This document shows positions 1 to 64,000 of a stretch of DNA of 64,000 nucleotides, in pieces. The notes below the pieces were generated by a model. The model was not told where the DNA came from, made no database searches, and saw only the letters and a list, made by a program, of their open reading frames with translations. Every line of letters starts with the position of its first letter. The first letter of the stretch is position 1. The stretch is from Tildeniella torsiva UHER 1998/13D (GTDB lineage Bacteria > Cyanobacteriota > Cyanobacteriia > Phormidesmidales > Phormidesmidaceae), in the NCBI GenBank assembly GCA_019358835.1, contig JAHHIH010000010.1:1-64000 (forward strand), in the 5' to 3' direction. Position numbers and translations under genes: made by a program.

Positions 1-111
1 ATTGCCCTTAACCTGCTCACGCAGGAGTCCTCTGCAAAGGTCGGCAAGAAGGCGAAACGGCTTAAGGCTGGCTGGGACAACGACTACCTGCTTAGAGTTC
101 TCGCTTCCTGA
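1..111 (+). CDS. ISAs1 family transposase, C-terminal fragment
   Basis: This is the open 5' end of a gene cut by the window start; only 36 residues and a TGA stop at 109-111 are visible. The residues IALNLL, then KRLKAGWDNDYLLRVL, match the conserved C-terminus of ISAs1-family DDE transposases, which cut and rejoin the ends of their element. Nothing can be said about whether the full transposase is intact. It lies immediately upstream of a truncated M28 peptidase that it appears to have interrupted. Confidence 0.75.
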   Translation: MALNLLTQESSAKVGKKAKRLKAGWDNDYLLRVLAS

Positions 112-127
112 GTATGCGTTTGCCCTG
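1..127 (+). mobile_element. Right end of an ISAs1-type insertion sequence (partial)
   Basis: The window opens inside an insertion sequence. Bases 1-111 read in frame 1 as the last 36 residues and stop of a transposase whose tail (RLKAGWDNDYLLRVL) is typical of the ISAs1/H-repeat family. The following 16 bases (112-127, ending TTTGCCCTG) look like the terminal inverted repeat. Peptidase-like coding sequence resumes directly after it, which places the element's right boundary at or near 127. The left end is outside the window, so the target duplication cannot be verified. Confidence 0.75.
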
Positions 128-537
128 TAGGGCTAATGCTATCCCTCGAAATGCTGGGCTACTGCTGTCACCAGTCCCACTCCCAAAAGTATCCGCCCGG
201 TTTAGAGCGCATCTATCCCAACCAGGGCAACTACATTGCCCAGATCGGCCCCTGGCAGAGTATTCCGACCATGGTGCGTCTGTGGCGGGGGTTTCGCGCC
301 GCAGGGTTGCGCAGCCAGTGGCTCCCAATTGTCAATCAGGGCAAGAATGTGCCCGACACTCGCCGCAGCGATCACGTCCCCTTTTGGGATTTGGGCTATC
401 CGGCTATTTTGGTTACGGATACCGCGGACCTGCGCAACCCCCACTACCACCGGGCTACTGACACCTTAGACACGCTAGATATGGCGTTTCTCACCCAGGT
501 ATGCCAGGGGCTAATCTACGGCCTGCGTCGCCTGTAG
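128..537 (+). pseudogene. M28 family zinc peptidase, C-terminal part, disrupted by an insertion sequence
   Basis: About 135 residues remain of a protein family that is usually near 280-300 residues long. Recognisable M28 aminopeptidase features are LEMLGY, the segment SQKYPPGLERIYPNQGN, SDHVPFWDLGYPAILVTDTA and the zinc-ligand region NPHYHRATDTLDTLD. The metal-binding N-terminal half is missing because the reading frame runs back into the end of the ISAs1-type element at 127. The ATG at 136 is internal to the original gene, not a true start. The 3' end overlaps the convergent M23 peptidase by 27 bp. It is probably a remnant. Confidence 0.75.
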
Positions 538-1140
538 CTGTTGATAGTCGGCTCCGGCTTTGATCACCATCGCGGGGTCTACCCAGGCTCCTTCGTACTT
601 GAGCCCCCAGTGCAGGTGCGGCCCGGTAGTGCTGCCAGTCATGCCCACGCGGCCAATGCGCTGGCCCGAGGTCACCATTTGCCCCTGGCGAATCTCGATG
701 CCGCCGTCGCGATCGACCAGTACGCGCCCCCCTTCTTTTTCGACCACGATGCTGCCCTGCATGTGGCAGTAGACGTGGGTCCACGAGCCCGACTGAATGA
801 TGGCGGCGGTGCCGCAGGCGGTGTGGTCGTGTACCTCAACTACTTTGCCCGCCCACCAGCTGCGGATGTAGCTGCCCATGGGGGCGGCCAAGTCTAGCCC
901 ATAGTGGAAGCGGTTGCCGCCCATGGGGTGCTGCCGGTACCCAAAGGGCGACGTGTAGCGCGAAAAATTTTCTAAAGGAAACGATGCGCCGAGCCAGGGG
1001 TTGACCGGTGCCTCGGCTACCGATTGCTCTTCAGCGACGACCTGGGGAGTCGATTGGGTGAGTTCTGTCATAATGCCAACGCCTACGCTGAGCGCAACAA
1101 TCCAGCTCAGGGCTTGCGCCCCGCCACGGTGACCATTCAT
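511..1140 (-). CDS. M23 family metallopeptidase (murein endopeptidase-like)
   Basis: This 209-residue protein has an N-terminal hydrophobic segment (about residues 8-25, ALSWIVALSVGVGIMTEL) acting as signal anchor, then an M23/LytM domain. The zinc ligands are visible as H-x3-D in FHYGLDLAAP and H-x-H in GPHLHWGL, with the usual TSPFGYRQHP entry motif. Family members cut peptide cross-links in peptidoglycan in the periplasm or activate amidases. It lacks LysM repeats. Its stop codon overlaps the end of the disrupted M28 gene on the other strand. The ATG start is well placed before the signal segment. Confidence 0.85.
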   Translation of the reverse strand: MNGHRGGAQALSWIVALSVGVGIMTELTQSTPQVVAEEQSVAEAPVNPWLGASFPLENFSRYTSPFGYRQHPMGGNRFHYGLDLAAPMGSYIRSWWAGKVVEVHDHTACGTAAIIQSGSWTHVYCHMQGSIVVEKEGGRVLVDRDGGIEIRQGQMVTSGQRIGRVGMTGSTTGPHLHWGLKYEGAWVDPAMVIKAGADYQQLQATQAVD

Positions 1141-1269
1141 ATTTGCAAAAATTGAGTGGCTGAAACCTGCAATAGTGCAATTGCATTACTAAGAATAGTT
1201 CAATTGTACTAATTTGCCAAGGGTTTTTACTCAATTCGAGCTAGGCCCGTGGATAGAGGCGGAGAAAGC

Positions 1270-4200
1270 TCAGGTTTTACCTGGCTCAAGGCTTAGGGGT
1301 TCACTCCCTGGTGGTTCAAGTACTTCCACGGTGCCGGTTTCGCCGTTGACTCGCACCCACTGGCCGGTGTGTAGCCGCTGGGTGGCGTTGGTCACATCCA
1401 TGACGGCGGGGATGCCGTACTCGCGGGCGATGATCGCCCCGTGGGAGAGACGACCCCCCACCTCGGCGATCAGCCCCTGGGCGCGGGCCAGCAGCGGTGC
1501 CCAGCCCGCATCGGTGTAGGGCACCACCAGAATGAAAGAGCCTTCGGTAGAGGCCACAGATTCTAGCTGGGTCATCACCACCACTGGGCCAGCGACGGTG
1601 CCAGCGCTGGCACCAATGCCCGTAAGCTTTTGCTGCACCGTGGCGGTTGGCATTAAAGAAAGCTGGCGGCTAGGGGGCTCGTTGCCAAACACCAAGTAGG
1701 GAACGGCGGGCATCTTCTTGTCTCGTTCGTACTGGGCTTTGCGATCGCTAATCCGCTCCCGCACACCCCTCCAATCCGGTGTTTCACTCCCCGTTACCAA
1801 CTCCTGAATTTCCTCCAGGGTGAGAAAGAAAATGTCGTCCCGTTCCGGCAGATGCCCTTGCGTTTGCCACTGGGTTGCCAGGGCTAGAATGCTCCAGCGC
1901 AGCTCGGCTAGCAGCCGGTTGTAAAGGGTGTTTACCTGCCCCTTGAGGTCGAGGCGGCGTTGGACTGTGGCCGCTGTGCCCTGGGGTGAGGCGGCGGCAG
2001 ATTTGGGGGGTGGCGGCTGCCGCACAAACTGAGCCAGCAGCTCGCGCACCGGGCCAGGGTTTTCTTGCCAGGTGGCCACGGCGATGTCGGTGCCCACGGG
2101 GCTGAGGTAGCCGTACTGCTCAGTGAACTGCCCCATCGCCTTGAGCAACGATTCGCCGTCAGTGCTTTCGGCCAGGGCCGTCATCAGCGACGAGCTGTCG
2201 GTAATGCGGGCTAGTTCGGGCTTCGAGAGCGTCTGGCGAATGTCTTGGGCGATCGCCCGCAACGCCTCCAAAGCCGCAATCTCCGCATTTTGCATCGGGT
2301 TGAGGCTTTCTTCCGGCACCTTGAGCAGGGCGCGGCGCAGGGCAAAGCTCAGCGGGCCGAGAATGTTGTAGTAGGTGACTCGCTTCAGCAGCTCAAGAAT
2401 CTGGTCTACGCGGTCGAGCAATGCCTGGGGTGCGAGAGCATCCCTCGGGGTGTCGGTCAGGGCTTGCAGGGCGGGTTCAAAGCGATCGCGATTCTCCTGG
2501 GCAAACTGTTGCTCCAGCTTGAGTTCGCGGCGCAGCAGGCGCACCAGACCGGGCAGGTTTCGCAGGGTGGAGCGCAGGGGAGGGCGGCTAAATTTAGCCC
2601 CGCGCGTCAAAAACTCCAGGCTTTCAGCCGGCAGGCCCATGCGGCGAAAGATGTCCCCCAGCAGGGTGGCGTTGAAGTAGGCGTGGGCATGGTGCAGCGT
2701 CGCGGTGGCTTCAAAGTCGAGCCCACGGGCGCGATTCTCCCTTGGAGAGGCGGAGCCATCGCCCAGCACCACCGTAAAAATCTCGCCCCACACGCCGCAG
2801 GTCAAGGGCCGATTGATCGACCAGGTCAGCGGGCGAATCGTGCCGGGGATCACCTCGGCAGCGATCTTGCGCGTCCACAGCGGTTGCAGCGTGGTGATGG
2901 GGCGGCTCTGCAACAGCCACAGGGTTTCCCCGTCGTAGCTCCACTCAATGTCTTGGGGAATGCCCTGGTAGCGGCTCTCCAGGTGGCGGGCCAGGTAGGC
3001 CACCTGCTGAAGCAGCCGTGAGGGGGTCTGGCCCTGGCCCTCTACCGTCAGCGTTAGCGCGTCGGAGAGCTGCCAATCGGCCTCAGCGATCGCGGCTAGG
3101 GGCGGCACATCGTCTGCCTGCACCAGCACCCGATACTGTTCGGGTGTCACCTGCCCGCCCACCACCTGGTCGGCCCTACCGGGCAGCGCTTCGATCACCA
3201 CCGCATCGCCGCAGCGGGCAATGGGGTCGCGGCTAAAGGCCACCCCCGAAAACTGCCCCTGTACCTGCTGCTGCACGATCACTGCCAGCCCCTGCTCGGG
3301 CAACCCCTTGCTCCGTCGATACTCCCTGGCCTGGGGCGCGTTGTAGGACGAGAACACCCGCACGATCGCCGCCGCTAGCGCCTCCTGACTAGTGATGTTC
3401 AGAAATGACTGATACACGCCCGCTGCCGAGGCCGTGCCCGTATCTTCGTCCTGAGCTGAGGAGCGGACGGCGAGGGGCTGGGTGGGCGAGGGCTCTGCGA
3501 TCGCCAGCAGAGCGGTTGGGTCATCTCCAGCGGGCAGCACATAGCCACGGGGCACCGGGTAGCCCCAGGCTGTTAGCTGGCCCAGGGTGGCGGCTTTGTG
3601 GCCAAACTTGGTGGGGTCAAGGGAGCGATCGAGGGCAACAAGGGCGCGATCGCCGCGAAAAAACCGAAACATGGTGCGAGACTCCAATCGTCCTTCGTCG
3701 TCAGGCAAATCGAGATCGTCGGGCAGCTTTTGATAGATCCAGGCAATCAGCCCGCTCAGGCAGGTCATCGCCAACACCAGCGCCCCATCTGAGTGGCGCA
3801 GGGCGGTAATCAGCGGCAGCAGCACCAGCGACAGCAGCCGACCCTGACGCCGCTCGCGAAAAATGGTAAATCCCAGCCCGCTGAGCATAAACGTCAGCAG
3901 CGCCGTGGGCCAGTCGTACACGGCAATGCCCCACACTACATTGGTAGTGCCTGCTCCCTTGGCAAACCAGTAGCGGCCCATCACCAGGCCGATCAAGGCA
4001 ATGATTTCCCATACTGGATCCACTGGAAAGTAGTGTCGGGCCAGCAGCACCACCCCAATCCCTTTAGCTGCCTCTAGCAGCACCGCCACAATGCCCGCCA
4101 CCTTGCCGCCGTGGTAAAAGGCCGCCGATACGCCGACGTTGCCTGTGCCCACCCGCCGCAGCCGTTTTCCCGACAGCAGCCGGGTAGACCACCCGGTCAG

Positions 4201-4275
4201 GGGCAGACCGCCCACGATGGGGGACAGCACAAAGATTAAAAAAGCACCCCAAACCTGGGTGAGGGTCATAGCCAT
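1270..4275 (-). CDS. PlsY-like membrane domain fused to a PEP-synthase/rifampin-phosphotransferase-like protein
   Basis: This is a 1001-residue two-part protein. Residues 1 to about 195 resemble the membrane acyl-phosphate:glycerol-3-phosphate acyltransferase PlsY, with several transmembrane helices and a GTGNVG stretch. The standard PlsY signatures are altered: GATN has become GVSA, and the GGKG loop has become FAKGAGTTN. The rest has an ATP-grasp domain of the PEP-synthase/PPDK type (FGHKAATLGQL, AVRSSAQDEDTGTASAAG) and ends with a swivelling phosphohistidine domain (GGRLSHGAIIAREYGIPAV, His about 945). The C-terminal PEP/pyruvate barrel is absent, as in rifampin phosphotransferases. The ATG at 4275 is preferred over an upstream TTG. 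Its substrate is unknown; phosphotransfer to a lipid or small molecule is only a guess. Confidence 0.8.
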   Translation of the reverse strand: MAMTLTQVWGAFLIFVLSPIVGGLPLTGWSTRLLSGKRLRRVGTGNVGVSAAFYHGGKVAGIVAVLLEAAKGIGVVLLARHYFPVDPVWEIIALIGLVMGRYWFAKGAGTTNVVWGIAVYDWPTALLTFMLSGLGFTIFRERRQGRLLSLVLLPLITALRHSDGALVLAMTCLSGLIAWIYQKLPDDLDLPDDEGRLESRTMFRFFRGDRALVALDRSLDPTKFGHKAATLGQLTAWGYPVPRGYVLPAGDDPTALLAIAEPSPTQPLAVRSSAQDEDTGTASAAGVYQSFLNITSQEALAAAIVRVFSSYNAPQAREYRRSKGLPEQGLAVIVQQQVQGQFSGVAFSRDPIARCGDAVVIEALPGRADQVVGGQVTPEQYRVLVQADDVPPLAAIAEADWQLSDALTLTVEGQGQTPSRLLQQVAYLARHLESRYQGIPQDIEWSYDGETLWLLQSRPITTLQPLWTRKIAAEVIPGTIRPLTWSINRPLTCGVWGEIFTVVLGDGSASPRENRARGLDFEATATLHHAHAYFNATLLGDIFRRMGLPAESLEFLTRGAKFSRPPLRSTLRNLPGLVRLLRRELKLEQQFAQENRDRFEPALQALTDTPRDALAPQALLDRVDQILELLKRVTYYNILGPLSFALRRALLKVPEESLNPMQNAEIAALEALRAIAQDIRQTLSKPELARITDSSSLMTALAESTDGESLLKAMGQFTEQYGYLSPVGTDIAVATWQENPGPVRELLAQFVRQPPPPKSAAASPQGTAATVQRRLDLKGQVNTLYNRLLAELRWSILALATQWQTQGHLPERDDIFFLTLEEIQELVTGSETPDWRGVRERISDRKAQYERDKKMPAVPYLVFGNEPPSRQLSLMPTATVQQKLTGIGASAGTVAGPVVVMTQLESVASTEGSFILVVPYTDAGWAPLLARAQGLIAEVGGRLSHGAIIAREYGIPAVMDVTNATQRLHTGQWVRVNGETGTVEVLEPPGSEPLSLEPGKT

Positions 4276-4380
4276 TGACGTCAAGGGTTAGGGAAAAAAT
4301 GAGGGCATTGCCTTGCCCCTTAAACCTTACACCGTGAACCTTCAACCCTCGGTATCCCCAGCTATCCTAAGGATGTCCGC

Positions 4381-5058
4381 TTATTCGTAAGGCCTGATGT
4401 CGTACTGGACGTAGGGTTGCGGCTGGGCCGGCGGCGGCAGGGGCTGCTTTTCGTAATAAAAATAGGGGTTGGGCGGCATCCGCACCGGATACATCATCGG
4501 CTGGGGCGGTGGCTGATAGGTGCGCCGCTGCAGGTGCATCAGCCACAGGGCAATCACGGCAAAGGCGGTGCCCCCGCCCAGCACCAGCAGCATAAATAGA
4601 CCTAAAATGCCCCACAGCAGCATGGTCTGGGTTTCGTTATTGCGCGGTATCGACTCAATCAACCGCACCTGCTGGGAGGTCATCTCCTCCACAGCTGTCT
4701 GGTAGGTGTCGAGCTGCTCTAGCACCGCTTCGGTTTCGGCCTGCTGGCGCTCGAGCTGGGCTTTGAGGTCATCGGCTAGAGTCTCCTGGGCGCGCAGTTC
4801 GTCCTGTAGGCTGCTCACCAAATCTTGCTGTCGGTTTAGATCGCGCTCAAAGCGATCTTGCTGGAGCTCTTGGCCAGCAGTCGGCGGCGGCGGCACCGGC
4901 ACGGTCTGAATACTCAGGCTTTCCGCACTGGGGGGGGGCGGCGGCAGCGATGGCGTTCTTCCCGTGCCAGTTTTGACCAGCAGCGTCAAAAGAAACAACG
5001 CACCACCGGCAGCACAACAGGTGATTAAGATAGGTTTTTCCTTCGTCAATCCCTGCAA
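4381..5058 (-). CDS. Membrane-anchored coiled-coil protein, unknown function
   Basis: I do not recognise this 225-residue protein. It has a hydrophobic segment near residues 11-28 (ILITCCAAGGALFLLTLL), a proline-rich linker, a long glutamine/glutamate/leucine-rich stretch (about 65-130) predicted to be coiled coil, a second membrane segment (about 147-175, LLWGILGLFMLLVLGGG), and a proline/tyrosine-rich tail. The layout suggests a coiled-coil region held between two membrane helices. It lies 105 bp upstream of the PlsY fusion gene on the same strand and may be co-transcribed with it. The ATG at 5058 starts just before the first helix. Confidence 0.6.
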   Translation of the reverse strand: MQGLTKEKPILITCCAAGGALFLLTLLVKTGTGRTPSLPPPPPSAESLSIQTVPVPPPPTAGQELQQDRFERDLNRQQDLVSSLQDELRAQETLADDLKAQLERQQAETEAVLEQLDTYQTAVEEMTSQQVRLIESIPRNNETQTMLLWGILGLFMLLVLGGGTAFAVIALWLMHLQRRTYQPPPQPMMYPVRMPPNPYFYYEKQPLPPPAQPQPYVQYDIRPYE

Positions 5059-5429
5059 GATCTCATCCCTTGTATTGGTGGCCCTTGTAGTGGTCTGGAG
5101 TTTCAGGAACTGTCGGGAACGGTCTCAGTAAAATCATCCCCGATTTAGTGGCAGGCTAGCGCAGACATAGCCCCTTAGAGAACGGTCTAGCGGTCTATCT
5201 GCTGTGGGGATCACTAAAAACCCAGAGACCAGAGCGTACCGAATCTAATTAACAGTAAAGAAGATTCGGCAAACCCCCGTGTTTTCTAGGATTTATCATC
5301 AAATTATTATACATCGGCCCAGAATTGGCACAATAAAAGCCGGGTTTCTGTCAGGTTTGCCAATTAAAGTTGGCTATTCTGGTCAGAAACCCGGCTGAGG
5401 TGACGATAATTTCCGGTTCTAAAGGAAAT
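5059..5429. other. Intergenic region with a large hairpin
   Basis: This gap of about 370 bp between two minus-strand genes holds no convincing reading frame. Its clearest element is the hairpin at 5339-5395, described separately, which lies just downstream of the Trypco1-like gene. The 5200-5330 part is AT-rich and probably contains the promoter of the coiled-coil gene, but no clear -35/-10 pair was picked out. Confidence 0.5.
5339..5395. terminator. Long hairpin with 12-bp perfect arms, possible terminator of the Trypco1-like gene
   Basis: GCCGGGTTTCTG (5339-5350) is exactly complementary to CAGAAACCCGGC (5384-5395). A second small stem, GCCAA/TTGGC, lies inside the 33-nt loop. It is 34 bp past the stop of the minus-strand Trypco1-like gene. 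The arms are related to the AGAAACCCGGTTTCT palindrome found elsewhere in the window. There is no long T run, so termination is an inference. Confidence 0.5.
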
Positions 5430-5810
5430 TTAGTTGAACGAGCACTCCACGGTAATTTTGAGATTGCTCTCTGCGGTGCCTTTAGTAACGTAGGGAACGC
5501 CTGCCTCTCCGCCGACCTTGAGGCCGAACTCTAGGGTGACTTTTTCAACGTTGGCGGTGGCCATGTCTTTGAAGGCACTCATGGTGTGGCTGGTGTAGGT
5601 GCGAATGGTGCCTTCAATGGCCTTAAAGCTTTGTGCTGCCTGAACTTGCACAGCTTGATTGGCGCTGTTCCATCCCTTGGCGGTGCGGCCGGTTTCGGTA
5701 TAGGGGTCGGCGTAGGGGGCTGTGGCCGAGTCGGGGGCAACCACGTCGTCGGTGGCCTCCATGTAGATCTCGGTGCCATCCTCTAGGCGGATAGGTACCA
5801 GTTGAGTCAT
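5430..5810 (-). CDS. CU044_2847 family (Trypsin-co-occurring domain 1, Trypco1) protein
   Basis: This is a 126-residue soluble protein. The N-terminus (VPIRLEDGTEIYMEATDD) and C-terminus (VEKVTLEFGLKVGGEAG, then a beta-rich SNLKITVECSF tail) match the small Trypco1/CU044_2847 family. In many bacteria that family accompanies trypsin-like or STAND/VMAP conflict genes. No such partner lies next to it here. The ATG at 5810 is chosen because GGAG precedes it by 8 nt; the GTG three codons earlier has no such site. Its function is unknown. Confidence 0.7.
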   Translation of the reverse strand: MTQLVPIRLEDGTEIYMEATDDVVAPDSATAPYADPYTETGRTAKGWNSANQAVQVQAAQSFKAIEGTIRTYTSHTMSAFKDMATANVEKVTLEFGLKVGGEAGVPYVTKGTAESNLKITVECSFN

Positions 5811-5999
5811 AGTGCACACTCCGATGGTTAAGATGCGTATCCAATCGTTAGTATTCCCAAACCATTGCGGGGCTTACCATTTCGGCATTGGGGTTGGGCG
5901 TTGGGTGAGGGCCAATAGGTTTTCCGTACCGCGACCGATCCCCCAAACCCTGGATTTTTGTTTATAAGGAAAAAGGGAGTCTTGGCCGAGAGGGTGACG

Positions 6000-6527
6000 A
6001 TGGCAGATTTGGCGACGGATGCTTACACCAACAGCGGCGAGTTTTTGTACCCAGCTGAGGATGCTCAGCAGATTTTGAGCCTTGCGATCGCCCACCAAAC
6101 CGAGTCAGGCGAGCTTTCTCGCGCTCAGCTACTAGAAATTGCCGACGAACTAGGCATTTCCGCCGATACGATCGCCGCCGCCGAGCGCGAGTGGGATGTT
6201 AAAAAATACGAGCTGGCCGACCAGAAACTGTTCGACAGCCAGCGCAGGCAGCGGTTTCACCATGGCCTGTCTCAATTCGCCATATTTGGCGGGTTCTTGC
6301 TGCTGTTCTTGGTGCTGACGGGCGGCGCTGGCTTTTGGGGCGGACTGGTCAAGTTTTTGCTTTACCTTGGGGTTGCCCCCTGGGGCCTAAAGTTGAGTTG
6401 GGATGCTTGGCGCATCTACCGCCCCAATGAGTACGGCTACCGCAAAGAATTTCAGCGCTGGCGGCGCAAGCAGCAAATGAAGCGGGCCGTCGGCGGCGCT
6501 ATGCGGCGACTGCTGGGGCCGTCGTAA
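6000..6527 (+). CDS. 2TM domain-containing membrane protein
   Basis: This 175-residue protein has a soluble N-terminal part (about residues 15-60, YPAEDAQQILSLAIA and LEIADELGISADTI, a short helical SHOCT/tetratricopeptide-like region). A 2TM domain follows, with helices around 85-105 (FAIFGGFLLLFLVLTGG) and 112-130. The tail is very basic (RRKQQMKRAVGGAMRRLL). Such proteins are common in cyanobacteria and have no known role. AGGG 7 nt ahead of the ATG at 6000 decides the start; an upstream TTG at 5958 is in frame but lacks a site. It converges with hypB. Confidence 0.7.
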   Translation: MADLATDAYTNSGEFLYPAEDAQQILSLAIAHQTESGELSRAQLLEIADELGISADTIAAAEREWDVKKYELADQKLFDSQRRQRFHHGLSQFAIFGGFLLLFLVLTGGAGFWGGLVKFLLYLGVAPWGLKLSWDAWRIYRPNEYGYRKEFQRWRRKQQMKRAVGGAMRRLLGPS

Positions 6528-6558
6528 TTTTGGATTTTCGATTTTGGCTGAGGCAACG

Positions 6559-6581
6559 CTTGGCAGACCTGGTCTGCCAAG
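6559..6581. terminator. Perfect palindrome between convergent genes, possible bidirectional terminator
   Basis: CTTGGCAGACC (6559-6569) and its exact complement GGTCTGCCAAG (6571-6581) are separated by one base. Flanking AACG/CGTT can extend the stem imperfectly. It sits between the stops of the 2TM gene (plus) and hypB (minus). No T run follows on either strand, so termination is only suggested by position. Confidence 0.45.
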
Positions 6582-6614
6582 GGCGTTGGATAGTCTCTAG
6601 GCCTAGAGCCTGCT

Positions 6615-7316
6615 TTAGAGGCGGGCGTGGGTTTTGGCTGAGGTGGTGGATGATACGCGATCGCGCACCCACCCAAACCATTCTTCTAATCCTTCCCCAG
6701 TCTTAGTTGAAACTGCAATGATTGTGACGTGGGGGTTCATCTGCCGTACATTCGCCGCAATCTGCTCGATGCTCACGTCTAGATACGGAACCAGATCTAC
6801 CTTCGTAATCAGCAGGCAGTCGGCCTCCTGAAACATGATTGGGTATTTAAGGGGCTTGTCTTCCCCTTCAGTGACGCTCAGTAGTGCCACCTTGGCGTGT
6901 TCGCCCACCTCAAACTCGGCGGGGCAAACCAGGTTGCCCACGTTTTCCACCAGCACCAGGTCAAGGGAGTTGGGGTTGTAGCTATGCTCTAACGTGTGGA
7001 TGCCCCCCGCCACCATTTTGGCGTCGAGGTGGCACGATCGCCCCGTGTTGATCGCAATCACTGGCACGCCGTACTGGCGCAGTCGATCGGCATCCAGCTC
7101 CGTGGTCATGTCGCCTTCGATCACGGCGATCGCCAGATTCCCGTGCAGCCCTTCCAGTGTGCGCTCCAGCAGCGCCGTCTTCCCCGCCCCCGGACTGCTC
7201 ATGATGTTCATGCAGGTGATGCCCCAGGCGTCGAAATGGGCGCGATTGTGGTTAGCCCCGGCCTGATTGACGTGGAGCAGATCGATTCCTAAAGCAGCGT
7301 CGAAGGTTTGGTGCAT
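6615..7316 (-). CDS. hypB: HypB-type nickel-insertion GTPase, probably GhaB serving guanidine hydrolase
   Basis: This 233-residue SIMIBI-class GTPase has a P-loop SSPGAGKT at residues 40-47, the HypB stretch [20 protein letters not shown] and an [10 protein letters not shown] guanine-specificity motif. HypB proteins deliver nickel to metalloenzymes. The usual N-terminal histidine-rich nickel store is absent. No hydrogenase gene is in the window. Instead it lies on the same strand downstream of a guanidine-hydrolase-type gene and a HypA homologue, as in the known cyanobacterial gdmH-ghaA-ghaB arrangement. I therefore infer that it loads GdmH. A broken small gene lies between it and hypA. Confidence 0.88.
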
Positions 7317-7319
7317 GAT

Positions 7320-7640
7320 TTAATTAGTAGATTGCAAAACACTGAGTCGCGTTTGAATCGACTGCCACAGGTCGTAGAAGGCACTCCACTCGACGAAATC
7401 CATGCTGTCGCCCAGCTCTCCGGCATTGAACTGTTGGTAAAAGGTGTCTGAGGGAAGGCGGTACTGAGTTTCGTAGGCTTGGAGCTTGGCCTGAAGCTCT
7501 GAGGCTTGTTGCAGAGCCTAGCTACGCTCTAGCTCAATAATTTTGGCTAGGGAACGCTCCATGAGGTCGCTGTGATAGCCCCTTTGATAGAGGGTATTGA
7601 GCACCTGCAACTGATCTAAAGAGCGGCTTTGGGCGGGCAT
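7320..7640 (-). pseudogene. Small unknown gene interrupted by one in-frame TAG, inside the gdmH-hypAB cluster
   Basis: From the ATG at 7638-7640 to the TAA at 7320-7322 one frame reads 106 codons with a single interruption, TAG at 7518-7520 (codon 41). The protein sense continues smoothly across it: LAKIIELERS, stop, ALQQASELQAKL. The second half (YRLPSDTFYQQFNAGELGD, then MDFVEWSAFYDLWQ) reads like a real conserved small cyanobacterial protein, possibly antitoxin-like. I cannot name the family. One C-to-T change in a CAG codon would explain the stop. Its stop is 4 nt upstream of the hypB start, so it sits within the operon. Confidence 0.6.
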
Positions 7641-7687
7641 AGCTGGGGGTCTGTTGCTTTTATATTAAGTCCCAGTTTATCCCAGGC

Positions 7688-8062
7688 CTAAAGGAGAGGC
7701 ATTGGGCTAGTTGCCTCCGCGTACTCGACCCGATCGATCTTCAGCTCACGCCCTGAGCGAATATCGCCCATGGGTGACTGGCAGGTAGGGCAGGCATATT
7801 GCAGTCCTATCTCAGGTTGATACTGGCTCTGGCAGTCGTGGCAAAAAGCCACCAGCGGCGTTTCGCGAATCACCAGCTCAGCCCCGTCTAAAAAGGTGCC
7901 TTTGGTCTGTACCTCAAAGGCAAACTGTAGACCCACCGGCTCTACACAGGTAAACTTGCCCACGGTCAGGTGAACCTTCTCGATCGCAGGCTGTCCCGGC
8001 TGCGCTTCCCACCAGTCGCGCACGGTGAGAATCAGGGCCTTAGTCATGTCGGTTTCGTGCAT
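7688..8062 (-). CDS. hypA: HypA-type nickel chaperone, probably GhaA serving guanidine hydrolase
   Basis: This 124-residue HypA/HybF-family protein starts with Met-His-Glu, the conserved nickel site. It carries the structural zinc site as two CxxC pairs, Cys74/Cys77 and Cys91/Cys94. HypA hands nickel to HypB-dependent maturation. With no hydrogenase nearby, and with a GdmH-type enzyme 129 bp upstream on the same strand, the likely client is guanidine hydrolase. The same gene trio is established in Synechocystis (sll1077-sll1079). Expression should therefore depend on the guanidine-I riboswitch ahead of gdmH, unless an internal promoter exists in 8063-8190. Confidence 0.9.
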   Translation of the reverse strand: MHETDMTKALILTVRDWWEAQPGQPAIEKVHLTVGKFTCVEPVGLQFAFEVQTKGTFLDGAELVIRETPLVAFCHDCQSQYQPEIGLQYACPTCQSPMGDIRSGRELKIDRVEYAEATSPMPLL

Positions 8063-8090
8063 GGCAGGAAGCGGAGGAGGTAGGGAGCAG

Positions 8091-8187
8091 GAATAAGGGT
8101 GACGATGAGTTTTGAGTTCTTAGTTTTGAGTGTTGAGTTCTACTGATAGGGTTTTAACTCAAAATTCAAAACTCAAAATTCAAAACT
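8091..8187. repeat. AT-rich inverted/tandem repeat between gdmH and hypA
   Basis: The spacer contains repeated TTTTGAGTT/AACTCAAAA units: a left cluster near 8106-8133 and a right cluster near 8157-8187, where ACTCAAAATTCAAA occurs almost twice in tandem. The two clusters are partly complementary and could fold into a hairpin within the operon transcript. Similar AATTCAAAA repeats are common in cyanobacterial spacers. Confidence 0.45.
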
Positions 8188-8190
8188 TTC

Positions 8191-9387
8191 CTACTCCCAA
8201 GGCTCATCCACACTCATATTCGCCTCTTCGTGGATGTAGCTAGGCTTCTCGCGGCGGGGCAGCTGACCTGACTTGACCAGGTGGGCCATGGTGTCGCAGA
8301 TGACGCGGGTCGCCATTAGGGATGTCATATCGCTGACATCGTAGGGGGGGGACACCTCGACTACTTCAATGCCACAGACGGTGGTTTCTTGAATGATGCG
8401 CTTGAGCAGGTAGAGGGCTTCGCGGGGCAGCAAGCCACCGGGTTCGGGCCAGCCGGTGCCGGGCACAAAGCCCGCGTCGATGCAGTCGATGTCGAAGCTA
8501 ATCCAGACGCAGTCGGTGCCGTCGGTGGCGCGGGCGATCGCAAAGTCAGCGGCCGCATCTAACCCCATCTCAGTAATGTCGGTGACGGTGAGAATGTTGG
8601 TGGCCCGCTCGCGGCAGACCTTTACCCCCTGGCGGGGCACCTGCCAGCCGCCGATGCCCAGCTGCACGAGGTTCTTGGCCGGGGCGTTGGCCATGTTGGT
8701 GGCGTGGAACCAGGGGCAGGTGTGCATGCGCTCGTCAAGGTCGGTCTCCTGGGTGTCAACGTGGCGATCGAAGTGGATGATGCCGACTTTCTTGTCGCCC
8801 AGGTGGCGGCAAATGCCTCGCACCGTGGGGAAGCCAATGGAGTGGTCGCCCCCCAGCAAAATCGGGAATGCGCCGGAGGCAAATACATGGGCCACGCCCT
8901 TAGAAATCTGGTCGAAGGATTTTTCGTTGTTGGCGGGGATGGTGAACACATCGCCCACGTCGCAGAGGGTGATGCTTTCTCTCAGATCAATCCCCATCTC
9001 AAAGTTGTAGGGGGTGTAGAGGGCGGAGATGCGGCGAATGCCCTGGGGGCCAAAGCGGGTGCCGGGGCGATAGGTGGTGCCACTGTCGTGGGGAATGCCG
9101 ACGATCGCCACGTCAAACTCGCCCACCCGGCGCACATCTTCGATGTAGGGTGCTTTGAGGAAGGTGTTGATGCCGGCGTAGTGGGGTAGCTCGCCTCGGG
9201 AGAAGGTGGGAATGGTGCGATCGCGAATGCTTGCCGCCGCCTCTAGGCCATACTCCAGCCCCTGGGACACTTCCTGCTGCCAGCCCGTCATCGGCAGGCG
9301 GGCTTCCATCTCCAGGGCGCGCTGAGCCTCCGTCGAACTGCCGTTCGGACTTTGAAATACGGAATCGTTAGCGGGGTCGGTGGTCAT
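8191..9387 (-). CDS. gdmH: Nickel-dependent guanidine hydrolase (GdmH) of the ureohydrolase/agmatinase superfamily
   Basis: This is a 398-residue ureohydrolase-fold enzyme. The metal-site motifs are GGDHS (179-183), FDRHVD (206-211, where arginases and agmatinases usually have an alanine in place of the arginine) and SFDID (297-301), followed by PGTGWPEPGG. The long N-terminal extension and the stretch DLDERMHTCPWFHATN are characteristic of cyanobacterial GdmH. GdmH cleaves guanidine to ammonium and urea and needs nickel. The call is strongly supported by the guanidine-I riboswitch directly upstream and by the HypA/HypB pair downstream. Automatic annotation would probably say agmatinase (SpeB). 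The cytosolic products can enter nitrogen assimilation. Confidence 0.9.
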   Translation of the reverse strand: MTTDPANDSVFQSPNGSSTEAQRALEMEARLPMTGWQQEVSQGLEYGLEAAASIRDRTIPTFSRGELPHYAGINTFLKAPYIEDVRRVGEFDVAIVGIPHDSGTTYRPGTRFGPQGIRRISALYTPYNFEMGIDLRESITLCDVGDVFTIPANNEKSFDQISKGVAHVFASGAFPILLGGDHSIGFPTVRGICRHLGDKKVGIIHFDRHVDTQETDLDERMHTCPWFHATNMANAPAKNLVQLGIGGWQVPRQGVKVCRERATNILTVTDITEMGLDAAADFAIARATDGTDCVWISFDIDCIDAGFVPGTGWPEPGGLLPREALYLLKRIIQETTVCGIEVVEVSPPYDVSDMTSLMATRVICDTMAHLVKSGQLPRREKPSYIHEEANMSVDEPWE

Positions 9388-9446
9388 CGAAGAGCCTCAC
9401 AGGGTTGCACTGAGCCAAGTAAATCGCAGGTTTTGAGAAGTGAGCC

Positions 9447-9592
9447 AAAAAGCCCAGGAGATTTAAGAAGCTAAATCTCACCGCTTCTCATCTATCTCCC
9501 GGGCTTTTATCCCGCCGTGTAGTTGGCTATTACCAACTCGCCTCTCTCGGACCAGGCATTCAGCTTTGCAACCAAACCGGAACCCTAGAGGC
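9447..9592 (-). promoter_or_regulatory. Guanidine-I (ykkC) riboswitch with overlapping terminator
   Basis: Read on the minus strand, the aptamer starts with GCCUCU (9592-9587), continues CUAGGGUUCCGG and CUGGUCCGAGAG, and closes P1 with AGAGGC (9545-9540). The hallmark 3' half follows: ACGGCGGGAUAAAAGCCC, then GGGAGA (to 9494). The segment AGCCCGGGAGA (9505-9495) can instead pair with UCUCCUGGGCU (9461-9451), which is followed by a U run (9450-9447), forming an intrinsic terminator. Guanidine binding should stabilise the aptamer, prevent the terminator and switch the genes on. It lies between cobM and gdmH, about 60 nt ahead of the gdmH start. Confidence 0.95.
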
Positions 9593-9637
9593 TTAAATAT
9601 TTTGATGCCAACACTCTAAGCCCAGCCATCACTGAGG

Positions 9638-10516
9638 TCAAGACTCAAAGGTCACTGCATCTTGAGTCGCATCAGAGGGGGTGACGGATCGATCCTTAGG
9701 ACGGAACAGGTGAGTGTGGTCAGGGTTGTAGAGCTGCGACCTCACCTTTTGCCCCCGCAGCGCCGGGCTGATCACGTACAGCGTGGTGCGAATTAGGTCT
9801 TTTTCGCGGGTGGTTTTGGCCATCTCCGATAGGGGAACCACTAAGAGCTGCTCATCGGGCCAGCCGATGCGAAAGCAGATTGCCACCGGGGTATCCGGTT
9901 CATAATGCTTCAAGAGTTGGGCTTGGGATTCTTCCACATGGCGGGCGCTCAAGTACAGACACAAGCTGGTCTTGTGGGCCGCTAAGGAGGCTAAGTCCTC
10001 GGACTTGGGTACCTGGGTACGTCCGCTGATGCGGGTAAGAATGATCGACTGCACTAGACCCGGAATCGTCAGTTCGGCATTGAGCTTGGCCGCCGCTGCC
10101 TGGTAGGCGCTAATGCCCGGCACCACCTCAAAGGGCACCTCTGCCGCCGCCAAAGCCTGAATTTGTTCGTGAATGGCGCTGTAGAGGCTAGGATCGCCCG
10201 ATTGCAGCCGAATCACCGATTTCCCGGCCCGCACCCGATCTACCATCAGTGGCAAAATGCTCTCCAGCGTCATCGTGGCGGTGCCGATGCGCTCGGCTTC
10301 GGGGCGAGTCCAGGCCAAGATTTGCTGGGGTACCAGGGAGTTGGCGTAGAGAATCACATCCGCCTGGCTCAGCAGCCGCTGGGCTTTGACGGTCAATAGC
10401 TCTGGGTCGCCCGGCCCGGCCCCAACGATGTAAACCCCTGGCGCTAGGGCCGCCTCCCTAGTGGGAGCCTCGGCGGGAGAACCTTGAATATTAGAGGAGG
10501 TCACAGGGCTAGCCAT
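9638..10516 (-). CDS. cobM: Precorrin-4 / cobalt-precorrin-4 C11-methyltransferase
   Basis: This 292-residue SAM-dependent tetrapyrrole methylase begins after a short low-complexity leader. The motif VYIVGAGPGDPELLTVKA is at about 27-44, followed by the CobM-type stretches ILYANSLVP, RLQSGDPSLYSAI, EVVPGISAYQAAAA and LYLSARH. CobM methylates C11 of precorrin-4 in cobalamin biosynthesis in the cytosol. No other cob/cbi genes are in the window, as is usual for the scattered cyanobacterial pathway. It ends 46 bp before the guanidine riboswitch, so read-through into gdmH is possible. No cobalamin riboswitch was recognised upstream. Confidence 0.9.
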   Translation of the reverse strand: MASPVTSSNIQGSPAEAPTREAALAPGVYIVGAGPGDPELLTVKAQRLLSQADVILYANSLVPQQILAWTRPEAERIGTATMTLESILPLMVDRVRAGKSVIRLQSGDPSLYSAIHEQIQALAAAEVPFEVVPGISAYQAAAAKLNAELTIPGLVQSIILTRISGRTQVPKSEDLASLAAHKTSLCLYLSARHVEESQAQLLKHYEPDTPVAICFRIGWPDEQLLVVPLSEMAKTTREKDLIRTTLYVISPALRGQKVRSQLYNPDHTHLFRPKDRSVTPSDATQDAVTFES

Positions 10517-10648
10517 AGGGCAAAGGTCAACAATTCACACAGCCCCCAGATCATAGCCACTTTGTTTCAAGTATCCGTGAACCCTAGGTATTTCCCCGGA
10601 ATTTGGCCGCTGCCCTAGGAGATTGGAGCGGTAGATGCACCCTGATTC

Positions 10649-10685
10649 AGACCCCTGAGGATAGCTAACTCAGGGGTCTTTTTTT
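10649..10685 (+). terminator. Strong intrinsic terminator with no upstream gene
   Basis: AGACCCCTGAG (10649-10659) pairs exactly with CTCAGGGGTCT (10669-10679) across a 9-nt loop and is followed by eight T residues. It points along the plus strand, but the nearest upstream plus-strand sequence (10520-10648) has no coding gene. This suggests a short non-coding transcript ending here. Confidence 0.8.
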
Positions 10686-10748
10686 GCAACCAAGGCTATT
10701 TCGTTATGGCCGTAAAATCCTCGGGCTCAAAGCGTTGACTCGATAGAT

Positions 10749-10907
10749 TTGCTCCTTGCCCACAGCCAGGAGCAATGTTGGCAAAGACTTAAATATTTTT
10801 GCTTTGGGAATTGGATTGAAAGCGGTTTCTACGATAATGAGGCAGCTGCCAGAGCGCTTGAGCAGCGGTGCACCACCGCCCAACTCGCCCTGGGTGACTC
10901 ACTTTAG
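10749..10907 (+). other. Doubtful short reading frame or gene remnant
   Basis: A 52-codon frame starts with TTG and ends with TAG at 10905. Its translation contains HSQEQCWQRLKYFCFGNW and DNEAAARALEQRC, which looks protein-like, but there is no ATG, no ribosome site and no recognised family. It could be the end of a decayed gene. Confidence 0.2.
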
Positions 10908-10995
10908 CCGTTCACAGAAATAGTGCAGGTTTGCGCTAATCTGTGACAGATGCATCGAACGCAACACTAGATAGCTGGGTTCAGCAGTACGCGCC

Positions 10996-13026
10996 ATGGC
11001 TGAAGCAGGACAGGGAGAACGGTTGCTCGGAGGCCATTACCGGGTGCTGCGGCAGCTCAGCCGGGGCAGTTTTGGCGACACCTACCTAGCCGAAGACACC
11101 CATCGGTTTCAAGAACTCTGCGTGCTGAAGGAATTCAATCCCCAGGTGCCTGGCAAGCTTGCCCTAGACAAGGCCCAAACCCTGTTTGAGCGTGAGGCCA
11201 GCATCCTCTACCAGATCAACCACCCCCAGGTGCCTCGGTTTCGCGAGCTGCTGCGGGATGAGGGGCGGCTGTTTTTGGTGCAAGACTACGTCGAAGGCCC
11301 CAGCTACCGCGAACTGCTCGATCGCCGCCGCGCCGTCGGCGAGAGCTTTAGCGAAGCCGAGGGGGTGCAGTTTTTAATGCAAACGCTGCCGCTGCTGCAA
11401 TACCTGCACAGCATTGGCATCGTCCACCGTGATATTTCGCCCGACAATCTGATTCAGCGCAATGCCGACGGTCGCCCGGTGCTGATTGACTTTGGCGGCG
11501 TCAAGCAGCTGGTGGTGAATGTGCGCTATCAGCTCGGGGTAGCCCAGCCCTACCAGGCCGCCGATGGCACTATCACCCGCCTAGGCACCGTGGGCTATGC
11601 CCCCGAAGAACAGCTTGAATCGGGCCAGGTGAGCCCGGCCACCGACCTCTACGCTCTGGGCATGACCACCCTGGTGCTGCTAACAGGCAAAGACCCCAAC
11701 GATCTCTATGACGATCGCCGCGATCGCTGGGTTTGGCCAGAACAGGTTGAGCTATCCGCTACTCTCAGCCAGGTGCTAACGCAGCTGGTGGCCCACGATC
11801 TGGGCGATCGCTACCAGTCTGCCGGACAGGCGATGGCTGCCCTGAACCTGGCTCACCCCGACGCCCTCTCGGCGGCTTGGTCGCAGCCCATGCCCATTCG
11901 CATGCAGCCCACGGTGCCGCCGCCTCAGCCCGAACCGCCCAGGCCAGCACCCACGGTGGCGGTTTCTCCGGCGGCTCCCTACGCACCGCCGATGGCCTAC
12001 GACCCCACGGCCACCGTGGCCCCACCGCCCCGCGCGGTGCCGGTGCAAAAAACCTCGTCGGGGTGCTGGCCTGCCTTGGCCGGGCTATTGGTCATGGTGG
12101 GAGTCGCCGGAGGGCTGTGGTGGTGGCTCGACCCCCTGGCCCAGTTTGCTGGGGATGGCTCTGAGGTGGTTTCGCCCGGCGGCAGCGATGCCAGCAACCC
12201 TAACCTCAGCGAGGCCGAGCGCGATCGCAAGCAGGCCCTGCGCGATCGCGCTGTCGTCCTCAGCGTTGATTGGTCTTACGTCTCGGGCTTAACTGACCAG
12301 CTCTTCTACGAGCAAAACCCCGATCGCCAGGGCACCCAGCTCACCGATCAGCCTCAGGATGAGCCTTTGCGGGCGGCGTGGGATGCGATCGCCGCCGACA
12401 ATCTAGATCTGATCGAAGCCAACCTCAGCACCGACGCCCGCAGCAAGCTGGGCCGCTATAACCCCACCGACAGCGATCGCTGGAAGCGCCAGGTCAACGC
12501 CCTCTACGTCAGCAGCAAAGCCCTCTACGATTTGGCCGACGCCCGCTTCAACCAGCTGTTTCCGGGGCGGGCCAGCGAGGGCTTTGTTGAGACCCCCGTC
12601 GATCAAATCTGGTTTGCCCTGGCCCAAGACCAAGTCAACGCCATGGAAAGCGGCGAAAACCTGACTGAAATCACCTTTGCCGAAGGCACCTTTAACCAGC
12701 AGCAGCAGGGCAATCTCAACCCCGGCCACGGTCAAATCTACATTCTCAACCTCAGCGCCGAGCAGCTGCTGCGGTTGAATCTACAAGCCCCCCCCGAGAG
12801 CACTCGCCTCTCGCTCTACGTGCCAGTGCCCACCGACGAGCTGCCCCACATTTTGGCCGATGCCGAGCAAAACACCTGGGCCGGAGAGTTGCCCCAGTCG
12901 GGCTACTACGAGATTGTGGTGGTATCTCAGTCCGACAACGTCACGCCCTATCGCCTCACCGTGGCGGTCGATAACGTGATCAACGACATTATTAACCAGC
13001 CAGATCCGCCTGAAAAAAACAATTGA
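10996..13026 (+). CDS. Membrane-anchored eukaryotic-type Ser/Thr protein kinase
   Basis: This is a 676-residue protein. Residues 14 to about 275 form a Hanks-type kinase domain: glycine loop LSRGSFG, lysine in VLKEFN, catalytic His144-Arg145-Asp146 in HRDISPDNL, and Asp165-Phe-Gly. The activation segment and APE-equivalent (YAPEEQLESGQ) are intact, so it should be active. A proline-rich linker leads to one membrane helix (about 356-378), then a roughly 300-residue extracytoplasmic part ending in a beta-rich domain resembling bacterial pre-peptidase (PPC) domains (IYILNLSAEQLLRLNL). It may sense an external or envelope signal. A phycobilisome-type protein gene follows 105 bp downstream. Confidence 0.88.
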   Translation: MAEAGQGERLLGGHYRVLRQLSRGSFGDTYLAEDTHRFQELCVLKEFNPQVPGKLALDKAQTLFEREASILYQINHPQVPRFRELLRDEGRLFLVQDYVEGPSYRELLDRRRAVGESFSEAEGVQFLMQTLPLLQYLHSIGIVHRDISPDNLIQRNADGRPVLIDFGGVKQLVVNVRYQLGVAQPYQAADGTITRLGTVGYAPEEQLESGQVSPATDLYALGMTTLVLLTGKDPNDLYDDRRDRWVWPEQVELSATLSQVLTQLVAHDLGDRYQSAGQAMAALNLAHPDALSAAWSQPMPIRMQPTVPPPQPEPPRPAPTVAVSPAAPYAPPMAYDPTATVAPPPRAVPVQKTSSGCWPALAGLLVMVGVAGGLWWWLDPLAQFAGDGSEVVSPGGSDASNPNLSEAERDRKQALRDRAVVLSVDWSYVSGLTDQLFYEQNPDRQGTQLTDQPQDEPLRAAWDAIAADNLDLIEANLSTDARSKLGRYNPTDSDRWKRQVNALYVSSKALYDLADARFNQLFPGRASEGFVETPVDQIWFALAQDQVNAMESGENLTEITFAEGTFNQQQQGNLNPGHGQIYILNLSAEQLLRLNLQAPPESTRLSLYVPVPTDELPHILADAEQNTWAGELPQSGYYEIVVVSQSDNVTPYRLTVAVDNVINDIINQPDPPEKNN

Positions 13027-13131
13027 CATCGGTGCGGGCTGCTTTCTCCACCGTTTCCAATTGTTACCTTTTGCAACTTTGGGGGCAACTTAGGGGGATA
13101 TTTGTTTGGGTCATGCACTTTTTCAACGGTT

Positions 13132-13599
13132 ATGAACCACACTCTGCTCGCCTCCATTCAGCAGGCTGACGGTCGGTACCTGAGCGATTTAGAACTGCGG
13201 CCCCTAGCCCAGTTTGTGGCGTCCTTTGATACGCGCTTTAAGACCTATACCCGGCTGAGAGAAGACAGTGAAACCCTGGTGCTCAGTGCCCTGCGCCAGC
13301 TCATGGTGGGTTCCTATCGTGAGGCGGTGCAAGCGCACGGGGCCAAGTGCCAGCGCGACATGCTCTACACCCTAGAATGCGTTGCCAAAGCCATTCTGCT
13401 CGATGACCCTGACGGCTTTATGGAAGAGTACGTGGTGTGGATGCAGAACATCACTCGTGCTCTACACAAACAAGACTCTGCGATCGCCGCCTACCGCCAC
13501 CTGCAAACCGAAATTCTGGCTGCTCTACCCGAGACCTCGGCCCAACTGGTTAACAGCTATCTAGACAAGCTGATTCAAGCCTTCAGCGATGGCCTGTAG
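13132..13599 (+). CDS. Orphan phycobilisome-domain (phycobiliprotein-like) protein
   Basis: This 155-residue protein has the globin-like phycobilisome fold: LLASIQQADGRYLSDLEL at the start, a long helical core, and AKCQRDMLYTLE, which matches the bilin-attachment motif (Cys-x-Arg-Asp), so a chromophore could be bound. It is not an obvious ApcA/B/D/F or CpcA/B and has no linker or rod genes beside it. Divergent single phycobilisome proteins in cyanobacteria serve as terminal emitters, allophycocyanin variants or regulators. The ATG at 13132 is used; a TTG at 13102 would add ten unrelated residues. Confidence 0.7.
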   Translation: MNHTLLASIQQADGRYLSDLELRPLAQFVASFDTRFKTYTRLREDSETLVLSALRQLMVGSYREAVQAHGAKCQRDMLYTLECVAKAILLDDPDGFMEEYVVWMQNITRALHKQDSAIAAYRHLQTEILAALPETSAQLVNSYLDKLIQAFSDGL

Positions 13600-13638
13600 C
13601 CCTGCTGAAAGAACACAATAACTTCATCCCCAAAGTTG

Positions 13639-14193
13639 ATGCTGGCCTGGGCTGGCTGGGAAGACTATGGTTACTGGTGCATTCATGGTTTAGCGGTGAT
13701 GAGCCTACGCAATAACGCCTACGCCACAGTTGCTTCGAGGGCAGATATTTTGACTCACTCCGCTGCGCCCAAACCCTACCTAATTAGGCTTTCGACCTTT
13801 CAGCAGCAGCCTCTACTGGGCGACTATCAGCAGGGCCAGCTGTGCCTCAACGACTGCGGCCTGATTGTGGCCGACGAGTGGGTGCGCTCTGCCGCCAACC
13901 GCAAAGGTATTGATCTCGATGTCTGGACGATTACCCCCACAAGCCTGCAAAGCATTGTCTTTTTGCAGGTGCCCGCCACCGTCGGTGTAGGGCTAACTGG
14001 CAACTCTGAAAGCCAGAAGCCTTGGCTGCTGTCGTCTTTTATTGCCAGCTTTAAAGCAGCGGCAGCGAAGCGCATCAATCTGCGGCTCAACCAGCTGGGG
14101 CAGTCGGTGTGGCAGCGCAACTACGACGAACACCTGATTGGCAACAACGACCACCTTGCCGAGCTGCGCTACAAGCTGCAACGGCAGGACTAA
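13639..14193 (+). CDS. RAYT-like protein (Y1/IS200-type transposase relative) lacking the HUH motif, probably domesticated
   Basis: This protein of about 184 residues follows the plan of REP-associated tyrosine transposases: LIRLSTFQQQPLLGDYQQG, LNDCGLIVADEW, IDLDVWTITP, FKAAAAKRINLRLNQLG and VWQRNYDEHLI all have clear counterparts. Where active enzymes have MPNHVHG, with the two metal-binding histidines, this one reads TPTSLQS, so both are gone. A tyrosine in LAELRYKLQRQ may correspond to the nucleophile. It is therefore unlikely to cut DNA. The start is uncertain (ATG at 13639 or 13699). It follows the phycobilisome-type gene by 39 bp and may be co-transcribed. Confidence 0.65.
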   Translation: MLAWAGWEDYGYWCIHGLAVMSLRNNAYATVASRADILTHSAAPKPYLIRLSTFQQQPLLGDYQQGQLCLNDCGLIVADEWVRSAANRKGIDLDVWTITPTSLQSIVFLQVPATVGVGLTGNSESQKPWLLSSFIASFKAAAAKRINLRLNQLGQSVWQRNYDEHLIGNNDHLAELRYKLQRQD

Positions 14194-14379
14194 GACCCCT
14201 TGCCTTGTTTCAGCGACATCTAAGGGCTAAAAAGCACTCAGCGTCCTTGAAAGGGCGGTCACTGGCTTGTTGGCTAGAAAATTGAAGTCGTCAGCTCTGT
14301 TCAAGCCGGGTATCTCGTCAGGGCGAACGCCGTTCTCCCCTACAAAATTGGGTTATTGAAGCAGATTTTGACTTGAGGG

Positions 14380-14838
14380 CTAGCCCGCTAGTTTGGCTTT
14401 GACTAGAGCCTGCACCTTGCCACCGTCGGCGCGACCCTTGAGCTGCTGCATAGCAGGCCCCATGACCTTGCCCATATCCTTGGGCGATGCGGCTCCCGTT
14501 TTGGCGATGAGTTCGTCAATCACGGCTTCGACCTCGGCATCGCTGAGCTGCTGAGGCAGATATTCTTCAATAATGGCCAATTCTTGGGCTTCCTGATTGG
14601 CCAGGTCGTCGCGCCCAGCTTTTTGGTACTGCTCGACTGAGTCTCGGCGCTGCTTGGCCAGCTGGGTCAGCACCTCTAGCTCTTGCTCGGCAGTGAGTTC
14701 ATCTTGCCCGCTGGGCCGCACTAGAGACTCTTTTTCGAGAATGACTTTTTTAATGCTGCGAACCGTCTCTAGGCGCACTTTGTCTTTGGCCTTCATGGCG
14801 GTTTTGATGTCGTCGCTAATGCGGTCTTTTAGACTCAT
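14380..14838 (-). CDS. GatB/YqeY domain-containing protein
   Basis: This 152-residue protein matches YqeY over its full length: MSLKDRISDDIKTAMKAKDK at the start, ETVRSIKKVILEKE, then IIEEYLPQQLSDAEVEAVI and a C-terminal helical tail GKVMGPAMQQLKGRADGGKV. The fold corresponds to the tRNA-binding tail of the GatB amidotransferase subunit and is thought to bind tRNA. The free-standing protein has no settled role. The start at 14838 gives the normal family N-terminus. It is a single gene with no operon partner. Confidence 0.9.
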   Translation of the reverse strand: MSLKDRISDDIKTAMKAKDKVRLETVRSIKKVILEKESLVRPSGQDELTAEQELEVLTQLAKQRRDSVEQYQKAGRDDLANQEAQELAIIEEYLPQQLSDAEVEAVIDELIAKTGAASPKDMGKVMGPAMQQLKGRADGGKVQALVKAKLAG

Positions 14839-14989
14839 GGGGTGATTCCTTACGCCTATCTCGACGGCGCGCTGTAGGCTACCCCTTCACTTTAAACCGT
14901 CGGTTGGGCGATTAGGAGATGGGGACAGTGAGGAAGATGGGGGAGAGAGCCAGGGCAACAGGCAGAAATCTGAGCACTCCCGGTCTTCC

Positions 14990-15030
14990 TCATCCCCCTA
15001 TCTCCCTCATCCCCCTATCTCCCTCATCTC
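14990..15030. repeat. Short tandem repeat of CCCCCTATCTCCCTCAT units
   Basis: CATCCCCCTATCTCCCT occurs twice almost in tandem and runs into the 3' end of the 152-aa hypothetical gene. This resembles the short tandemly repeated sequences of filamentous cyanobacteria, with further copies near 22100-22200, 35605-35653 and 63230-63290. Confidence 0.6.
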
Positions 15031-15465
15031 TTCATCTTTCTGGTTCTCTAGCTGCTGCTCTAAAAAGCCGACTAAATCAGCGCAGGTCAACAACTGGGTC
15101 TCATCGAAGTGCTCGCTGATGTCGAGGCCAAAGGTTTCGTAGAAGTCTTCGCAGAGGGTGAGGCTCCAGTCAAACCAGCACACCGCTGGAAACGACAGGT
15201 CTTCAACCAGACGATCGCCGGGCTGGACACAACCGATCTCGAGGCCGGAGTAAGCGGTGAGCTGCTGGTAGGTGAAGTCAATTAGGGGTTTGGGCAGGGG
15301 CCGACGCACGGCTGGCGGAGTCCAATGGTAGCGGTACCACTCGTCGCAGGTGAGGCATCGGCGCGATCGCAGCCACTGGTTGACCCGTTGGCGGGCGACC
15401 ATGTCGGGGCTGAGGGCCATATAGGTGGTAAGGCTATTGACAAAGTTTTTCAACGGTTGCCACAT
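15007..15465 (-). CDS. Hypothetical protein with an acyl-carrier-like C-terminal region
   Basis: This is a 152-residue conserved-looking cyanobacterial protein. The N-terminal part contains a single CxxC (SRRCLTCDEWY). The last 65 residues (GDRLVEDLSFPAVC, CEDFYETFGLDISEHFD, LTCADLVGFLEQQL) run parallel to acyl carrier proteins, but the phosphopantetheine serine of the DSL motif is not present. It would then be a carrier-fold protein with no prosthetic group, perhaps structural. This is similarity by eye only. The ATG at 15465 starts the protein, and its extreme C-terminus is encoded by the tandem repeat at 15007-15030. Confidence 0.5.
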   Translation of the reverse strand: MWQPLKNFVNSLTTYMALSPDMVARQRVNQWLRSRRCLTCDEWYRYHWTPPAVRRPLPKPLIDFTYQQLTAYSGLEIGCVQPGDRLVEDLSFPAVCWFDWSLTLCEDFYETFGLDISEHFDETQLLTCADLVGFLEQQLENQKDEEMREIGG

Positions 15466-15576
15466 CGGTTGCTTGAACGTCGAGCCCTGAAATTGCTTTT
15501 GGGGCTTGGCCTCTGGGGCTTGCTTAGAGTGTGCCCAGGGTAATGGTCTAAGTCATGATTTCGGCATGAACTTAGC

Positions 15577-16932
15577 TCAGTCCAGGCTCAATCCACAAAG
15601 AGCAGCCAGGGTAGCGGTAAAGCTCGGGTAAGACACCGCTGCCGCTTCGGCCCGCTGTATCTGCATCGAGCCGTTGGCCCGCAGGGCGGCGATCGCCAGG
15701 CTCATGGCGACCCGATGATCAGTGTAGCTATCGACGATGGCTCCTGTGAGGGGGGTGCCGCCGTGAATAGTGAGGCCGTCGGGATGTTCTTCAACGCGGG
15801 CACCCAGTTGGCTGAGCTGGCTGGCCATAACGGCGATGCGATCGCACTCCTTGACCCGCAATTCCTCAGCGTCGGCGATCACCGTTGTGCCCTCGGCAAA
15901 CAATGCCGCCACCGCCAAAATCGGCACCTCGTCGATCATACGGGGAATCAGGTCGCCGTTCAAATTGACAGCTTTGAGGCGGCTGTGGCGCACTCGCAGG
16001 TCGGCGACTGGCTCCCCGGTGACCTCACGGGGGTTCTCCAGGGCAATATCGGCTTCCATCATCTGGAGCGCATCGAGAATGCCGGTGCGGGTGGGGTTGA
16101 TGCCCACGTTCTCAATTACCAGGTCAGAGCCGGGGGTAATGGCTCCGGCTACCAGCCAAAAGGCGGCAGAGCTGATGTCGCCGGGTACCACCACGGTCTG
16201 CCCGGTGAGGGTGGCAGGGCCATGGACGGTGACGCTACAGGTGTCAGGATCCACTGAAATATCGGCCCCGAAGGCCCGCAGCATGCGTTCGCTGTGGTCG
16301 CGCGACAGGCTGGGCTCGGTGACGGTGGTTGCGCCCTCGGTCAGCAGTCCGGCCAGCAAAATACAGGATTTCACCTGGGCGGAGGCCACAGGCGATTGGT
16401 AGTGAATGGGTTTAAGGGATTTACCCCGCACCGCCAAGGGAGCTAGACGATTGTTTTGCCGACCCCAAATCTCAGCGCCCATCTGGCTGAGGGGTTTGAT
16501 CACGCGATCCATAGGGCGCGATCGCAGCGACCCATCCCCCGTGACCGCAAAGTAGCGATCGGGGTGGGATGCCAGCAGCCCCAGCATCAGCCGCAGGGTG
16601 GTGCCTGAATTTCCGGCGTTGAGCACGTCCGCCGGTTCCTGCAAATTGCCCAGGCCCACCCCCTGCACCGTTACCCACTCGTCTTCAAGCGATGACATAG
16701 TAACGCCCATGGCCTGAAAGCATGCGGCGGTGCTGCGCGGGTCTTCGCCCAGCAGCAGGCCCTGAATGCGGGTTTCGCCCAGGGCGATCGCCCCTAACAT
16801 CAGCGATCGGTGGGAAATTGACTTATCCCCCGGCACCCTCACTCGCCCTCGCAGCGCCACCCCATCAACCGGGAACTCCAGGGTCAGGGTTTGGTGCGGA
16901 GCAGCGTCGGTGAGCTGAATGCGGGCAGTCAT
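15577..16932 (-). CDS. aroA: 3-phosphoshikimate 1-carboxyvinyltransferase (EPSP synthase)
   Basis: This 451-residue enzyme of the shikimate pathway joins PEP to shikimate-3-phosphate. Signature motifs are [20 protein letters not shown] near the N-terminus, [15 protein letters not shown], the RPMDRV loop, [24 protein letters not shown] and the C-terminal [11 protein letters not shown]. Length and motif order are standard for AroA. It is cytosolic and chromosomal in cyanobacteria. It lies between a hypothetical gene and the PIN/TRAM gene, all on the minus strand; 50 bp separate it from the latter, so co-transcription is possible. Confidence 0.96.
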
Positions 16933-16982
16933 GGCAGCGGTAATAAAAAGCCGATGCTGATCGTACCCTATTGCCGTCCGGC

Positions 16983-18065
16983 CTAGGAGGTCACCATGGA
17001 GGTCTTTGGCCGAGCAAAGATCATCCGGCCAGCAGAGGTTTGCAGCGACCCTGTGACTACCACTTCCAGTTCTTCGCCGATGTAATCGCGGCCTTCTTCG
17101 ACTACCACCATGGTGCCGTCGTTGAGGTAGCCCACGCCTTGGGAGGGCTCTTTGCCCTCTTTGAGAATCTTTAAGTCAATGTCGTCGCCGGGCAGGTAAG
17201 CGGGGCGAATGGCCTGGGCCAAGTCGTTGATGTTGAGGACTTCGACATCCTGAAAGCTGGCGACTTTGTTGAGGTTGTAGTCGTTGGTGAGCAGCATGGC
17301 GTTGAGTTCTTGGGCCAGCTTTACCAGCTTGGCATCGACGGTAGGTATGTCGTCGTAGTCAACGGAGTTGATCAGCAGACGGTTGGGGTAAGCTTCGCGA
17401 ATGCGGTTGAGCACGTCAAGGCCTCGGCGACCGCGATCGCGCTTCTGGTCATTGCTGGCATCGGCCACGTTCTGCAGCTCTTGCAGCACAAACTGGGGCA
17501 CCAGCAGCTGCCCCTCCAAAAAACCGGTATCCATCAGCCCTTCAATGCGGCCATCGATAATGCAGCTGGTGTCGAGCACCTTGGTTTTGCTGGGTTTGAG
17601 GGTGCCCTCGGCTACCAGAGTCGATTCCAGCGTGCTGGGGCTGATCAGGCGCAGCAGCGATCGCCCATGGGTATCGGCCAGGTTCATGCCCGAGACGGCA
17701 AACAGCACGCTGCCCAACACCGCCGTCATCGGCTTAATAAAGCCAAACTCTGAGGGAATGGGCAGCAAGAAAAGCGGTGCCAGCATCAGGTTGGCGATTA
17801 GCAGGCCCAGCACCAACCCCACGGCGCGGGTGAGAATGCGATCGGGCGGCAGTTCTTTAACCTGGCTTTCTAAGCGGCGGTAGCTAGTCTGCATCACCAG
17901 GCCCAACCCGGTGCCAATTAGCCCGCCGAACACGGCGGTTACCGCACCCAGCGCCTCAATATTCGTCACCTGCTGCAAAATTGGCTGGGGCAGCAGGTCA
18001 ATGCTGTAGAACCCAATGCCCGCCCCGGCCAGGATAAATGAAAATACAATCAGTGCGTCTAGCAT
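16983..18065 (-). CDS. PIN/TRAM domain membrane protein (YacL-like)
   Basis: This is a 360-residue protein. Four hydrophobic helices fill the first 130 residues ([36 protein letters not shown] and so on). A PIN nuclease domain follows, starting at [13 protein letters not shown] with acidic residues in [18 protein letters not shown] and LLTNDYNL, then a TRAM domain at the C-terminus ([20 protein letters not shown]). The family is widespread in cyanobacteria and Gram-positives; an RNA-cleaving role is presumed but unproven. The start is the ATG at 18065, just before the first helix. A longer in-frame extension to 18545 overlaps hisC on the other strand and is rejected. Confidence 0.88.
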
Positions 18066-18266
18066 GGTGGTCTGGGTTCTGGCCTTGATTTTGCAGCGGT
18101 TAGAGGCTAAGCGCCTATCCCTCTCAGTGTACTCCCCCAGATCAAAAGCGCCCGATGAAACGCAGTTGGAGGAGTCGAGTTGGCAAAAGTATACCGTTAA
18201 TGCCCGTCTCCCTAGCCGTCCCACGGTCTCTGCAATAATGGGGGGGTTACTGCACTTGCGTTCTTC
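18066..18266. other. Shared divergent promoter region of PIN/TRAM and hisC
   Basis: These 201 bp separate two divergent starts and must hold both promoters. I could not pick a convincing -35/-10 pair or an operator. Confidence 0.35.
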
Positions 18267-19391
18267 ATGGCTTTGCCCTTTTTGCGATTGGCGGTGGTTC
18301 AACTGGCGGCCTACACCCCCCACGTTGAGTCGGCAGACGACCCGTCCCCAGCGAATCTCGATATTCTTGACACCAACGAGTGCCCCTACGACCTGCCCGA
18401 GTCGCTGAAAGAAAAGCTGGCCTGGCACCTGCACCACGACATCGCCGCCAACCGCTACCCCGACGGTGGGCATGGGGCGTTGAAGAATGCGATCGCCCAA
18501 TACGTCACCGAATCCGTCCCAGGTAGCGCTTTCGCTGCCGACCACATCTCCGTCGGCAACGGCTCTGACGAACTGATCCGCTCACTGCTGATCGCCACTT
18601 GCATTGGTGAGTGTGGCTCAATCTTGGTGGCCAACCCCACTTTCTCCATGTACGGCATTCTCGCCCGCACCCTGGGCATTCCGGTGGTGACAGTAGGACG
18701 TAGCGAGGAAACCTTTGAGGTCGATCTGGCGGCGGCCCAGCAGGCGATCGCCCAACCCCAAGCAGCCCCCGTGCGAGCGGTGTTTATGGTGCACCCCAAC
18801 TCCCCCACCGGCAACGCCCTCTCTGCTGCCGAGTTGACCTGGCTCACGTCCTTGCCGCCCGAAATCCTGGTGGTGGTGGATGAAGCTTATTTTGAATTCA
18901 GCCAGCAGACCACCGTGGCGGAGGTGCTGACTCGGCCCAATTGGGTGGTGATGCGAACGTTTTCGAAAGCCTTTCGCCTGGCGGCTTACCGGGTGGGCTA
19001 TACCGTGGCGAATGCAGAGCTGACCCAGGCACTCGAAAAGGTGCGTTTGCCCTACAACTTGCCCAGCCTCACCCAGGCGGCGGCTCAGCTAGCCTTGACC
19101 CACCGGCAGGAGCTACTGGCGGTGGTGCCTGAGATTCAGCAGCAGCGAAGGGAACTGGCGGATGCGATCGCCCAGCACACACCCCTGCATCTCTGGCCCA
19201 GCGACGCCAATTTTCTCTACGGGCGACTGCCAGTGTCCTCTGGCCAATCCCCAAACGTAGAGCTAGAGCGCTGGTTTAACTGTCTGCGCAGGCAGGGAAC
19301 GCTGGTGCGCCACACGGGCGGTGGGTTGCGAATCACCATCGGCACCCCGGCGGAAAATCAGCGCACCCTGGGCCATATGCGGCGGGTTTAG
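18267..19391 (+). CDS. hisC: Histidinol-phosphate aminotransferase
   Basis: This 374-residue class I/II PLP aminotransferase carries the HisC signatures: [14 protein letters not shown] near the N-terminus, [29 protein letters not shown], and the Schiff-base lysine in [14 protein letters not shown]. HisC converts imidazole-acetol phosphate to histidinol phosphate in histidine biosynthesis. The ATG at 18267 gives a short hydrophobic lead-in followed by the family start. It is divergent from the PIN/TRAM gene and is followed by a long hairpin at 19408-19469. Confidence 0.92.
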
Positions 19392-19407
19392 TGCTGTGGA
19401 GGAGGGG

Positions 19408-19469
19408 GTTGAAAGGTTGGCAGGTTAGCAGGTTGAAAGTTCGAACCTGTAACCTGCCAACCTTTCAAC
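19408..19469. repeat. Long hairpin with 20-bp perfect arms between convergent genes
   Basis: The arm at 19408-19427 (GTTGAAAGGTTGGCAGGTTA) is the exact reverse complement of 19450-19469. Inside, CAGGTT (19429-19434) pairs with AACCTG (19444-19449). The whole could form one nearly continuous stem of 26 bp. It lies between the stops of hisC and the convergent minus-strand gene and may act as a terminator in both directions, though no T run is present. Confidence 0.7.
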
Positions 19470-19492
19470 TTTCGAACCTGCCACCCCCGCGC

Positions 19493-20071
19493 CTAAACCA
19501 GTGCCCTGGCCCGCCGCACGGTATAGGGCAGCACTCCCACCAGCAGGGCAAAGGCCTCGTCGGGTACTTTATCGACAATGCTCTGGTCGAAGTAGCTTTT
19601 GAACTGTTCGAGGATGAGCTGGGCGCGATCGAGGGGCACCGGCTTGTCGGTAAAGTTTTGGGTGAGCCGCACCCACTGCAAGCGAATTTTGAGGGCCTTT
19701 TGCTGGGCCTCGGCAGAGTCGGGGGAAATTAGCGACAGGCTGCCCAGGGGAATAACGGCACGGCAGTCGGCATCGAGGCCACCGCCCACGGCGGCACCAG
19801 GGCCAGCAAACTCGGTGTAAAACTCTTTGTGAATAATCAGGCCGTTGCGGCGGCGGCTGTTGACCACCCACAGTTCGCCGCCGCGAATTCTGGCCAGAAT
19901 GTCATCTTCTTCTGACAGCAGCAGGTTAGATTCAAAAAACGGGTTTGAGAAACCGCTCACTGGGGTAACAGCGTGGGGACGGGTGGGTTGAGATGCAGCA
20001 GAAAGCCCAGGGGAGTGCAGGGAACCCCCGTATCCTGTACCTGAGATATTCTGCTCAAAATTGGAGATCAT
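19493..20071 (-). CDS. Conserved hypothetical protein (192 aa)
   Basis: I do not recognise this protein. It starts MISNFEQNISGTGYGGSL and has a low-complexity, proline/serine-rich first 50 residues. A compact region follows, with ELWVVNSRRRNGLIIHKEFY, LDADCRAVIPLGSLSL and a helical C-terminal half (RLTQNFTDKPVPLDRAQLI, VGVLPYTVRRARALV). It has no signal peptide or membrane segment. The ATG at 20071 is used; a TTG ten codons upstream is in frame but unlikely. Codon use and GC content match its neighbours, and it looks like a real gene. Confidence 0.6.
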   Translation of the reverse strand: MISNFEQNISGTGYGGSLHSPGLSAASQPTRPHAVTPVSGFSNPFFESNLLLSEEDDILARIRGGELWVVNSRRRNGLIIHKEFYTEFAGPGAAVGGGLDADCRAVIPLGSLSLISPDSAEAQQKALKIRLQWVRLTQNFTDKPVPLDRAQLILEQFKSYFDQSIVDKVPDEAFALLVGVLPYTVRRARALV

Positions 20072-20267
20072 CCCCGTCACATAGTAGCGACAACAGCTCA
20101 ATTAGCTACAGTCTGGGTCATTTCAGTGCGCTGGCTACCTAGGGTTCCCAGGCCTTCATTCTAGGGTAAACACCTGCCAGACCCCCCATGAAGTGTTTAG
20201 CTGCGCTGAAGTAGGGATAAATTTCTCGATCAATTACTTGAGGTTTCTGTGAAGTTGTCCGGCTGGG

Positions 20268-20882
20268 CTAGGGCTTGCTCGGTGACGGTGGCGGCGATAG
20301 GGTTTTGTGCAACAGCAGCCGACGGGCTTGGAGCCCCAGCCACGAGGCCGGTGAGTCTTCGGCCTGCACCACCGCGAACCCTGCTTTGAGGTAGAGGGCT
20401 CGGGCAGCCAGGTTGTCTTCCATAACGTGGAGGTGCAATTCATTGATGCCCCACCGCTGGGATACCTGCTCGCACGATCGCAGCAGGGCCATAGCAATGC
20501 CCTGCCGCCGCCAGGTTTGATCGACCGCCAGGTTTGAAACATACACGTGGCGATCGCCCTGCCAGGGCCAAGGCTGGCGCAGCGACGCTTCGACGGTGCC
20601 AGCAATGGCGTCGCTGGGGCTAGTGGTGGACTCCCTGGGGGGAGCAATGGCGGCCAGGCATGCGTAGCGAGGCGACTGAGCCTTGAGCCGCTGCTTCAAA
20701 TCTTCGTAAATTCCCAGCCGAATGAAGGGATACACCCACTGCCGCCAGCCGTCGCGATCGTAAAAGCTGGCAGTGAGCACATCGGCGAGCCGGTCGAGAT
20801 CGCGCAGGCTGGCCGGACGCACCTGCGGCTGGGGTGTGGCCGAGGCCGATGGGGGATGAATGTTGGGGTCGGCCTGTACCAT
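20268..20882 (-). CDS. GNAT family N-acetyltransferase
   Basis: This 204-residue protein has a GNAT fold: a start strand-helix (VRPASLRDLDRLADVLTASFY), the acetyl-CoA loop in VYVSNLAVDQTWRRQGIAMALL (Q/R-x-x-G-x-G/A type), and the C-terminal LHVMEDNLAARALYLKAGF motif. It should transfer an acetyl group to an amine of a protein or small molecule; the substrate is unknown. The ATG at 20882 is preferred to a TTG seven codons upstream. It is transcribed away from the TonB-like gene, with 210 bp between the two starts. Confidence 0.85.
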   Translation of the reverse strand: MVQADPNIHPPSASATPQPQVRPASLRDLDRLADVLTASFYDRDGWRQWVYPFIRLGIYEDLKQRLKAQSPRYACLAAIAPPRESTTSPSDAIAGTVEASLRQPWPWQGDRHVYVSNLAVDQTWRRQGIAMALLRSCEQVSQRWGINELHLHVMEDNLAARALYLKAGFAVVQAEDSPASWLGLQARRLLLHKTLSPPPSPSKP

Positions 20883-21092
20883 GAGCCTCTGCGGCAAACA
20901 CAACTAATGCCAGGGTTGGCGATCGCAACGCGAGTGCCTGGCACTCAGCCTGGATGTTGGGCCAATCGCCTTAGCAGTCAATATACCCTTCTCCCCCCGC
21001 TCAACGGGTACGATCTAGGGAATGGTTTTGTTTACCACCGCTGGTTAGCGCCGGTATTGTCTCTGGACTGCCCTGGCGGGTGCTTGCTATCT

Positions 21093-22094
21093 ATGGCCAA
21101 TGCTTCCTTTTTAACTACCTTTACTCGCCACCGCGACCCTAAGCTGCTGTGGCCGGTGGCCGCTGTGGCCTCGGTGCTAGCCCACGGTCTGGCCCTGGGG
21201 ATGATTCGTACCCTGGCCATTCAGACCCCGGCCCTGCCCGAGGGCGAGATGGCTCCGCTGCCCATTCAGATGGTAGATTTGCCCCTCGACTCGGCTGCCC
21301 CTGGGCTGGCCGCCGAAAACGCGGAACCCACATCCCCCGCTGAGGACTCAGCCGCACCATCTGTGGCTTCAGCGGATGCTGCGATCGCTGAGGCCACTCA
21401 GACTGCTGCTGCGACAGAGGCTCCCGTTACCCAGACGCCTTTGCCGCCGTCGATAAAACCGTCGGTTGCGGCTCCGCCCCCGCCAGCGGCACCCCCGATC
21501 GCAAGTTTGCCCGTGGCCCCCGAGCCCCAGCCTACCCCCGCCCCAGTGACGCAGGCACCCCCCAACGTGTCTCCTGCCCCCCCCCGGCCCGATGCGCCGG
21601 TTTCGCCAGCGCCAGAGGTCAGCCGACCGCCAGGAGCAGAGGGCTCGCCTGGGGGGGAGAATCCTGCCCCTGTTGCGCCGCCCCCCTCGGCCCCACCGGG
21701 GAATGCTGCACCGGGTGGGGCAGGCCAGGGCGGGCAGGTGGTACCCGTGGGCCTGCGCCTTGACCCCAATGGCCGAGACATTCCTGAAACGGCCCCGCAG
21801 CTGTTGAATACCAGCGCTATTGACGTGCGGCCTTTGGCCTCTGGCTGCGGGTTTGCCAACTTAGATGCGCTGCTGGTTGGGATCGCGGCGACCTCGGTGC
21901 AAATGCAGGTTCGCGTGGAGCCCAGCGGTGAGATTTCTAATGTGCGGCTGGTGCAGGGCACGGGCAGCAGTGCGGTGGATGATTTGGTGAGCTGTGTGGT
22001 GCGGCAGCGGCTGCGCCTGCAACCGGCTAGCTCGGCGGGGGTGGCACAGCTGACGGATGCGTTTATCCTCGAGGCCCGCATTCAGTTTTTCTAG
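21093..22094 (+). CDS. TonB-like energy transducer with a long proline/alanine-rich linker
   Basis: This 333-residue protein has the TonB layout. A short cytoplasmic start is followed by one membrane anchor (about residues 16-36, LLWPVAAVASVLAHGLALGM), then a periplasmic linker of about 200 residues made of proline, alanine, glutamate and serine. A small C-terminal domain follows (FANLDALLVGIAATSVQMQV, VEPSGEISNVRLVQGTGSS, VRQRLRLQPASS) like the TonB C-terminal fold. TonB couples the inner-membrane proton gradient to outer-membrane receptors. ExbB/ExbD and a receptor are not in the window. The start is the ATG at 21093; the frame continues upstream but lacks coding character there. Confidence 0.72.
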   Translation: MANASFLTTFTRHRDPKLLWPVAAVASVLAHGLALGMIRTLAIQTPALPEGEMAPLPIQMVDLPLDSAAPGLAAENAEPTSPAEDSAAPSVASADAAIAEATQTAAATEAPVTQTPLPPSIKPSVAAPPPPAAPPIASLPVAPEPQPTPAPVTQAPPNVSPAPPRPDAPVSPAPEVSRPPGAEGSPGGENPAPVAPPPSAPPGNAAPGGAGQGGQVVPVGLRLDPNGRDIPETAPQLLNTSAIDVRPLASGCGFANLDALLVGIAATSVQMQVRVEPSGEISNVRLVQGTGSSAVDDLVSCVVRQRLRLQPASSAGVAQLTDAFILEARIQFF

Positions 22095-22199
22095 CCATGG
22101 CGTGAGGGGTAAGGGGTGAGGGGTGAGGGGTGAAATCGTCCAGGAAAGAAAATAGTGGATCCCAAGTTTCCTACCCCCTACTCCCTACTCCTCACCTCC
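22095..22199. repeat. Heptamer-type tandem repeats (GGGGTGA and CCTACTCC units)
   Basis: On the plus strand GGGGTRAG-like heptamers (22104-22131) are followed by CTACTCCCTACTCC-type units (22171-22209), so the stretch reads as related repeats in inverted orientation. The right cluster extends into the end of the convergent phosphatase gene. These match short tandemly repeated repetitive sequences of filamentous cyanobacteria. Confidence 0.65.
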
Positions 22200-22916
22200 C
22201 TACTCCCTCAGGTGCGTCGTGTCGTTGAAGCGTTTGATCCGCCAAAGCTCGCTGTTGAGGCGGTTGACGCCGGGCTGGGGCCAGCGATCGCGCTCCAAAC
22301 AAAACTCAAACATAGCGGTGTTGGCCATAGGTAGACCCCAGGCGCGATCGCAGCCCATCAAACAGGCAATCACGTGCTGCAAAATCCAGTGGTGGCCAAT
22401 GACGAGCACGCGATCGCCGTTGCGGTGGCGTTCGACTAGCTCATCCACCACGCGCTGGGCTCGGGTGTGGCCCTGTGCTAGGGTTTCGGCCTGGGGAATG
22501 GGCTGCCAGTCGAGGCTGGTTTCGAGCTGGTGGCAGAGGTTGGGGTGGCGATCGCGGGCTTCGGCCCAGGTGAGGCCGGTAAAAATTCCGGCGTCGTATT
22601 CTTTAAGATCATCGAATAGCGTGACGGGAATCGTCTGACCAGAAGCCAGAGCCACGGTCTTGGAATTTTTCGCAGACTCAGGATCCTTATTCCCTAAGCC
22701 TCTGAGAGTTTCTGTCAGGGTGGCGATCGCCCGCTCTAGCGGACTGCAATAGATGTGGGTGGGCTCCCAGTCGGTAGAAGTTAAGTGCTGACCGAGCCTC
22801 AGCGACTGCTGCGCCCCCAGCGGAGTCAGCCCGGTAGAGCTACAGCCCTCCATGCGGCCCTCGGCGTTGCCCACCGACTGGCCGTGACGCACAAGCAGCA
22901 GTTTGAGAACGGTCAT
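22200..22916 (-). CDS. Histidine phosphatase family protein (phosphoglycerate-mutase-like)
   Basis: This 238-residue protein has the catalytic LVRHGQSVGNAEG motif at about residues 8-20, CSPLERAIATLTET, the acid residue region FDDLKEYDAGIFTGLTW and the second catalytic histidine in VLVIGHHWILQHVIA. It belongs to the branch of cofactor-dependent mutases and phosphatases; the substrate cannot be told from the sequence. It is cytosolic. The ATG at 22916 is the natural start, four residues before the first strand. The last codons lie within the tandem repeats shared with the 22095-22199 spacer. Confidence 0.88.
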   Translation of the reverse strand: MTVLKLLLVRHGQSVGNAEGRMEGCSSTGLTPLGAQQSLRLGQHLTSTDWEPTHIYCSPLERAIATLTETLRGLGNKDPESAKNSKTVALASGQTIPVTLFDDLKEYDAGIFTGLTWAEARDRHPNLCHQLETSLDWQPIPQAETLAQGHTRAQRVVDELVERHRNGDRVLVIGHHWILQHVIACLMGCDRAWGLPMANTAMFEFCLERDRWPQPGVNRLNSELWRIKRFNDTTHLRE

Positions 22917-23158
22917 CTGCTAGATTCAACGGAAAGCTATCCCAAGCCTAAGTCTAGGCTGCTTAATGGGCGATTTTGCCGTTTCCTGCCGCTTTCCGTG
23001 GACGGATTGCATCAGGCTATCGTCAACCAGACCCTCGGCGAAAGATTCTCTGTATCTAAAGGTGAAGCCGCTGGTGGAGTTAGGGAGTAGGGGGTGAAGG
23101 GGCAGGGGGTGAGGGGTAGGCTAGGTAGGTGGGGAAAGTGTCTATTGATGCGCCCACA

Positions 23159-24034
23159 ATGCCGGAAGCATGCCAAGATGCTAGAAAAATTGCTTGGATT
23201 TGCGGTTTACCTATGGTTTGTTCGGTTCACCCAACGTCGCCGTTTGCCTGCCGCTGTGGTCTCGATGCCGTCGATCGCCAGCGGCTAGGCCTATTCTTTA
23301 GCGTGGTGCTGGGGTTTGCGGTGGTGGAATGGCTGGTGGGCAGCCAGAGCCACAGCCTGGCGCTTCAGTCGGATGCGGGGCACATGCTGACCGATGTGGG
23401 GGCGATCGCCCTGGCGCTGTCGGCCAGCTGGCTGACTCGGCTGACGCTGGCTCGGCCAAGGCCGGGGCAGCCGCGATTGGAGGCGATCGCGGCTTTAGTC
23501 AATGGCCTGGGGCTGCTGGCCATGGCAGGGCTGATTTCCCTAGAGGCCTGGCAGCACCTGAGTGCGCCCCCTGTGGCTCTGGTCAGCGGGCCGATGCTGG
23601 GCACGGCTCTGGTGGGCCTGGGCATTAACGGGTTTGGGGTGTGGCTTCTGCACGGCCAGGGCGATGAATCGCTGAATCGGCGCGGGGCGTTTTTGCATGT
23701 GGTGGCCGACCTGGTGAGTTCGGTGGGGGTAATTGTGGGGGCGCTGTGTATGGCGCTATTTCACTGGTTTTGGGTGGATGGAGCGCTGAGTCTGGCGATC
23801 GCCCTGCTGATCGGCAGCAGTGCTCTGCCGCTGATCTACCAAAGCTGGGGCCACCTGAGGGGCAACGGGGGCAATGCTGGCCCAGACCTGTCCTCCCTTG
23901 GGTATCTAGAAGCTGGGCGCACCGACTTGAGCGCCCACATTTTGGGGTCGTCTTCCACCCATGCGCCGCAGGCAACGGCTTTGGGTAACAAACCTGCCGT
24001 ATTGCCGACAAAACTGCGCCACAACGGCTTTTAG
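23159..24034 (+). CDS. Cation diffusion facilitator (CDF) family transporter with a shortened C-terminal domain
   Basis: This membrane protein of about 291 residues contains the CDF core. The zinc-site motifs H-x3-D occur twice, in SDAGHMLTDVGAIALAL and FLHVVADLVSSVGVI, within six predicted helices. CDF proteins export Zn, Co or similar divalent ions. After the sixth helix (LPLIYQSWGHLRGN) the usual cytoplasmic ferredoxin-like domain is mostly missing. A stretch LGYLEAGRTDLSAHIL resembles its end, which suggests an internal deletion. The start is uncertain: ATG at 23159 or 23213, the N-terminus being unusually cysteine-rich. Confidence 0.75.
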   Translation: MPEACQDARKIAWICGLPMVCSVHPTSPFACRCGLDAVDRQRLGLFFSVVLGFAVVEWLVGSQSHSLALQSDAGHMLTDVGAIALALSASWLTRLTLARPRPGQPRLEAIAALVNGLGLLAMAGLISLEAWQHLSAPPVALVSGPMLGTALVGLGINGFGVWLLHGQGDESLNRRGAFLHVVADLVSSVGVIVGALCMALFHWFWVDGALSLAIALLIGSSALPLIYQSWGHLRGNGGNAGPDLSSLGYLEAGRTDLSAHILGSSSTHAPQATALGNKPAVLPTKLRHNGF

Positions 24035-24106
24035 ACTCTAATATTCATAGCTAGGTGGCCATCTCTGCATGGGCCAGCGCTGCACTGTGTCTACGGGAGT
24101 TAAACC

Positions 24107-25633
24107 ATGGGTACCTGGGTTAAGGAAACCGATGAAGCTTTTTACCTGATGCAGGGAAACCAGTGGATCTCCCGCATTCAAAAGCGCCCCTCTGCCGGAA
24201 ACCCCAACGAGCGGGTGCTGAATGTGGAGGGCATGCGGGACTGGTTTTTGCGATCGGACTCGCCCCTAGCCATGACGGTGTCGGTAGGCACGGATGGGCC
24301 AGAGCCAGAGCAGGCGGGTTCCTCGGGCGGAGAAACCCCACCCCCACCGGACGGCGGCGGTACCTCGCCTGAAGAACCGGGCGGCGAACCCGCCCCCGAA
24401 CCCGTTAAGAGCCTGGCGCTGCGGGTCAAAAGCACCACCTATTTTAAGCTCCAGCCCAAGCTGGCCAGCGAACTCACCGATGCCGAAAAGGTGCTGGTCA
24501 CCAACGGCACGACCTTTGACATTCAGTACTACATCGACATGGGTAAAAACCACTGGCAGGTGCAGCTACTCGAACCCACCCTGGGCGATAAAACCAATCG
24601 CACCTGGTATGTCTACACCCCAGATATTGACGTGCTGACCGGCGTGCGGCTGCGGGTAATTAGCGACACCCTCTTCAAAACCGAGCCTAAAATTTCTTCG
24701 CAGCTGAGCGAGTCGCAAAAGGTGTTTGTTAAAAACGGCACCCAGCTGAATCTGCTCGCCTTTAAACCAGCGGCGGGTGACCACTACGAGGTTGAACTGG
24801 CCGATGCGATCGTGGGTGCCGAGGTCAACACCAAGTGGTACGTCTACAGCCTCGACACCAAGGTAGACGGCAATCGTCAGACTTTAGAAGTGACGGGTGA
24901 CACCATCTTTAAGGCTCGGCCAGTGCCAGCCAGCCAGCTCTCTGACGCCGATAAGGTGCTGGTGAAGAAGGGCACGGTGTTTTTGCTAAATTCCTACGCT
25001 CAGCCCGAGAGCAACCATGTGCGAGTGGCCCTGCAAGGTGCCTTTCTCGGCCCTCAAAACCGCACCTCCTGGTATGCCTACGTGCCCGATATTCAAATTT
25101 CAGGCACTGAAATTGGCAACCGCCCCGGTGACCAAGGTTCAGGACAGCCCGGTAATCCTGCCGATCGGGGCGTGGCGCTGAGCTTCCCTGGGTTTACGGG
25201 CACCTACTACTCCAACGACCCGATTCAGCCGAAAAATCGCTACGGTGTGCGGGGCAACTTTACCTGGGGCGAAGCTCTGCACGTCAACCGCTCTACCGGA
25301 GCCTACCGTCGCCCCGCCAACGCTGGCGTGATCTACAACATTCTGAAAGTGGCCGACGCCATAGAAGAAATCCGCAAAATGTACGGCGATAAGCCGCTGA
25401 AAATCAATTCCTGGTATCGCGACCCGGCCACCAATGCGGCGGTAGGCGGTGCTTCTATGTCGCGTCACCTATCGGGCGATGCAGTGGACTTTGTGGTGCC
25501 CGGCGTGCGCTGCTCGGATGTGTATGCGCGGCTCAATGGCTGGTGGGGGAGTCGAGGCGGGTTGGCCAGTTCTTCAGTGTTCACCCACATTGACGTGCGC
25601 GGCTACCGAGCCCGCTGGAGCTACGGCTACTAG
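24107..25633 (+). CDS. M15 family (D-Ala-D-Ala carboxypeptidase-like) peptidase with three sensor-like repeats
   Basis: This is a 508-residue protein. After a short N-terminal region and a proline/glycine/glutamate linker (about 65-100) come three repeats of about 78 residues. They start with LRVKSTTYFKLQPK, LRVISDTLFKTEPK and LEVTGDTIFKARPV, and each contains a KVLVTNGT-type core and a WYVY motif. A Peptidase_M15 domain ends the protein: LKINSWYRDPATNAAVGGA, SRHLSGDAVDFVV (zinc His and Asp) and VFTHIDVRGY (third zinc ligand). Such domains act on peptidoglycan peptides; the repeats may bind the wall. No signal peptide is evident. It is followed by a good terminator. Confidence 0.8.
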   Translation: MGTWVKETDEAFYLMQGNQWISRIQKRPSAGNPNERVLNVEGMRDWFLRSDSPLAMTVSVGTDGPEPEQAGSSGGETPPPPDGGGTSPEEPGGEPAPEPVKSLALRVKSTTYFKLQPKLASELTDAEKVLVTNGTTFDIQYYIDMGKNHWQVQLLEPTLGDKTNRTWYVYTPDIDVLTGVRLRVISDTLFKTEPKISSQLSESQKVFVKNGTQLNLLAFKPAAGDHYEVELADAIVGAEVNTKWYVYSLDTKVDGNRQTLEVTGDTIFKARPVPASQLSDADKVLVKKGTVFLLNSYAQPESNHVRVALQGAFLGPQNRTSWYAYVPDIQISGTEIGNRPGDQGSGQPGNPADRGVALSFPGFTGTYYSNDPIQPKNRYGVRGNFTWGEALHVNRSTGAYRRPANAGVIYNILKVADAIEEIRKMYGDKPLKINSWYRDPATNAAVGGASMSRHLSGDAVDFVVPGVRCSDVYARLNGWWGSRGGLASSSVFTHIDVRGYRARWSYGY

Positions 25634-25655
25634 GCCAGGCAATGGTCAAAGGGTA

Positions 25656-25681
25656 GGGGCGCTCAGCCGAGCGCCCCTTTT
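25656..25681 (+). terminator. Intrinsic terminator after the M15 peptidase gene
   Basis: GGGGCGCT (25656-25663) pairs with AGCGCCCC (25670-25677) across a 6-nt loop and is followed by TTTT. It stands 22 bp after the M15 stop and immediately ahead of the start of the next gene. Confidence 0.75.
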
Positions 25682-25691
25682 GAGTTGGGCT

Positions 25692-27404
25692 TTGTTAAAG
25701 AGCCAAACTTTCCGCTTTCTGACACTGGCAATCCTCGCGCTGGCGCTGAGCCTGAGGGGAATAATGGTACCAGGGCTAGCGCTTGCGCCGCCCCCCGATG
25801 CTTTCCTTACCCCCGATCTGGCCGATTTCCCCTTAGTGAGATCCTACGATTTGGGGATGTCTAGCCTGGCCCAGAGCGGAGAAGAATTTGACCCTATGCC
25901 GCTAGCGCTGACGGGGGCGATCGCCCTTCCCCCCGGCGATTCCCCTATTCCCTGGATTGTGGTGCTCCATGGTCGCCACGCTGGATGCCACTTTCAACCC
26001 GAGGCCATTAGCCAGTGGCCCTGTGATTCGGAACCTCGCTTTGATCTAGGCTTTGCCTATCTAGCTCAGTCCCTGGCTGAAACCGGTTATGGCGTGCTGA
26101 TCCCTAACCTGAATGCGGCCTTTAGCGAAACCTACGGAGCCACCTCCGACACCCGCAGCGAATTTGCCGACCAGCGCAGCGGCCAGATTATCGACGCCCA
26201 CCTCACCCGTCTGGCCCAGGCCCATCGAGACGATAATTCTAGCTTTGGGATTTCTTTAACCGGACGGGTTGATCTCACTCGTTTGGCTATGGTGGGCCAT
26301 TCTATGGGGGGCGGGGCGGCTGCCCTCAGTGCGGTTCAGCGGCTCAGTGAGGGCTCGGCAGCGGCTCTGCAAAGCAGAATTGTCTCTGGCCTGGGGCCGA
26401 TCGCAGCCCTGGTGCTGATTAGCCCCACGCGCAGCTACCCGATCGCTGAGCGCGCCGACGCCTACCAGCTGCCGGATGTGCCAACGGCGGTGATTGCTGG
26501 GGGGTGCGATCGCGACATTTTTGACCTCAGCAGCCTGTATTACGTTGAAACTGCCCGCCAGCAGACCCGCACCATGCCGGTTGCCGGAATACTGCTGCCA
26601 GGGGCCAACCACAACTATTTTAACGCCGCTGTAGCGGAGGATGACTATTACCGACAGCCGGATAATGGGCCGTTGTGCAACCCGCAGCGATCGCGCGATC
26701 GCCTGTCGCGGGTGGCCCAAGAGACCTTCCTGAGTCAGTACACCCAGGCATTCTTGCGTACCGTCTGGTCTACCCCAGCCGAGAGCGACCTAGCTGAGAT
26801 CGGCATGGCCCCCTCCAGAGCTGCCCCCAGAGAACTATTCGGTCAATCGGTACTCTCTGCCTTGGTGTCTCCTAATACCCAGCGCTACACCGTGTTTGAT
26901 GCCGAGAATGCGCCAGCAACGATTCTCACCGCTGGCCTCAAGGCGACCTTCTGCGAGGCGCTTCCCGATTGCCAGCACCCCTCGCGCCCCTATCCCCACT
27001 TTCCGACTCTGCTCACCCTGGGGTGGGAGGCCGTTACCGAATCGCTGCAAGTGCCATTGGAGGGTGTCAATGTCAGCGACTTTACCAGCCTTGAACTGCG
27101 TCTCGCCCCCGCTCCATCCTGGCCGATACCCCAGGGGCAGCCGGTGTTGGCGGTGGTGCTGCGCGATCGCCAGGGTGGGGCGGCGCGGGTCGAAATCCTC
27201 TCTACGGTGCCTGCTCTGCGACGGTTCGAAGCTGATCCTACCCACGGCAACACGGCACCCCTCTATCCCAGCGCCCTGCGCATTCCCCTGGGGCAGTTTG
27301 CTGGTGTCGATCTGACGGCGTTGACCAGCGTGGAGCTAGTGTTTGACCAGGTTCCTCAGGGCAAGCTGCACCTGGCCAGCATTGAGTTTGTGGGGCAGAA
27401 TTAG
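25692..27404 (+). CDS. Secreted alpha/beta hydrolase
   Basis: This is a protein of about 570 residues. It opens with a signal-peptide-like segment (LKSQTFRFLTLAILALALSL, cleavage plausible after ALA), followed by an alpha/beta-hydrolase core with an oxyanion region VVLHGRHAG and the nucleophile elbow VGHSMGGGAA. The acid (GGCDRDIFDL) and histidine (GANHNYFN) are placed as expected. A C-terminal beta-rich region of about 200 residues follows and may be a binding domain. It probably hydrolyses esters or similar bonds outside the cytoplasm; the substrate is unknown. The start is a TTG at 25692, chosen to include the signal peptide. An ATG at 25764 with GAGGGG ahead is the alternative. Confidence 0.75.
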   Translation: MLKSQTFRFLTLAILALALSLRGIMVPGLALAPPPDAFLTPDLADFPLVRSYDLGMSSLAQSGEEFDPMPLALTGAIALPPGDSPIPWIVVLHGRHAGCHFQPEAISQWPCDSEPRFDLGFAYLAQSLAETGYGVLIPNLNAAFSETYGATSDTRSEFADQRSGQIIDAHLTRLAQAHRDDNSSFGISLTGRVDLTRLAMVGHSMGGGAAALSAVQRLSEGSAAALQSRIVSGLGPIAALVLISPTRSYPIAERADAYQLPDVPTAVIAGGCDRDIFDLSSLYYVETARQQTRTMPVAGILLPGANHNYFNAAVAEDDYYRQPDNGPLCNPQRSRDRLSRVAQETFLSQYTQAFLRTVWSTPAESDLAEIGMAPSRAAPRELFGQSVLSALVSPNTQRYTVFDAENAPATILTAGLKATFCEALPDCQHPSRPYPHFPTLLTLGWEAVTESLQVPLEGVNVSDFTSLELRLAPAPSWPIPQGQPVLAVVLRDRQGGAARVEILSTVPALRRFEADPTHGNTAPLYPSALRIPLGQFAGVDLTALTSVELVFDQVPQGKLHLASIEFVGQN

Positions 27405-27409
27405 GCTTC

Positions 27410-28234
27410 TTAAATGCCCTCAAAAGTGCTGTGGCGAAAGGTGTAGCCTGCTGCCTTGAGTTTTTGGTTTGACACTCGCACGTTGTAGGGGCGGGCACTG
27501 GGTTGGGAGGGATCCCACTGCACAGGTTCCAGTTGGTTGGCTTGGCAGACGCGATCGATCAGCTCGCGCACGGTGGGGATTTCGTCTTGCACCAGGTTGT
27601 AGAGGCCGCTGAGGGCATGGGTTTGGGCATGGGCGATCGCCCCTACAATGTCGTCTAAATGAATCCAGTTGCTGCCTTCGTGGCCAGAGCCGGGGCGGGT
27701 GGTGCCAGCGGCGCGGCTGTAGATTTTGGCCAGCTCGCGCCCTGGGCCGTAGATGCCACCGAGGCGGAAGATGCAGACGTTGCGCTCAGGCGTGCTTGCT
27801 CCCAGCAGAGTTTGCTCGGTCTCGGCCATAATGCGGGCGTTGTCGGTGGCGGGTTTGACCGGGTCACCTTCTCGCACCCACGCCCCACCGTAGTTGCCAT
27901 ATACGGAATAGCTGCTGGTGAAGATAATTTGCTTCAGGCTGGGAGCCTGAGCGAGAGCACTTACGACGGTTTTGGCGGTATTCAAGTAAATTTCTTCGTA
28001 GCTGGCTTGGCGACCGGCCCCGACACAGATGAGCAGCGTGTCTTGATTTTGCAAGAGGGCGGCAATGCCGTCTGCATCTGACCCATGCACTACCTGCACA
28101 GCATTGGCCACGGTCTGCAAGTCACTCACGCGATCGGCGCTGGTGGTCGTGGCTGTGACATAGATTCCCTGGGATTTCCACAGGTGCGCTACGGCCTGGC
28201 CAACATACCCACAGCCCAAAATTGCTGCTTTCAT
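27410..28234 (-). CDS. NAD(P)-binding SDR/epimerase-like protein (YeeZ-type)
   Basis: This 274-residue protein starts with a Rossmann motif (AAILGCGYVGQAVAHLW) and continues with ITTSSDYSVYG-like elements (IIFTSSYSVYGNYGG, containing the YxxxG of extended SDRs). Further motifs are FRLGGIYGPGRELAK, WIHLDDIVGAIAHA and NLVQDEIPTVRELID. It resembles YeeZ-type epimerase-like oxidoreductases of unknown substrate. Its ATG overlaps the rnc stop by 4 nt (ATGA), so the two genes are translationally coupled. Confidence 0.85.
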   Translation of the reverse strand: MKAAILGCGYVGQAVAHLWKSQGIYVTATTTSADRVSDLQTVANAVQVVHGSDADGIAALLQNQDTLLICVGAGRQASYEEIYLNTAKTVVSALAQAPSLKQIIFTSSYSVYGNYGGAWVREGDPVKPATDNARIMAETEQTLLGASTPERNVCIFRLGGIYGPGRELAKIYSRAAGTTRPGSGHEGSNWIHLDDIVGAIAHAQTHALSGLYNLVQDEIPTVRELIDRVCQANQLEPVQWDPSQPSARPYNVRVSNQKLKAAGYTFRHSTFEGI

Positions 28235-28884
28235 GGTTTTAAGATCCTCAGTGCTGCGATCGCGGCGTTTTTACGCGCTTCTTTGATGCTGCGGCCTTGA
28301 CCCATGCCATAGCTGGTTCCGCCCGCCCAGACTTCTAGGGTAAACACTTTGGCGTGGTCAGGGCCAAACCGCTCTTTTTCTAGGTAGCTGGGCAAGGTGC
28401 CGCCCATGTGGGCCTGCACATACTCTTGCAGCTCGGTCACGGGGTCGGTGGCCTGAAGGTCTAGGGCGCGATCGATGAGGGGGCTAATAATCGCCTCGAC
28501 GTAGCTGTAGGCGGCGGTAAGGCCAGCGTCTAAGCGGTAAGCGCCGATCACGGCTTCAAACATGTCGGCCTGAACGCTGGGATTGTGGCGCTCGTGCTGG
28601 GCTCCAGCCCCCAGGCGCATTTGGTCGGGAATGCCCAACTGCACTGCCAGCTCTGCTAGGGAAGGCTCATCGACGAGGCGATCGCACCGCTGCGACAGCT
28701 CCCCCACGGCCAGGTGGGGATAGCGGGCAAAGATCAAATCGCGCACCACAACTTCAAGAATGCCGTCGCCCAAGAATTCTAGGCGATCGTAATCGGGGCC
28801 TTCGCTGGGATGTTCGTTGGCGTAGCTGCTGTGGGTGAGCGCTTGCTGAAGCAAAGCTGGGTTTTGGAAATGAGGCAGAGACAT
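28231..28884 (-). CDS. rnc: Ribonuclease III
   Basis: This 217-residue protein has an RNase III catalytic domain, signature YDRLEFLGDGILEVVVRDL (about 32-50), and the second acidic site in DMFEAVIGAYRLDAG. A double-stranded-RNA-binding domain follows (ELQEYVQAHMGG, FTLEVWAGGTSYGMGQGRSI, ARKNAAIAALRIL). The first acidic residue is Asp where many enzymes have Glu; the remaining metal ligands are kept, so activity is likely. It cleaves structured RNA in rRNA and mRNA processing. Cyanobacteria often carry more than one rnc-type gene. It is coupled to the downstream SDR gene by a 4-nt overlap. Confidence 0.92.
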   Translation of the reverse strand: MSLPHFQNPALLQQALTHSSYANEHPSEGPDYDRLEFLGDGILEVVVRDLIFARYPHLAVGELSQRCDRLVDEPSLAELAVQLGIPDQMRLGAGAQHERHNPSVQADMFEAVIGAYRLDAGLTAAYSYVEAIISPLIDRALDLQATDPVTELQEYVQAHMGGTLPSYLEKERFGPDHAKVFTLEVWAGGTSYGMGQGRSIKEARKNAAIAALRILKP

Positions 28885-29552
28885 TGTGCGATCGTGTTGA
28901 TGCAGAAAACCGGGTTTTTAGTAAAGCTAAATGAGTGATCAATGCTTAAGCAAAATCAGGGTGCTGAATTGACTATTTAGAGCAGTTCAGTAGCTTCCAT
29001 CAAGCCAAGATAGCACTCCCGTAACGCTCCTCAAGTTTTGTCCTCTCAAATTTCAAGCGTCAAATGTGCTTTGGGTGTTGCTAGCCACGATATTAAGTTT
29101 TATAAATTTCATAAATGAGAGCACATGCAGGGAGGAATTGTAATTAGGATGTGAGTGCCACAACTTAATTCTGTCCAACCTTAATTTTGTTTAGTGGATG
29201 CCACTCCTGTAGTGAATGAATGCCTGCAAGACGCAACAATAACGGCATCCATGAAGAAAATCATTTTGTTTCTAACTTTTTTGACTTCAGGGCACCTAAT
29301 TGTAGGAAGTGTAGGAAGCATCTCAATTGTTAAAGGACATTTTTGCCGAGTCGACATAAAGTTTGATTATGTAGGAAGTTTAATCCTTGATGATTGCTCT
29401 GATCAAACTCAGCTTAAACCTTAGATGCAGCTAGGTGCCATTCCCTAGCACATGAGCCAGTTTTTATGGAAACCGAAAAACTGGCTTTTCTGGATATCTG
29501 TTGATAGGTAAAGTCATAATTCAGTAGGGTGTGCAGTGCCCACCATTAACTA
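28885..29552. other. AT-rich gene-poor stretch
   Basis: This region of about 670 bp is clearly lower in GC than its neighbours and lacks HIP1 sites over most of its length. It contains one related copy of the AACCGGGTTT repeat (about 28905-28917), a doubtful small secreted-protein frame (29251-29424), and a GTAGGGTGTGCAGTGCCCACC palindrome-type repeat (29525-29545). No tRNA was recognised. Confidence 0.4.
29251..29424 (+). CDS. Possible small secreted protein, unknown
   Basis: This is a 57-codon frame starting MKKIILFLTFLTSGHLIVG, which looks like a signal peptide, followed by about 35 residues with two cysteines (HFCRVDIKFDYVGSL and LDDCSDQTQ). It lies in AT-rich sequence, where chance frames are common, and no family is recognised. 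The frame extends upstream to an ATG at 29194. Confidence 0.3.
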   Translation: MKKIILFLTFLTSGHLIVGSVGSISIVKGHFCRVDIKFDYVGSLILDDCSDQTQLKP

Positions 29553-29759
29553 TTAAGCAGCAGAAAGTTTAGGTTCGGGCAGGGGCAACCCGTCTTCCTC
29601 TAGCAAAAGCTGCAAAACCTCTTGACCATTTCGGGCAGCTTCTTCATAGCTGTTGCCGTGGGTACGATAAGTCTGTTCGGGAAAGTCGGGCAGATGCACC
29701 AGAAAGCAATCATCTTCCTCTGACCAGACAATTACCATTTCATAACGAAGGGTGCTCAT
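29553..29759 (-). CDS. hicB: HicB family antitoxin (short form)
   Basis: This 68-residue protein has the HicB partial RNase-H-like fold: YEMVIVWSEEDDCFLVHLPD, then FPEQTYRTHGNSYEEAARNG and EVLQLLLEE. It lacks a C-terminal helix-turn-helix, as is common in cyanobacterial short HicB proteins, so a separate DNA-binding function is not evident. It would neutralise the HicA toxin encoded 5 bp upstream on the same strand. The order hicA-hicB and the tight spacing support a two-gene operon. Confidence 0.85.
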   Translation of the reverse strand: MSTLRYEMVIVWSEEDDCFLVHLPDFPEQTYRTHGNSYEEAARNGQEVLQLLLEEDGLPLPEPKLSAA

Positions 29760-29764
29760 TACCT

Positions 29765-29971
29765 TTAATCCCCTTGCTGCATCACTATTCTAATCGCTTC
29801 AGCTACTTCCCTTTCCTGGTAGGGTTTGGCATCACTCCCATCCTTACCAGATATGGTGATTCGACCCATATATTGGGGGTGCAACCACTTGGTATGGCTC
29901 CCCTTACCTGATTGTTCGTAAAAGCCAGCTTTTTTAAGCATAGCTTTCAGCTCTCGGATTTTCTTCGGCAA
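29765..29971 (-). CDS. hicA: HicA family mRNA-interferase toxin
   Basis: This 68-residue protein has the double-stranded-RNA-binding-like HicA fold: KIRELKAMLKKAGFYEQSGK, then the catalytic histidine (about 26) in GSHTKWLHP, and RITISGKDGS. HicA cleaves mRNA and is inhibited by HicB. The frame starts with a TTG at 29971 preceded by GGGGG. The first in-frame ATG, at codon 11, would remove the first helix, so TTG is preferred. Confidence 0.85.
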   Translation of the reverse strand: MPKKIRELKAMLKKAGFYEQSGKGSHTKWLHPQYMGRITISGKDGSDAKPYQEREVAEAIRIVMQQGD

Positions 29972-30024
29972 CTTCAGCCCCCATGGTTACTCAAGCTTAG
30001 GATTTCCTTGCAAGAGATGCAGTG

Positions 30025-30237
30025 CTAAGCAGCCTTCGCTAGCTTGGCCCGTAATCCAATCACCGTTAGCCCAACAACTTCCCGATTTGCTTCGTCATAG
30101 CGAAGCACAACCCCATCGCCAATATCGACTCCAACGGCTGGACGAGGTTTACCCACCGATAGATATAAGATATCCGCTTCATCGTCATAGTCCCAGTTGG
30201 CCTGGTTAGATGCTTGCAGGATGTTTAGCGTGTCCAT
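30025..30237 (-). CDS. DUF2283 domain-containing protein
   Basis: This 70-residue protein carries the DUF2283 signature WDYDDEADILYLSVG, then VGVDIGDGVVLRYDEANREVVGLTVI. These small proteins are frequent in cyanobacteria, often near toxin-like DUF4258 genes, and are thought to be antitoxin-like. No DUF4258 partner is visible here; the HicAB pair lies 53 bp downstream on the same strand. Confidence 0.85.
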   Translation of the reverse strand: MDTLNILQASNQANWDYDDEADILYLSVGKPRPAVGVDIGDGVVLRYDEANREVVGLTVIGLRAKLAKAA

Positions 30238-30285
30238 ATGGCATCAGTTCTGGCCCAGTCGGTCTTGGAGATATTGCTAGACAGC

Positions 30286-30350
30286 AAGAAACCGGGTTTC
30301 TTTTGACCTTTATCAAAGGCCAAGTTTAGCGGCAAGAAACCCGGTTTCTT
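30286..30350. repeat. Inverted pair of AAGAAACCSGGTTTCTT palindromes
   Basis: AAGAAACCGGGTTTCTT (30286-30302) is the exact reverse complement of AAGAAACCCGGTTTCTT (30334-30350), and each copy is itself an odd palindrome. The pair sits 10 bp after the gltD stop and ahead of the DUF2283 gene start, and could form a long hairpin that ends gltD transcription. Related copies occur at 5339-5350, 5384-5395, 28905-28917 and 55543-55558. Confidence 0.8.
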
Positions 30351-30360
30351 GGTAAGCGAG

Positions 30361-31845
30361 TTAGGGCAGTTCCGTGGTGCCCATCAGGTAGCGATCGCAC
30401 TCCCGCGCCGCCCCACGCCCTTCATTGATCGCCCACACCACCAGGCTCTGCCCCCGGCGACAATCCCCAGCCGCAAACACGCCTGGAATTGAAGTGGTGT
30501 ACTGCTCATGCTCAGCCTTCACATTGCTGCGGCCATCTTTTTCTAGGCCCAAAGCATCAATCAACGGCTGCTCGGGGCCAAGGAAGCCCATCGCCAGCAG
30601 CACCAGATGCGCAGGGACGACCTTCTCGGTGCCGGGCACGTTCTGCGGCACAAACCGCCCGTTTTCGTCTTTGCCCCACTGAATCTGCACCGTGTGAACG
30701 GCCTTGACGTTGCCCTGCTCATCGCCCTCAAACTTGGTGGCGGTGGTCAGGTAGGCGCGGGGGTCGTCGCCAAACATCGCGGCGGCTTCCTCCTGGCCGT
30801 AGTCCATTTTGTAGACCTTGGGCCACTCGGGCCAGGGGTTGCCCGCCGATCGCGTCTCCGGCGGCTGGGGCATGATTTCGACCTGGGTGACGCTGTTGCA
30901 CCCGTGGCGAATGGAGGTGCCCACGCAGTCGGTACCCGTGTCGCCGCCGCCGATAATCACCACATCTTTGCCCGCCGCCGAGATGTAGTCGTTACCGGGG
31001 TAGCCATCCAGCAGCGATCGCGTATTGGCGGTGAGAAACTCCATCGCAAAGTGAATGCCCTTCAGGTCACGCCCTTCGATGGGCAGGTCACGGGGCTTCG
31101 TGGAGCCGGTGCAGAGCACCACCGAGTCAAACTCCTTGAGCAGGTTTTCAGCAGAGATGTCTTTGCCCACTTCGGTGTTGCAGACAAAGGTCACACCCTC
31201 GGCCTCCAGCACATCCAACCGGCGCTGCACCACCTGCTGCTTATCGAGCTTCATGTTAGGGATGCCATACATGAGCAGGCCGCCGGGGCGATCGGCCCGT
31301 TCGTACACAGTGACCCAGTGGCCTGCCGAGTTGAGTTGGGCAGCGGCGGCAAGGCCAGCGGGGCCAGAGCCAATCACCGCCACCTTCTTGCCCGTGCGCT
31401 GCTGCGGTGGCGTGGGAGTAATCCAGCCCGACTCCCAGCCCTTTTCTGCAATGGAATACTCAATATTCTTAATCGTCACCGGGGGGCTGGTGATGCCCAA
31501 CACGCAGGAACCCTCGCAAGGGGCAGGGCAAACCCGCCCGGTAAACTCGGGGAAGTTGTTGGTCTTGTGCAGCCGCTCCAGAGCTTCTTCCCACAGGCCG
31601 CGGTAAACCAGGTCGTTCCACTCAGGAATCAGGTTGTTGATCGGGCAACCGCTGGCCATGCCGCTGATGGTCATGCCCGTGTGGCAGAAGGGAGTGCCGC
31701 AATCCATGCAGCGAGCGCCCTGAGTGCGGAGGCTGTCCTCCGGCATATGCAGGTGAAACTCATCCCAGTTGCGAATGCGATCGGCGGGGGCGACTTCTTG
31801 CGCCACTTCCCGCAGGTATTCCATAAAGCCAGTCGGTTTTCCCAT
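30361..31845 (-). CDS. gltD: Glutamate synthase small subunit
   Basis: This 494-residue flavoprotein has N-terminal cysteine clusters for iron-sulfur centres ([25 protein letters not shown]). The FAD-binding motif is [17 protein letters not shown], the NADPH-binding motif is [15 protein letters not shown], and a C-terminal [19 protein letters not shown] follows. GltD feeds electrons from NAD(P)H to GltB for glutamate formation from glutamine and 2-oxoglutarate. gltB lies upstream on the same strand, 580 bp away, but a small gene on the opposite strand sits between them. A shared transcript is therefore uncertain. Confidence 0.96.
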
Positions 31846-32053
31846 GGTGGTTATCCTAAAGAATGTGTCGATTGAGGGACTTGTAGGATGGGCAAAGCCT
31901 GCGTGCCCATCAATGGTTTGATTGTGGCGATGGGCGCGGTCTATCGACCTTTGCCCTCCTACGGATCTGGTCGTTTCCTAAGCATGGCGGTTCAAAAATA
32001 AGTGGCGGGAATACTTGGCTAGAATTGAGTCATACCTAGGCTGAGGTCGGGCC

Positions 32054-32359
32054 GTGCAAATACCGGAGAATCCAACGAATAGCGACATTCGGGATGCGTT
32101 GATCGATCTACGAGATGTGATCGGTGAAGTTCGGAGCGAGGTTCGGGGCGAGATCGAGGACGTTCGGAGTGACATCAAGGGCCTGGGTGACAAGGTAGAT
32201 AAGCAAGACTACAAGTTTGATGCTTATCAGAAAGGCATTGATGGCATGGTGCGCATGTCAATTACCATCATCATTGCTACGGCTACGGTGGCCGTTTTAC
32301 CCAGCCTAAGCCCAGCTATCACCGCCATCATTAACGCCATTACAAGCGGTTCGCAGTAA
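32054..32359 (+). CDS. Small coiled-coil/one-helix membrane protein between gltB and gltD
   Basis: This is a 101-residue protein that I cannot assign to a family. The first 60 residues are charged and repetitive (LIDLRDVIGEVRSEVRGEIEDV) and look like a coiled coil. One membrane helix follows (about 68-92, MSITIIIATATVAVLPSLSP). Similar short coiled-coil/helix proteins are common in cyanobacteria. The start is a GTG at 32054. It is read against gltB and gltD and is followed at once by a GGTGGGCACTGCCCACC palindrome. Confidence 0.6.
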   Translation: MQIPENPTNSDIRDALIDLRDVIGEVRSEVRGEIEDVRSDIKGLGDKVDKQDYKFDAYQKGIDGMVRMSITIIIATATVAVLPSLSPAITAIINAITSGSQ

Positions 32360-32365
32360 TCGTAG

Positions 32366-32382
32366 GGTGGGCACTGCCCACC
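32366..32382. repeat. GGTGGGCA-C-TGCCCACC palindrome
   Basis: This is a perfect 8+1+8 palindrome (32366-32373 and 32375-32382) preceded by GTA, 6 bp after the stop of the small gene. Related but imperfect versions are at about 29525-29545 and 61036-61052. This GTAGGGTGGGC...GCCCACC type is a dispersed cyanobacterial repeat. Confidence 0.7.
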
Positions 32383-32425
32383 AAAGCCTAGGCCACAGCA
32401 CCTCACCCCACGAATCCTCTACCTC

Positions 32426-35400
32426 CTAACTCCCTCCAATTCGCGCAACGTCGCGGGCGTTTTCTTCAAACGCTGCCGTCAGGGCATCGTCGCCGGTGAG
32501 CCCATCGGCCAGGGCCTTTTGGATGTGTTGCAGCACCCGCTTGTAGTCGCGGGGCATCACCTTCACAAACTTGGCGATCGCGTTATCCCAGTCTTCTAGC
32601 AGACTCAGCCCCCGCTTGCTCTCGGTGTAATCGACATGGCGCTGAATCAGCTCTTGCAGATCGCGAATTTCTTCGGGGTCTACCAGCTGCTCCAGATCCA
32701 CCATTTCGGTGTTGCAGCGGGTGGCAAAGTCGCCCGCCTCATCGAGCACGTAGGCGATGCCGCCGCTCATGCCCGCCGCAAAGTTGCGCCCAGTTAGCCC
32801 CAGCACGATCGCCTTGCCGCCGGTCATGTATTCGCAGGCGTGGTCGCCAACCCCTTCCACCACCGCCGTTACCCCCGAGTTGCGCACGCAGAAGCGCTCA
32901 CCCGCTAACCCGCGAATGTAGGCTTCACCGCTGGTCGCCCCATAGAAGGCCACGTTGCCAGTGATGATGTTTTCGGCGGGCACAAAGGTGGACTGCTTGG
33001 GCGGGTAGACAATCAGCTTGCCGCCGCTGAGGCCCTTGCCCAAGTAGTCGTTGGCTTCGCCTTCCAGCTCTAGGGTGACGCCCTTGGGCACAAAGGCTCC
33101 AAAGCTCTGGCCAGCGCTGCCCTGGAAGTGCAGGTGCACGGTATCGTCGGGGAGCCCTTCCCAGTGGCGCTTGGTGATTTCGTTGCCGAGAATGGTGCCC
33201 ACCACCCGGTTAATGTTGTGGATCGGCAGGGTGGCAGTGACCTTTTCGCCCCGCTCGATCGCAGGCGCACACAGCTCCAGCAGGGTGGTCATGTCGAGGG
33301 ATTTCTCCAGGCCGTGATCCTGAGCCATCTGGCAGTAGCGACCCACCTCGGGGCCGACCTCCGGCTGGTGGAGAATGGGGGAGAGGTCGAGGCCCTTGGC
33401 CTTCCAGTGGTCAATGGCGGCCTTGGGCTCCAGCACATCGGTGCGGCCCACCATCTCATCGATGGTGCGGAAGCCGAGTTGGGCCATCCACTCGCGCATT
33501 TCCTGGGCGATGAACTGCATGAAGTTGACCACGTGGTCGGGGTCGCCCATGAAATGCTTGCGCAGCTCGGGGTCTTGGGTGGCGACGCCCACGGGGCAGG
33601 TGTTCATGTGGCAGACCCGCATCATGATGCAGCCGAGGGAGACCAGGGGCGCAGTGGCAAAGCCAAATTCTTCGGCTCCGAGCAGGGCGGCGATCACCAC
33701 GTCGCGGCCGGTTTTCATTTGGCCGTCGGTTTCGACGACGACGCGACTGCGCAGGTTGTTCATTACCAGAGTTTGGTGGGTTTCCGCCAGGCCCAGTTCC
33801 CAGGGCAGGCCAGCGTGCTTGATGGAGGTCTGCGGGGATGCCCCGGTGCCGCCGTCAAACCCGGCGATGAGGATGACATCGGCGTGGGCCTTGGCAACTC
33901 CGGCGGCGATGGTGCCGACCCCGACTTCCGACACCAGCTTGACGTTGACGCGGGCGTCGCGGTTGGCGTTTTTGAGGTCGTGGATCAGCTCGGCCAGGTC
34001 TTCAATGGAGTAGATGTCGTGGTGGGGCGGGGGGGAAATCAGGCCCACGCCGGGGGTGGAGTGGCGAACCTTGGCAATCCAGGGGTAGACCTTTCGGCCC
34101 GGTAGCTGACCGCCTTCGCCGGGTTTTGCCCCCTGGGCCATTTTGATCTGGATCTCTTTGGCTTGGGAGAGGTAGAGGCTGGTGACACCAAAGCGACCGG
34201 AGGCCACCTGCTTGATGGCGCTATTTTTGGAGTCGCCCTTCTCATTCGTCCAGGTGTAGCGGTCAGGGTCTTCGCCGCCTTCGCCGGTGTTAGATTTGCC
34301 GCCGATGCGGTTCATTGCGATCGCCAGCGCCTCGTGGGCTTCCTTCGAGATCGACCCGTAGCTCATGGCCCCGGTCTTGAACCGCCGGGTGATGGCCTCT
34401 ACCGGCTCCACCTCGTCGAGGGGAATCGGTTCTCGCTGCTTAAACTGAAGCAGATCGCGCAGGCGAAACATCTGCTGATCCTGCTCGTTAACGATGGCGG
34501 CGTAGCGCTTGTAGGCGTCGTAGTCGCCGGTGCGCACCGCCTTTTGCAGGGTGTGGATGACCTCGGGGCTGAGCAGGTGAGCTTCGCCCTCTTTGCGCCA
34601 CTGGTAGTCGCCGCCCACATCGAGGGTGACATGCTCCGCAGGGCGATCGGGGAAGGCATGGCGATGGCGCTTGAGAGCTTCTTCGGCTAGCACATCTAGC
34701 CCCACGCCCTGAATGCGGGAGGCCGTCCAGGTGAAGTATTGGTCGATGACGGTGTGGTTGAGGCCCAGAGCTTCAAAAATCTGCGCGCCGCGATAGCTCT
34801 GGATGGTGGAAATGCCGATCTTGGAGGCAATTTTGATCACGCCCTTGGTGACGGCCTTGATGAAGTTCTGGCCAGCTTTCTCCAGCTCCATTGGCGGCAG
34901 GAGCTGGTCGGCAATCATGCCCTCAAAGGTATCGAACACCAGGTAGGGGTTGATCGCGCCGCAGCCATAGCCGATCAGGGTGGCGAAGTGGTGGACTTCG
35001 CGGGGTTCGCCAGATTCGAGCACCAGGCCGACGCGGGTGCGGCTGCCGTTGCGAATCAGGTGGTGGTGCAGACCTGCTACAGCGAGGAGAGCGGGAATGG
35101 GAGCGTGGGCAGCGTCAAGGGTGCGATCGCTCAAAATGATCAGACTGGTGCCATTGGCGATCGCCTCATCCGCCGCCGCAAAGATCCCATTCAGTGCCGC
35201 TTCTAGCCCCGCTTCCCCTTCCTCTGCTTTAAACACGATCGGCAGCGTCACCGAAGGAAATCCACTGTCGCCAGCGTTTTTCAGTTTGGCCAGTTCAGCG
35301 TTGGTGATGATCGGCGTTTTGAGGTTGATCAGCCGACAGCTCTCGGGCTCGGGCTTGAGCAGGTTGCGCTCGCTGCCGATGGTGGTGTCGGCGGAGGTGA

Positions 35401-37027
35401 TGATCGCCTCGCGGATGGAGTCGATGGGCGGGTTGGTGACCTGGGCAAACAGCTGGTGGAAGTAGTCGTAGAGCAGCCGGGGCTTGTTAGAGAGCACGGG
35501 CAGCGGGGTATCGGTACCCATGGCACCCACGGCTTCGACGCCGCTCTCGGCCATGGGCTTGAGCAGCAGGCGGAGTTCTTCAAAGCTGTAGCCGAAGGCG
35601 GTTTGGAGAGTGGGGAGTGAGGGGGTGAGGGGGTGAGGGGGTGGGGGGGTGACATTAGCCCCATCGTTTAAGTCAGCCAGTTTCACCAGGTGCTGATCGA
35701 GCCATTCCCGGTAGAGTTGCTCGGTGGCAATCTGGTGCTTGATCTCTTCGTCGGAGACAATGCGGCCCTCCTCCATATTCACCAGGAACATGCGGCCCGG
35801 CTCCAGGCGGCCCTTGTAGGCGACTCGCTCGGGCTCGATGGGTAGCACCCCAGCTTCGGAGGCCATGATCACCAGGTCATCCTTAGTAACGGTGTAGCGG
35901 GAGGGACGTAGACCATTGCGATCGAGCACCGCACCCATCATGGTGCCATCGGTAAAGGCGATCGCCGCCGGGCCATCCCAGGGCTCCATCAGGCAGGCGT
36001 GGTATTCGTAAAACGCTTTTTTCTCGGCGCTCATCGACTCGTGGGCCGTCCAGGGCTCCGGCACCATCATCATCATGGCGTGGGGAAGCGATCGGCCCGC
36101 CAGGGTCATGAGTTCCAGGGTGTTGTCAAAAATGCCCGAGTCGCTGCCCTCTTTATTAATCAGCGGCTTGGCCCGCTCCAGATCGCCGCCAAACAGCTCA
36201 GAGCCAAACATCGACTGGCGGGCATACATCCAGTTGATGTTGCCGCGCAGGGTGTTGATTTCGCCGTTATGGGCCACATAGCGGTAGGGGTGCGCCCGTT
36301 CCCAACTGGGGAAGGTATTGGTGCTAAAGCGCGAGTGCACCAGGGCCAGGGCGCTCTCCATCGCCTCATCGGCCAGGTCGGGGAAGTAGAGCCCCACCTG
36401 CTCGGGGGTGAGCATACCCTTGTAGACCACCGTGCGGCACGACAGGCTGGTGGCGTACAAGTAGGGGTCAATCCCGGTAGAGTGAATAGCGGAGTGAGCC
36501 CGCTTGCGAATGATGTAGAGTTTGCGCTCAAAGGCCTGGTCGTCGGCCAAATCGGGCGATCGCTGAATAAACACCTGCTGCATGAAGGGTTCACTGGCCT
36601 TGGCCGTATCCCCTAGAGAGGCGTTGTCGGTGGGCACGTTGCGCCAGCCCAGCACCTGTTGCCCTTCCTCTGCGGCAATTTGCTCAAAGACGCGACGACC
36701 TTGTTCGCGGTCGGCCAAAGTGGGTGACGAAAAGAAAAAGCCGACGCCGTAGTGCCCTGGCCCCGGTAGGGCAATGCCCTCTGCCGCCGCCACCTTGGCC
36801 ATAAACTTGTGGGGCATTTGCAGCAAAATACCCGCCCCGTCGCCGGTATTGGCCTCGGCCCCCACCGCGCCCCGGTGGGCTAGGTTGACCAAAATCGTCA
36901 GCCCCTGCTGCACGATGCTGTGCGCCTGTGCGCCCTTCATATGGACGATGAAGCCCACGCCGCAGGCATCGTGTTCGTACTGCGGATGGTAAAGACCTTG
37001 AGCTTGGGGCGGTTGAGATAGGGTCAT
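32426..37027 (-). CDS. gltB: Glutamate synthase large subunit (GOGAT)
   Basis: This is a 1533-residue four-domain enzyme. The N-terminal class II amidotransferase domain carries the nucleophile Cys22 in [14 protein letters not shown], which is probably exposed by removing a leader. A central domain is followed by the FMN/iron-sulfur synthase domain ([44 protein letters not shown]) and the GXGXG C-terminal beta-helix. It makes glutamate from glutamine and 2-oxoglutarate. Pairing with gltD suggests the NAD(P)H type. A proline-rich stretch [14 protein letters not shown] is encoded by heptamer repeats (35605-35653). The ATG at 37027 is preferred to an upstream TTG. Confidence 0.96.
35605..35653. 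repeat. GGGGTGA heptamer tandem repeats inside gltB
   Basis: The plus strand reads GGAGAGTGGGGAGTGAG, followed by repeated GGGGTGA-type units and GTGGGGGGGTGAC. The stretch stays in frame with gltB and adds the residues [17 protein letters not shown]. Such repeats elsewhere in the window are intergenic. Confidence 0.75.
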
Positions 37028-37638
37028 TGATTTATCGAGCAACAGGAAGGAACTCAAACAGAGACAGGTACAGACCGTGCCTAGACATTCTGCGATGAAG
37101 GCAGGGAGTTGACCAGTCTTTTAAGAAAATAATCAGATCAAGGCCTTAGAAACTTTGCGAAACATCACAAAATCCAAGAATCGTGGATTTCCTAAATTTC
37201 TGTCACGTCGGATACAGTCATAAGAGACTATGGCGATTCTCACTCGGGCGCGGGACAGGTCAAATACTCAAATCTATTGTTCTCAGTAGTTTTCCAAGTC
37301 GAGGTGTGTATGATCGGTTCATGAACTGCTGCGGTGTTGTCTTTCAAACTGGACGCGATTACTTTAGGTTGTGGAGAGAAAAATCAACAAGCTTAAGCTG
37401 ATTAGGTGGTTACGCCATAGGTTTGGTAATTTCGACAGTTTCAAGCTAAGAAGTTTGTAGCCGCTGGTATTTACGTTTGAAAGAGTATCACCAAGCTGAA
37501 AAAGCCGAATTTATTTAAGGCAAATGTTTAATAAACTTCCCGCACCTCATTTGGGTGAGAGCCGCTATAAATTAAAATGCTCTATTAGCGATGAAAGTTT
37601 TAGTCTAAAACTATAATTTAGATTTTTAAAGGGATAAA
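37028..37638. other. AT-rich intergenic region upstream of gltB and the GT4 gene
   Basis: This 611-bp divergent region has no convincing gene; a 72-codon frame at 37183-37401 has no recognisable features. GC content drops toward the GT4 gene. No GTA-N8-TAC NtcA site was found ahead of gltB. It may mark the border of an acquired segment. Confidence 0.4.
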
Positions 37639-38868
37639 ATGAAGAAAATAGCGATTTTGCTGCATACTAACAGCTTTGAAGATTTCTTCAAAAGAGAGCT
37701 TGGTATTGACGAGCCCTACTATCTTAATGATTATAGGCATGATTGGTCTTGGTACTTTTGCGATGGCCTGAAGCAGTTTGGATCTGAACCAATACTTTAT
37801 GTATTCTCTGGAAACTACAGCTTTTATGGTCTTCACGAGACGAGAGATGGCTTCAAGGTTAGATTCCTCCCTCTAGAAAATTGGTATATCTCCATAGGTA
37901 GAAAAGCTTCTAATCAGATAGTGTATTGGCAGTATAAGTACGGATTCAAATTTTTTTCACCCCTTGTTAAATATTTTTCGGAATTGCTTAACGCTTTAGC
38001 TGGTATCAAATATCTTAAGTATTATCTTGAGGAAGATCGAATTGATGTTTTATATATTCAAGAGTACTGGACAACTCGCTTCGATTTCTTGGTTGGACGG
38101 CTAAAACTGCCAGTTATTGGAGCTGACCAAGGAGGCAAAGCAACGAACTCTATTTTTAGCTTAAAGAGAAAATCTTTTCCAAAAGCTTATAAGCTTACTT
38201 GCCAAACCCCCGAAGAGTTAGAACAAGTCAAGCGTTACGGGGCAGATGCTATATATTTTCCCAATCCAGTAGACACCGATTTTTTCTCTCCAGCTGAGGT
38301 TCAAGATAAAAGCAATGAGCAAAAGACTTTATTAATTGTTGCTCGGCTGAATGATAAACAGAAGAGAATTTCGGATTTGATTCGAGCTCTACTTTATCTC
38401 GATGACGAGTGGAGTTTAGATATCATGGGTATTGGAGCTGATGCTCAAACCCTAAAAGATCTTGTGAGTGAACTAAAGCTGCTGGATCGCGTCAACTTTA
38501 TTGGCTTTGTAACAGAAGCAGATGTCAAGAGAGGAAAATATAGAAGCTGTAGTGTATACGTCATGCCATCTGCATCAGAAGGATTGCCTTTCGCTGCCTT
38601 AGAGGCTATGAGCTGTGGCGCACCTATAGTATCGAGTGATATTGATGCATTTAAGCGAATTGTTCAAAATAATGTCAACGGCGTTCGAGTTCCCTTGGGA
38701 GATCCAGAGTCAATTGCAAATGCAGTTTTGAAGTGCTATGAAAATCGTCACGAATATGGCCTTGAGTCAAGAAATATTATTCTGAAATGTCATTCCAACA
38801 AGGTATACTTCTCGACTCTGTCAAAGATGCTCGAAGAAGCTTCTCGGCACTCGGCTGGTCACAGATGA
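37639..38868 (+). CDS. GT4 family glycosyltransferase in an AT-rich islet
   Basis: This is a 409-residue GT-B-fold glycosyltransferase. The C-terminal nucleotide-sugar domain shows LLIVARLNDKQKRISDLIRA, LDIMGIGADAQTLKDL, FIGFVTEADVKRGK and the E-x7-E-like motif YVMPSASEGLPFAALEAMSCGAP. The acceptor is unknown; envelope polysaccharide synthesis is likely. The gene is much richer in A and T than its surroundings, has no HIP1 sites and stands alone, which suggests recent horizontal transfer. GGGATAAA precedes the ATG at 37639. Neighbouring gltB and the SNF2 gene have normal composition. Confidence 0.85.
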   Translation: MKKIAILLHTNSFEDFFKRELGIDEPYYLNDYRHDWSWYFCDGLKQFGSEPILYVFSGNYSFYGLHETRDGFKVRFLPLENWYISIGRKASNQIVYWQYKYGFKFFSPLVKYFSELLNALAGIKYLKYYLEEDRIDVLYIQEYWTTRFDFLVGRLKLPVIGADQGGKATNSIFSLKRKSFPKAYKLTCQTPEELEQVKRYGADAIYFPNPVDTDFFSPAEVQDKSNEQKTLLIVARLNDKQKRISDLIRALLYLDDEWSLDIMGIGADAQTLKDLVSELKLLDRVNFIGFVTEADVKRGKYRSCSVYVMPSASEGLPFAALEAMSCGAPIVSSDIDAFKRIVQNNVNGVRVPLGDPESIANAVLKCYENRHEYGLESRNIILKCHSNKVYFSTLSKMLEEASRHSAGHR

Positions 38869-39047
38869 CAGGCAATGGGCGTAGGAAATGAAAATGCTTT
38901 AGATGATTTGACGATATTCAGCTAGCTTTTTCGGGGAATAAGTAAGTGGGACAAATTAAACGTCAAATAGGTTATATCTGTAACCCTGGGGAATCGCGGC
39001 TTTTAGAGATTATGAAGAAGCCGAACCATCTTATAAATGACTGAGCT

Positions 39048-39077
39048 TTGCTACATAGCCCATGGGCTATGTAGCAA
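39048..39077. repeat. Perfect 30-bp palindrome after the SNF2 gene
   Basis: TTGCTACATAGCCCA (39048-39062) is followed without a loop by its exact reverse complement (39063-39077). It lies 9 bp downstream of the SNF2 stop codon and at the edge of the AT-rich islet. It could be a cruciform, a terminator without a U tract, or a protein-binding site. Confidence 0.8.
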
Positions 39078-39085
39078 TCCACACC

Positions 39086-42000
39086 CTATCCTTCGCTGAT
39101 CAGGCGGAGCAGTTGCTCGGTGGAGATCTTGCCGCTCATGTCGGTGCCTTCGAGCAGGCTGTCGGCCAGATCGCGTTTTTGCTTGTGCAAGTCCACAATC
39201 TTTTCTTCAATGGTGTTTTTGGCCACTAAGCGATAAATGGTGACAGGGCGCAGCTGGCCAATGCGGTGGGCGCGATCGCTCGCCTGATCTTCCACCGCCG
39301 GGTTCCACCAGGGGTCCATGTGAATCACATAGTCGGCAGCGGTGAGGTTCAGCCCGGTGCCTCCAGCCTTGAGGCTGATCAAAAACACATCGCCCTCACC
39401 GGCCTGAAAGGCATCGACCCGCTTTTTGCGATCCTTGGCGGGGGTGCTGCCGTCGAGGTATTGATAGCTGATATTCTGTCCGTCGAGAAACTCTCTGAGG
39501 ATGCTCAGGTGGTCAACAAACTGGCTGAACACCAGGGCTTTGTGGTTGTTCTCCAGCAATTCTTCGAGCACTTCGCCAAAGGCTTCGAGCTTGGCGCTGG
39601 GCAGCGCGGTGGTGCCTTTGACCAGGCGGGTGTTGCAGCAGGCGCGGCGCAGCTTCATGATTTCGGCCAGCACTTGCAGGTGCTTGGTGCCCGACTCGAT
39701 GGTGGGGTCGGCCAGTTTGTCCACGGCCTCCCGCCGCAGGGCTTCGTAGAAGGCCATTTCCTGAGCGCTGAGTTCTACCTGGAGGGTGACCTCGGTGCGG
39801 GCGGGCAGCTCGTCGAGTACCTGGGTCTTGGTGCGCCGCAGAATGAAGGGCTGAATGAGTTTTTTCAGTCGGTTGCGGGCCGCTTTGTCCTGGTTGCGCT
39901 CGATCGCATTGGCAAACCTTGTGCTGAACTGATCCTGTGACCCCAGCAGGCCGGGGTTGATAAAGCGAAACAGGTTCCACAGTTCGCCCAGGTGGTTTTC
40001 GATCGGGGTGCCGGTGGTGAGAATTTTGAAACCGCCCTGGAGCTTCATTGCCGCTTTGGAGCGCTTGGTGGCGGAGTTTTTGATCGCCTGGGCCTCGTCG
40101 AGCACGATGGTTTGCCACTCGACTTTGGCCAGCATGTCGGAGACATCATCCTGTTGCAGCAGGCCGTAGCTGCACACTAGCAGGTCAAAGGGTTGCAAGC
40201 CGTCAAGGACTTTTTGGCGATCGCCCGTGCCAAACTGCATGGGCTTTAGCGTCGGCGCAAACTTCTCGGCCTCGCTCAGCCAGTTCATGCACACCGAGGT
40301 GGGGGCGACAATCAGCGTTGGCCCCTGAGGGGCACGGGTGAGAATTAGCGCTAGGGCTTGCAGGGTTTTGCCCAAGCCCATGTCATCCGCCAGACAGGCT
40401 CCCACGCCCCAGTGGGCCAGCCGCGCCAGCCAGTTAAAGCCCTCAACCTGGTAATCCCGCAATTCTGCCTGCAATGTGGAAGGTAGCTCTGGCTTGAGAT
40501 CCTTGGCTTCTTTAAGGCGTTTGAGGTGCTCTTTCCAGTGCTTGTCGGTTTTGAGCTGGCCGACCTCGTCCATCCAGTCTTCCATGGCCAACGAGGCGAG
40601 GGGATGGAAGCGCACGCCATCCCCGCTGGTTTCGGAGTAGGCCCGCAGGTCGTCGAGGCGCTTGCGAAACTCCTGGGTGAGGGCGAGGAATTGGCCGTCG
40701 GCCAGCTTTACAAACCGACCGGGGGAGGCATCGAGCAGCTCCATCAGCTGCTTCATGCCCAGCACTTCGTCGTCGCTGATTTGCAGTTCGCCACTGGCGG
40801 CAAACCAGTCGCGCTGCCGCTGAATCTGAATCTTGAAGTTGCTGAGGCTGACCCGGTTGGCGATGCGCATTTTTTCGCCTTCGGGCCATTCCACCACCGC
40901 CTGATCGCCCACGTCTTGGATTTCCAGAATCAGCTCCAGGCAGTCTTCGGGGTCGTCGATCAGCCATTCTCCGGCGGTGTCTTCCAGTCGTTGCAGGGTG
41001 GGGCAGGCTTTTTCGAGGGCGCGGGCGAGTTTTTTCTCTTCTTTAAGATTCCGGTGGGTTTGCAGGCGCTTGCCGCCGATTTCGGCGATAACCATTTCGC
41101 CGCCGGTGCCGGGGCGGTAGTAGGGGCCGTCGTCGCCAAAGGGCCGGGTGAGTAGGGAAACCTTCAGCCCTTCGCCCGCAGGCAGCAGGTGCAGGTGGGG
41201 TTTGGGGACAGCTTCCACTGCTTCGGCATCGGCCACACCGCCGCCAATGTCGGAGTGGACGGTGACTAACCCGGCCACGGCGTTGATGGCGGCGAGTACC
41301 TGTTCCTTAGCATTCTCGGGCACCTCTAGAGAATTCTTTGCCCCCAGCACCTCGGCGATGCGGTGGTGCTGGGGGGTGAACTCGATGACTTTGAGGCGGG
41401 TGGGGGTTTCTTTGATCAGGGCGATCGCCTGCTTGCTCTCTACTGCCGGAGTCAGCGAAATCGCCAGCTTGCCCGCTTTAGTCTGGCGCACCAGCAGGGC
41501 GGGTTCCCCCTTCACCACCTCGACTGTGGTAGTCGAGGCGTCTTCCCAAAACACCAGGGGGTGACCCACCAGCGCCAGCAGCACCTGAGGCGAAAATTTG
41601 TAGTTGTCGTAGCCGTAGCTGTAGGGATCGTGGGTGAGGTGGGAGCAGAGGTCGCGATCTTGGGGAGTGAGGTAGGGAAAGCTGGAGAGTTCTTTTTTGA
41701 GGCGGCGGAGGGCGATCGCTCGTCCCTTGCTCCAGCCCCCCTTGGCGCTGAGCTTCTGCTCCTTGGGCTGGAGCTGCCAGCTCTGCTCGGAGTAGTAGGT
41801 CATAAACCAGGCCAGGCGGTACTCGCTGGCCTCGGGGCTGTTGGTTCTTTGGGCAGGGGTGGTGGGGTTGAGGCCCATCAGCGCCGACAGCGACAGCTCC
41901 CAGGGCTGCTTGGGTCTGAGGAGATTGATCAAAGGCTGAATGCCTGTCTTAGCTTGCAGGGCGGTGGCTTTGGCACTGTAGCGGTCATCTCCCAGGTGGC

Positions 42001-43357
42001 CGAGCAGGGTGGCCGCTTCTAGGGCAAACCAGTCGTACCCGGCGGCGGCGGCCGCTTTGTAAAACGCTTTGGCAATTTGGGGCAGGCGCTCTTGGGCGTT
42101 TTCCACATCCACCCAGTAGAGGGAGATCATGTCGATCAGCACCTGGGGGCTGATGTCTTGGGGCAGCGTGCTGACGGGGGTGCTGGTCAGGTAGCGCTTG
42201 GCAGCGGCGTTGCCCTGAAGCACCTGGGCCACCTTTTCGATGCAGTTGTAGATTACCCCCAGCCAGTGGTAATAGCCCTCGCTGGCGATCACGTGGGCGT
42301 AGCCTTCGGCCTCTTTTAGGCTGGCGGGGGAGCCCTCGCGAATCAGCGATAGGGGCAAAAAGATACCGGGCAGGGTTTCAAAATAAATTTTGCGTTTGCC
42401 AGTGCTCTTTTTCAGCAGTTTGTGGGCTACGCGGCCCGCCTCAATGGTCTGGGTGTAGTCGCCCCGTAGGCAGTCGAACCAGCCCTGGTGCAGGAGTTGA
42501 TCGATGGGGTTGTCGTCGGCGTAGCGCTCTAGGGCCGCACCCGCCGACTCCAGCCGTCCCTGGGCGAACAGGTGCAGCAGCCAGACTCCCTTGAGGCGAT
42601 CGTCAGCGGTGGCATCCGCCGGGCTGCATTCGGCGTCGAGCAGGGCAAACAGCTCTGGGGCAGGCTCTAGAGCAAACACGGCATTGAGAGCGAGGTTGCC
42701 GAGAACCGCTTCATAAAGCTCAGAATTGCGCTTGAGGGTGAGAAACCAGTCGCGATCGAAGGGATTGTTGCAGACCAGTTCAAACACGGCCCCCAGGTCA
42801 ACATCGCTGTGGAACAAGGGATTGCGGTAGTAGTCGTCGAACTGCTTCTTGAGGTATTTCCAGTCGCAGCGGTAGATGCCAATCCGGACTTCTCGCACCA
42901 GCTCGGCTTCGCTGGAGAAAAGTCGCAGCTCTGTATTCCAGGTGTGGGTGCGCAGGGGCAGTGCCGCCTGCACGGCAGTAACCATGGCCTCAAAGCGCCC
43001 CTGGGCGATCGCCTCGCGGGTCAGCACCTCCGCCAGCAAGGGGTGGCACTGAAAACCCTGGCGGTGATCCGCTACCAGCCGCTGGCGGGCCAGGCCCGTT
43101 AGCACCGGGGTCAACCCGTTGGTGTTGGCCAGCCGCGCTTTGCCGATGCCTGCGAGATAACGGTTGTAGCAGTCCAGCAGCTTGGTTTTGCTCACCGTCG
43201 CGTAGATCACCGACAGTAGCTGCATCAGCTCCCGATCCTGTTCTGGAAGCTTGCGGTAGCTCTCTAGCAGGGCGTTGCGTTGGGTATTGGGGTCGGGGGG
43301 GGCAGGCATGGGGCGATCGCACCGACGGTTTGTAGATAGCAAAATTGTATCGGTCAT
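39086..43357 (-). CDS. SNF2 family DEAD/DEAH-box helicase-like ATPase
   Basis: This is a 1423-residue protein with about 950 N-terminal residues lacking clear motifs (helical, repeat-like at first, then a beta-rich region). The Swi2/Snf2 motor follows: Walker A LADDMGLGKTLQALALI, DEAQ box VLDEAQAIKN, TGTPIENHLGELWNLF, and the helicase C half with YLDGSTPAKDRKKRVDAF, SLKAGGTGLNLTAADYVIHM, PWWNPAVEDQASDRAHRIGQ. It should translocate on double-stranded DNA; bacterial relatives such as RapA or HepA act on stalled polymerase or in defence. No nuclease or methylase partner is adjacent. The start may be the ATG at 43357 or 43309. Confidence 0.88.
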   Translation of the reverse strand: MTDTILLSTNRRCDRPMPAPPDPNTQRNALLESYRKLPEQDRELMQLLSVIYATVSKTKLLDCYNRYLAGIGKARLANTNGLTPVLTGLARQRLVADHRQGFQCHPLLAEVLTREAIAQGRFEAMVTAVQAALPLRTHTWNTELRLFSSEAELVREVRIGIYRCDWKYLKKQFDDYYRNPLFHSDVDLGAVFELVCNNPFDRDWFLTLKRNSELYEAVLGNLALNAVFALEPAPELFALLDAECSPADATADDRLKGVWLLHLFAQGRLESAGAALERYADDNPIDQLLHQGWFDCLRGDYTQTIEAGRVAHKLLKKSTGKRKIYFETLPGIFLPLSLIREGSPASLKEAEGYAHVIASEGYYHWLGVIYNCIEKVAQVLQGNAAAKRYLTSTPVSTLPQDISPQVLIDMISLYWVDVENAQERLPQIAKAFYKAAAAAGYDWFALEAATLLGHLGDDRYSAKATALQAKTGIQPLINLLRPKQPWELSLSALMGLNPTTPAQRTNSPEASEYRLAWFMTYYSEQSWQLQPKEQKLSAKGGWSKGRAIALRRLKKELSSFPYLTPQDRDLCSHLTHDPYSYGYDNYKFSPQVLLALVGHPLVFWEDASTTTVEVVKGEPALLVRQTKAGKLAISLTPAVESKQAIALIKETPTRLKVIEFTPQHHRIAEVLGAKNSLEVPENAKEQVLAAINAVAGLVTVHSDIGGGVADAEAVEAVPKPHLHLLPAGEGLKVSLLTRPFGDDGPYYRPGTGGEMVIAEIGGKRLQTHRNLKEEKKLARALEKACPTLQRLEDTAGEWLIDDPEDCLELILEIQDVGDQAVVEWPEGEKMRIANRVSLSNFKIQIQRQRDWFAASGELQISDDEVLGMKQLMELLDASPGRFVKLADGQFLALTQEFRKRLDDLRAYSETSGDGVRFHPLASLAMEDWMDEVGQLKTDKHWKEHLKRLKEAKDLKPELPSTLQAELRDYQVEGFNWLARLAHWGVGACLADDMGLGKTLQALALILTRAPQGPTLIVAPTSVCMNWLSEAEKFAPTLKPMQFGTGDRQKVLDGLQPFDLLVCSYGLLQQDDVSDMLAKVEWQTIVLDEAQAIKNSATKRSKAAMKLQGGFKILTTGTPIENHLGELWNLFRFINPGLLGSQDQFSTRFANAIERNQDKAARNRLKKLIQPFILRRTKTQVLDELPARTEVTLQVELSAQEMAFYEALRREAVDKLADPTIESGTKHLQVLAEIMKLRRACCNTRLVKGTTALPSAKLEAFGEVLEELLENNHKALVFSQFVDHLSILREFLDGQNISYQYLDGSTPAKDRKKRVDAFQAGEGDVFLISLKAGGTGLNLTAADYVIHMDPWWNPAVEDQASDRAHRIGQLRPVTIYRLVAKNTIEEKIVDLHKQKRDLADSLLEGTDMSGKISTEQLLRLISEG

Positions 43358-43675
43358 GCCCAGCTCGGTAGTGCTGACAGCTGCCAAATAGCCAAATCAG
43401 GCTGGCAATAGTTGACTCTTATTGAAAACCTGTTGCAACAAACCCTGGTTATGGGTATCTTGGTATTAGTGAAAGTGAATGGCAATAGTAATCCATGATA
43501 TTTTTTGACATGCTTTCAGGGAATTAGCCAGAAATGCCCTGATTTGAGGGGTGTACAGAATTTTGTGCGCGAGTGATAAGCGCTATCCGCGCAACTACAG
43601 GCGCACAGTCAACAGTCGGTTTCAATAAGTCCTGGCCGGTAGCGGTCGCCACTATGGAGAGTCAGTCGAGTTAGT
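43358..43675. other. Divergent intergenic region without genes
   Basis: This region of about 320 bp lies between the SNF2 start and the Asr1405-family gene. TTGACA at 43505-43510 could be a -35 element for the plus-strand operon, but no good -10 follows at the right distance. Nothing else stands out. Confidence 0.3.
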
Positions 43676-43963
43676 ATGCATGTTTTGAAGCCAAATGCTT
43701 TAGAGTCGGCCCAGGAGCTTGATCAGACCCCCTTGGTCACGGTGGTGACCACGCTAGATCCAATCGATCGCTGGGCCGTTTATCGCCGGTTACAAGATTT
43801 GGGTTTGAGCTGTCGCTACGGGCGTGAGCGTCCTATGACCGTCTCTATCCATAGCCCCACAGAGGCGCTACTGGTGTGGAGTGTCGTACAGACCGTCACC
43901 GCTTCCCGCGTACAGATGATCGATCACCTGGAGCATTGCTGGCAGCAAAGGATCCCGCGATGA
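43676..43963 (+). CDS. Asr1405/Asl0597 family protein
   Basis: This 95-residue protein is of a small cyanobacteria-specific family. The recognisable core is DPIDRWAVYRRLQDLGLSCRY, followed by PMTVSIHSPTEALLVWSVVQTVTASR and a C-terminal LEHCW. Function is unknown. Its TGA overlaps the next ATG (ATGA at 43960-43963), so the two are translationally coupled. It is the first gene of a three-gene run. Confidence 0.8.
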   Translation: MHVLKPNALESAQELDQTPLVTVVTTLDPIDRWAVYRRLQDLGLSCRYGRERPMTVSIHSPTEALLVWSVVQTVTASRVQMIDHLEHCWQQRIPR

Positions 43964-44550
43964 AAACTCTTTACAACTCCGCCGTCGCTGATATCCGCTC
44001 TGCGCCCACTCCGGCTGGGCAGGTGCTCAAAGGGCAGTATGCCGCGGCCTATCGCTCTGACAAAGGGAAAATTAAAGGGTTAATTCTGCAAGCTGGAACG
44101 GCAGAATACACGATTAAGCTGCCCAAGTACCTGCGGCCCATGCTGGTGCGCGAGCTAGCGCCGGGCGATTTCGTGCAAGTCTGGGCCTATGCCGAAGACA
44201 ATCTTTGGCGGGCGATCAATGTGCTACCACTGCCCGAGGGCGAGGCGGCGGTACTGCGACAGCAGTGGGGCAACTTGGCTCCTGGGGCAGAGCAGGCTCA
44301 AACCTCGCAAAAGCGTATGTGCATTGAGGTCTGTACCAAGGGTAAGTGCTATAAGCAGGGCGGCTGTCAAATCTACGATGCCCTACAAGAGGCAGTAGAT
44401 AGCGATCCTAGTTTGGGCCACGTCGCCATTAAGGGCACTGGCTGTATGAAAGCCTGCAAGCACGGCCCAAACCTACGCCTGCCCAGCGGCCAAATGCTGC
44501 ACCGAGCCAGCCCCGCTGAGGCCCTAACTCGGCTGGACTCAAAGCGATGA
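43960..44550 (+). CDS. Thioredoxin-like [2Fe-2S] ferredoxin domain protein
   Basis: This is a 196-residue protein. The first 115 residues form a small beta-rich domain (KGQYAAAYRSDKGKIKGLI, TIKLPKYLRPMLVREL). The C-terminal part has the thioredoxin-like 2Fe-2S pattern: CIEVCTKGKCYKQGGCQIYD and GTGCMKACKHGPNLRLP, giving the four or more cysteines expected for the cluster. It is probably a cytosolic electron carrier or redox sensor. It overlaps the preceding gene by 4 nt, and its TGA overlaps the ATG of a 35-aa membrane protein in the same way. Confidence 0.82.
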   Translation: MKTLYNSAVADIRSAPTPAGQVLKGQYAAAYRSDKGKIKGLILQAGTAEYTIKLPKYLRPMLVRELAPGDFVQVWAYAEDNLWRAINVLPLPEGEAAVLRQQWGNLAPGAEQAQTSQKRMCIEVCTKGKCYKQGGCQIYDALQEAVDSDPSLGHVAIKGTGCMKACKHGPNLRLPSGQMLHRASPAEALTRLDSKR

Positions 44551-44654
44551 CTGCCCAAGACTTTGACCCCCAGCGGTGGGATCACTGGCTGGTGATTGTG
44601 GCCTTTGTGGCGCTTTCGAGCTGGATTATCTGGAAGGTGTATCTCGATTCGTAG
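44547..44654 (+). CDS. 35-residue single-helix membrane protein, translationally coupled
   Basis: The ATG at 44547 overlaps the stop of the ferredoxin-like gene (ATGA). The 35 residues read MTAQDFDPQRWDHW, then a hydrophobic helix LVIVAFVALSSWIIWKVYL, ending DS with a TAG at 44652. The combination of coupling, a clean amphipathic start and one membrane helix argues for a real small protein. It may anchor the upstream redox protein at a membrane; that is inference. Confidence 0.6.
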   Translation: MTAQDFDPQRWDHWLVIVAFVALSSWIIWKVYLDS

Positions 44655-44703
44655 GGGGTGGGCGTGAGCGATTGTTGGCTAGATAGAGGTTTGAGATTAG
44701 GAG

Positions 44704-44782
44704 GATCCCCCCTGCCCCCCTTAAAAAGGGGGGTGATGAGCTGCGTCAAAGTCTCCTTTTTTAAGGGGGATTTAGGGGGATC
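44704..44782. repeat. MITE-like inverted repeat of CCCCCTTAAAAAGGGGG type
   Basis: GATCCCCCCTGCCCCCCTTA (44704-44723, continuing AAAAGG) is largely complementary to the stretch ending AAGGGGGATTTAGGGGGATC (44763-44782). The arms are about 26-28 bp and the loop about 25 bp. This is a widespread type of non-coding cyanobacterial repeat, here between the 35-aa gene and the convergent dps. Confidence 0.7.
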
Positions 44783-44893
44783 AAACTGGGCCTATAGTCC
44801 CTCCCTGCATCAGATGTCAGGATTCTGCGGGAGGAAGCATCAAAGTGTCTCGGCACCAATCCCAGAAACCTGGGTGCTAGCCCTGCGCCAGAA

Positions 44894-45430
44894 CTACCAG
44901 CCCAGCTTGAGGCTGTCGGGGGTGAGGAAGTGATCCAGATGGTAGGCACGTTCCTCGGTTTTCAGCAGCATTTGCTCATAGAGGTAGCGGGTGGCGCGAT
45001 CGCCCAAACTCTCGGCCTGGGACGCCAGCCGACGAATCAGCTCAATCAGCGATTGCTCGGCCTTGAGGTCGTGGTCGATCATGATGCGGCAGCGGTAGAC
45101 ATCGTCGCCCTCCATGTCGAAGCAGCACAGCTCAGCCAGTTTGCCAAAGCTCAGGGGCGGCACGCCCCCCAGCCCGTGCAGGCGCTCACCCACCTCGTGG
45201 GCGTGGCCTTTGGCCGCGTCGTAGCTTTCCTCAAAGTAGTCGTGGAGCATGTGATACTCCGAGCCCTCGACTACAAAGTGATGCTTTTGGTACTGCAACG
45301 ACAGGGCCACAAAGCTGGCATACACCGTCGCCAGCCCGTCTACAACCGGCTCTGTAATCGACTTCTCCAGCAGAATTGGGTTGTCTGCCACCTCGCCATA
45401 GGTTTGCAGCAGCGTTTCAGTGATAGGCAT
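44894..45430 (-). CDS. dps: Dps family DNA-protection/ferritin-like protein
   Basis: This 178-residue protein has the four-helix Dps fold. The ferroxidase-type residues appear in LQYQKHHFVVEGSEYHMLHDYFEESYDAA (His50/51, His63 and acidic residues), where the usual Trp after His is Phe. Dps stores iron and protects DNA from peroxide. It is read divergently from a Fur-family regulator, and the spacer carries two palindromes that could be operators. It is a plausible target of that regulator. The start is the ATG at 45430. Confidence 0.88.
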   Translation of the reverse strand: MPITETLLQTYGEVADNPILLEKSITEPVVDGLATVYASFVALSLQYQKHHFVVEGSEYHMLHDYFEESYDAAKGHAHEVGERLHGLGGVPPLSFGKLAELCCFDMEGDDVYRCRIMIDHDLKAEQSLIELIRRLASQAESLGDRATRYLYEQMLLKTEERAYHLDHFLTPDSLKLGW

Positions 45431-45805
45431 AACCGTCCCCCGCTTTTAAACTTAAAATTTTCAGCCGTAAAAGCAGCTCCAAACCTTTGGGGCTACTTCT
45501 TGAGCCTACCGTATTTTTTTGAATCTAGCTAATAACTTTGTTTGCCTAAAAAGTATAGAGAAATGCAAAATTTAATGGCCGATGGAGATAGCGAAAATGA
45601 TTTTCAATAAACCTAATGCCCTATATCGAAAACCACTTTCGATAGACTGTAACCCTATAGCGCAAGCCACTTTCAATAGTTATAGCTAGCTGAGCAACAG
45701 GCCAGCAACGCTACTCAAAAAGTATTCTTTAAGTATGCCCTTAGCCAGATGCCAACCCCTGATTTATATAGGCAGCGCTACAGCTTCTTTGACCGCAACA
45801 AACCA
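45431..45805. promoter_or_regulatory. Divergent dps/fur-family promoter region with two candidate operators
   Basis: Two inverted repeats stand out: GAAAAT-G-ATTTTC at 45593-45605, which lies in a Fur-box-like context (AAAATGATTTTCAAT), and TATCGAAA (45624-45631) with TTTCGATA (45637-45644) around a 5-bp spacer. A partial repeat of the second (CCACTTTCAATAG) follows near 45668. They suggest autoregulation by the Fur-type protein and control of dps. Which genes are bound is inference. Confidence 0.55.
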
Positions 45806-46282
45806 ATGACGGAAAACGACCCACCTCTGCCCAGCTTAAATCAGGAGCCCGAGCTACTCAAAACCGTTCTTAATAAAGAAGGGTTTCGGTTCACCAGTCA
45901 GCGGCAAAAAATTTTAGATTTATTTCAGGCGGCGGCCCTGGGGCATCACCTCAGTGCTGAAGAAATTCATCAGCAGCTGTTGGGGCAGGGCGAAAAAATT
46001 AGTTTTTCAACCATCTACCGGGCGCTGCATGTAATGGTGCAACTGGGGCTGTTGCAGGAGCTAGAGCTAGCCGAGGGGCGCAAGTACTACGAACTCAACA
46101 CCCCCTTTATGGATCAGCATCACCATCTCGTGTGCGTCCACTGCGGCAACGTCGAAGAGTTTGAAGATGCCACCATGAGCCAGGTGGGCAGCAGCGAGAG
46201 TGCCTCGCGCGGGTTCTCGCTGCTGAACTGCCAGTTTACGGTCTACGGCATTTGCCCTAGCTGCCAGTCACTGCTGAGCTAA
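45806..46282 (+). CDS. Fur family transcriptional regulator (Fur/PerR type)
   Basis: This is a 158-residue regulator. The N-terminal winged helix (GFRFTSQRQKILDLFQ, HHLSAEEIHQQLL, ISFSTIYRALHVMVQLGLL) is followed by the metal-binding dimerisation domain with HHHLVCVHCGNVEEFED. The structural zinc cysteines are Cys110/Cys113 and Cys150/Cys153. The residue at the PerR-discriminating position appears to be Glu (VEEF), which leans to Fur over PerR, but the divergent dps neighbour fits a peroxide or iron regulator. The ATG at 45806 is preferred; the frame extends to 45749 without a better start. Its 3' end overlaps alkA. Confidence 0.85.
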   Translation: MTENDPPLPSLNQEPELLKTVLNKEGFRFTSQRQKILDLFQAAALGHHLSAEEIHQQLLGQGEKISFSTIYRALHVMVQLGLLQELELAEGRKYYELNTPFMDQHHHLVCVHCGNVEEFEDATMSQVGSSESASRGFSLLNCQFTVYGICPSCQSLLS

Positions 46283-46927
46283 GTGGCGGTAGTAGTGCCA
46301 CAGCAGGTGCGCCACGGCTCCGCGATAGGGATCGAGGCGATCGGTGGAGGCGATGAGTTCTTTGCGAGTTGGGCGATGCTCTAGTTTTTTGAGCCGCTGG
46401 TAGCCAACTTGAATCGCTAAATCTGAGGCTGGAAAGCTGCTCAATCGCTCTAGGCAAAAGAGCAAATAGACCTCTGCCGTCCAAACCCCAATGCCTTTGA
46501 TTTGGGTGAGCTGGGCGATCGCATCCGCATCTGCCATATCGGCCAGGGCGTCTAGGCTGAGCTGGCCCGCTAGTAGAGCCGTCGAGAGCCGCTGGCAGGT
46601 GGCAATTTTGGCGCGGCTGAACCCCACCTGCTGAAGCGTGATGTCTGGGGCGGCGGCGATCGTTGCCGGGGTTAGCTCCATGTTTGCCACCAGTCGCCGA
46701 AAAATTGCCTGGGCGGCTCGCGATGACAGCTGCTGCCCTAGAATAATCCGCACCAGCGAAGGAAATCCCGCTGCCCAGGTGCGAACGGTGAGCGGGCTGG
46801 TTTCGGCTTCGATGCGTGCAAAGCTGGGGTCGAGGTCATACACTATTGCGATCGCCTGCCGCAGCGGAAGACCAGGCGGCAGCAGCTCACGATCGGTGAC
46901 GTTGCTTTTGTCAATCACCGACTGCAC
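46268..46927 (-). CDS. DNA-3-methyladenine glycosylase (AlkA-type, HhH-GPD)
   Basis: This 219-residue protein of the helix-hairpin-helix GPD superfamily has VRIILGQQLSSRAAQAIFRRL, the hairpin LTQIKGIGVWTAEVYLLFCL and the catalytic aspartate in FPASDLAIQVGY. It excises alkylated bases in base-excision repair. It is shorter than E. coli AlkA because the N-terminal beta domain is absent, which is normal for many bacterial forms. The start is a GTG at 46927. It converges with the Fur-type gene, overlapping by 15 bp. Confidence 0.88.
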   Translation of the reverse strand: MQSVIDKSNVTDRELLPPGLPLRQAIAIVYDLDPSFARIEAETSPLTVRTWAAGFPSLVRIILGQQLSSRAAQAIFRRLVANMELTPATIAAAPDITLQQVGFSRAKIATCQRLSTALLAGQLSLDALADMADADAIAQLTQIKGIGVWTAEVYLLFCLERLSSFPASDLAIQVGYQRLKKLEHRPTRKELIASTDRLDPYRGAVAHLLWHYYRHLAQQ

Positions 46928-46941
46928 CCTTACTTCGAGTT

Positions 46942-47325
46942 TTAATTGAGATCCTCATGGATGCAGAGAAAGTTGCCCTCTGTATCTTTAAACCAGGCGG
47001 CTTTTTCAGAACCCAGCACGCAAACATGGTTGACGGTCTGCAACTCTGGAAAGTCGTAATCTTCAAAGACAACGCCGCGTTGCTCAAGTTCTTGAATTTC
47101 TGACGCGATGTTATCAACCTGAAAACTAATGGCGGTGTGGTCGGCTTTAGTCCCGGATTCCTTCGGGAAAAGCGCGATCAAGGCTCCGGTGCCACACCCA
47201 TAAACAAACTTGCCATCGGGCCTCAACCCTTGGGGTTTTAGGCCCAGTTTGTCTTCGTAAAAGTGTCTGGCTCGATCTAGATCTACAACGGGCAACATCG
47301 TGGTGATAGGAGAGTTCGTTAGCAT
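46942..47325 (-). CDS. VOC (glyoxalase/bleomycin-resistance-like) superfamily protein
   Basis: This 127-residue protein shows the paired beta-alpha-beta-beta-beta fold: TTMLPVVDLDRARHFYEDKLGL, ALIALFPKESGTKADHTAIS and NHVCVLGSEKAAWFKDTEGNFLCIHE. A metal-site glutamate is in the last motif. Possible functions run from glyoxalase to dioxygenase to antibiotic binding, and the sequence does not decide. It sits 14 bp upstream of the alkA-type gene on the same strand and may be co-transcribed. Confidence 0.8.
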   Translation of the reverse strand: MLTNSPITTMLPVVDLDRARHFYEDKLGLKPQGLRPDGKFVYGCGTGALIALFPKESGTKADHTAISFQVDNIASEIQELEQRGVVFEDYDFPELQTVNHVCVLGSEKAAWFKDTEGNFLCIHEDLN

Positions 47326-47516
47326 GGCTGACTCCTTTCAAGGTGCGATGGTCAAAGACCGGCCTAGAGGGCGATCGCAGTTACTCCACCTGAACTCCTA
47401 ACTGAATCGAGAAACGCTATGGATGGGGTCGCTGTAACCCCTTAATCCCACGATATCGAATCAGCCCAAACGAACGCCCAGGCACTAGAGGGATGAACCA
47501 ATTCTTAACGATCGCC

Positions 47517-47552
47517 CTAGGGAAACGCCCCCCGCAGAGAAGCGTCTCCCTA
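47517..47552. repeat. Imperfect hairpin GGGAAACGC...GCGTCTCCC
   Basis: AGGGAAACGCCCCCCGC followed by AGAGAAGCGTCTCCCT forms an imperfect stem just past the thiC stop. It belongs to the GTAGGGAGACGCTTC-type dispersed repeats of cyanobacteria and could end thiC transcription. Confidence 0.45.
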
Positions 47553-47569
47553 CAGAGAAATGCCGGAGA

Positions 47570-48949
<1,380 letters not shown>

Positions 48950-49158
48950 TTACCTTAGGTAATCTTGGATTTTGGATTGACGATTTTGAATTTTCAGGCC
49001 TGGACATCAGACCTGAGAGGCAGGGCCTCGGTGAGTGTTTCCAATCACCGCTTGGGAAAAAGAGAAAACTTTTATATTCAAGGGATAGATTAGTGCTCTA
49101 ACTGGGAACTATTTTCCAGGAATAACTAAAGCAATCAGCTTTGCAGTGACTTGATATT

Positions 49159-49944
49159 ATGACCTCCCAAAACTTTGAGATACTCAATGCTTGCAGGAGA
49201 GGAGATCCTAAAGCTATTGCATCAGTCATAGACCACACTCTTGGTAAAAACAATATTCGTTCTAAAGTTTTAATCAACAACGAAGTCATAATCATTCAAC
49301 TACAATCAGAAAAAGCTGCCAACAAAGAAAAGCTGTCTAATTGGCTCAGAAGCCTTTTGACAAGGCTGGCTATTCAAAGCGTTAATGAATGTCATATTAA
49401 GTTCACCTCATCTACTCCGGTGGGAACTGATTGGATTCAGAAATTCAGATTCAACGAGCTAGAAGATGGCTGCATTGAGAAAGCATCAGATCAGCTAAAA
49501 CAAGTCACATCTTCTGTGTCTAGAGTAAGTAAAAATTCCTTAAAGCTGATTCCTGATCAATCGAACCAAACAAAACCCATTTCCAAAAAAGGCAAGCTTA
49601 AAGCTATTTCTGTTCTTGTTTTGACAGGGTTTTCAGGAATCATATTTTTTCACATCTGGAGCGAATACTTGGGAGCTTCAAGTCAAGAAAATACCGCCTT
49701 GAATGAGTATCTTGAGACTTTGATGCCCTATGAAAGAGATCTTGTGGCTATGTCTAGACGCCACTGTTCTCCTGAGTATAGTACAAGTCAAATTGTTCAA
49801 GATCTATCTCGGTGTCCAGAGTTTGAGGAGTCCTTTGATGATTTTTGTGCAGATTATTCCAACGAAAAGGTTTGTCGAGCAAAAACCTTAGAAGTCTTCT
49901 GCAAAGATGAACCAGATGATGTTCTTTGCATGTCAGATCTCTAA
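49159..49944 (+). CDS. Hypothetical membrane protein in AT-rich sequence
   Basis: This is a 261-residue protein that I cannot assign with certainty. The first 95 residues (ILNACRRGDPKAIASVIDHT, IIIQLQSEKAANKEKLSNWL) look like a domain repeated in many cyanobacterial proteins of unknown role. A membrane helix lies near 149-168 (AISVLVLTGFSGIIFFHIWS). The C-terminal tail has six cysteines (RRHCSPEYS, LSRCPEFEE, FCADYSNEKVC, FCKDEPDDVLC), probably extracytoplasmic and disulfide-bonded. GC content is low relative to thiC and the symporter, which suggests acquisition. It is divergent from thiC and convergent with the symporter. Confidence 0.6.
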   Translation: MTSQNFEILNACRRGDPKAIASVIDHTLGKNNIRSKVLINNEVIIIQLQSEKAANKEKLSNWLRSLLTRLAIQSVNECHIKFTSSTPVGTDWIQKFRFNELEDGCIEKASDQLKQVTSSVSRVSKNSLKLIPDQSNQTKPISKKGKLKAISVLVLTGFSGIIFFHIWSEYLGASSQENTALNEYLETLMPYERDLVAMSRRHCSPEYSTSQIVQDLSRCPEFEESFDDFCADYSNEKVCRAKTLEVFCKDEPDDVLCMSDL

Positions 49945-50053
49945 AAAGCAAATCTGTAACATTTTATGTCTTCCATTTTCTGGCTTTCTGCTTGTCAGAA
50001 TTAGGTAAAGGGTGCTAACTCTGAAATCACTAACTTAGTGGTGGCTTTTACTT

Positions 50054-51559
50054 TTAGTTGTAGGTATCCTCCGTCAGCTTTAACCCCTCCCTCTCCCCGT
50101 AAGCACGGATGTCGCGGCTGAGAATGCCGAAGTCAAATGCCTCCGTCTTACCACCTTGGGCTTTGAGCTGAATCCACACCAGGCAAACTAGCGTCGATAC
50201 CACAATGGGGGCCGCAAAGCTGACCAGCAGATCGCCTGCGAAGGGCAGACCATTCCAGGGGCTAAAGTCGGGCTTGGGGAAGAAGAGGGCACCCGTGGCG
50301 ATCGCCACCACCGCGCTCCAAACCGCCATCGTCCCCGTCAAGCGCCGCGAATAGAGGCCAAACAGCACCGGAAATACCGCTCCCGCGCAGACCAGATCCG
50401 CCAGCAAAAACAGATACAGCACGTTGTACCCTTGCGAGGCAATCAGAATAGCGGGAATGCCAATTATCACGGTGAGAATGCGCGAGGCCCGCAAAATGCC
50501 CGCCGTGGACGTGGTCGGCATCAGCCGCACCAGGTCGAGGGTAAAAACGCTGGCAATACCGTTCAGTAGCGCACTGAGGGTACTCATCACCAGGGCGAGC
50601 ACCAGCAGCAAAATGCCCATACCCACCCAGGTAGGCAGCTCTAACGCCTGAATCAGCGAGAAAAAGGCGCGATCGTCGTTAAAGCCAAAGTGCATAGCCA
50701 AAATGCCCAGCATTCCGGCGAGCAACAGCATGGGCCAAATCACTAATGACGACCCTAAAAAAGACCGCCGCACCACCGTGTTGGTTTTGCAGGCATAGAC
50801 CCGTTGCCAGTTGCCCTGGTTAAACATTTCGGCAGCAATTACCGCGATTACCAGGGTGGCTCCAAACTTAATGCCGGGGCCGTTGGTTAGGGTCAGCAGT
50901 TCTGGCGCAGCCTGGGTCACGGGGGCGATCGCATTTTCCCACCCTCCCAAGGCCACCACCGCAACGCCAAAGCTGAGCAGCAGCAGCGGCACAATCACTA
51001 CAAACTGCAGGGCATCGGTAAAGATAGATGCCTCTAGCCCGCCAACCACGGTGTAGATAAAGACGCCGGTAATCACCAGCAGGGCCGTCAGCCAGAGGGG
51101 CACCCCGGCCATCAGTTCGACCGCTTTGGCGATTGCCGTCAGCTCTGCCGCCAGGTAAATAAACATGTAAAACACCCCAATGCCCAGGGTGAGCACGTAC
51201 ATGGTCTGGCCAAAGCGATACAGCACATACTCATTGAGGGAGTGGCCGTTGGGCATTAAAAACCGCATGCGGGTGCCCAAAAACGCCAGCATTGCCGCCG
51301 GGGTCGCCTGCCCAATGCAGTAGCCCACAATGCCCGCAATACCGCTGGTAGCTCCCACCTCGGGGGGGCTAAACAAAATCCATGCCCCCATGGCCGAGGC
51401 CACAATGGTGGCTAGGGCCATACCGGTGCCCACCCGGTTGCGGCTCACCATATAGTCTTCCAGAGTGATGGTGTGGCGGCTCGCTTGCAGCAACCCCAGC
51501 AGGGTAAAGCTAGCCACGGTTACTAAGATGACAGCGATCGCTGTTGCACCAATGGTCAT
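50054..51559 (-). CDS. Sodium:solute symporter family transporter under TPP-riboswitch control (ThiV-like)
   Basis: This is a 501-residue protein with about 13 hydrophobic helices of the sodium:solute symporter (SSS) fold. Recognisable SSS stretches are GTGMALATIVASAMGAWILF, VVGGLEASIFTDALQFVVIV and GNWQRVYACKTNTVVRRSFL. The substrate cannot be read from the sequence, but a TPP riboswitch upstream on the same strand makes thiamine or a precursor such as hydroxymethylpyrimidine the likely cargo. TPP-controlled SSS transporters named ThiV are known elsewhere. GAGGTG 7 nt ahead of the ATG at 51559 decides the start against a GTG at 51574. Confidence 0.85.
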   Translation of the reverse strand: MTIGATAIAVILVTVASFTLLGLLQASRHTITLEDYMVSRNRVGTGMALATIVASAMGAWILFSPPEVGATSGIAGIVGYCIGQATPAAMLAFLGTRMRFLMPNGHSLNEYVLYRFGQTMYVLTLGIGVFYMFIYLAAELTAIAKAVELMAGVPLWLTALLVITGVFIYTVVGGLEASIFTDALQFVVIVPLLLLSFGVAVVALGGWENAIAPVTQAAPELLTLTNGPGIKFGATLVIAVIAAEMFNQGNWQRVYACKTNTVVRRSFLGSSLVIWPMLLLAGMLGILAMHFGFNDDRAFFSLIQALELPTWVGMGILLLVLALVMSTLSALLNGIASVFTLDLVRLMPTTSTAGILRASRILTVIIGIPAILIASQGYNVLYLFLLADLVCAGAVFPVLFGLYSRRLTGTMAVWSAVVAIATGALFFPKPDFSPWNGLPFAGDLLVSFAAPIVVSTLVCLVWIQLKAQGGKTEAFDFGILSRDIRAYGEREGLKLTEDTYN

Positions 51560-51930
51560 AGAAACGCACCTCACAAACGACGGTGTGGCGCTAGAGGACG
51601 TTCCTGGGCGGGATGTTGGGCGGGTGAGGGCGGGTAAAATCGAACACTATGGAGCTATAGCTAGTGAGCATTAGCTTCATGCCAATACTTCACCGATCGT
51701 TCTAGATTTATCTCCAGAACGCCTATAGGCTCGTCGTTTCGGTACGTGACCTCAAGCAACGCTTTCCTCCGCTGGTATTAACCAGGTCAGGTTCTGAGGG
51801 TATGATCTCAGTCCGATTGCTCGGACACCCCTAGCTTGTTGGCATCATATCACTGGTTGATGACGCCGCTGCCAGACCATCGTTGCCTGAGTCTGTAAAG
51901 GCATAATAGAGATCAGTTAGAACTGGCGCT
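51560..51930. other. Leader region of the symporter and upstream promoter region
   Basis: This 371-bp stretch holds the TPP riboswitch (51753-51838) and about 190 nt of leader between it and the symporter start. No intrinsic terminator with a U run was seen in that leader, so control may act on translation. The part beyond 51840 should hold the promoters of the symporter and of the DUF3782-like gene. Confidence 0.45.
51753..51838 (-). promoter_or_regulatory. TPP (THI-box) riboswitch
   Basis: Read on the minus strand, CAAGC (51838-51834) opens P1, which closes with GCUUG (51757-51753). Between them are the conserved parts: AGGGGUGUCC, GGACUGAGAUCAUACCCU, GAACCUGACCUGGUUAAUACC and AGCGGAGGAAAG. 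These match the TPP aptamer consensus element by element, including the CUGAGA and ACCUGA cores. It lies 194 nt ahead of the symporter start and should repress it when thiamine pyrophosphate is plentiful. Confidence 0.95.
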
Positions 51931-52509
51931 ATGGCCGACCCCGTTACCATTGCAGATATTTATGCCCTGTTCGAAGCCTCGCGGGCCGAGGCCGATCGCC
52001 GCTCTGCCGAAGCCGATCGCCGTGCTGCCGAGGCCGAGCTTCGCCTACAACGGTTAGAACGGGTTGCGGCTAACACCAGCCGAGAGGTCGCAGGGCTAAC
52101 GACCCGCTGGGGGCAATTCGTCGAAAACCTGGTGGAGCCTGCCGTCGTGCGCATGTTTCAGGAGCGGGGCATTGAGGTGTAGGAGACTTCCCGCCGGATG
52201 AAGTCACAGCGGCCTGGGGCCGAGATGGAGATCGACATTTTTGCGGTGGATGGCGATGTCGCCGTTGCTGTAGAAGTAAAATCGCGCCTCTCTCGTCAGG
52301 ATGTGGATGATTTTTTGACTCGGCTAGAACAGTTTCGGCAGGCGTTTCCCCATTACACCGGGTATCAAATCTATGGGGCAGTGGCGGGTATCGAAATTGA
52401 TGAGGGGGTAGACCGCTACGCCCATCAGCAGGGGTTGTTTGTGATCAAGCAGAGAGGAGATACGGTGGCCATTGCCAATGACACCACCTTTCAACCCGCT
52501 GCATGGTAG
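51931..52509 (+). pseudogene. DUF3782-like PD-(D/E)XK-fold protein split by one in-frame TAG
   Basis: One frame runs from the ATG at 51931 to the TAG at 52507 with a single stop, TAG at 52180-52182 (codon 84). The first part is a coiled-coil-like region (DRRSAEADRRAAEAELRLQR) leading into GQFVENLVEPAVVRMFQERGIEV. The continuation ETSRRMKSQRPGAEMEIDIF follows with no gap and then the nuclease-like motif DVAVAVEVKSRLSRQDV (E-x-K). Together they form one typical DUF3782-type protein of about 190 residues. Either a CAG-to-TAG change broke it, or the downstream ATG at 52198 expresses a shorter product. Confidence 0.7.
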
Positions 52510-52518
52510 TTCGACAAC

Positions 52519-55494
52519 TTAAAAACGCTTTTCGCCCCTGAGCGACTCGACCACTCGCTTAATGCCGGTTTCGACATTGAGCCAGGCAGCATCGCGATCG
52601 CCCCATTGAGTCACGGGTTCCCCGTTCTGCGGTAGCCAGCTGAGTTTGTTAAACGGGGTATCTCGCCAATCTACCGGGCGCAGAATAATCGGAATGACGC
52701 GGGCCTCGCCGTTGTCGTGGCGCTCCATAGCGGGGGTCATCTCTAGGTCGTAGCAGTAGTCGGAGGCGATGAAGTCAGAACTCACCAGCAGCAAGATGAT
52801 GTCGGCGCGATTGAGGTTGTCGTCGATGTCGCTTACCCACTCGTCACCGGGCAGAATGCGGCGATCGTGCCAGTTTTGAATGAGCCCCTGCCGTTGCAGC
52901 AACTTGAGGTGAGTTTCTAGCTCATCCCTCAGCGTTTCGTCTTTGTGGGAGTAGCTGTAGAACAGGCGCAGGGCTTGGCTATGGCGATCCATTGCGGTGG
53001 TGGGTTGGCGGGTGCCCTCCAAATCTACCCCATTGAGCAAGTCGCGAATATTCAACCTCACAACCTTGCCGTCAATGACTTGAGGAAACTCACTCAATCG
53101 GTCGTTTTCCATCACGATTAGGTCTTGGTAAAGCAGGGCTGTGTTGGGATGTCCCGGCACCGGCACCAGCTCTTTGGGTTTGAATTTAAAGCTGCGGTGG
53201 ATGCGCTCAAAGTCGGAGCGAATTACCGCCAATAGCCTGCGCCGACTGTTCATCGGGCCATCCACGCTAATGGAAACGCAGCGGTCTTGGGGGTCGGCTT
53301 TGACCAGGGCGCGATTGCCCTCAAAGTTGAGAATTACCCCGGTGCGCCAGCGCAGTTGGTGATCGCTCAGCACGTGGGTACGCACAATGAAGCGGGGCAG
53401 CAACCCCTCGGGCAAAATTGGGTACTCGTAGCGAAAGTTGAGGCAGTCTGCCGGGTCAAATTCAGAGGCGGCGGCGGGCTGCTGCTTGTCGAGCAGGTCA
53501 GGGATGAGGTAGCGGTGTTCGTCTTCTTCGAACCGAAAGCACAGCTCGAATTTGCGCATGAGGTCTAGCAAAAAGCCGTGGCGCTCGGCGGGGTAGTTGT
53601 GGGCGTCTAAATTGCGAGACAGGCAAGCGGCTTCGAGTTCGCCTTTGGTGTCGGCGAGTTCGTGGGCGTTTAGCAGGGTGTAAATGCCGTTGGTGACCCA
53701 GTGGGGGTTGAGCACGTGGGTATCGCGCAGGCGAGGGTCGTCTTTGTAGTTGAGGGCAATGCCGAGGCTGTGGAGGTGCACGGCGAGGGAGTCTTGCGCC
53801 CCGTAGTCGGTTTCGCCATCGGTTTGGCAAATGGCCCGATATTGCTCGAAGGAAATGTAGTTCTCGGCCATTTCGGAAAGCTTGTTTTTGATCGCTACCC
53901 AACTGGCGGGGAAGGGATCGCGCAGGTGCTCTAGGGCATCGGTTTCTCGCTCGATGACGGCGCGGAGGTAGTCGATGCCTTGGCCTGTTTCGCAATCGGT
54001 GGTGATGAACTCGCTAATGTTGGGGAATTTTTGCTGCAACGCGCCCCGGTTGACATCGAAGGGGTGCTCTTTGACTTTGTTGAGCACGACGATAACGGGG
54101 GAGTCGCCGCCAAAGCTGTGGATGAGTTCGAGCCAGTACTCGGCATCGGAATCTTCATGCCCCTGGCGACCATTGAGCACCAGCAAATAAAGGCTGCGCT
54201 CGGTAAGAAAGAACTGGTGGGTAGAGTGCATGATCTCTTGGCCACCAAAATCCCACACATGAAGTTTGATGTCTTCGGAGTCGTTGAGGGTCATAGGCCA
54301 CTGAGTAATCTGGATGCCCTCCGTTTTGGCAGATTTAGGATCAAAATTTTTGTGAACGAGGCGATTGACTAGAGAAGTTTTGCCAACAACACCAAAGCCT
54401 ACCAGAATAAGCTTGGCCTCATTGAGGGGCTGACGATGAACCAGCACTCGAAAATAATAGTTGAGAATATCTTCTGGGCTGGCAGCGGTCACACCATCGT
54501 TGACTTCTTGGTTGGTGGGGCCAAGAATTTCTTCGGGAATACCCAATTTCTCATTCCCGTGCAGTAAAAGCACTTTTAGGTTAGAGAGAGTTGATAGAAA
54601 AACCGGCAAAACGGAAAGTTCGTTGTAAGTTACGTTTAGTCGTTCCAGCCGGGTTATTTTTTTGACAAAAGATGGAAAAACCTTTAGCTGGTTTTGAGAA
54701 AGAGAAAGAATCTTCAAATTCGATAGCCTCCCAAGGCTATCGGGAAGCGCCTTCAGTCTATTTTTTTCGAGGAAAAGTCCTTCCAGATTGGCTAGGTTCC
54801 CAAGGCTATCGGGAATTACCGTCAATTGGTTTTGGGAGAGTAGAAGAAACTCCAAGTTGTCGAGACTTGTAAGGCTGTCAGGGATCACCGTAAATTTATT
54901 TTGAGAAAGAATAAGGAAAGTCAGTTTGGTGAGATTTTTGAAGCTACTAGGGAGCGCCGACAATTGATTTTCTTGGAGGAAAAGTAACGTCAAGCTTGTG
55001 AGGCTGCCAAACCCATTAGGGATCGCTGTCAGTTGATTCTGGTGGAGGTGAAACTCACGCAAATTGACGAGGTTCCCGAGGCTATCAGGGAGCGTCGTCA
55101 ATCGATTTTGGTCGAGGAAAAGCCCTTCCAAATTGGTGAGGTTTCCGAGGCTGTCGGGGAGTGCCGTTAGCCCTAGGTTGGATAAATCAAGCACAGTTGC
55201 GTCACTTTCCAAAGCCGCCTGAATTCGGCGTTCTGCTTCTGCCATGGGGCTTGGCCATTCCTCCTCTGGCACGATCGCATCCACCTTCACCCCCAACACC
55301 CCAGCGATCGCCCTCACACTCACTGCACTCACCCGCTTCCCCCGCTCCGGGTGAAACAACCGGCTCACCGTGTCGGCACTCACCCCTGCTCGCTCTGCAA
55401 TAGTGGCAAACGTCCACCCCCGCTCTGCCTTCACCGCCTGTAGCAGCTCCAGCCCCTCCGGGCTAGCCAGAAAACCGCGTGATTGAGACGACAT
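52519..55494 (-). CDS. XRE-LRR-Roc-COR-TIR multidomain protein (ROCO family with TIR effector)
   Basis: This is a 991-residue protein with five parts. Residues 5-70 are an XRE-type helix-turn-helix (WTFATIAERAGVSADTVSRL). About 85-345 hold ten or more 23-residue leucine-rich repeats (LPDSLGNLTNLEGLFLDQN). A Roc GTPase domain follows with P-loop GFGVVGKTS (about 364-372), WDFGGQE and LNKVKEH. The next region (about 540-830) fits COR. A TIR domain starts near 840 (LFYSYSHKDETLRDEL); in SDYCYDLEM the glutamate near 918 takes the place of the NADase catalytic residue. The design (sensor repeats, GTP switch, NAD-cleaving effector) resembles NLR-type immunity. It stands alone and converges on the split DUF3782 gene. 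The start is the ATG at 55494. Confidence 0.87.
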   Translation of the reverse strand: MSSQSRGFLASPEGLELLQAVKAERGWTFATIAERAGVSADTVSRLFHPERGKRVSAVSVRAIAGVLGVKVDAIVPEEEWPSPMAEAERRIQAALESDATVLDLSNLGLTALPDSLGNLTNLEGLFLDQNRLTTLPDSLGNLVNLREFHLHQNQLTAIPNGFGSLTSLTLLFLQENQLSALPSSFKNLTKLTFLILSQNKFTVIPDSLTSLDNLEFLLLSQNQLTVIPDSLGNLANLEGLFLEKNRLKALPDSLGRLSNLKILSLSQNQLKVFPSFVKKITRLERLNVTYNELSVLPVFLSTLSNLKVLLLHGNEKLGIPEEILGPTNQEVNDGVTAASPEDILNYYFRVLVHRQPLNEAKLILVGFGVVGKTSLVNRLVHKNFDPKSAKTEGIQITQWPMTLNDSEDIKLHVWDFGGQEIMHSTHQFFLTERSLYLLVLNGRQGHEDSDAEYWLELIHSFGGDSPVIVVLNKVKEHPFDVNRGALQQKFPNISEFITTDCETGQGIDYLRAVIERETDALEHLRDPFPASWVAIKNKLSEMAENYISFEQYRAICQTDGETDYGAQDSLAVHLHSLGIALNYKDDPRLRDTHVLNPHWVTNGIYTLLNAHELADTKGELEAACLSRNLDAHNYPAERHGFLLDLMRKFELCFRFEEDEHRYLIPDLLDKQQPAAASEFDPADCLNFRYEYPILPEGLLPRFIVRTHVLSDHQLRWRTGVILNFEGNRALVKADPQDRCVSISVDGPMNSRRRLLAVIRSDFERIHRSFKFKPKELVPVPGHPNTALLYQDLIVMENDRLSEFPQVIDGKVVRLNIRDLLNGVDLEGTRQPTTAMDRHSQALRLFYSYSHKDETLRDELETHLKLLQRQGLIQNWHDRRILPGDEWVSDIDDNLNRADIILLLVSSDFIASDYCYDLEMTPAMERHDNGEARVIPIILRPVDWRDTPFNKLSWLPQNGEPVTQWGDRDAAWLNVETGIKRVVESLRGEKRF

Positions 55495-55542
55495 AGGCGT
55501 TGGCGACAAACAGAGCTTTGTTCAAGGGTATCCGGCGATTCC

Positions 55543-55558
55543 AAAAACCGGGTTTCTT
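55543..55558. repeat. Copy of the AAACCGGGTTTCTT repeat
   Basis: AAAAACCGGGTTTCTT lies about 50 bp upstream of the start of the TIR-containing gene. It is one arm of the dispersed palindrome seen at 30286-30350 and, diverged, at 5339-5395 and 28905-28917. Confidence 0.6.
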
Positions 55559-55700
55559 CTTGGCGGCGTTAGGAAATTGGCTACTGATTCAATAACTAGG
55601 TTCCTTCCCAGTAGCAGAGTTCTTTCCCCAGCCAGAGGACAGCATCGGTGAGTCGCAGTACGCTGAAACTCAATACGTGAAGAAAAATAAGGGAGACCCT

Positions 55701-56684
55701 ATGGGATTGGGCCTACTTGTAAACGGTCAGTGGCAGAAAGAGCGCAGCCAAGAAGACAACAAAGGTCGCTTTGTGCGTCCCGAGACCGACTTTCACCACT
55801 TCACGAAGGCGGATGGCGAGTTTAAGCCCGAGGCCGATCGCTACCACCTCTACGTCTCGCTGGCCTGCCCCTGGGCGCACCGCACGCTGATCATGCGCGA
55901 GCTGAAGGGCCTCACCGATGCGATTTCGGTATCGGTAGTGGATCCTTACATGGGTGAGAAAGGTTGGGCTTTTAGTGACTACCCCGGCGCAATTCCTGAC
56001 ATGGTGAACGGAGCACAGTATTTGCGGGAGATCTACACCAAGGCCAAGCCCGACATCTCGGGCCGGGTGACGGTGCCCATTCTTTGGGATAAGCAGACCC
56101 ACACCATCGTCAACAACGAGTCGCGCGAGATCATTCGCATGCTCGACACCGAGTGGAATGGGGTGGCCACCAACGACGTTGATCTCTACCCCGCCGATCT
56201 ACAGACCAAAATTGACGAGGCTATTGACGCCATCTATCAGCCGATTAACAACGGCGTGTACCGAGCTGGGTTTGCTACCAAGCAGGGCGCTTACGAAGAA
56301 GCGGTGACCGAACTATTCGACGCCCTCGACCATTGGGAAGGCGTGCTCGATCGCCAGCGCTACCTGTGCGGCGATCGCCTTACCGAGGCCGACATCTGCC
56401 TGTTCACCACCCTCTATCGCTTCGATGCGGTCTACTACGTGCACTTCAAGTGCAACCTGCGTCGCATTGTTGACTATCCCAACCTCTGGGGCTATCTGCG
56501 CGATCTGTACCAGCAGCCCGCCTTCAAAAACACCTGCAACATGGACCACATCAAGCGCCACTACTACATGAGCCACCCCGGCGTGAACCCGCACCAGATT
56601 GTGCCCCTAGGGCCAGTGATCGACTTTGACGCAAAGAGCGATCGCGCCAAGCGATTCAGCCTCACTGCCGGTAGTGCCCGGTAA
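55701..56684 (+). CDS. Glutathionyl-hydroquinone reductase (Xi-class GST)
   Basis: This is a 327-residue enzyme. The thioredoxin-like domain carries the catalytic cysteine at position 56 in SLACPWAHRTLIMRELKGL, preceded by the family's N-terminal extension FVRPETDFHHF. Further Xi-class marks are VPILWDKQTHTIVNNESREI and the C-terminal LCGDRLTEADICLFTTLYRFDAVYYVHFKCN. It reduces glutathionyl-hydroquinones with glutathione in the cytosol. GGGAG 5 nt ahead of the ATG at 55701 sets the start; a GTG at 55677 is in frame but less likely. It is a single gene. Confidence 0.9.
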   Translation: MGLGLLVNGQWQKERSQEDNKGRFVRPETDFHHFTKADGEFKPEADRYHLYVSLACPWAHRTLIMRELKGLTDAISVSVVDPYMGEKGWAFSDYPGAIPDMVNGAQYLREIYTKAKPDISGRVTVPILWDKQTHTIVNNESREIIRMLDTEWNGVATNDVDLYPADLQTKIDEAIDAIYQPINNGVYRAGFATKQGAYEEAVTELFDALDHWEGVLDRQRYLCGDRLTEADICLFTTLYRFDAVYYVHFKCNLRRIVDYPNLWGYLRDLYQQPAFKNTCNMDHIKRHYYMSHPGVNPHQIVPLGPVIDFDAKSDRAKRFSLTAGSAR

Positions 56685-56766
56685 CAGCAGTCCTGTAGCC
56701 AAGACGCCTTGCCGTTGCTGGGCAAAGGGTTTAGCCTATGCGAGACGTAACTAAAACGGTGAAACA

Positions 56767-57204
56767 ATGGATTTAATGGGCATGGTCAACCAGGCGATCG
56801 CCGCCTCTGATACCGAAGCCAGCGGTAGCCTAATCGGCACACTGCTGGGAAACCTCAACAACACCCCGGTAGACAACAACCAAATTGGCGGCATCGCTAG
56901 CAGCCTCCAAGGCGTGCTTCAGGCTAAGGGCCAGGGCAATGCCGGGTCGCTGATGTCAATACTGCAAGGGGTAGCGGCCACCGGAGCCGTAGAGCAACTG
57001 CTGGCCAATGAGCAGATTAGCGCGATCGCCCAGCGGGTCGGAGTCGATCCGGCCATGGTTCGCAGTTTGACCCCGCTAATTGCTCAATTTTTGGTCAAAG
57101 GGTCGAACGCGCAGGGCGGTGGGCTGCTGCAAAAGGTGCTTTCTGGCGAGGTTGACCTGGGGCAGATGGCCGGGTTGATCGGCATGGCCAACAAATTCTT
57201 GTAG
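56767..57204 (+). CDS. Hypothetical helical protein (145 aa)
   Basis: I do not recognise this protein with certainty. It is low in charge and rich in Gly, Ala, Asn, Gln and Leu, with helical segments such as QIGGIASSLQGVLQAKGQGN, SLMSILQGVAATGAVEQLL, RVGVDPAMVRSLTPLIAQFL and LGQMAGLIGMANKFL. The pattern resembles DUF937-like helical proteins. It has no signal peptide or membrane helix. It lies 82 bp after the glutathionyl-hydroquinone reductase gene and is followed by a strong hairpin. Confidence 0.6.
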   Translation: MDLMGMVNQAIAASDTEASGSLIGTLLGNLNNTPVDNNQIGGIASSLQGVLQAKGQGNAGSLMSILQGVAATGAVEQLLANEQISAIAQRVGVDPAMVRSLTPLIAQFLVKGSNAQGGGLLQKVLSGEVDLGQMAGLIGMANKFL

Positions 57205-57236
57205 AGCGAGATGCCCAATTTAAGGGTTTTAGGGGT

Positions 57237-57287
57237 CGGGTCTCTACTGAGCTTCAGCATCAACGCTGTCAATTAGCTCAGAGACCC
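57237..57287. terminator. Hairpin between convergent genes, probable bidirectional terminator
   Basis: The arm CGGGTCTCTACTGAGCT (57237-57253) pairs with AGCTCAGAGACCCG (57274-57287), with a 3-nt bulge in the left arm and a 20-nt loop. It is placed between the stop of the 145-aa gene and the convergent DUF4239-like gene. A short CCCTTT tract follows on the plus side. Confidence 0.6.
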
Positions 57288-57306
57288 GCCCCCCTTTGAT
57301 ATGCGG

Positions 57307-58071
57307 TTACGGAGCCAGGGTTTTCTGGAGGCGATCGCGCAGGGCCGCCAAGCTCGACAGGTCAGCATCCACGCTCGATCGCCCGTTGTACTGAAACGGG
57401 TTATCCAGATCGCGAATCAGCAGCAGCAGGTAGGTAAACGAGGTAAACAGCAGGCACGACACCACCAAATTTTCGCTAAAGCTGGCCGCCCCAATCAGCA
57501 GCAGAGCGCACAAAACACCCACCAAAAACACCTCCAGCAGCACATAGGCTGGCCCCACAAAATCGGTGTCGCGATTGATGCCAATGTAGGCGAGCAGCAG
57601 GCGAATTTTGGCCTGTTCGGCCTGGATGCGGCTGATGATGGGGCCGCTGGTGTAGGGCAGCATCCCCGCTAGGGAGGCATTGAGCTGGTCAAGGGCAGGG
57701 GCGATCGCATCTTGGGGCTTGTCTTGCTCTAGCCAGTCGAGGGTGGCCTGCAAAATTGCCACCAGGTTTTGGGTCAGGGGGGCAGGGTCATACTCCGCGT
57801 TGGCCTTAGCCACCAGCAAATTGCTGTCTTGGATGGCCTCAATGGCATTGGCCACCTGCACCGGCATATCGGCACTGGCTTTAAAGTCGCCCAGGGTGCC
57901 ATTGAGCACAAAGGCAATTACAAAGGTCGCCGCGCCAAATAGCGACCCGGTGAGGGGGTCAAAGGCCCAGGGCTCCCAGCCTAAGCGGTGGATGGCCACC
58001 TTGGCCAGCCCGTACAGGCCGGTCAGCGGCAGCACCGTTAGCAATATTCGCCACTTCGTCGGCATCACCAT
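57307..58071 (-). CDS. DUF4239/bestrophin-like membrane protein
   Basis: This is a 254-residue protein with an N-terminal helix pair (LLTVLPLTGLYGLAKVAIHR, LFGAATFVIAFVLNGTLGDF), a central soluble helical region, and a C-terminal helix pair (YVLLEVFLVGVLCALLLIGA, LVVSCLLFTSFTYLLLLIRD). The end, RDLDNPFQYNGRSSVDADLSSL, matches the conserved tail of DUF4239 bestrophin-like proteins. An ion-channel-like role is possible but not shown. The ATG at 58071 is used; a second one three codons later is equivalent. Confidence 0.68.
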   Translation of the reverse strand: MVMPTKWRILLTVLPLTGLYGLAKVAIHRLGWEPWAFDPLTGSLFGAATFVIAFVLNGTLGDFKASADMPVQVANAIEAIQDSNLLVAKANAEYDPAPLTQNLVAILQATLDWLEQDKPQDAIAPALDQLNASLAGMLPYTSGPIISRIQAEQAKIRLLLAYIGINRDTDFVGPAYVLLEVFLVGVLCALLLIGAASFSENLVVSCLLFTSFTYLLLLIRDLDNPFQYNGRSSVDADLSSLAALRDRLQKTLAP

Positions 58072-58688
58072 AGTTGCGATCGCTCCTAGAGCAGCCCTCT
58101 ACACAACGCTCAACCCTCGCTAGGGCTCTGATTATGGTATGCGGTGCGCTGAGACCATGGGCCACCCGGCGGATTATGCAAATCCTACATGTTGGTCATG
58201 CGATAAAAGGATGGACTGCTACAAAGCGTAACTAAAAATACAAAACACGTTGCAAAGTTTGAATAATTTAAGCTCAAATACCACAGTAAAAAGCCGCAGA
58301 AATGCTGGATTCTACTCGGTGTTTTGATCGATAAAAATCGTGGGACTAAGGCTTGGTAAATTCTGAACACCGCTTTGATGAAATGGTTTAACCCTTTGGA
58401 GAATTTTTTCCCTTTGGGCAGCGTTCAACTAAGCGTCGTATTGCCCTGGGGGCGAATCTAAGCCTAAAATCTGCCAATCAATCACCTACTCTCTCTTTTG
58501 TTCTGCCAACGTTGCAACAGTTTGTCTTAGCAACTTCTGATTCTATGGAGAGCTGAACCCCGACATCAGTGGAGCAGAAATCTAGGTGAGGTGCAGGTTT
58601 TCTCTGGGATGCCTACAACGGTGAGACGCCGATACCCCGATCATTTTTCCTAATTCACCGCATTGCATAACGTTGGAGTAAGCGCAAC
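58072..58688. other. Long leader region upstream of nrtA
   Basis: This 617-bp gene-free stretch contains a canonical NtcA-type promoter (58228-58269). The implied transcript starts near 58275 and leaves a leader of about 410 nt before nrtA. No known riboswitch, including guanidine-I, was recognised in it. Short frames here have no features. Confidence 0.5.
58228..58269 (+). promoter_or_regulatory. NtcA-activated promoter for nrtABCD
   Basis: GTA (58228-58230), eight bases, and TAC (58239-58241) give the exact NtcA consensus GTA-N8-TAC. A -10 element TAATTT (58264-58269, form TAN3T) begins after a 22-nt gap, the classic spacing for NtcA class II promoters. It faces nrtA, a well-known NtcA target in cyanobacteria. 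The only unusual point is the distance of about 420 nt to the nrtA start codon. Confidence 0.75.
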
Positions 58689-59999
58689 ATGACTCGACTA
58701 AATCGCCGTAGATTTTTGATGACCGCTGGCACCGCCGCTGCGGGTACTGTGCTGCTCCATGCATGCAGTCAGGATGGGGGAAATCAGGCGTCAGAGCCGA
58801 CCACTGAGGTCACCCTCGACCCTGCCGATGCGCCAGAAACTGCGACCGCTAAACTGGGCTTTATTGCCCTGACCGACTCAGCGCCGCTGATTATTGCCAA
58901 GGTCAAAGGGTTCTTTGACAAGTACGGCATGACCGACGTATCGGTGGAAAAGCAGGCCTCCTGGGGCACCACCCGCGACAACCTGGTGCTGGGCTCTGGC
59001 GGCGGCGGCATTGACGGGGCGCACATTCTCACCCCCATGCCCTACCTGATCTCTGAGGGCATTGTCACCGATGGCAAAAAGGTGCCGATGTACATTCTGG
59101 CCCGCCTCAACACCAACGGCCAGGGCATTTCGCTCTCCAACGACTACCTCGATCTCAAGGTCACCAAAGACAGCTCACCGCTCAAAGAAGTGTTTGCCAA
59201 GCGCAAAGCCGAGGGTAAAGAACTCAAAGCAGCGGTGACTTTCCCCGGCGGCACCCACGACCTGTGGATGCGCTACTGGCTGGCGGCTGGCGGCATTGAC
59301 CCCGACCAGGAGATTTCGACCATTGTGGTGCCCCCGCCGCAGATGGTGGCCAACATGAAGGTGAGCAACATGGATGCCTTCTGCGTCGGTGAGCCCTGGC
59401 CCCTGCAATTGGTGAACCAATCGATTGGTTACAACGCCCTCACCACAGGCGAAATGTGGAAAGACCACCCCGAGAAAGCGCTGGGTATGCGGGCCGACTG
59501 GGTCGATGCCAACCCCAAAGCCGCCAAGGCCCTGCTGATGGGCGCACTAGAGGGCGCAATGTGGTGCGATCAGCCTGAGAACAAAGAAGAAATGTGCAAG
59601 ATTCTCTCCGAGCGGGCCTGGTTTAACGTGCCCTTTGAAGACATCATCGATCGCTCCCAGGGTAAGTTCGACTTTGGCACGGGCCGAGTCGAAGAGCTGC
59701 CCGACCTCATGCAAAAATACTGGGCCGACAATGCCTCCTATCCCTTTAAGAGCCATGATCTGTGGTTCTTAACCGAGAATATTCGCTGGGGTAAGCTGCC
59801 CGCCGACACCGACACCAAGGCGTGGGTCGATGCCGTCAACCGCGAAGACCTCTGGCGCGAAGCGGCCACCGCCCTAGGCCAAGAAGCGATGATTCCCAAG
59901 AGCACCTCTCGCGGGGTTGAAACCTTCTTCGACGGCATTACCTTTGACCCCGAAGATCCTCAGGCGTACCTCGACAGCCTCAAGATCAAGCGGGTGTAG
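58689..59999 (+). CDS. nrtA: Nitrate ABC transporter, substrate-binding lipoprotein NrtA
   Basis: This 436-residue protein begins with a twin-arginine-like stretch (NRRRFLMTAGTAAAG) and a lipobox ending at the cysteine in LLHAC, so it is probably a membrane-tethered lipoprotein. The mature part matches cyanobacterial NrtA closely: LGFIALTDSAPLIIAKVKGF, QASWGTTRDNLVLGSGGGGI, ILTPMPYLISEG and FCVGEPWPLQLVNQ. It follows NrtA, not the bicarbonate paralogue CmpA, which reads differently in the TPMPYL segment. It captures nitrate (and nitrite) in the periplasm. It is the first gene of nrtABCD. Confidence 0.92.
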   Translation: MTRLNRRRFLMTAGTAAAGTVLLHACSQDGGNQASEPTTEVTLDPADAPETATAKLGFIALTDSAPLIIAKVKGFFDKYGMTDVSVEKQASWGTTRDNLVLGSGGGGIDGAHILTPMPYLISEGIVTDGKKVPMYILARLNTNGQGISLSNDYLDLKVTKDSSPLKEVFAKRKAEGKELKAAVTFPGGTHDLWMRYWLAAGGIDPDQEISTIVVPPPQMVANMKVSNMDAFCVGEPWPLQLVNQSIGYNALTTGEMWKDHPEKALGMRADWVDANPKAAKALLMGALEGAMWCDQPENKEEMCKILSERAWFNVPFEDIIDRSQGKFDFGTGRVEELPDLMQKYWADNASYPFKSHDLWFLTENIRWGKLPADTDTKAWVDAVNREDLWREAATALGQEAMIPKSTSRGVETFFDGITFDPEDPQAYLDSLKIKRV

Positions 60000-60034
60000 A
60001 CGATTCCCGTTGCCCACTCCCCCCTCACCCCCAA

Positions 60035-60057
60035 CCCCTCTCCCACCGGGAGAGGGG
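60035..60057. repeat. REP-like hairpin in the nrtA-nrtB spacer
   Basis: CCCCTCTCCC (60035-60044) and GGGAGAGGGG (60048-60057) form a perfect 10-bp stem with a 3-nt loop, 35 bp after the nrtA stop. A near-identical copy lies in the nrtB-nrtC spacer. It may stabilise the nrtA part of the mRNA, which must be produced in excess. Confidence 0.75.
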
Positions 60058-60135
60058 AGCCGGAGAGGCTTTTAAGCTTTCCCTGTTTGATTAGTCCGCT
60101 AGTTCCTTCGCACAAGCCCTGGAGACCTATCTGCA

Positions 60136-60981
60136 ATGACGGCACCCCTCGATATTCGTCCGGCGCGATCGCGCTTTAACCTGCAAAAGCTCGCCAATTC
60201 GTCTCTAGACTCGCTCAAGGGACTGGTTCCTCCGCTGGTGGCGATTCTGATCTTCTTAATCATCTGGCAGGTGCTCACCATGGGGCCTGATGCCAACCTG
60301 CCCACCCCAGTGCGCACGGTGCAAGACACCTGGGAACTGATCGTCAACCCTTTCTTTAACTACGGCGGCACCGATAAAGGCCTGTTTTGGCAGGTGTGGA
60401 CAAGTCTGCAACGGGTCGCTCTGGGCTTTACCTTAGCGGCGATTGTGGGTGTAGCCCTCGGGATTTTGGTGGGCACCAGCTCGTTGATGTACAGCGCCCT
60501 CGACCCGCTGTTTCAGATTTTGCGCACGGTGCCGCCCTTGGCCTGGCTGCCGATTTCGCTGGCGGCGTTTCAGCAGGCCAATCCTTCCGCTATTTTCGTG
60601 ATTTTTATTACGGCGATCTGGCCCATCATCATCAACACCACCGAGGGTGTGCGCCAAATTCCGCAAGACTACAACAACGTGGCGCGGGTGCTCCAGTTAT
60701 CTAAGTCCCAGTACTTCTTCAAGATTCTGTTTCCGGCTACCGTGCCCTACATCTTCACCGGCCTCAGAATTGGCATTGGGCTGTCTTGGCTGGCGATTGT
60801 GGCGGCTGAGATGCTGATCGGCGGCGTGGGCATCGGCTTTTTTATCTGGGATGCCTGGAACAGCTCGCGCATCAGCGACATCATCATCGCCATTCTCTAC
60901 GTGGGCATTGTCGGTCTGCTGCTCGATCGCCTGATTGTCTTCATCGGTGGCCTGGTACTGCCCGAAGAACAGAAGCAGTAG
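60136..60981 (+). CDS. nrtB: Nitrate ABC transporter permease NrtB
   Basis: This 281-residue inner-membrane protein of the NitT/TauT permease family has about six helices. The conserved cytoplasmic loop is in VARVLQLSKSQYFFKILFPATVPYIFTGLRIGIGLSW (the EAA-type motif), and PPLAWLPISLAAFQQANPSA precedes it. It forms the transmembrane channel for nitrate, working with NrtC and NrtD. GGAG lies about 10 nt ahead of the ATG at 60136. Spacers to nrtA and nrtC are 136 and 172 bp, and both contain the same REP-like hairpin. Confidence 0.93.
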   Translation: MTAPLDIRPARSRFNLQKLANSSLDSLKGLVPPLVAILIFLIIWQVLTMGPDANLPTPVRTVQDTWELIVNPFFNYGGTDKGLFWQVWTSLQRVALGFTLAAIVGVALGILVGTSSLMYSALDPLFQILRTVPPLAWLPISLAAFQQANPSAIFVIFITAIWPIIINTTEGVRQIPQDYNNVARVLQLSKSQYFFKILFPATVPYIFTGLRIGIGLSWLAIVAAEMLIGGVGIGFFIWDAWNSSRISDIIIAILYVGIVGLLLDRLIVFIGGLVLPEEQKQ

Positions 60982-60998
60982 AGGCCCCTCATCCCCAA

Positions 60999-61021
60999 CC
61001 CCTCTCCCACGGGGAGAGGGG
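60999..61021. repeat. REP-like hairpin in the nrtB-nrtC spacer
   Basis: CCCCTCTCCC (60999-61008) pairs with GGGAGAGGGG (61012-61021). It is the second copy of the hairpin at 60035-60057, with the same surrounding CCCCAA...AGCC context. It lies 17 bp after the nrtB stop. Confidence 0.75.
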
Positions 61022-61153
61022 AGCCAGAGTTCCATGGGTGGGCATTGCCCACTGTTTCTATGGCGGCAATAGCTCGCTTCTCATCACCTTTGTGATTCTG
61101 CTCCAAAATTTCTGGCTTGCCCGCTCGAACTGCACCTTCATTCCCTGAGCGCT

Positions 61154-63154
61154 ATGTCTGTCTTTGTAGAAGTTGACCACGTCGATCGCGTCTTTAAGCT
61201 GCCCACCGGGGGCGAATACATTGCCCTCAAAAACATTGACCTGCAAATTCACAAGGGGGAGTTTGTCTCCCTTGTGGGTCACTCGGGCTGCGGCAAATCG
61301 ACCCTGCTAAACATTCTCTCGGGCCTCGACCAGCCCAGCGCTGGGGGCATTGTGCTGGAGGGGCGGCAGGTCACCGAACCCGGCCCTGATCGCATGGTCG
61401 TCTTCCAGAACTATTCGCTGCTGCCCTGGCTGACGGTGCGCGAAAACATTGCCCTGGCGGTAGACCGGGTGATGAAGAAGCATCCCCAGGCGGTGCGCGA
61501 TCGAATGATCGACCACCACATCGAGATGGTGGGTCTGCAAAAGGCGGCGAACAAGCGCCCCGGCCAGATCTCGGGCGGCATGAAGCAGCGGGTGGCGATC
61601 GCCCGCGCCTTGGCCATTCGCCCCAAGCTGCTGCTGCTGGATGAACCCTTTGGTGCCCTCGATGCCCTGACTCGCGGCGGCCTGCAAGAGCAGCTGATGC
61701 AGATCTGCCAGGAAAATGAAGTCACCTGCGTCATGGTCACCCACGATGTCGATGAGGCGCTGTTGCTGAGCGATCGCATTGTGCTGATGACCAATGGCCC
61801 CGAGGCCCACATTGGCCAAATTGTCGATGTTCCCTTCCCTCGGCCCCGCGAGCGCATGGAGGTGGTTAAGCACCCTAACTACTACAGCCTGCGCAACGAG
61901 ATCGTCTACTTCCTCAACCAGCAGAAGCGGGCCAAGCTGCACAAGTCCAAGCCGGTAGTGGCCGTGGCGGCTAACGGCCTGGAGAAGGTGAATCTAGAGC
62001 TGGGCTTTATTCCCCTGGTAGACTGCGCGCCCCTAGTGGTGGCCAAAGAAAAGGGCCTGTTTGAGGCCCACGGCCTGAGCAACGTCACCCTCAACCGGGA
62101 GCCGAGCTGGAATGCGATCGCCGACGGTGTCGCCACTGGTCGCCTCGACGCCGCCATGATGGTGGCCGGCATGCCCCTGGGCATGACCCTGGGCTACGGC
62201 AACCAGCAGCCCAGGCCCATGGTCAGCGCCCTCACCCTCAGCCGCAACGGCAACGCCATCACCTTTAGCAAGCGCTTGTTTGACGAGGGCGTGCGCAGCC
62301 TAGAAGACTTCAAAGCGGCGATCGATCGCCGCCCCGATCGCGTTCACACCCTGGCGGCGGTGCACCCCACCTCCATGCACAACCTGCTGCTGCGCTACTG
62401 GCTGGCCGCTGGCGGCATCGACCCCGATCGCGATGTCAGCGTCACGGTGATACCCCCGGCGCAAATGGTCTCGACCCTGAAGTCGGGCTCCATCGACGGC
62501 TACTGCGTTGGCGAACCCTGGAATGCCCGCGCCGTCAGCGAAGGGTTGGGCGTGGTGATGGCGATCGACAACGACATTTGGCCCGGCCACCTCGAAAAAG
62601 TGCTCGGCGTCACCGAAGCCTGGGCCGAACAGTATCCCAAAACCCACGTAGCTCTTGTCAAAGCGCTGCTCGAAGCCTGCGAATACTGCGACGATCGCCG
62701 CAACCGCGAAGAGATTGCCGATATGCTCTGCCAGCCCGAGTACGTGGGGGCCGACGAAGCCCTCGTTCGTCAGGGATTCCTTGACCCCTACGATCGCGGC
62801 GACGGCAGCGAACCCGAGCAGGTGCTCAACTACATTCAGTTCTTTACCGGCAAAGCCAACTACCCCGATGTCTCCGAGGCGGTCTGGATGATGACCCAGA
62901 TGGCCCGCTGGGGCATCACCCCCTTCCCCCGCAACTGGCTGGCTGTGGCCGAGCGAGTGAAGCGGGCCGACATCTTTGGCCAGGCCGCCCGTGAGCTAGG
63001 GCTAGTGGATACAGGCCGCGATCGCCACCCCATTCATCTGTTTGACGGCGTTGTCTTTGACCCCGACGAGCCGCTGAAATACCTGGATCAGTTCGCCATC
63101 AAGCGCGACCTGCGCATCGAAGAAGTACCTATGGATGCCGTGACTGTCCGGTAG
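61154..63154 (+). CDS. nrtC: Nitrate ABC transporter NrtC: ATPase fused to an NrtA-like regulatory domain
   Basis: This 666-residue fusion is typical of cyanobacterial nitrate and bicarbonate transporters. Residues 1 to about 255 are an ABC ATPase: Walker [10 protein letters not shown], signature SGGMKQR, Walker [14 protein letters not shown], and H-loop VTHDVDEAL. The remaining 400 or so residues resemble NrtA ([50 protein letters not shown]). In known systems this cytosolic domain mediates ammonium-promoted inhibition of uptake. It pairs with NrtD. Confidence 0.95.
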
Positions 63155-63231
63155 CCCAGACCCAGGGTTCTAGCTCTATCCCCTGTCTCTCGCCTAATCT
63201 GCCGCAGAACCCTGGGGTCTTTTACGCCAAC

Positions 63232-63292
63232 CCACCCCCAACCCATCCACCCCCTACGCCCTACTCCTCACCCCCTACCCCCTTACTCCCCC
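63232..63292. repeat. Heptamer-type tandem repeats in the nrtC-nrtD spacer
   Basis: CCCCCTACGCCCTACTCC, then CTCACCCCCTACCCCCTTAC, form CCCCTAC/CTCACCC-type repeat units ending about 5 bp before the nrtD ATG. They are of the same class as those at 22095-22199 and inside gltB. Their position leaves no clear ribosome-binding site for nrtD. Confidence 0.6.
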
Positions 63293-63296
63293 GACC

Positions 63297-64000
63297 ATGC
63301 AAGTGCTAAACACTCCCACCCAATCCACCACCCACCTTCAGACCCAGGAACCGTTCCTAATTTTTGACAACCTCTCTAAGGTCTACCCCACCCCCACAGG
63401 CGACTTCGTGGTGCTCGATGGCATCGATCTCGCCATCCACGAAGGCGAGTTTGTCTGCGTCATTGGCCACTCGGGCTGCGGCAAATCGACCCTGCTGGAT
63501 ATGGTGGCCGGGTTTCGCCAGCCCACCGATGGCGAAGTGCGCCTGCAAACCCTGCCGATTCAAGCCCCCGGCCCCGATCGCATGGTGGTGTTTCAAAACT
63601 ACTCCCTGCTGCCCTGGCTCACCGCCTACGAAAATATCTACCTCGGCGTGAAGTCGGTCTTCCCCAACAAGCCTGAGGCGGCGAAAAAGCACATCGTCAT
63701 GGAACACCTGGAAATGGTGGGCCTGGCCGATGTGGCCAATAAAAAGCCCAGTGCCCTCTCTGGGGGCATGAAGCAGCGGGTCTGCATTGCCCGCGCCCTG
63801 GCCCTGCGGCCTAAGGTGCTGATTCTCGACGAACCCTTCGGCGCACTGGATCCAATCACCCGCGAAGAACTGCAAGAGGAGCTGCTGACCATCTGGCGAG
63901 ACCACCAGATCACCGTGCTGATGATCACCCACGACATCGACGAAGCGCTGTTTTTGAGCGATCGCGTCGTGATGATGACCAACGGCCCCGCCGCCAAAAT
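63297..64000 (+). CDS. nrtD: Nitrate ABC transporter ATPase NrtD (cut by the window end)
   Basis: The ATG at 63297 opens a frame that runs off the window, so 234 codons are visible. After a 20-residue lead comes an ABC ATPase: Walker [12 protein letters not shown]-loop [13 protein letters not shown], signature [16 protein letters not shown], Walker [14 protein letters not shown], and H-loop MITHDIDEAL. It closely resembles the ATPase half of NrtC, with which it should form the heterodimer that powers nitrate uptake. Unlike NrtC, no regulatory domain is expected in NrtD; the end is outside the window. Confidence 0.93.
   Translation, partial: MQVLNTPTQSTTHLQTQEPFLIFDNLSKVYPTPTGDFVVLDGIDLAIHEGEFVCVIGHSGCGKSTLLDMVAGFRQPTDGEVRLQTLPIQAPGPDRMVVFQNYSLLPWLTAYENIYLGVKSVFPNKPEAAKKHIVMEHLEMVGLADVANKKPSALSGGMKQRVCIARALALRPKVLILDEPFGALDPITREELQEELLTIWRDHQITVLMITHDIDEALFLSDRVVMMTNGPAAK

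Follow-up and report, generated by a model that had tools for sequence, protein, structure and literature searches.

The window analysed here comprises 64,000 nucleotides (positions 1-64,000 of contig JAHHIH010000010.1, assembly GCA_019358835.1) from Tildeniella torsiva UHER 1998/13D. Its minus strand carries a Guanidine-I riboswitch aptamer overlapped by an intrinsic terminator, followed by gdmH, a hypA-like and a hypB-like gene (Table 1). The aptamer matches RF00442 over the full model (1-107; 85.7 bits, E 6.8e-14, gathering score 63), which bears out the proposal in an earlier note on this DNA that a covariance search would recover a ykkC aptamer, and it is one of two Guanidine-I aptamers in the genome. 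The match extends 7 bases past that note's upper coordinate, 9592. The predicted promoter is the sole promoter-like site listed in 6500-10800, and is not significant by itself, because shuffled sequence yields 2.0 +/- 1.6 such sites in the same scan; of the 15 genus leaders aligned (those of the 17 genus gdmH loci with cobM upstream), 14 retain both of its boxes.

Table 1 Features of the gdmH locus, in order of transcription (positions in the window)
Feature	Position	Strand	Basis or remark
Predicted sigma-70 promoter, TTGACC-17-TAGAGT	9613..9641	-	-35 box includes the cobM stop codon
Guanidine-I (ykkC) riboswitch aptamer	9494..9599	-	RF00442
Intrinsic terminator	9447..9508	-	Arm 1, 9508-9494 (the aptamer 3' strand); arm 2, 9462-9448; U-run, 9451-9447
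gdmH, predicted Ni-dependent guanidine hydrolase, 398 aa, arginase family	8191..9387	-	phmmer and motifs
hypA-like nickel chaperone gene (ghaA)	7688..8062	-	TIGR00100
Interrupted TumA-like antitoxin ORF	7320..7640	-	One in-frame stop; 40.6 bits with the TumA model (cut-off 100)
hypB-like nickel-chaperone GTPase gene (ghaB)	6615..7316	-	TIGR00073

The terminator has an outer stem of 15 pairs as well as an inner stem, and the 76-nt stretch that holds it has a folding energy of -34.8 kcal/mol. The 200 dinucleotide shuffles average -18.55 kcal/mol (sd 3.33), which gives a z of -4.88, and none of them folds as well (0/200). The ungapped duplex at this leader measures 14 bp, where the best of 30 base shuffles reaches 9. 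The CCC strand of aptamer stem P3 (9503-9501) sits within the first terminator arm, and the earlier note was thus correct that aptamer and terminator share a strand, given there as 9495-9505. The two structures compete, with a terminator fold of -63.9 kcal/mol and a P3-enforced fold of -53.4 kcal/mol. Through the shared arm the leader accordingly possesses an expression platform incompatible with the aptamer fold, the direction of switching being assigned by analogy. A simple terminator scan of 6500-10800 does not list this structure, probably because the scan allows only loops of 3-8.

Our survey of related leaders covered 75 of 77 aptamer matches from 45 genomes of the host's family, 74 of them over the Rfam cut-off and one (L110) below it; the two left aside were G052, at a contig end, and G002, under the cut-off. 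A duplex of 9-16 bp links the aptamer 3' strand to downstream sequence in 75/75 loci, and since the best of 30 plain base shuffles per locus reaches 9 bp in 74 of the 75, a 9-bp threshold is uninformative. The duplex beats all 30 of the locus's own shuffles in 71 loci and fails to do so in 4, and only 56 of the 75 have both the duplex and a U-run of at least 4. Outside the aptamer core, the same stem positions show several pair types across loci (in a pair table that omits L055, whose best duplex lies far downstream).

The predicted product of gdmH aligns with PDB chain 7esr/7oi1, which we take to be Sll1077, at 829.8 bits (phmmer), and 344 of 382 aligned residues are identical (90%). It contains the motifs GGDHS, DRHVD, SFDIDCID and GTGWP; in the other arginase-family protein of this genome, DAHAD and NTGTP stand in place of DRHVD and GTGWP, a motif distinction that is a comparison of our own and not a published definition. 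HypA scores 119.9 bits with TIGR00100 (cut-off 88.1), with no other match in the genome, and reads an N-terminal MHE together with the two CxxC motifs CHDC and CPTC, which presumably bind Ni and Zn. HypB, at 309.2 bits with TIGR00073 (cut-off 121.2), is the sole HypB above the cut-off in the genome and contains SSPGAGKT, which we take to be its P-loop. The earlier note had remarked on HypA and HypB without any hydrogenase, and this holds for the entire genome, in which the NiFe hydrogenase model PF00374 finds 0 matches; we consequently rejected a hydrogenase as the client of these chaperones.

The 371 bases between hypA and hypB hold an interrupted TumA-like ORF that the earlier note did not mention. 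The TumA model matches only the part after the in-frame stop, and of what would mark a TumA antitoxin (a score over the NCBIfam cut-off, an intact ORF and TumE) the ORF has a score below the cut-off, a broken frame and no TumE gene found beside it. A relative's uninterrupted TumA-like ORF also scores 40 bits against the cut-off of 100. Uninterrupted TumA-like and TumE-like ORFs occupy the same place in 6/16 genus loci, one of the TumE proteins being confirmed by PF20126.

We consider it very probable that this locus is a cyanobacterial guanidine hydrolase operon, in which a Guanidine-I switch precedes gdmH-hypA-hypB. Its sequence elements, the competition between folds, the closeness to a known enzyme and the genome context are seen directly, and the guanidine degradation (gdmH-ghaA-ghaB) advanced in the earlier note is backed by the covariance-model match, the overlapping terminator, the kinship to guanidinase and the presence of HypA and HypB without NiFe hydrogenase. 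The ligand, the on-switch direction, the nickel and the substrate are assigned on the model of Synechocystis and of the riboswitch class. On this basis, transcription would probably begin at the promoter that overlaps the cobM 3' end. In the absence of guanidine, the emerging leader would form the terminator using 9508-9494 and halt at the U-run, and with guanidine the aptamer would hold the same strand (P3, 9513-9511 with 9503-9501), blocking the terminator so that gdmH-hypA-hypB would be transcribed. Given that the terminator fold lies 10.5 kcal/mol below the P3-enforced fold, such switching has to depend on the bound ligand and on the timing of folding during transcription. GdmH, its nickel loaded by HypA and HypB, would cleave guanidine to urea and ammonium, and urease, encoded elsewhere in the genome, would finish the release of nitrogen. 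The locus adds one more cyanobacterium to a known guanidine operon system, and a likely 'agmatinase' label is corrected.

That label had been anticipated in the earlier note, according to which automatic tools would call gdmH an agmatinase: the NCBIfam agmatinase models do match, yet both stay below their cut-offs (171.6 vs 174.3 bits for TIGR01230, a near miss, and 204.8 vs 302 bits). With model scores under cut-off and differing motifs, we rejected agmatinase as the identity of gdmH. Membership of the Pfam Arginase family and these sub-threshold matches, one of them only just so, are what could favour an agmatinase, or an enzyme of another guanidino compound, with a riboswitch only loosely tied to the substrate. 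We judge this very improbable in view of the 90% identity to a tested guanidinase and of the distinct DRHVD and GTGWP motifs; across the 75 family loci, all 40 matches to the pattern FVPGTGxPExGG read GTGWP. Moreover, Sll1077 is described as hydrolysing guanidine, with a preference for it over agmatine, and as raised in a guanidine-producing strain (PMC8390497, in part). Relatives of the ykkC fold that bind PRPP or ppGpp exist (PMC6031431, in part), and the aptamer might in principle be such a variant; against this stand the full-length RF00442 match far over the gathering score and the genes that follow the family's aptamers, which are largely guanidine genes (gdmH is the first recognised gene in 42/75 loci), so that a different ligand seems scarcely credible.

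The client of the chaperones is a related question, given that the genome encodes a urease and that in one family locus (L038) neither chaperone gene lies within 9 kb of gdmH, as might be expected if HypA and HypB served urease or another nickel enzyme and not GdmH. However, a separate UreG-like GTPase is present (C38:80429), no hydrogenase is evident in the genome, and both chaperone genes come after gdmH in 37 of the 42 family gdmH loci and in 28/28 of the named glnT loci holding gdmH. The five family exceptions, in which the sequence read does not include both chaperone genes, are two loci at a contig end, one with a gdmH fragment only, L038, and L110 with hypA only. Service to an enzyme other than GdmH is thus highly unlikely. 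The gap upstream of hypB, with its interrupted ORF, would also be compatible with decay of a TumA-TumE cassette having uncoupled hypB from the switch and left it to a promoter of its own. We regard this as unlikely, if less so than the preceding alternatives: 6500-10800 yields no minus-strand terminator-like and no further promoter-like site (in a weak scan that missed the leader terminator), and gene order is unchanged in relatives with the cassette. We infer that hypA and hypB are co-transcribed across the gap, as part of the guanidine hydrolase operon.

Beyond the window, the second Guanidine-I leader precedes glnT (type III glutamine-synthetase-like), an ABC importer and a Rieske oxygenase. 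In much of the genus the importer genes likewise belong to a second operon with its own Guanidine-I switch, glnT and the Rieske gene; the genus thus has a single regulon split over two operons with an aptamer each. GlnT is assigned to TIGR03105 (type III glutamate--ammonia ligase; 591.1 bits, cut-off 469.6), and its best solved match is 9qur (433 bits). At the position matching the DG of the genome's GlnA it retains the Asp, presumably an ammonium-site residue (it reads LDG, where 9qur reads WG). For this reason we rejected the simple equation of GlnT with a methylamine ligase on the strength of its best match, and GlnT may serve ordinary ammonia capture.

Of the top 80 named glnT loci (14 scanned with Rfam and 66 by a text pattern that missed two Rfam finds, L125 and L177), 45 carry an aptamer within the fetched stretch. 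A few GlnT neighbours examined in an Arthrobacter (4 ORFs), in an Oleiphilus (4 ORFs) and at an alphaproteobacterial MAG locus (2 ORFs) include no guanidine genes, and Rfam finds no guanidine riboswitch at these three loci. The link between Rieske genes and guanidine clusters is already published (PMC10119275, in part); among open-access texts, we found no paper evidently concerned with a link between glnT and Guanidine-I. Of the genes in the second operon, one has no explained role in guanidine use. Tentatively, and with the odds against it, GlnT and the Rieske oxygenase may perform an undescribed guanidine step, for example if GlnT gamma-glutamylated guanidine or a derived amine and the Rieske enzyme N-demethylated methylguanidine to feed GdmH. 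The recurring association of both genes with Guanidine-I switches points to a guanidine or methylguanidine step that is open to test with two purified enzymes and, if true, the cyanobacterial guanidine pathway reaches beyond hydrolysis.

The arrangement of aptamer, gdmH, hypA and hypB has already been published for Synechocystis sp. PCC 6803 (sll1077-1079), where sll1077-sll1082 comprises gdmH-ghaA-ghaB and an ABC importer under a Guanidine-I riboswitch, GhaA and GhaB being the names of Sll1078 and Sll1079 (PMC8390497 and PMC10094980, each in part). Aptamer, enzyme and chaperone order are the same in Tildeniella, whereas the importer lies outside the operon, with glnT and the Rieske gene, and the interrupted TumA-like ORF separates hypA from hypB. 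The picocyanobacterial cluster Pro-eCAG_004 / Syn-eCAG_001 shares ykkC, speB2 (= gdmH), hypA, hypB, the ABC importer and the Rieske gene, but forms one cluster, for which the relevant passages of PMC10119275 name no glnT, in contrast to the two operons here. The Synechococcus/Cyanobium loci that we fetched do carry glnT and, having been fetched by glnT, say nothing of its frequency. A riboswitch-controlled GdmH-type enzyme likewise occurs in Nitrospira inopinata, whose guanidinase is probably 9fek, the second-best solved match of GdmH (entry title 'putative agmatinase 2'); its importer is described as an APC-type permease (PMC12186494, in part), unlike the ABC importer here. Finally, the methylguanidine operon of Vreelandella boliviensis is also a guanidine operon under Guanidine-I control with an added oxygenase, there a 2-OG dioxygenase with a lyase and guanidine carboxylase, under an aptamer reported in the portion consulted not to bind methylguanidine (PMC12508155), and in the second operon of Tildeniella a Rieske oxygenase.

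The guanidine operon of the window is a new case of a published system, and the observation, correct and ordinary in itself, draws its worth from the regulon surrounding that operon. Covariance models run over the whole window returned three RNA matches in all, one of which is a full-length Guanidine-I aptamer scoring 85.7 bits (gathering score 63), bearing out the earlier note's guanidine-I riboswitch ahead of the gene. The terminator fold (-34.8) is far better than that of its shuffles (-18.55, sd 3.33), and the further claim that aptamer and terminator share a strand also holds, as the CCC of aptamer helix P3 lies within the first arm of the terminator. A fold in which P3 is enforced is 10.5 kcal/mol weaker than the terminator fold (-53.4 vs -63.9).

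Guanidine-I is present in 45 of the 57 genomes of the family, and 75 of the 77 matches were read (73 in other genomes and two, the full complement, in this one; 74 of the 75 exceed the Rfam cut-off). All 75 loci have a duplex of 9-16 bp between the aptamer 3' strand and downstream sequence, which beats all 30 base shuffles of its own locus in 71 and fails to do so in four, and which is joined by a U-run of at least four in 56. Stem positions outside the conserved core carry several pair types, and mismatches too (at position 14, n=74: A-U 38, U-A 10, C-G 4, G-C 3), counts that are biased towards pairing, as the register was picked by pairing. Shared strand, competing folds and kept duplex are the requirements of an on-switch; the on direction is carried over from the riboswitch class. 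Upstream, the cobM stop codon falls within the -35 box of a predicted promoter. As a single match this promoter is not above chance; both boxes are conserved in all but one (locus L046) of 15 genus leaders, the alignment covering those of the 17 genus gdmH loci that have cobM upstream.

Features of the window and of related loci
Feature	Position	Strand	Remarks
Guanidine-I aptamer	9494-9599	-	P3: 9513-9511 with 9503-9501
Terminator outer stem	9508-9494 with 9462-9448	-	then five U, 9451-9447
Predicted promoter	9613-9641	-	TTGACC-17-TAGAGT; 13 bases upstream of aptamer
TumA-like ORF remnant	7320-7640	-	hypA-hypB gap; one in-frame stop; no TumE
NsiR1 match	10629-10685	+	48.5 bits
TPP riboswitch	51747-51842	-	69.9 bits
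Second Guanidine-I leader (locus L006)	C32:86732-86873; with operon, L006 8733-14630		precedes glnT, substrate-binding protein, permease, ATPase, Rieske oxygenase
Sodium:solute symporter	L068 7424-8920	-	behind Guanidine-I aptamer; 17 similar loci
Alpha/beta hydrolase, PRK07581-like (Arthrobacter)	L155 11272-12336		directly adjoins glnT
Alpha/beta hydrolase, PRK07581-like (Oleiphilus)	L149 8783-9838		directly adjoins glnT

The same-strand ORFs downstream of the aptamer (398, 124 and 233 aa) fall into the families Arginase, HypA and CobW/HypB. The best solved match of the first is 7esr/7oi1 (829.8 bits; 344 of 382 aligned residues identical), a chain that we take to be Synechocystis GdmH, which fits the literature. 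That chain is titled 'probable agmatinase 2'; an agmatinase identity of the gdmH product was rejected, agmatinase models remaining under cut-off, TIGR01230 narrowly. GdmH bears the motifs GGDHS, DRHVD, SFDIDCID and GTGWP, where the second arginase-family protein of the genome (contig C41) has DAHAD, SFDADGLD and NTGTP instead, and all 40 FVPGTGxPExGG matches across the 75 loci of the family read GTGWP. According to PMC11410670, Trp305 in the cyanobacterial enzyme blocks active-site access; Trp313 of the window's GdmH aligns with position 307 of the solved chain, and would probably be the same residue if that chain has two extra residues. PMC8390497 shows that Sll1077 is active and that it is raised in a strain producing guanidine.

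HypA and HypB both exceed curated cut-offs, and the genome searched (5.84 Mb, listed as 100% complete) holds one HypA, one HypB over cut-off and a UreG-like GTPase below the HypB cut-off. No NiFe hydrogenase was found in this genome and the chaperones, whose Synechocystis counterparts are named GhaA and GhaB in PMC10094980, therefore have no hydrogenase to serve, as the earlier note had proposed; a urease alpha subunit is encoded, so that urea would be usable further. Among 16 genus loci, the hypA-hypB gap holds uninterrupted TumA-like and TumE-like ORFs in six (L042, L044, L046, L052, L069, L074), a remnant in one, that of the window, and neither in nine. TumE is confirmed by Pfam in one of the six, and the scores of the NCBIfam models for TumA and TumE stay under the cut-off. 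Judged by its ORFs, the window's gap reads as a decayed toxin-antitoxin cassette with only the antitoxin-like ORF left.

The other two RNA matches of the window are a TPP riboswitch and NsiR1. This family is not known to form heterocysts. NsiR1, a heterocyst-specific RNA according to PMC9045159, nevertheless exceeds its cut-off in all 57 family genomes, with 1 to 12 matches each.

Behind the 75 aptamers, the first recognised gene is most often gdmH (42 loci, in one of them a fragment), with hypA and hypB following in 37 of these; it is a sodium:solute symporter in 18, glnT in 10 and a substrate-binding protein in two, and three loci have none, two of them at contig ends. One symporter matches PF00474 over its whole length (120.1 bits), the 17 others being recognised by a shared peptide; it is possible that they are guanidine carriers of another kind.

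GlnT matches of some sort occur in all 57 genomes, mostly more distant glutamine synthetases, with 32 full-length relatives of at least 74% identity. At 82% identity or more, 17 of 18 relatives stand behind a Guanidine-I aptamer or in a gdmH operon (the remaining one being that of genome G037), and the 14 at 74-80% are near none of the listed aptamers. From a wider genome collection, which gave 169 stretches with a glnT relative, the best 80 were kept, each fetched with up to 10 kb on either side. An aptamer, counted on either strand, lies within the fetched stretch in 45 of these 80, of which a text pattern found 43 and Rfam two more, the 35 negative loci including several short contigs; gdmH with hypA and hypB accompanies 28 of the 80, and 33 have a Rieske relative, whatever its identity. 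The aptamer label clusters on the tree (13 changes vs a shuffled mean of 26.6), and these 13 changes imply repeated gain or loss of the aptamer, or aptamers that escaped detection. A glnT close to Guanidine-I is also seen in other cyanobacteria and in Marinobacter (L153), where it lies on the opposite strand amid genes of a riboswitch-linked operon of urea-carboxylase type. A record titled as a Bifidobacterium breve MAG (L184) has a picocyanobacterial guanidine operon, its GlnT grouping with Synechococcus sp. UW140, and is probably a mislabelled or contaminated bin. Given that the nearest solved relatives are 9qur (glutamate-methylamine ligase) and 7cql (type III ligase), and that the Asp aligned with the DG of GlnA is kept, ammonia capture, methylamine and guanidine derivatives are all possible for GlnT. 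The alpha/beta hydrolase beside glnT might act on a gamma-glutamyl product. A regulated glnT is the subject of no title or abstract opening returned by the open-access literature searches.

Of 20 genomes in the window's genus, 10 carry glnT, importer and Rieske genes behind an aptamer of their own, so that in much of the genus the regulon is divided between two operons, one aptamer to each; the importer of the second operon in our genome is SsuA-type. Seven loci from other genera of the family carry a single operon gdmH-hypA-glnT-hypB-importer, and in one genome of the window's genus (G051) gdmH and the chaperones lie in one place with the importer and Rieske genes. It is likely that the two-operon regulon arose by the splitting of one operon. 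A ykkC-speB2-hypA-hypB-ABC-Rieske cluster is reported in PMC10119275.
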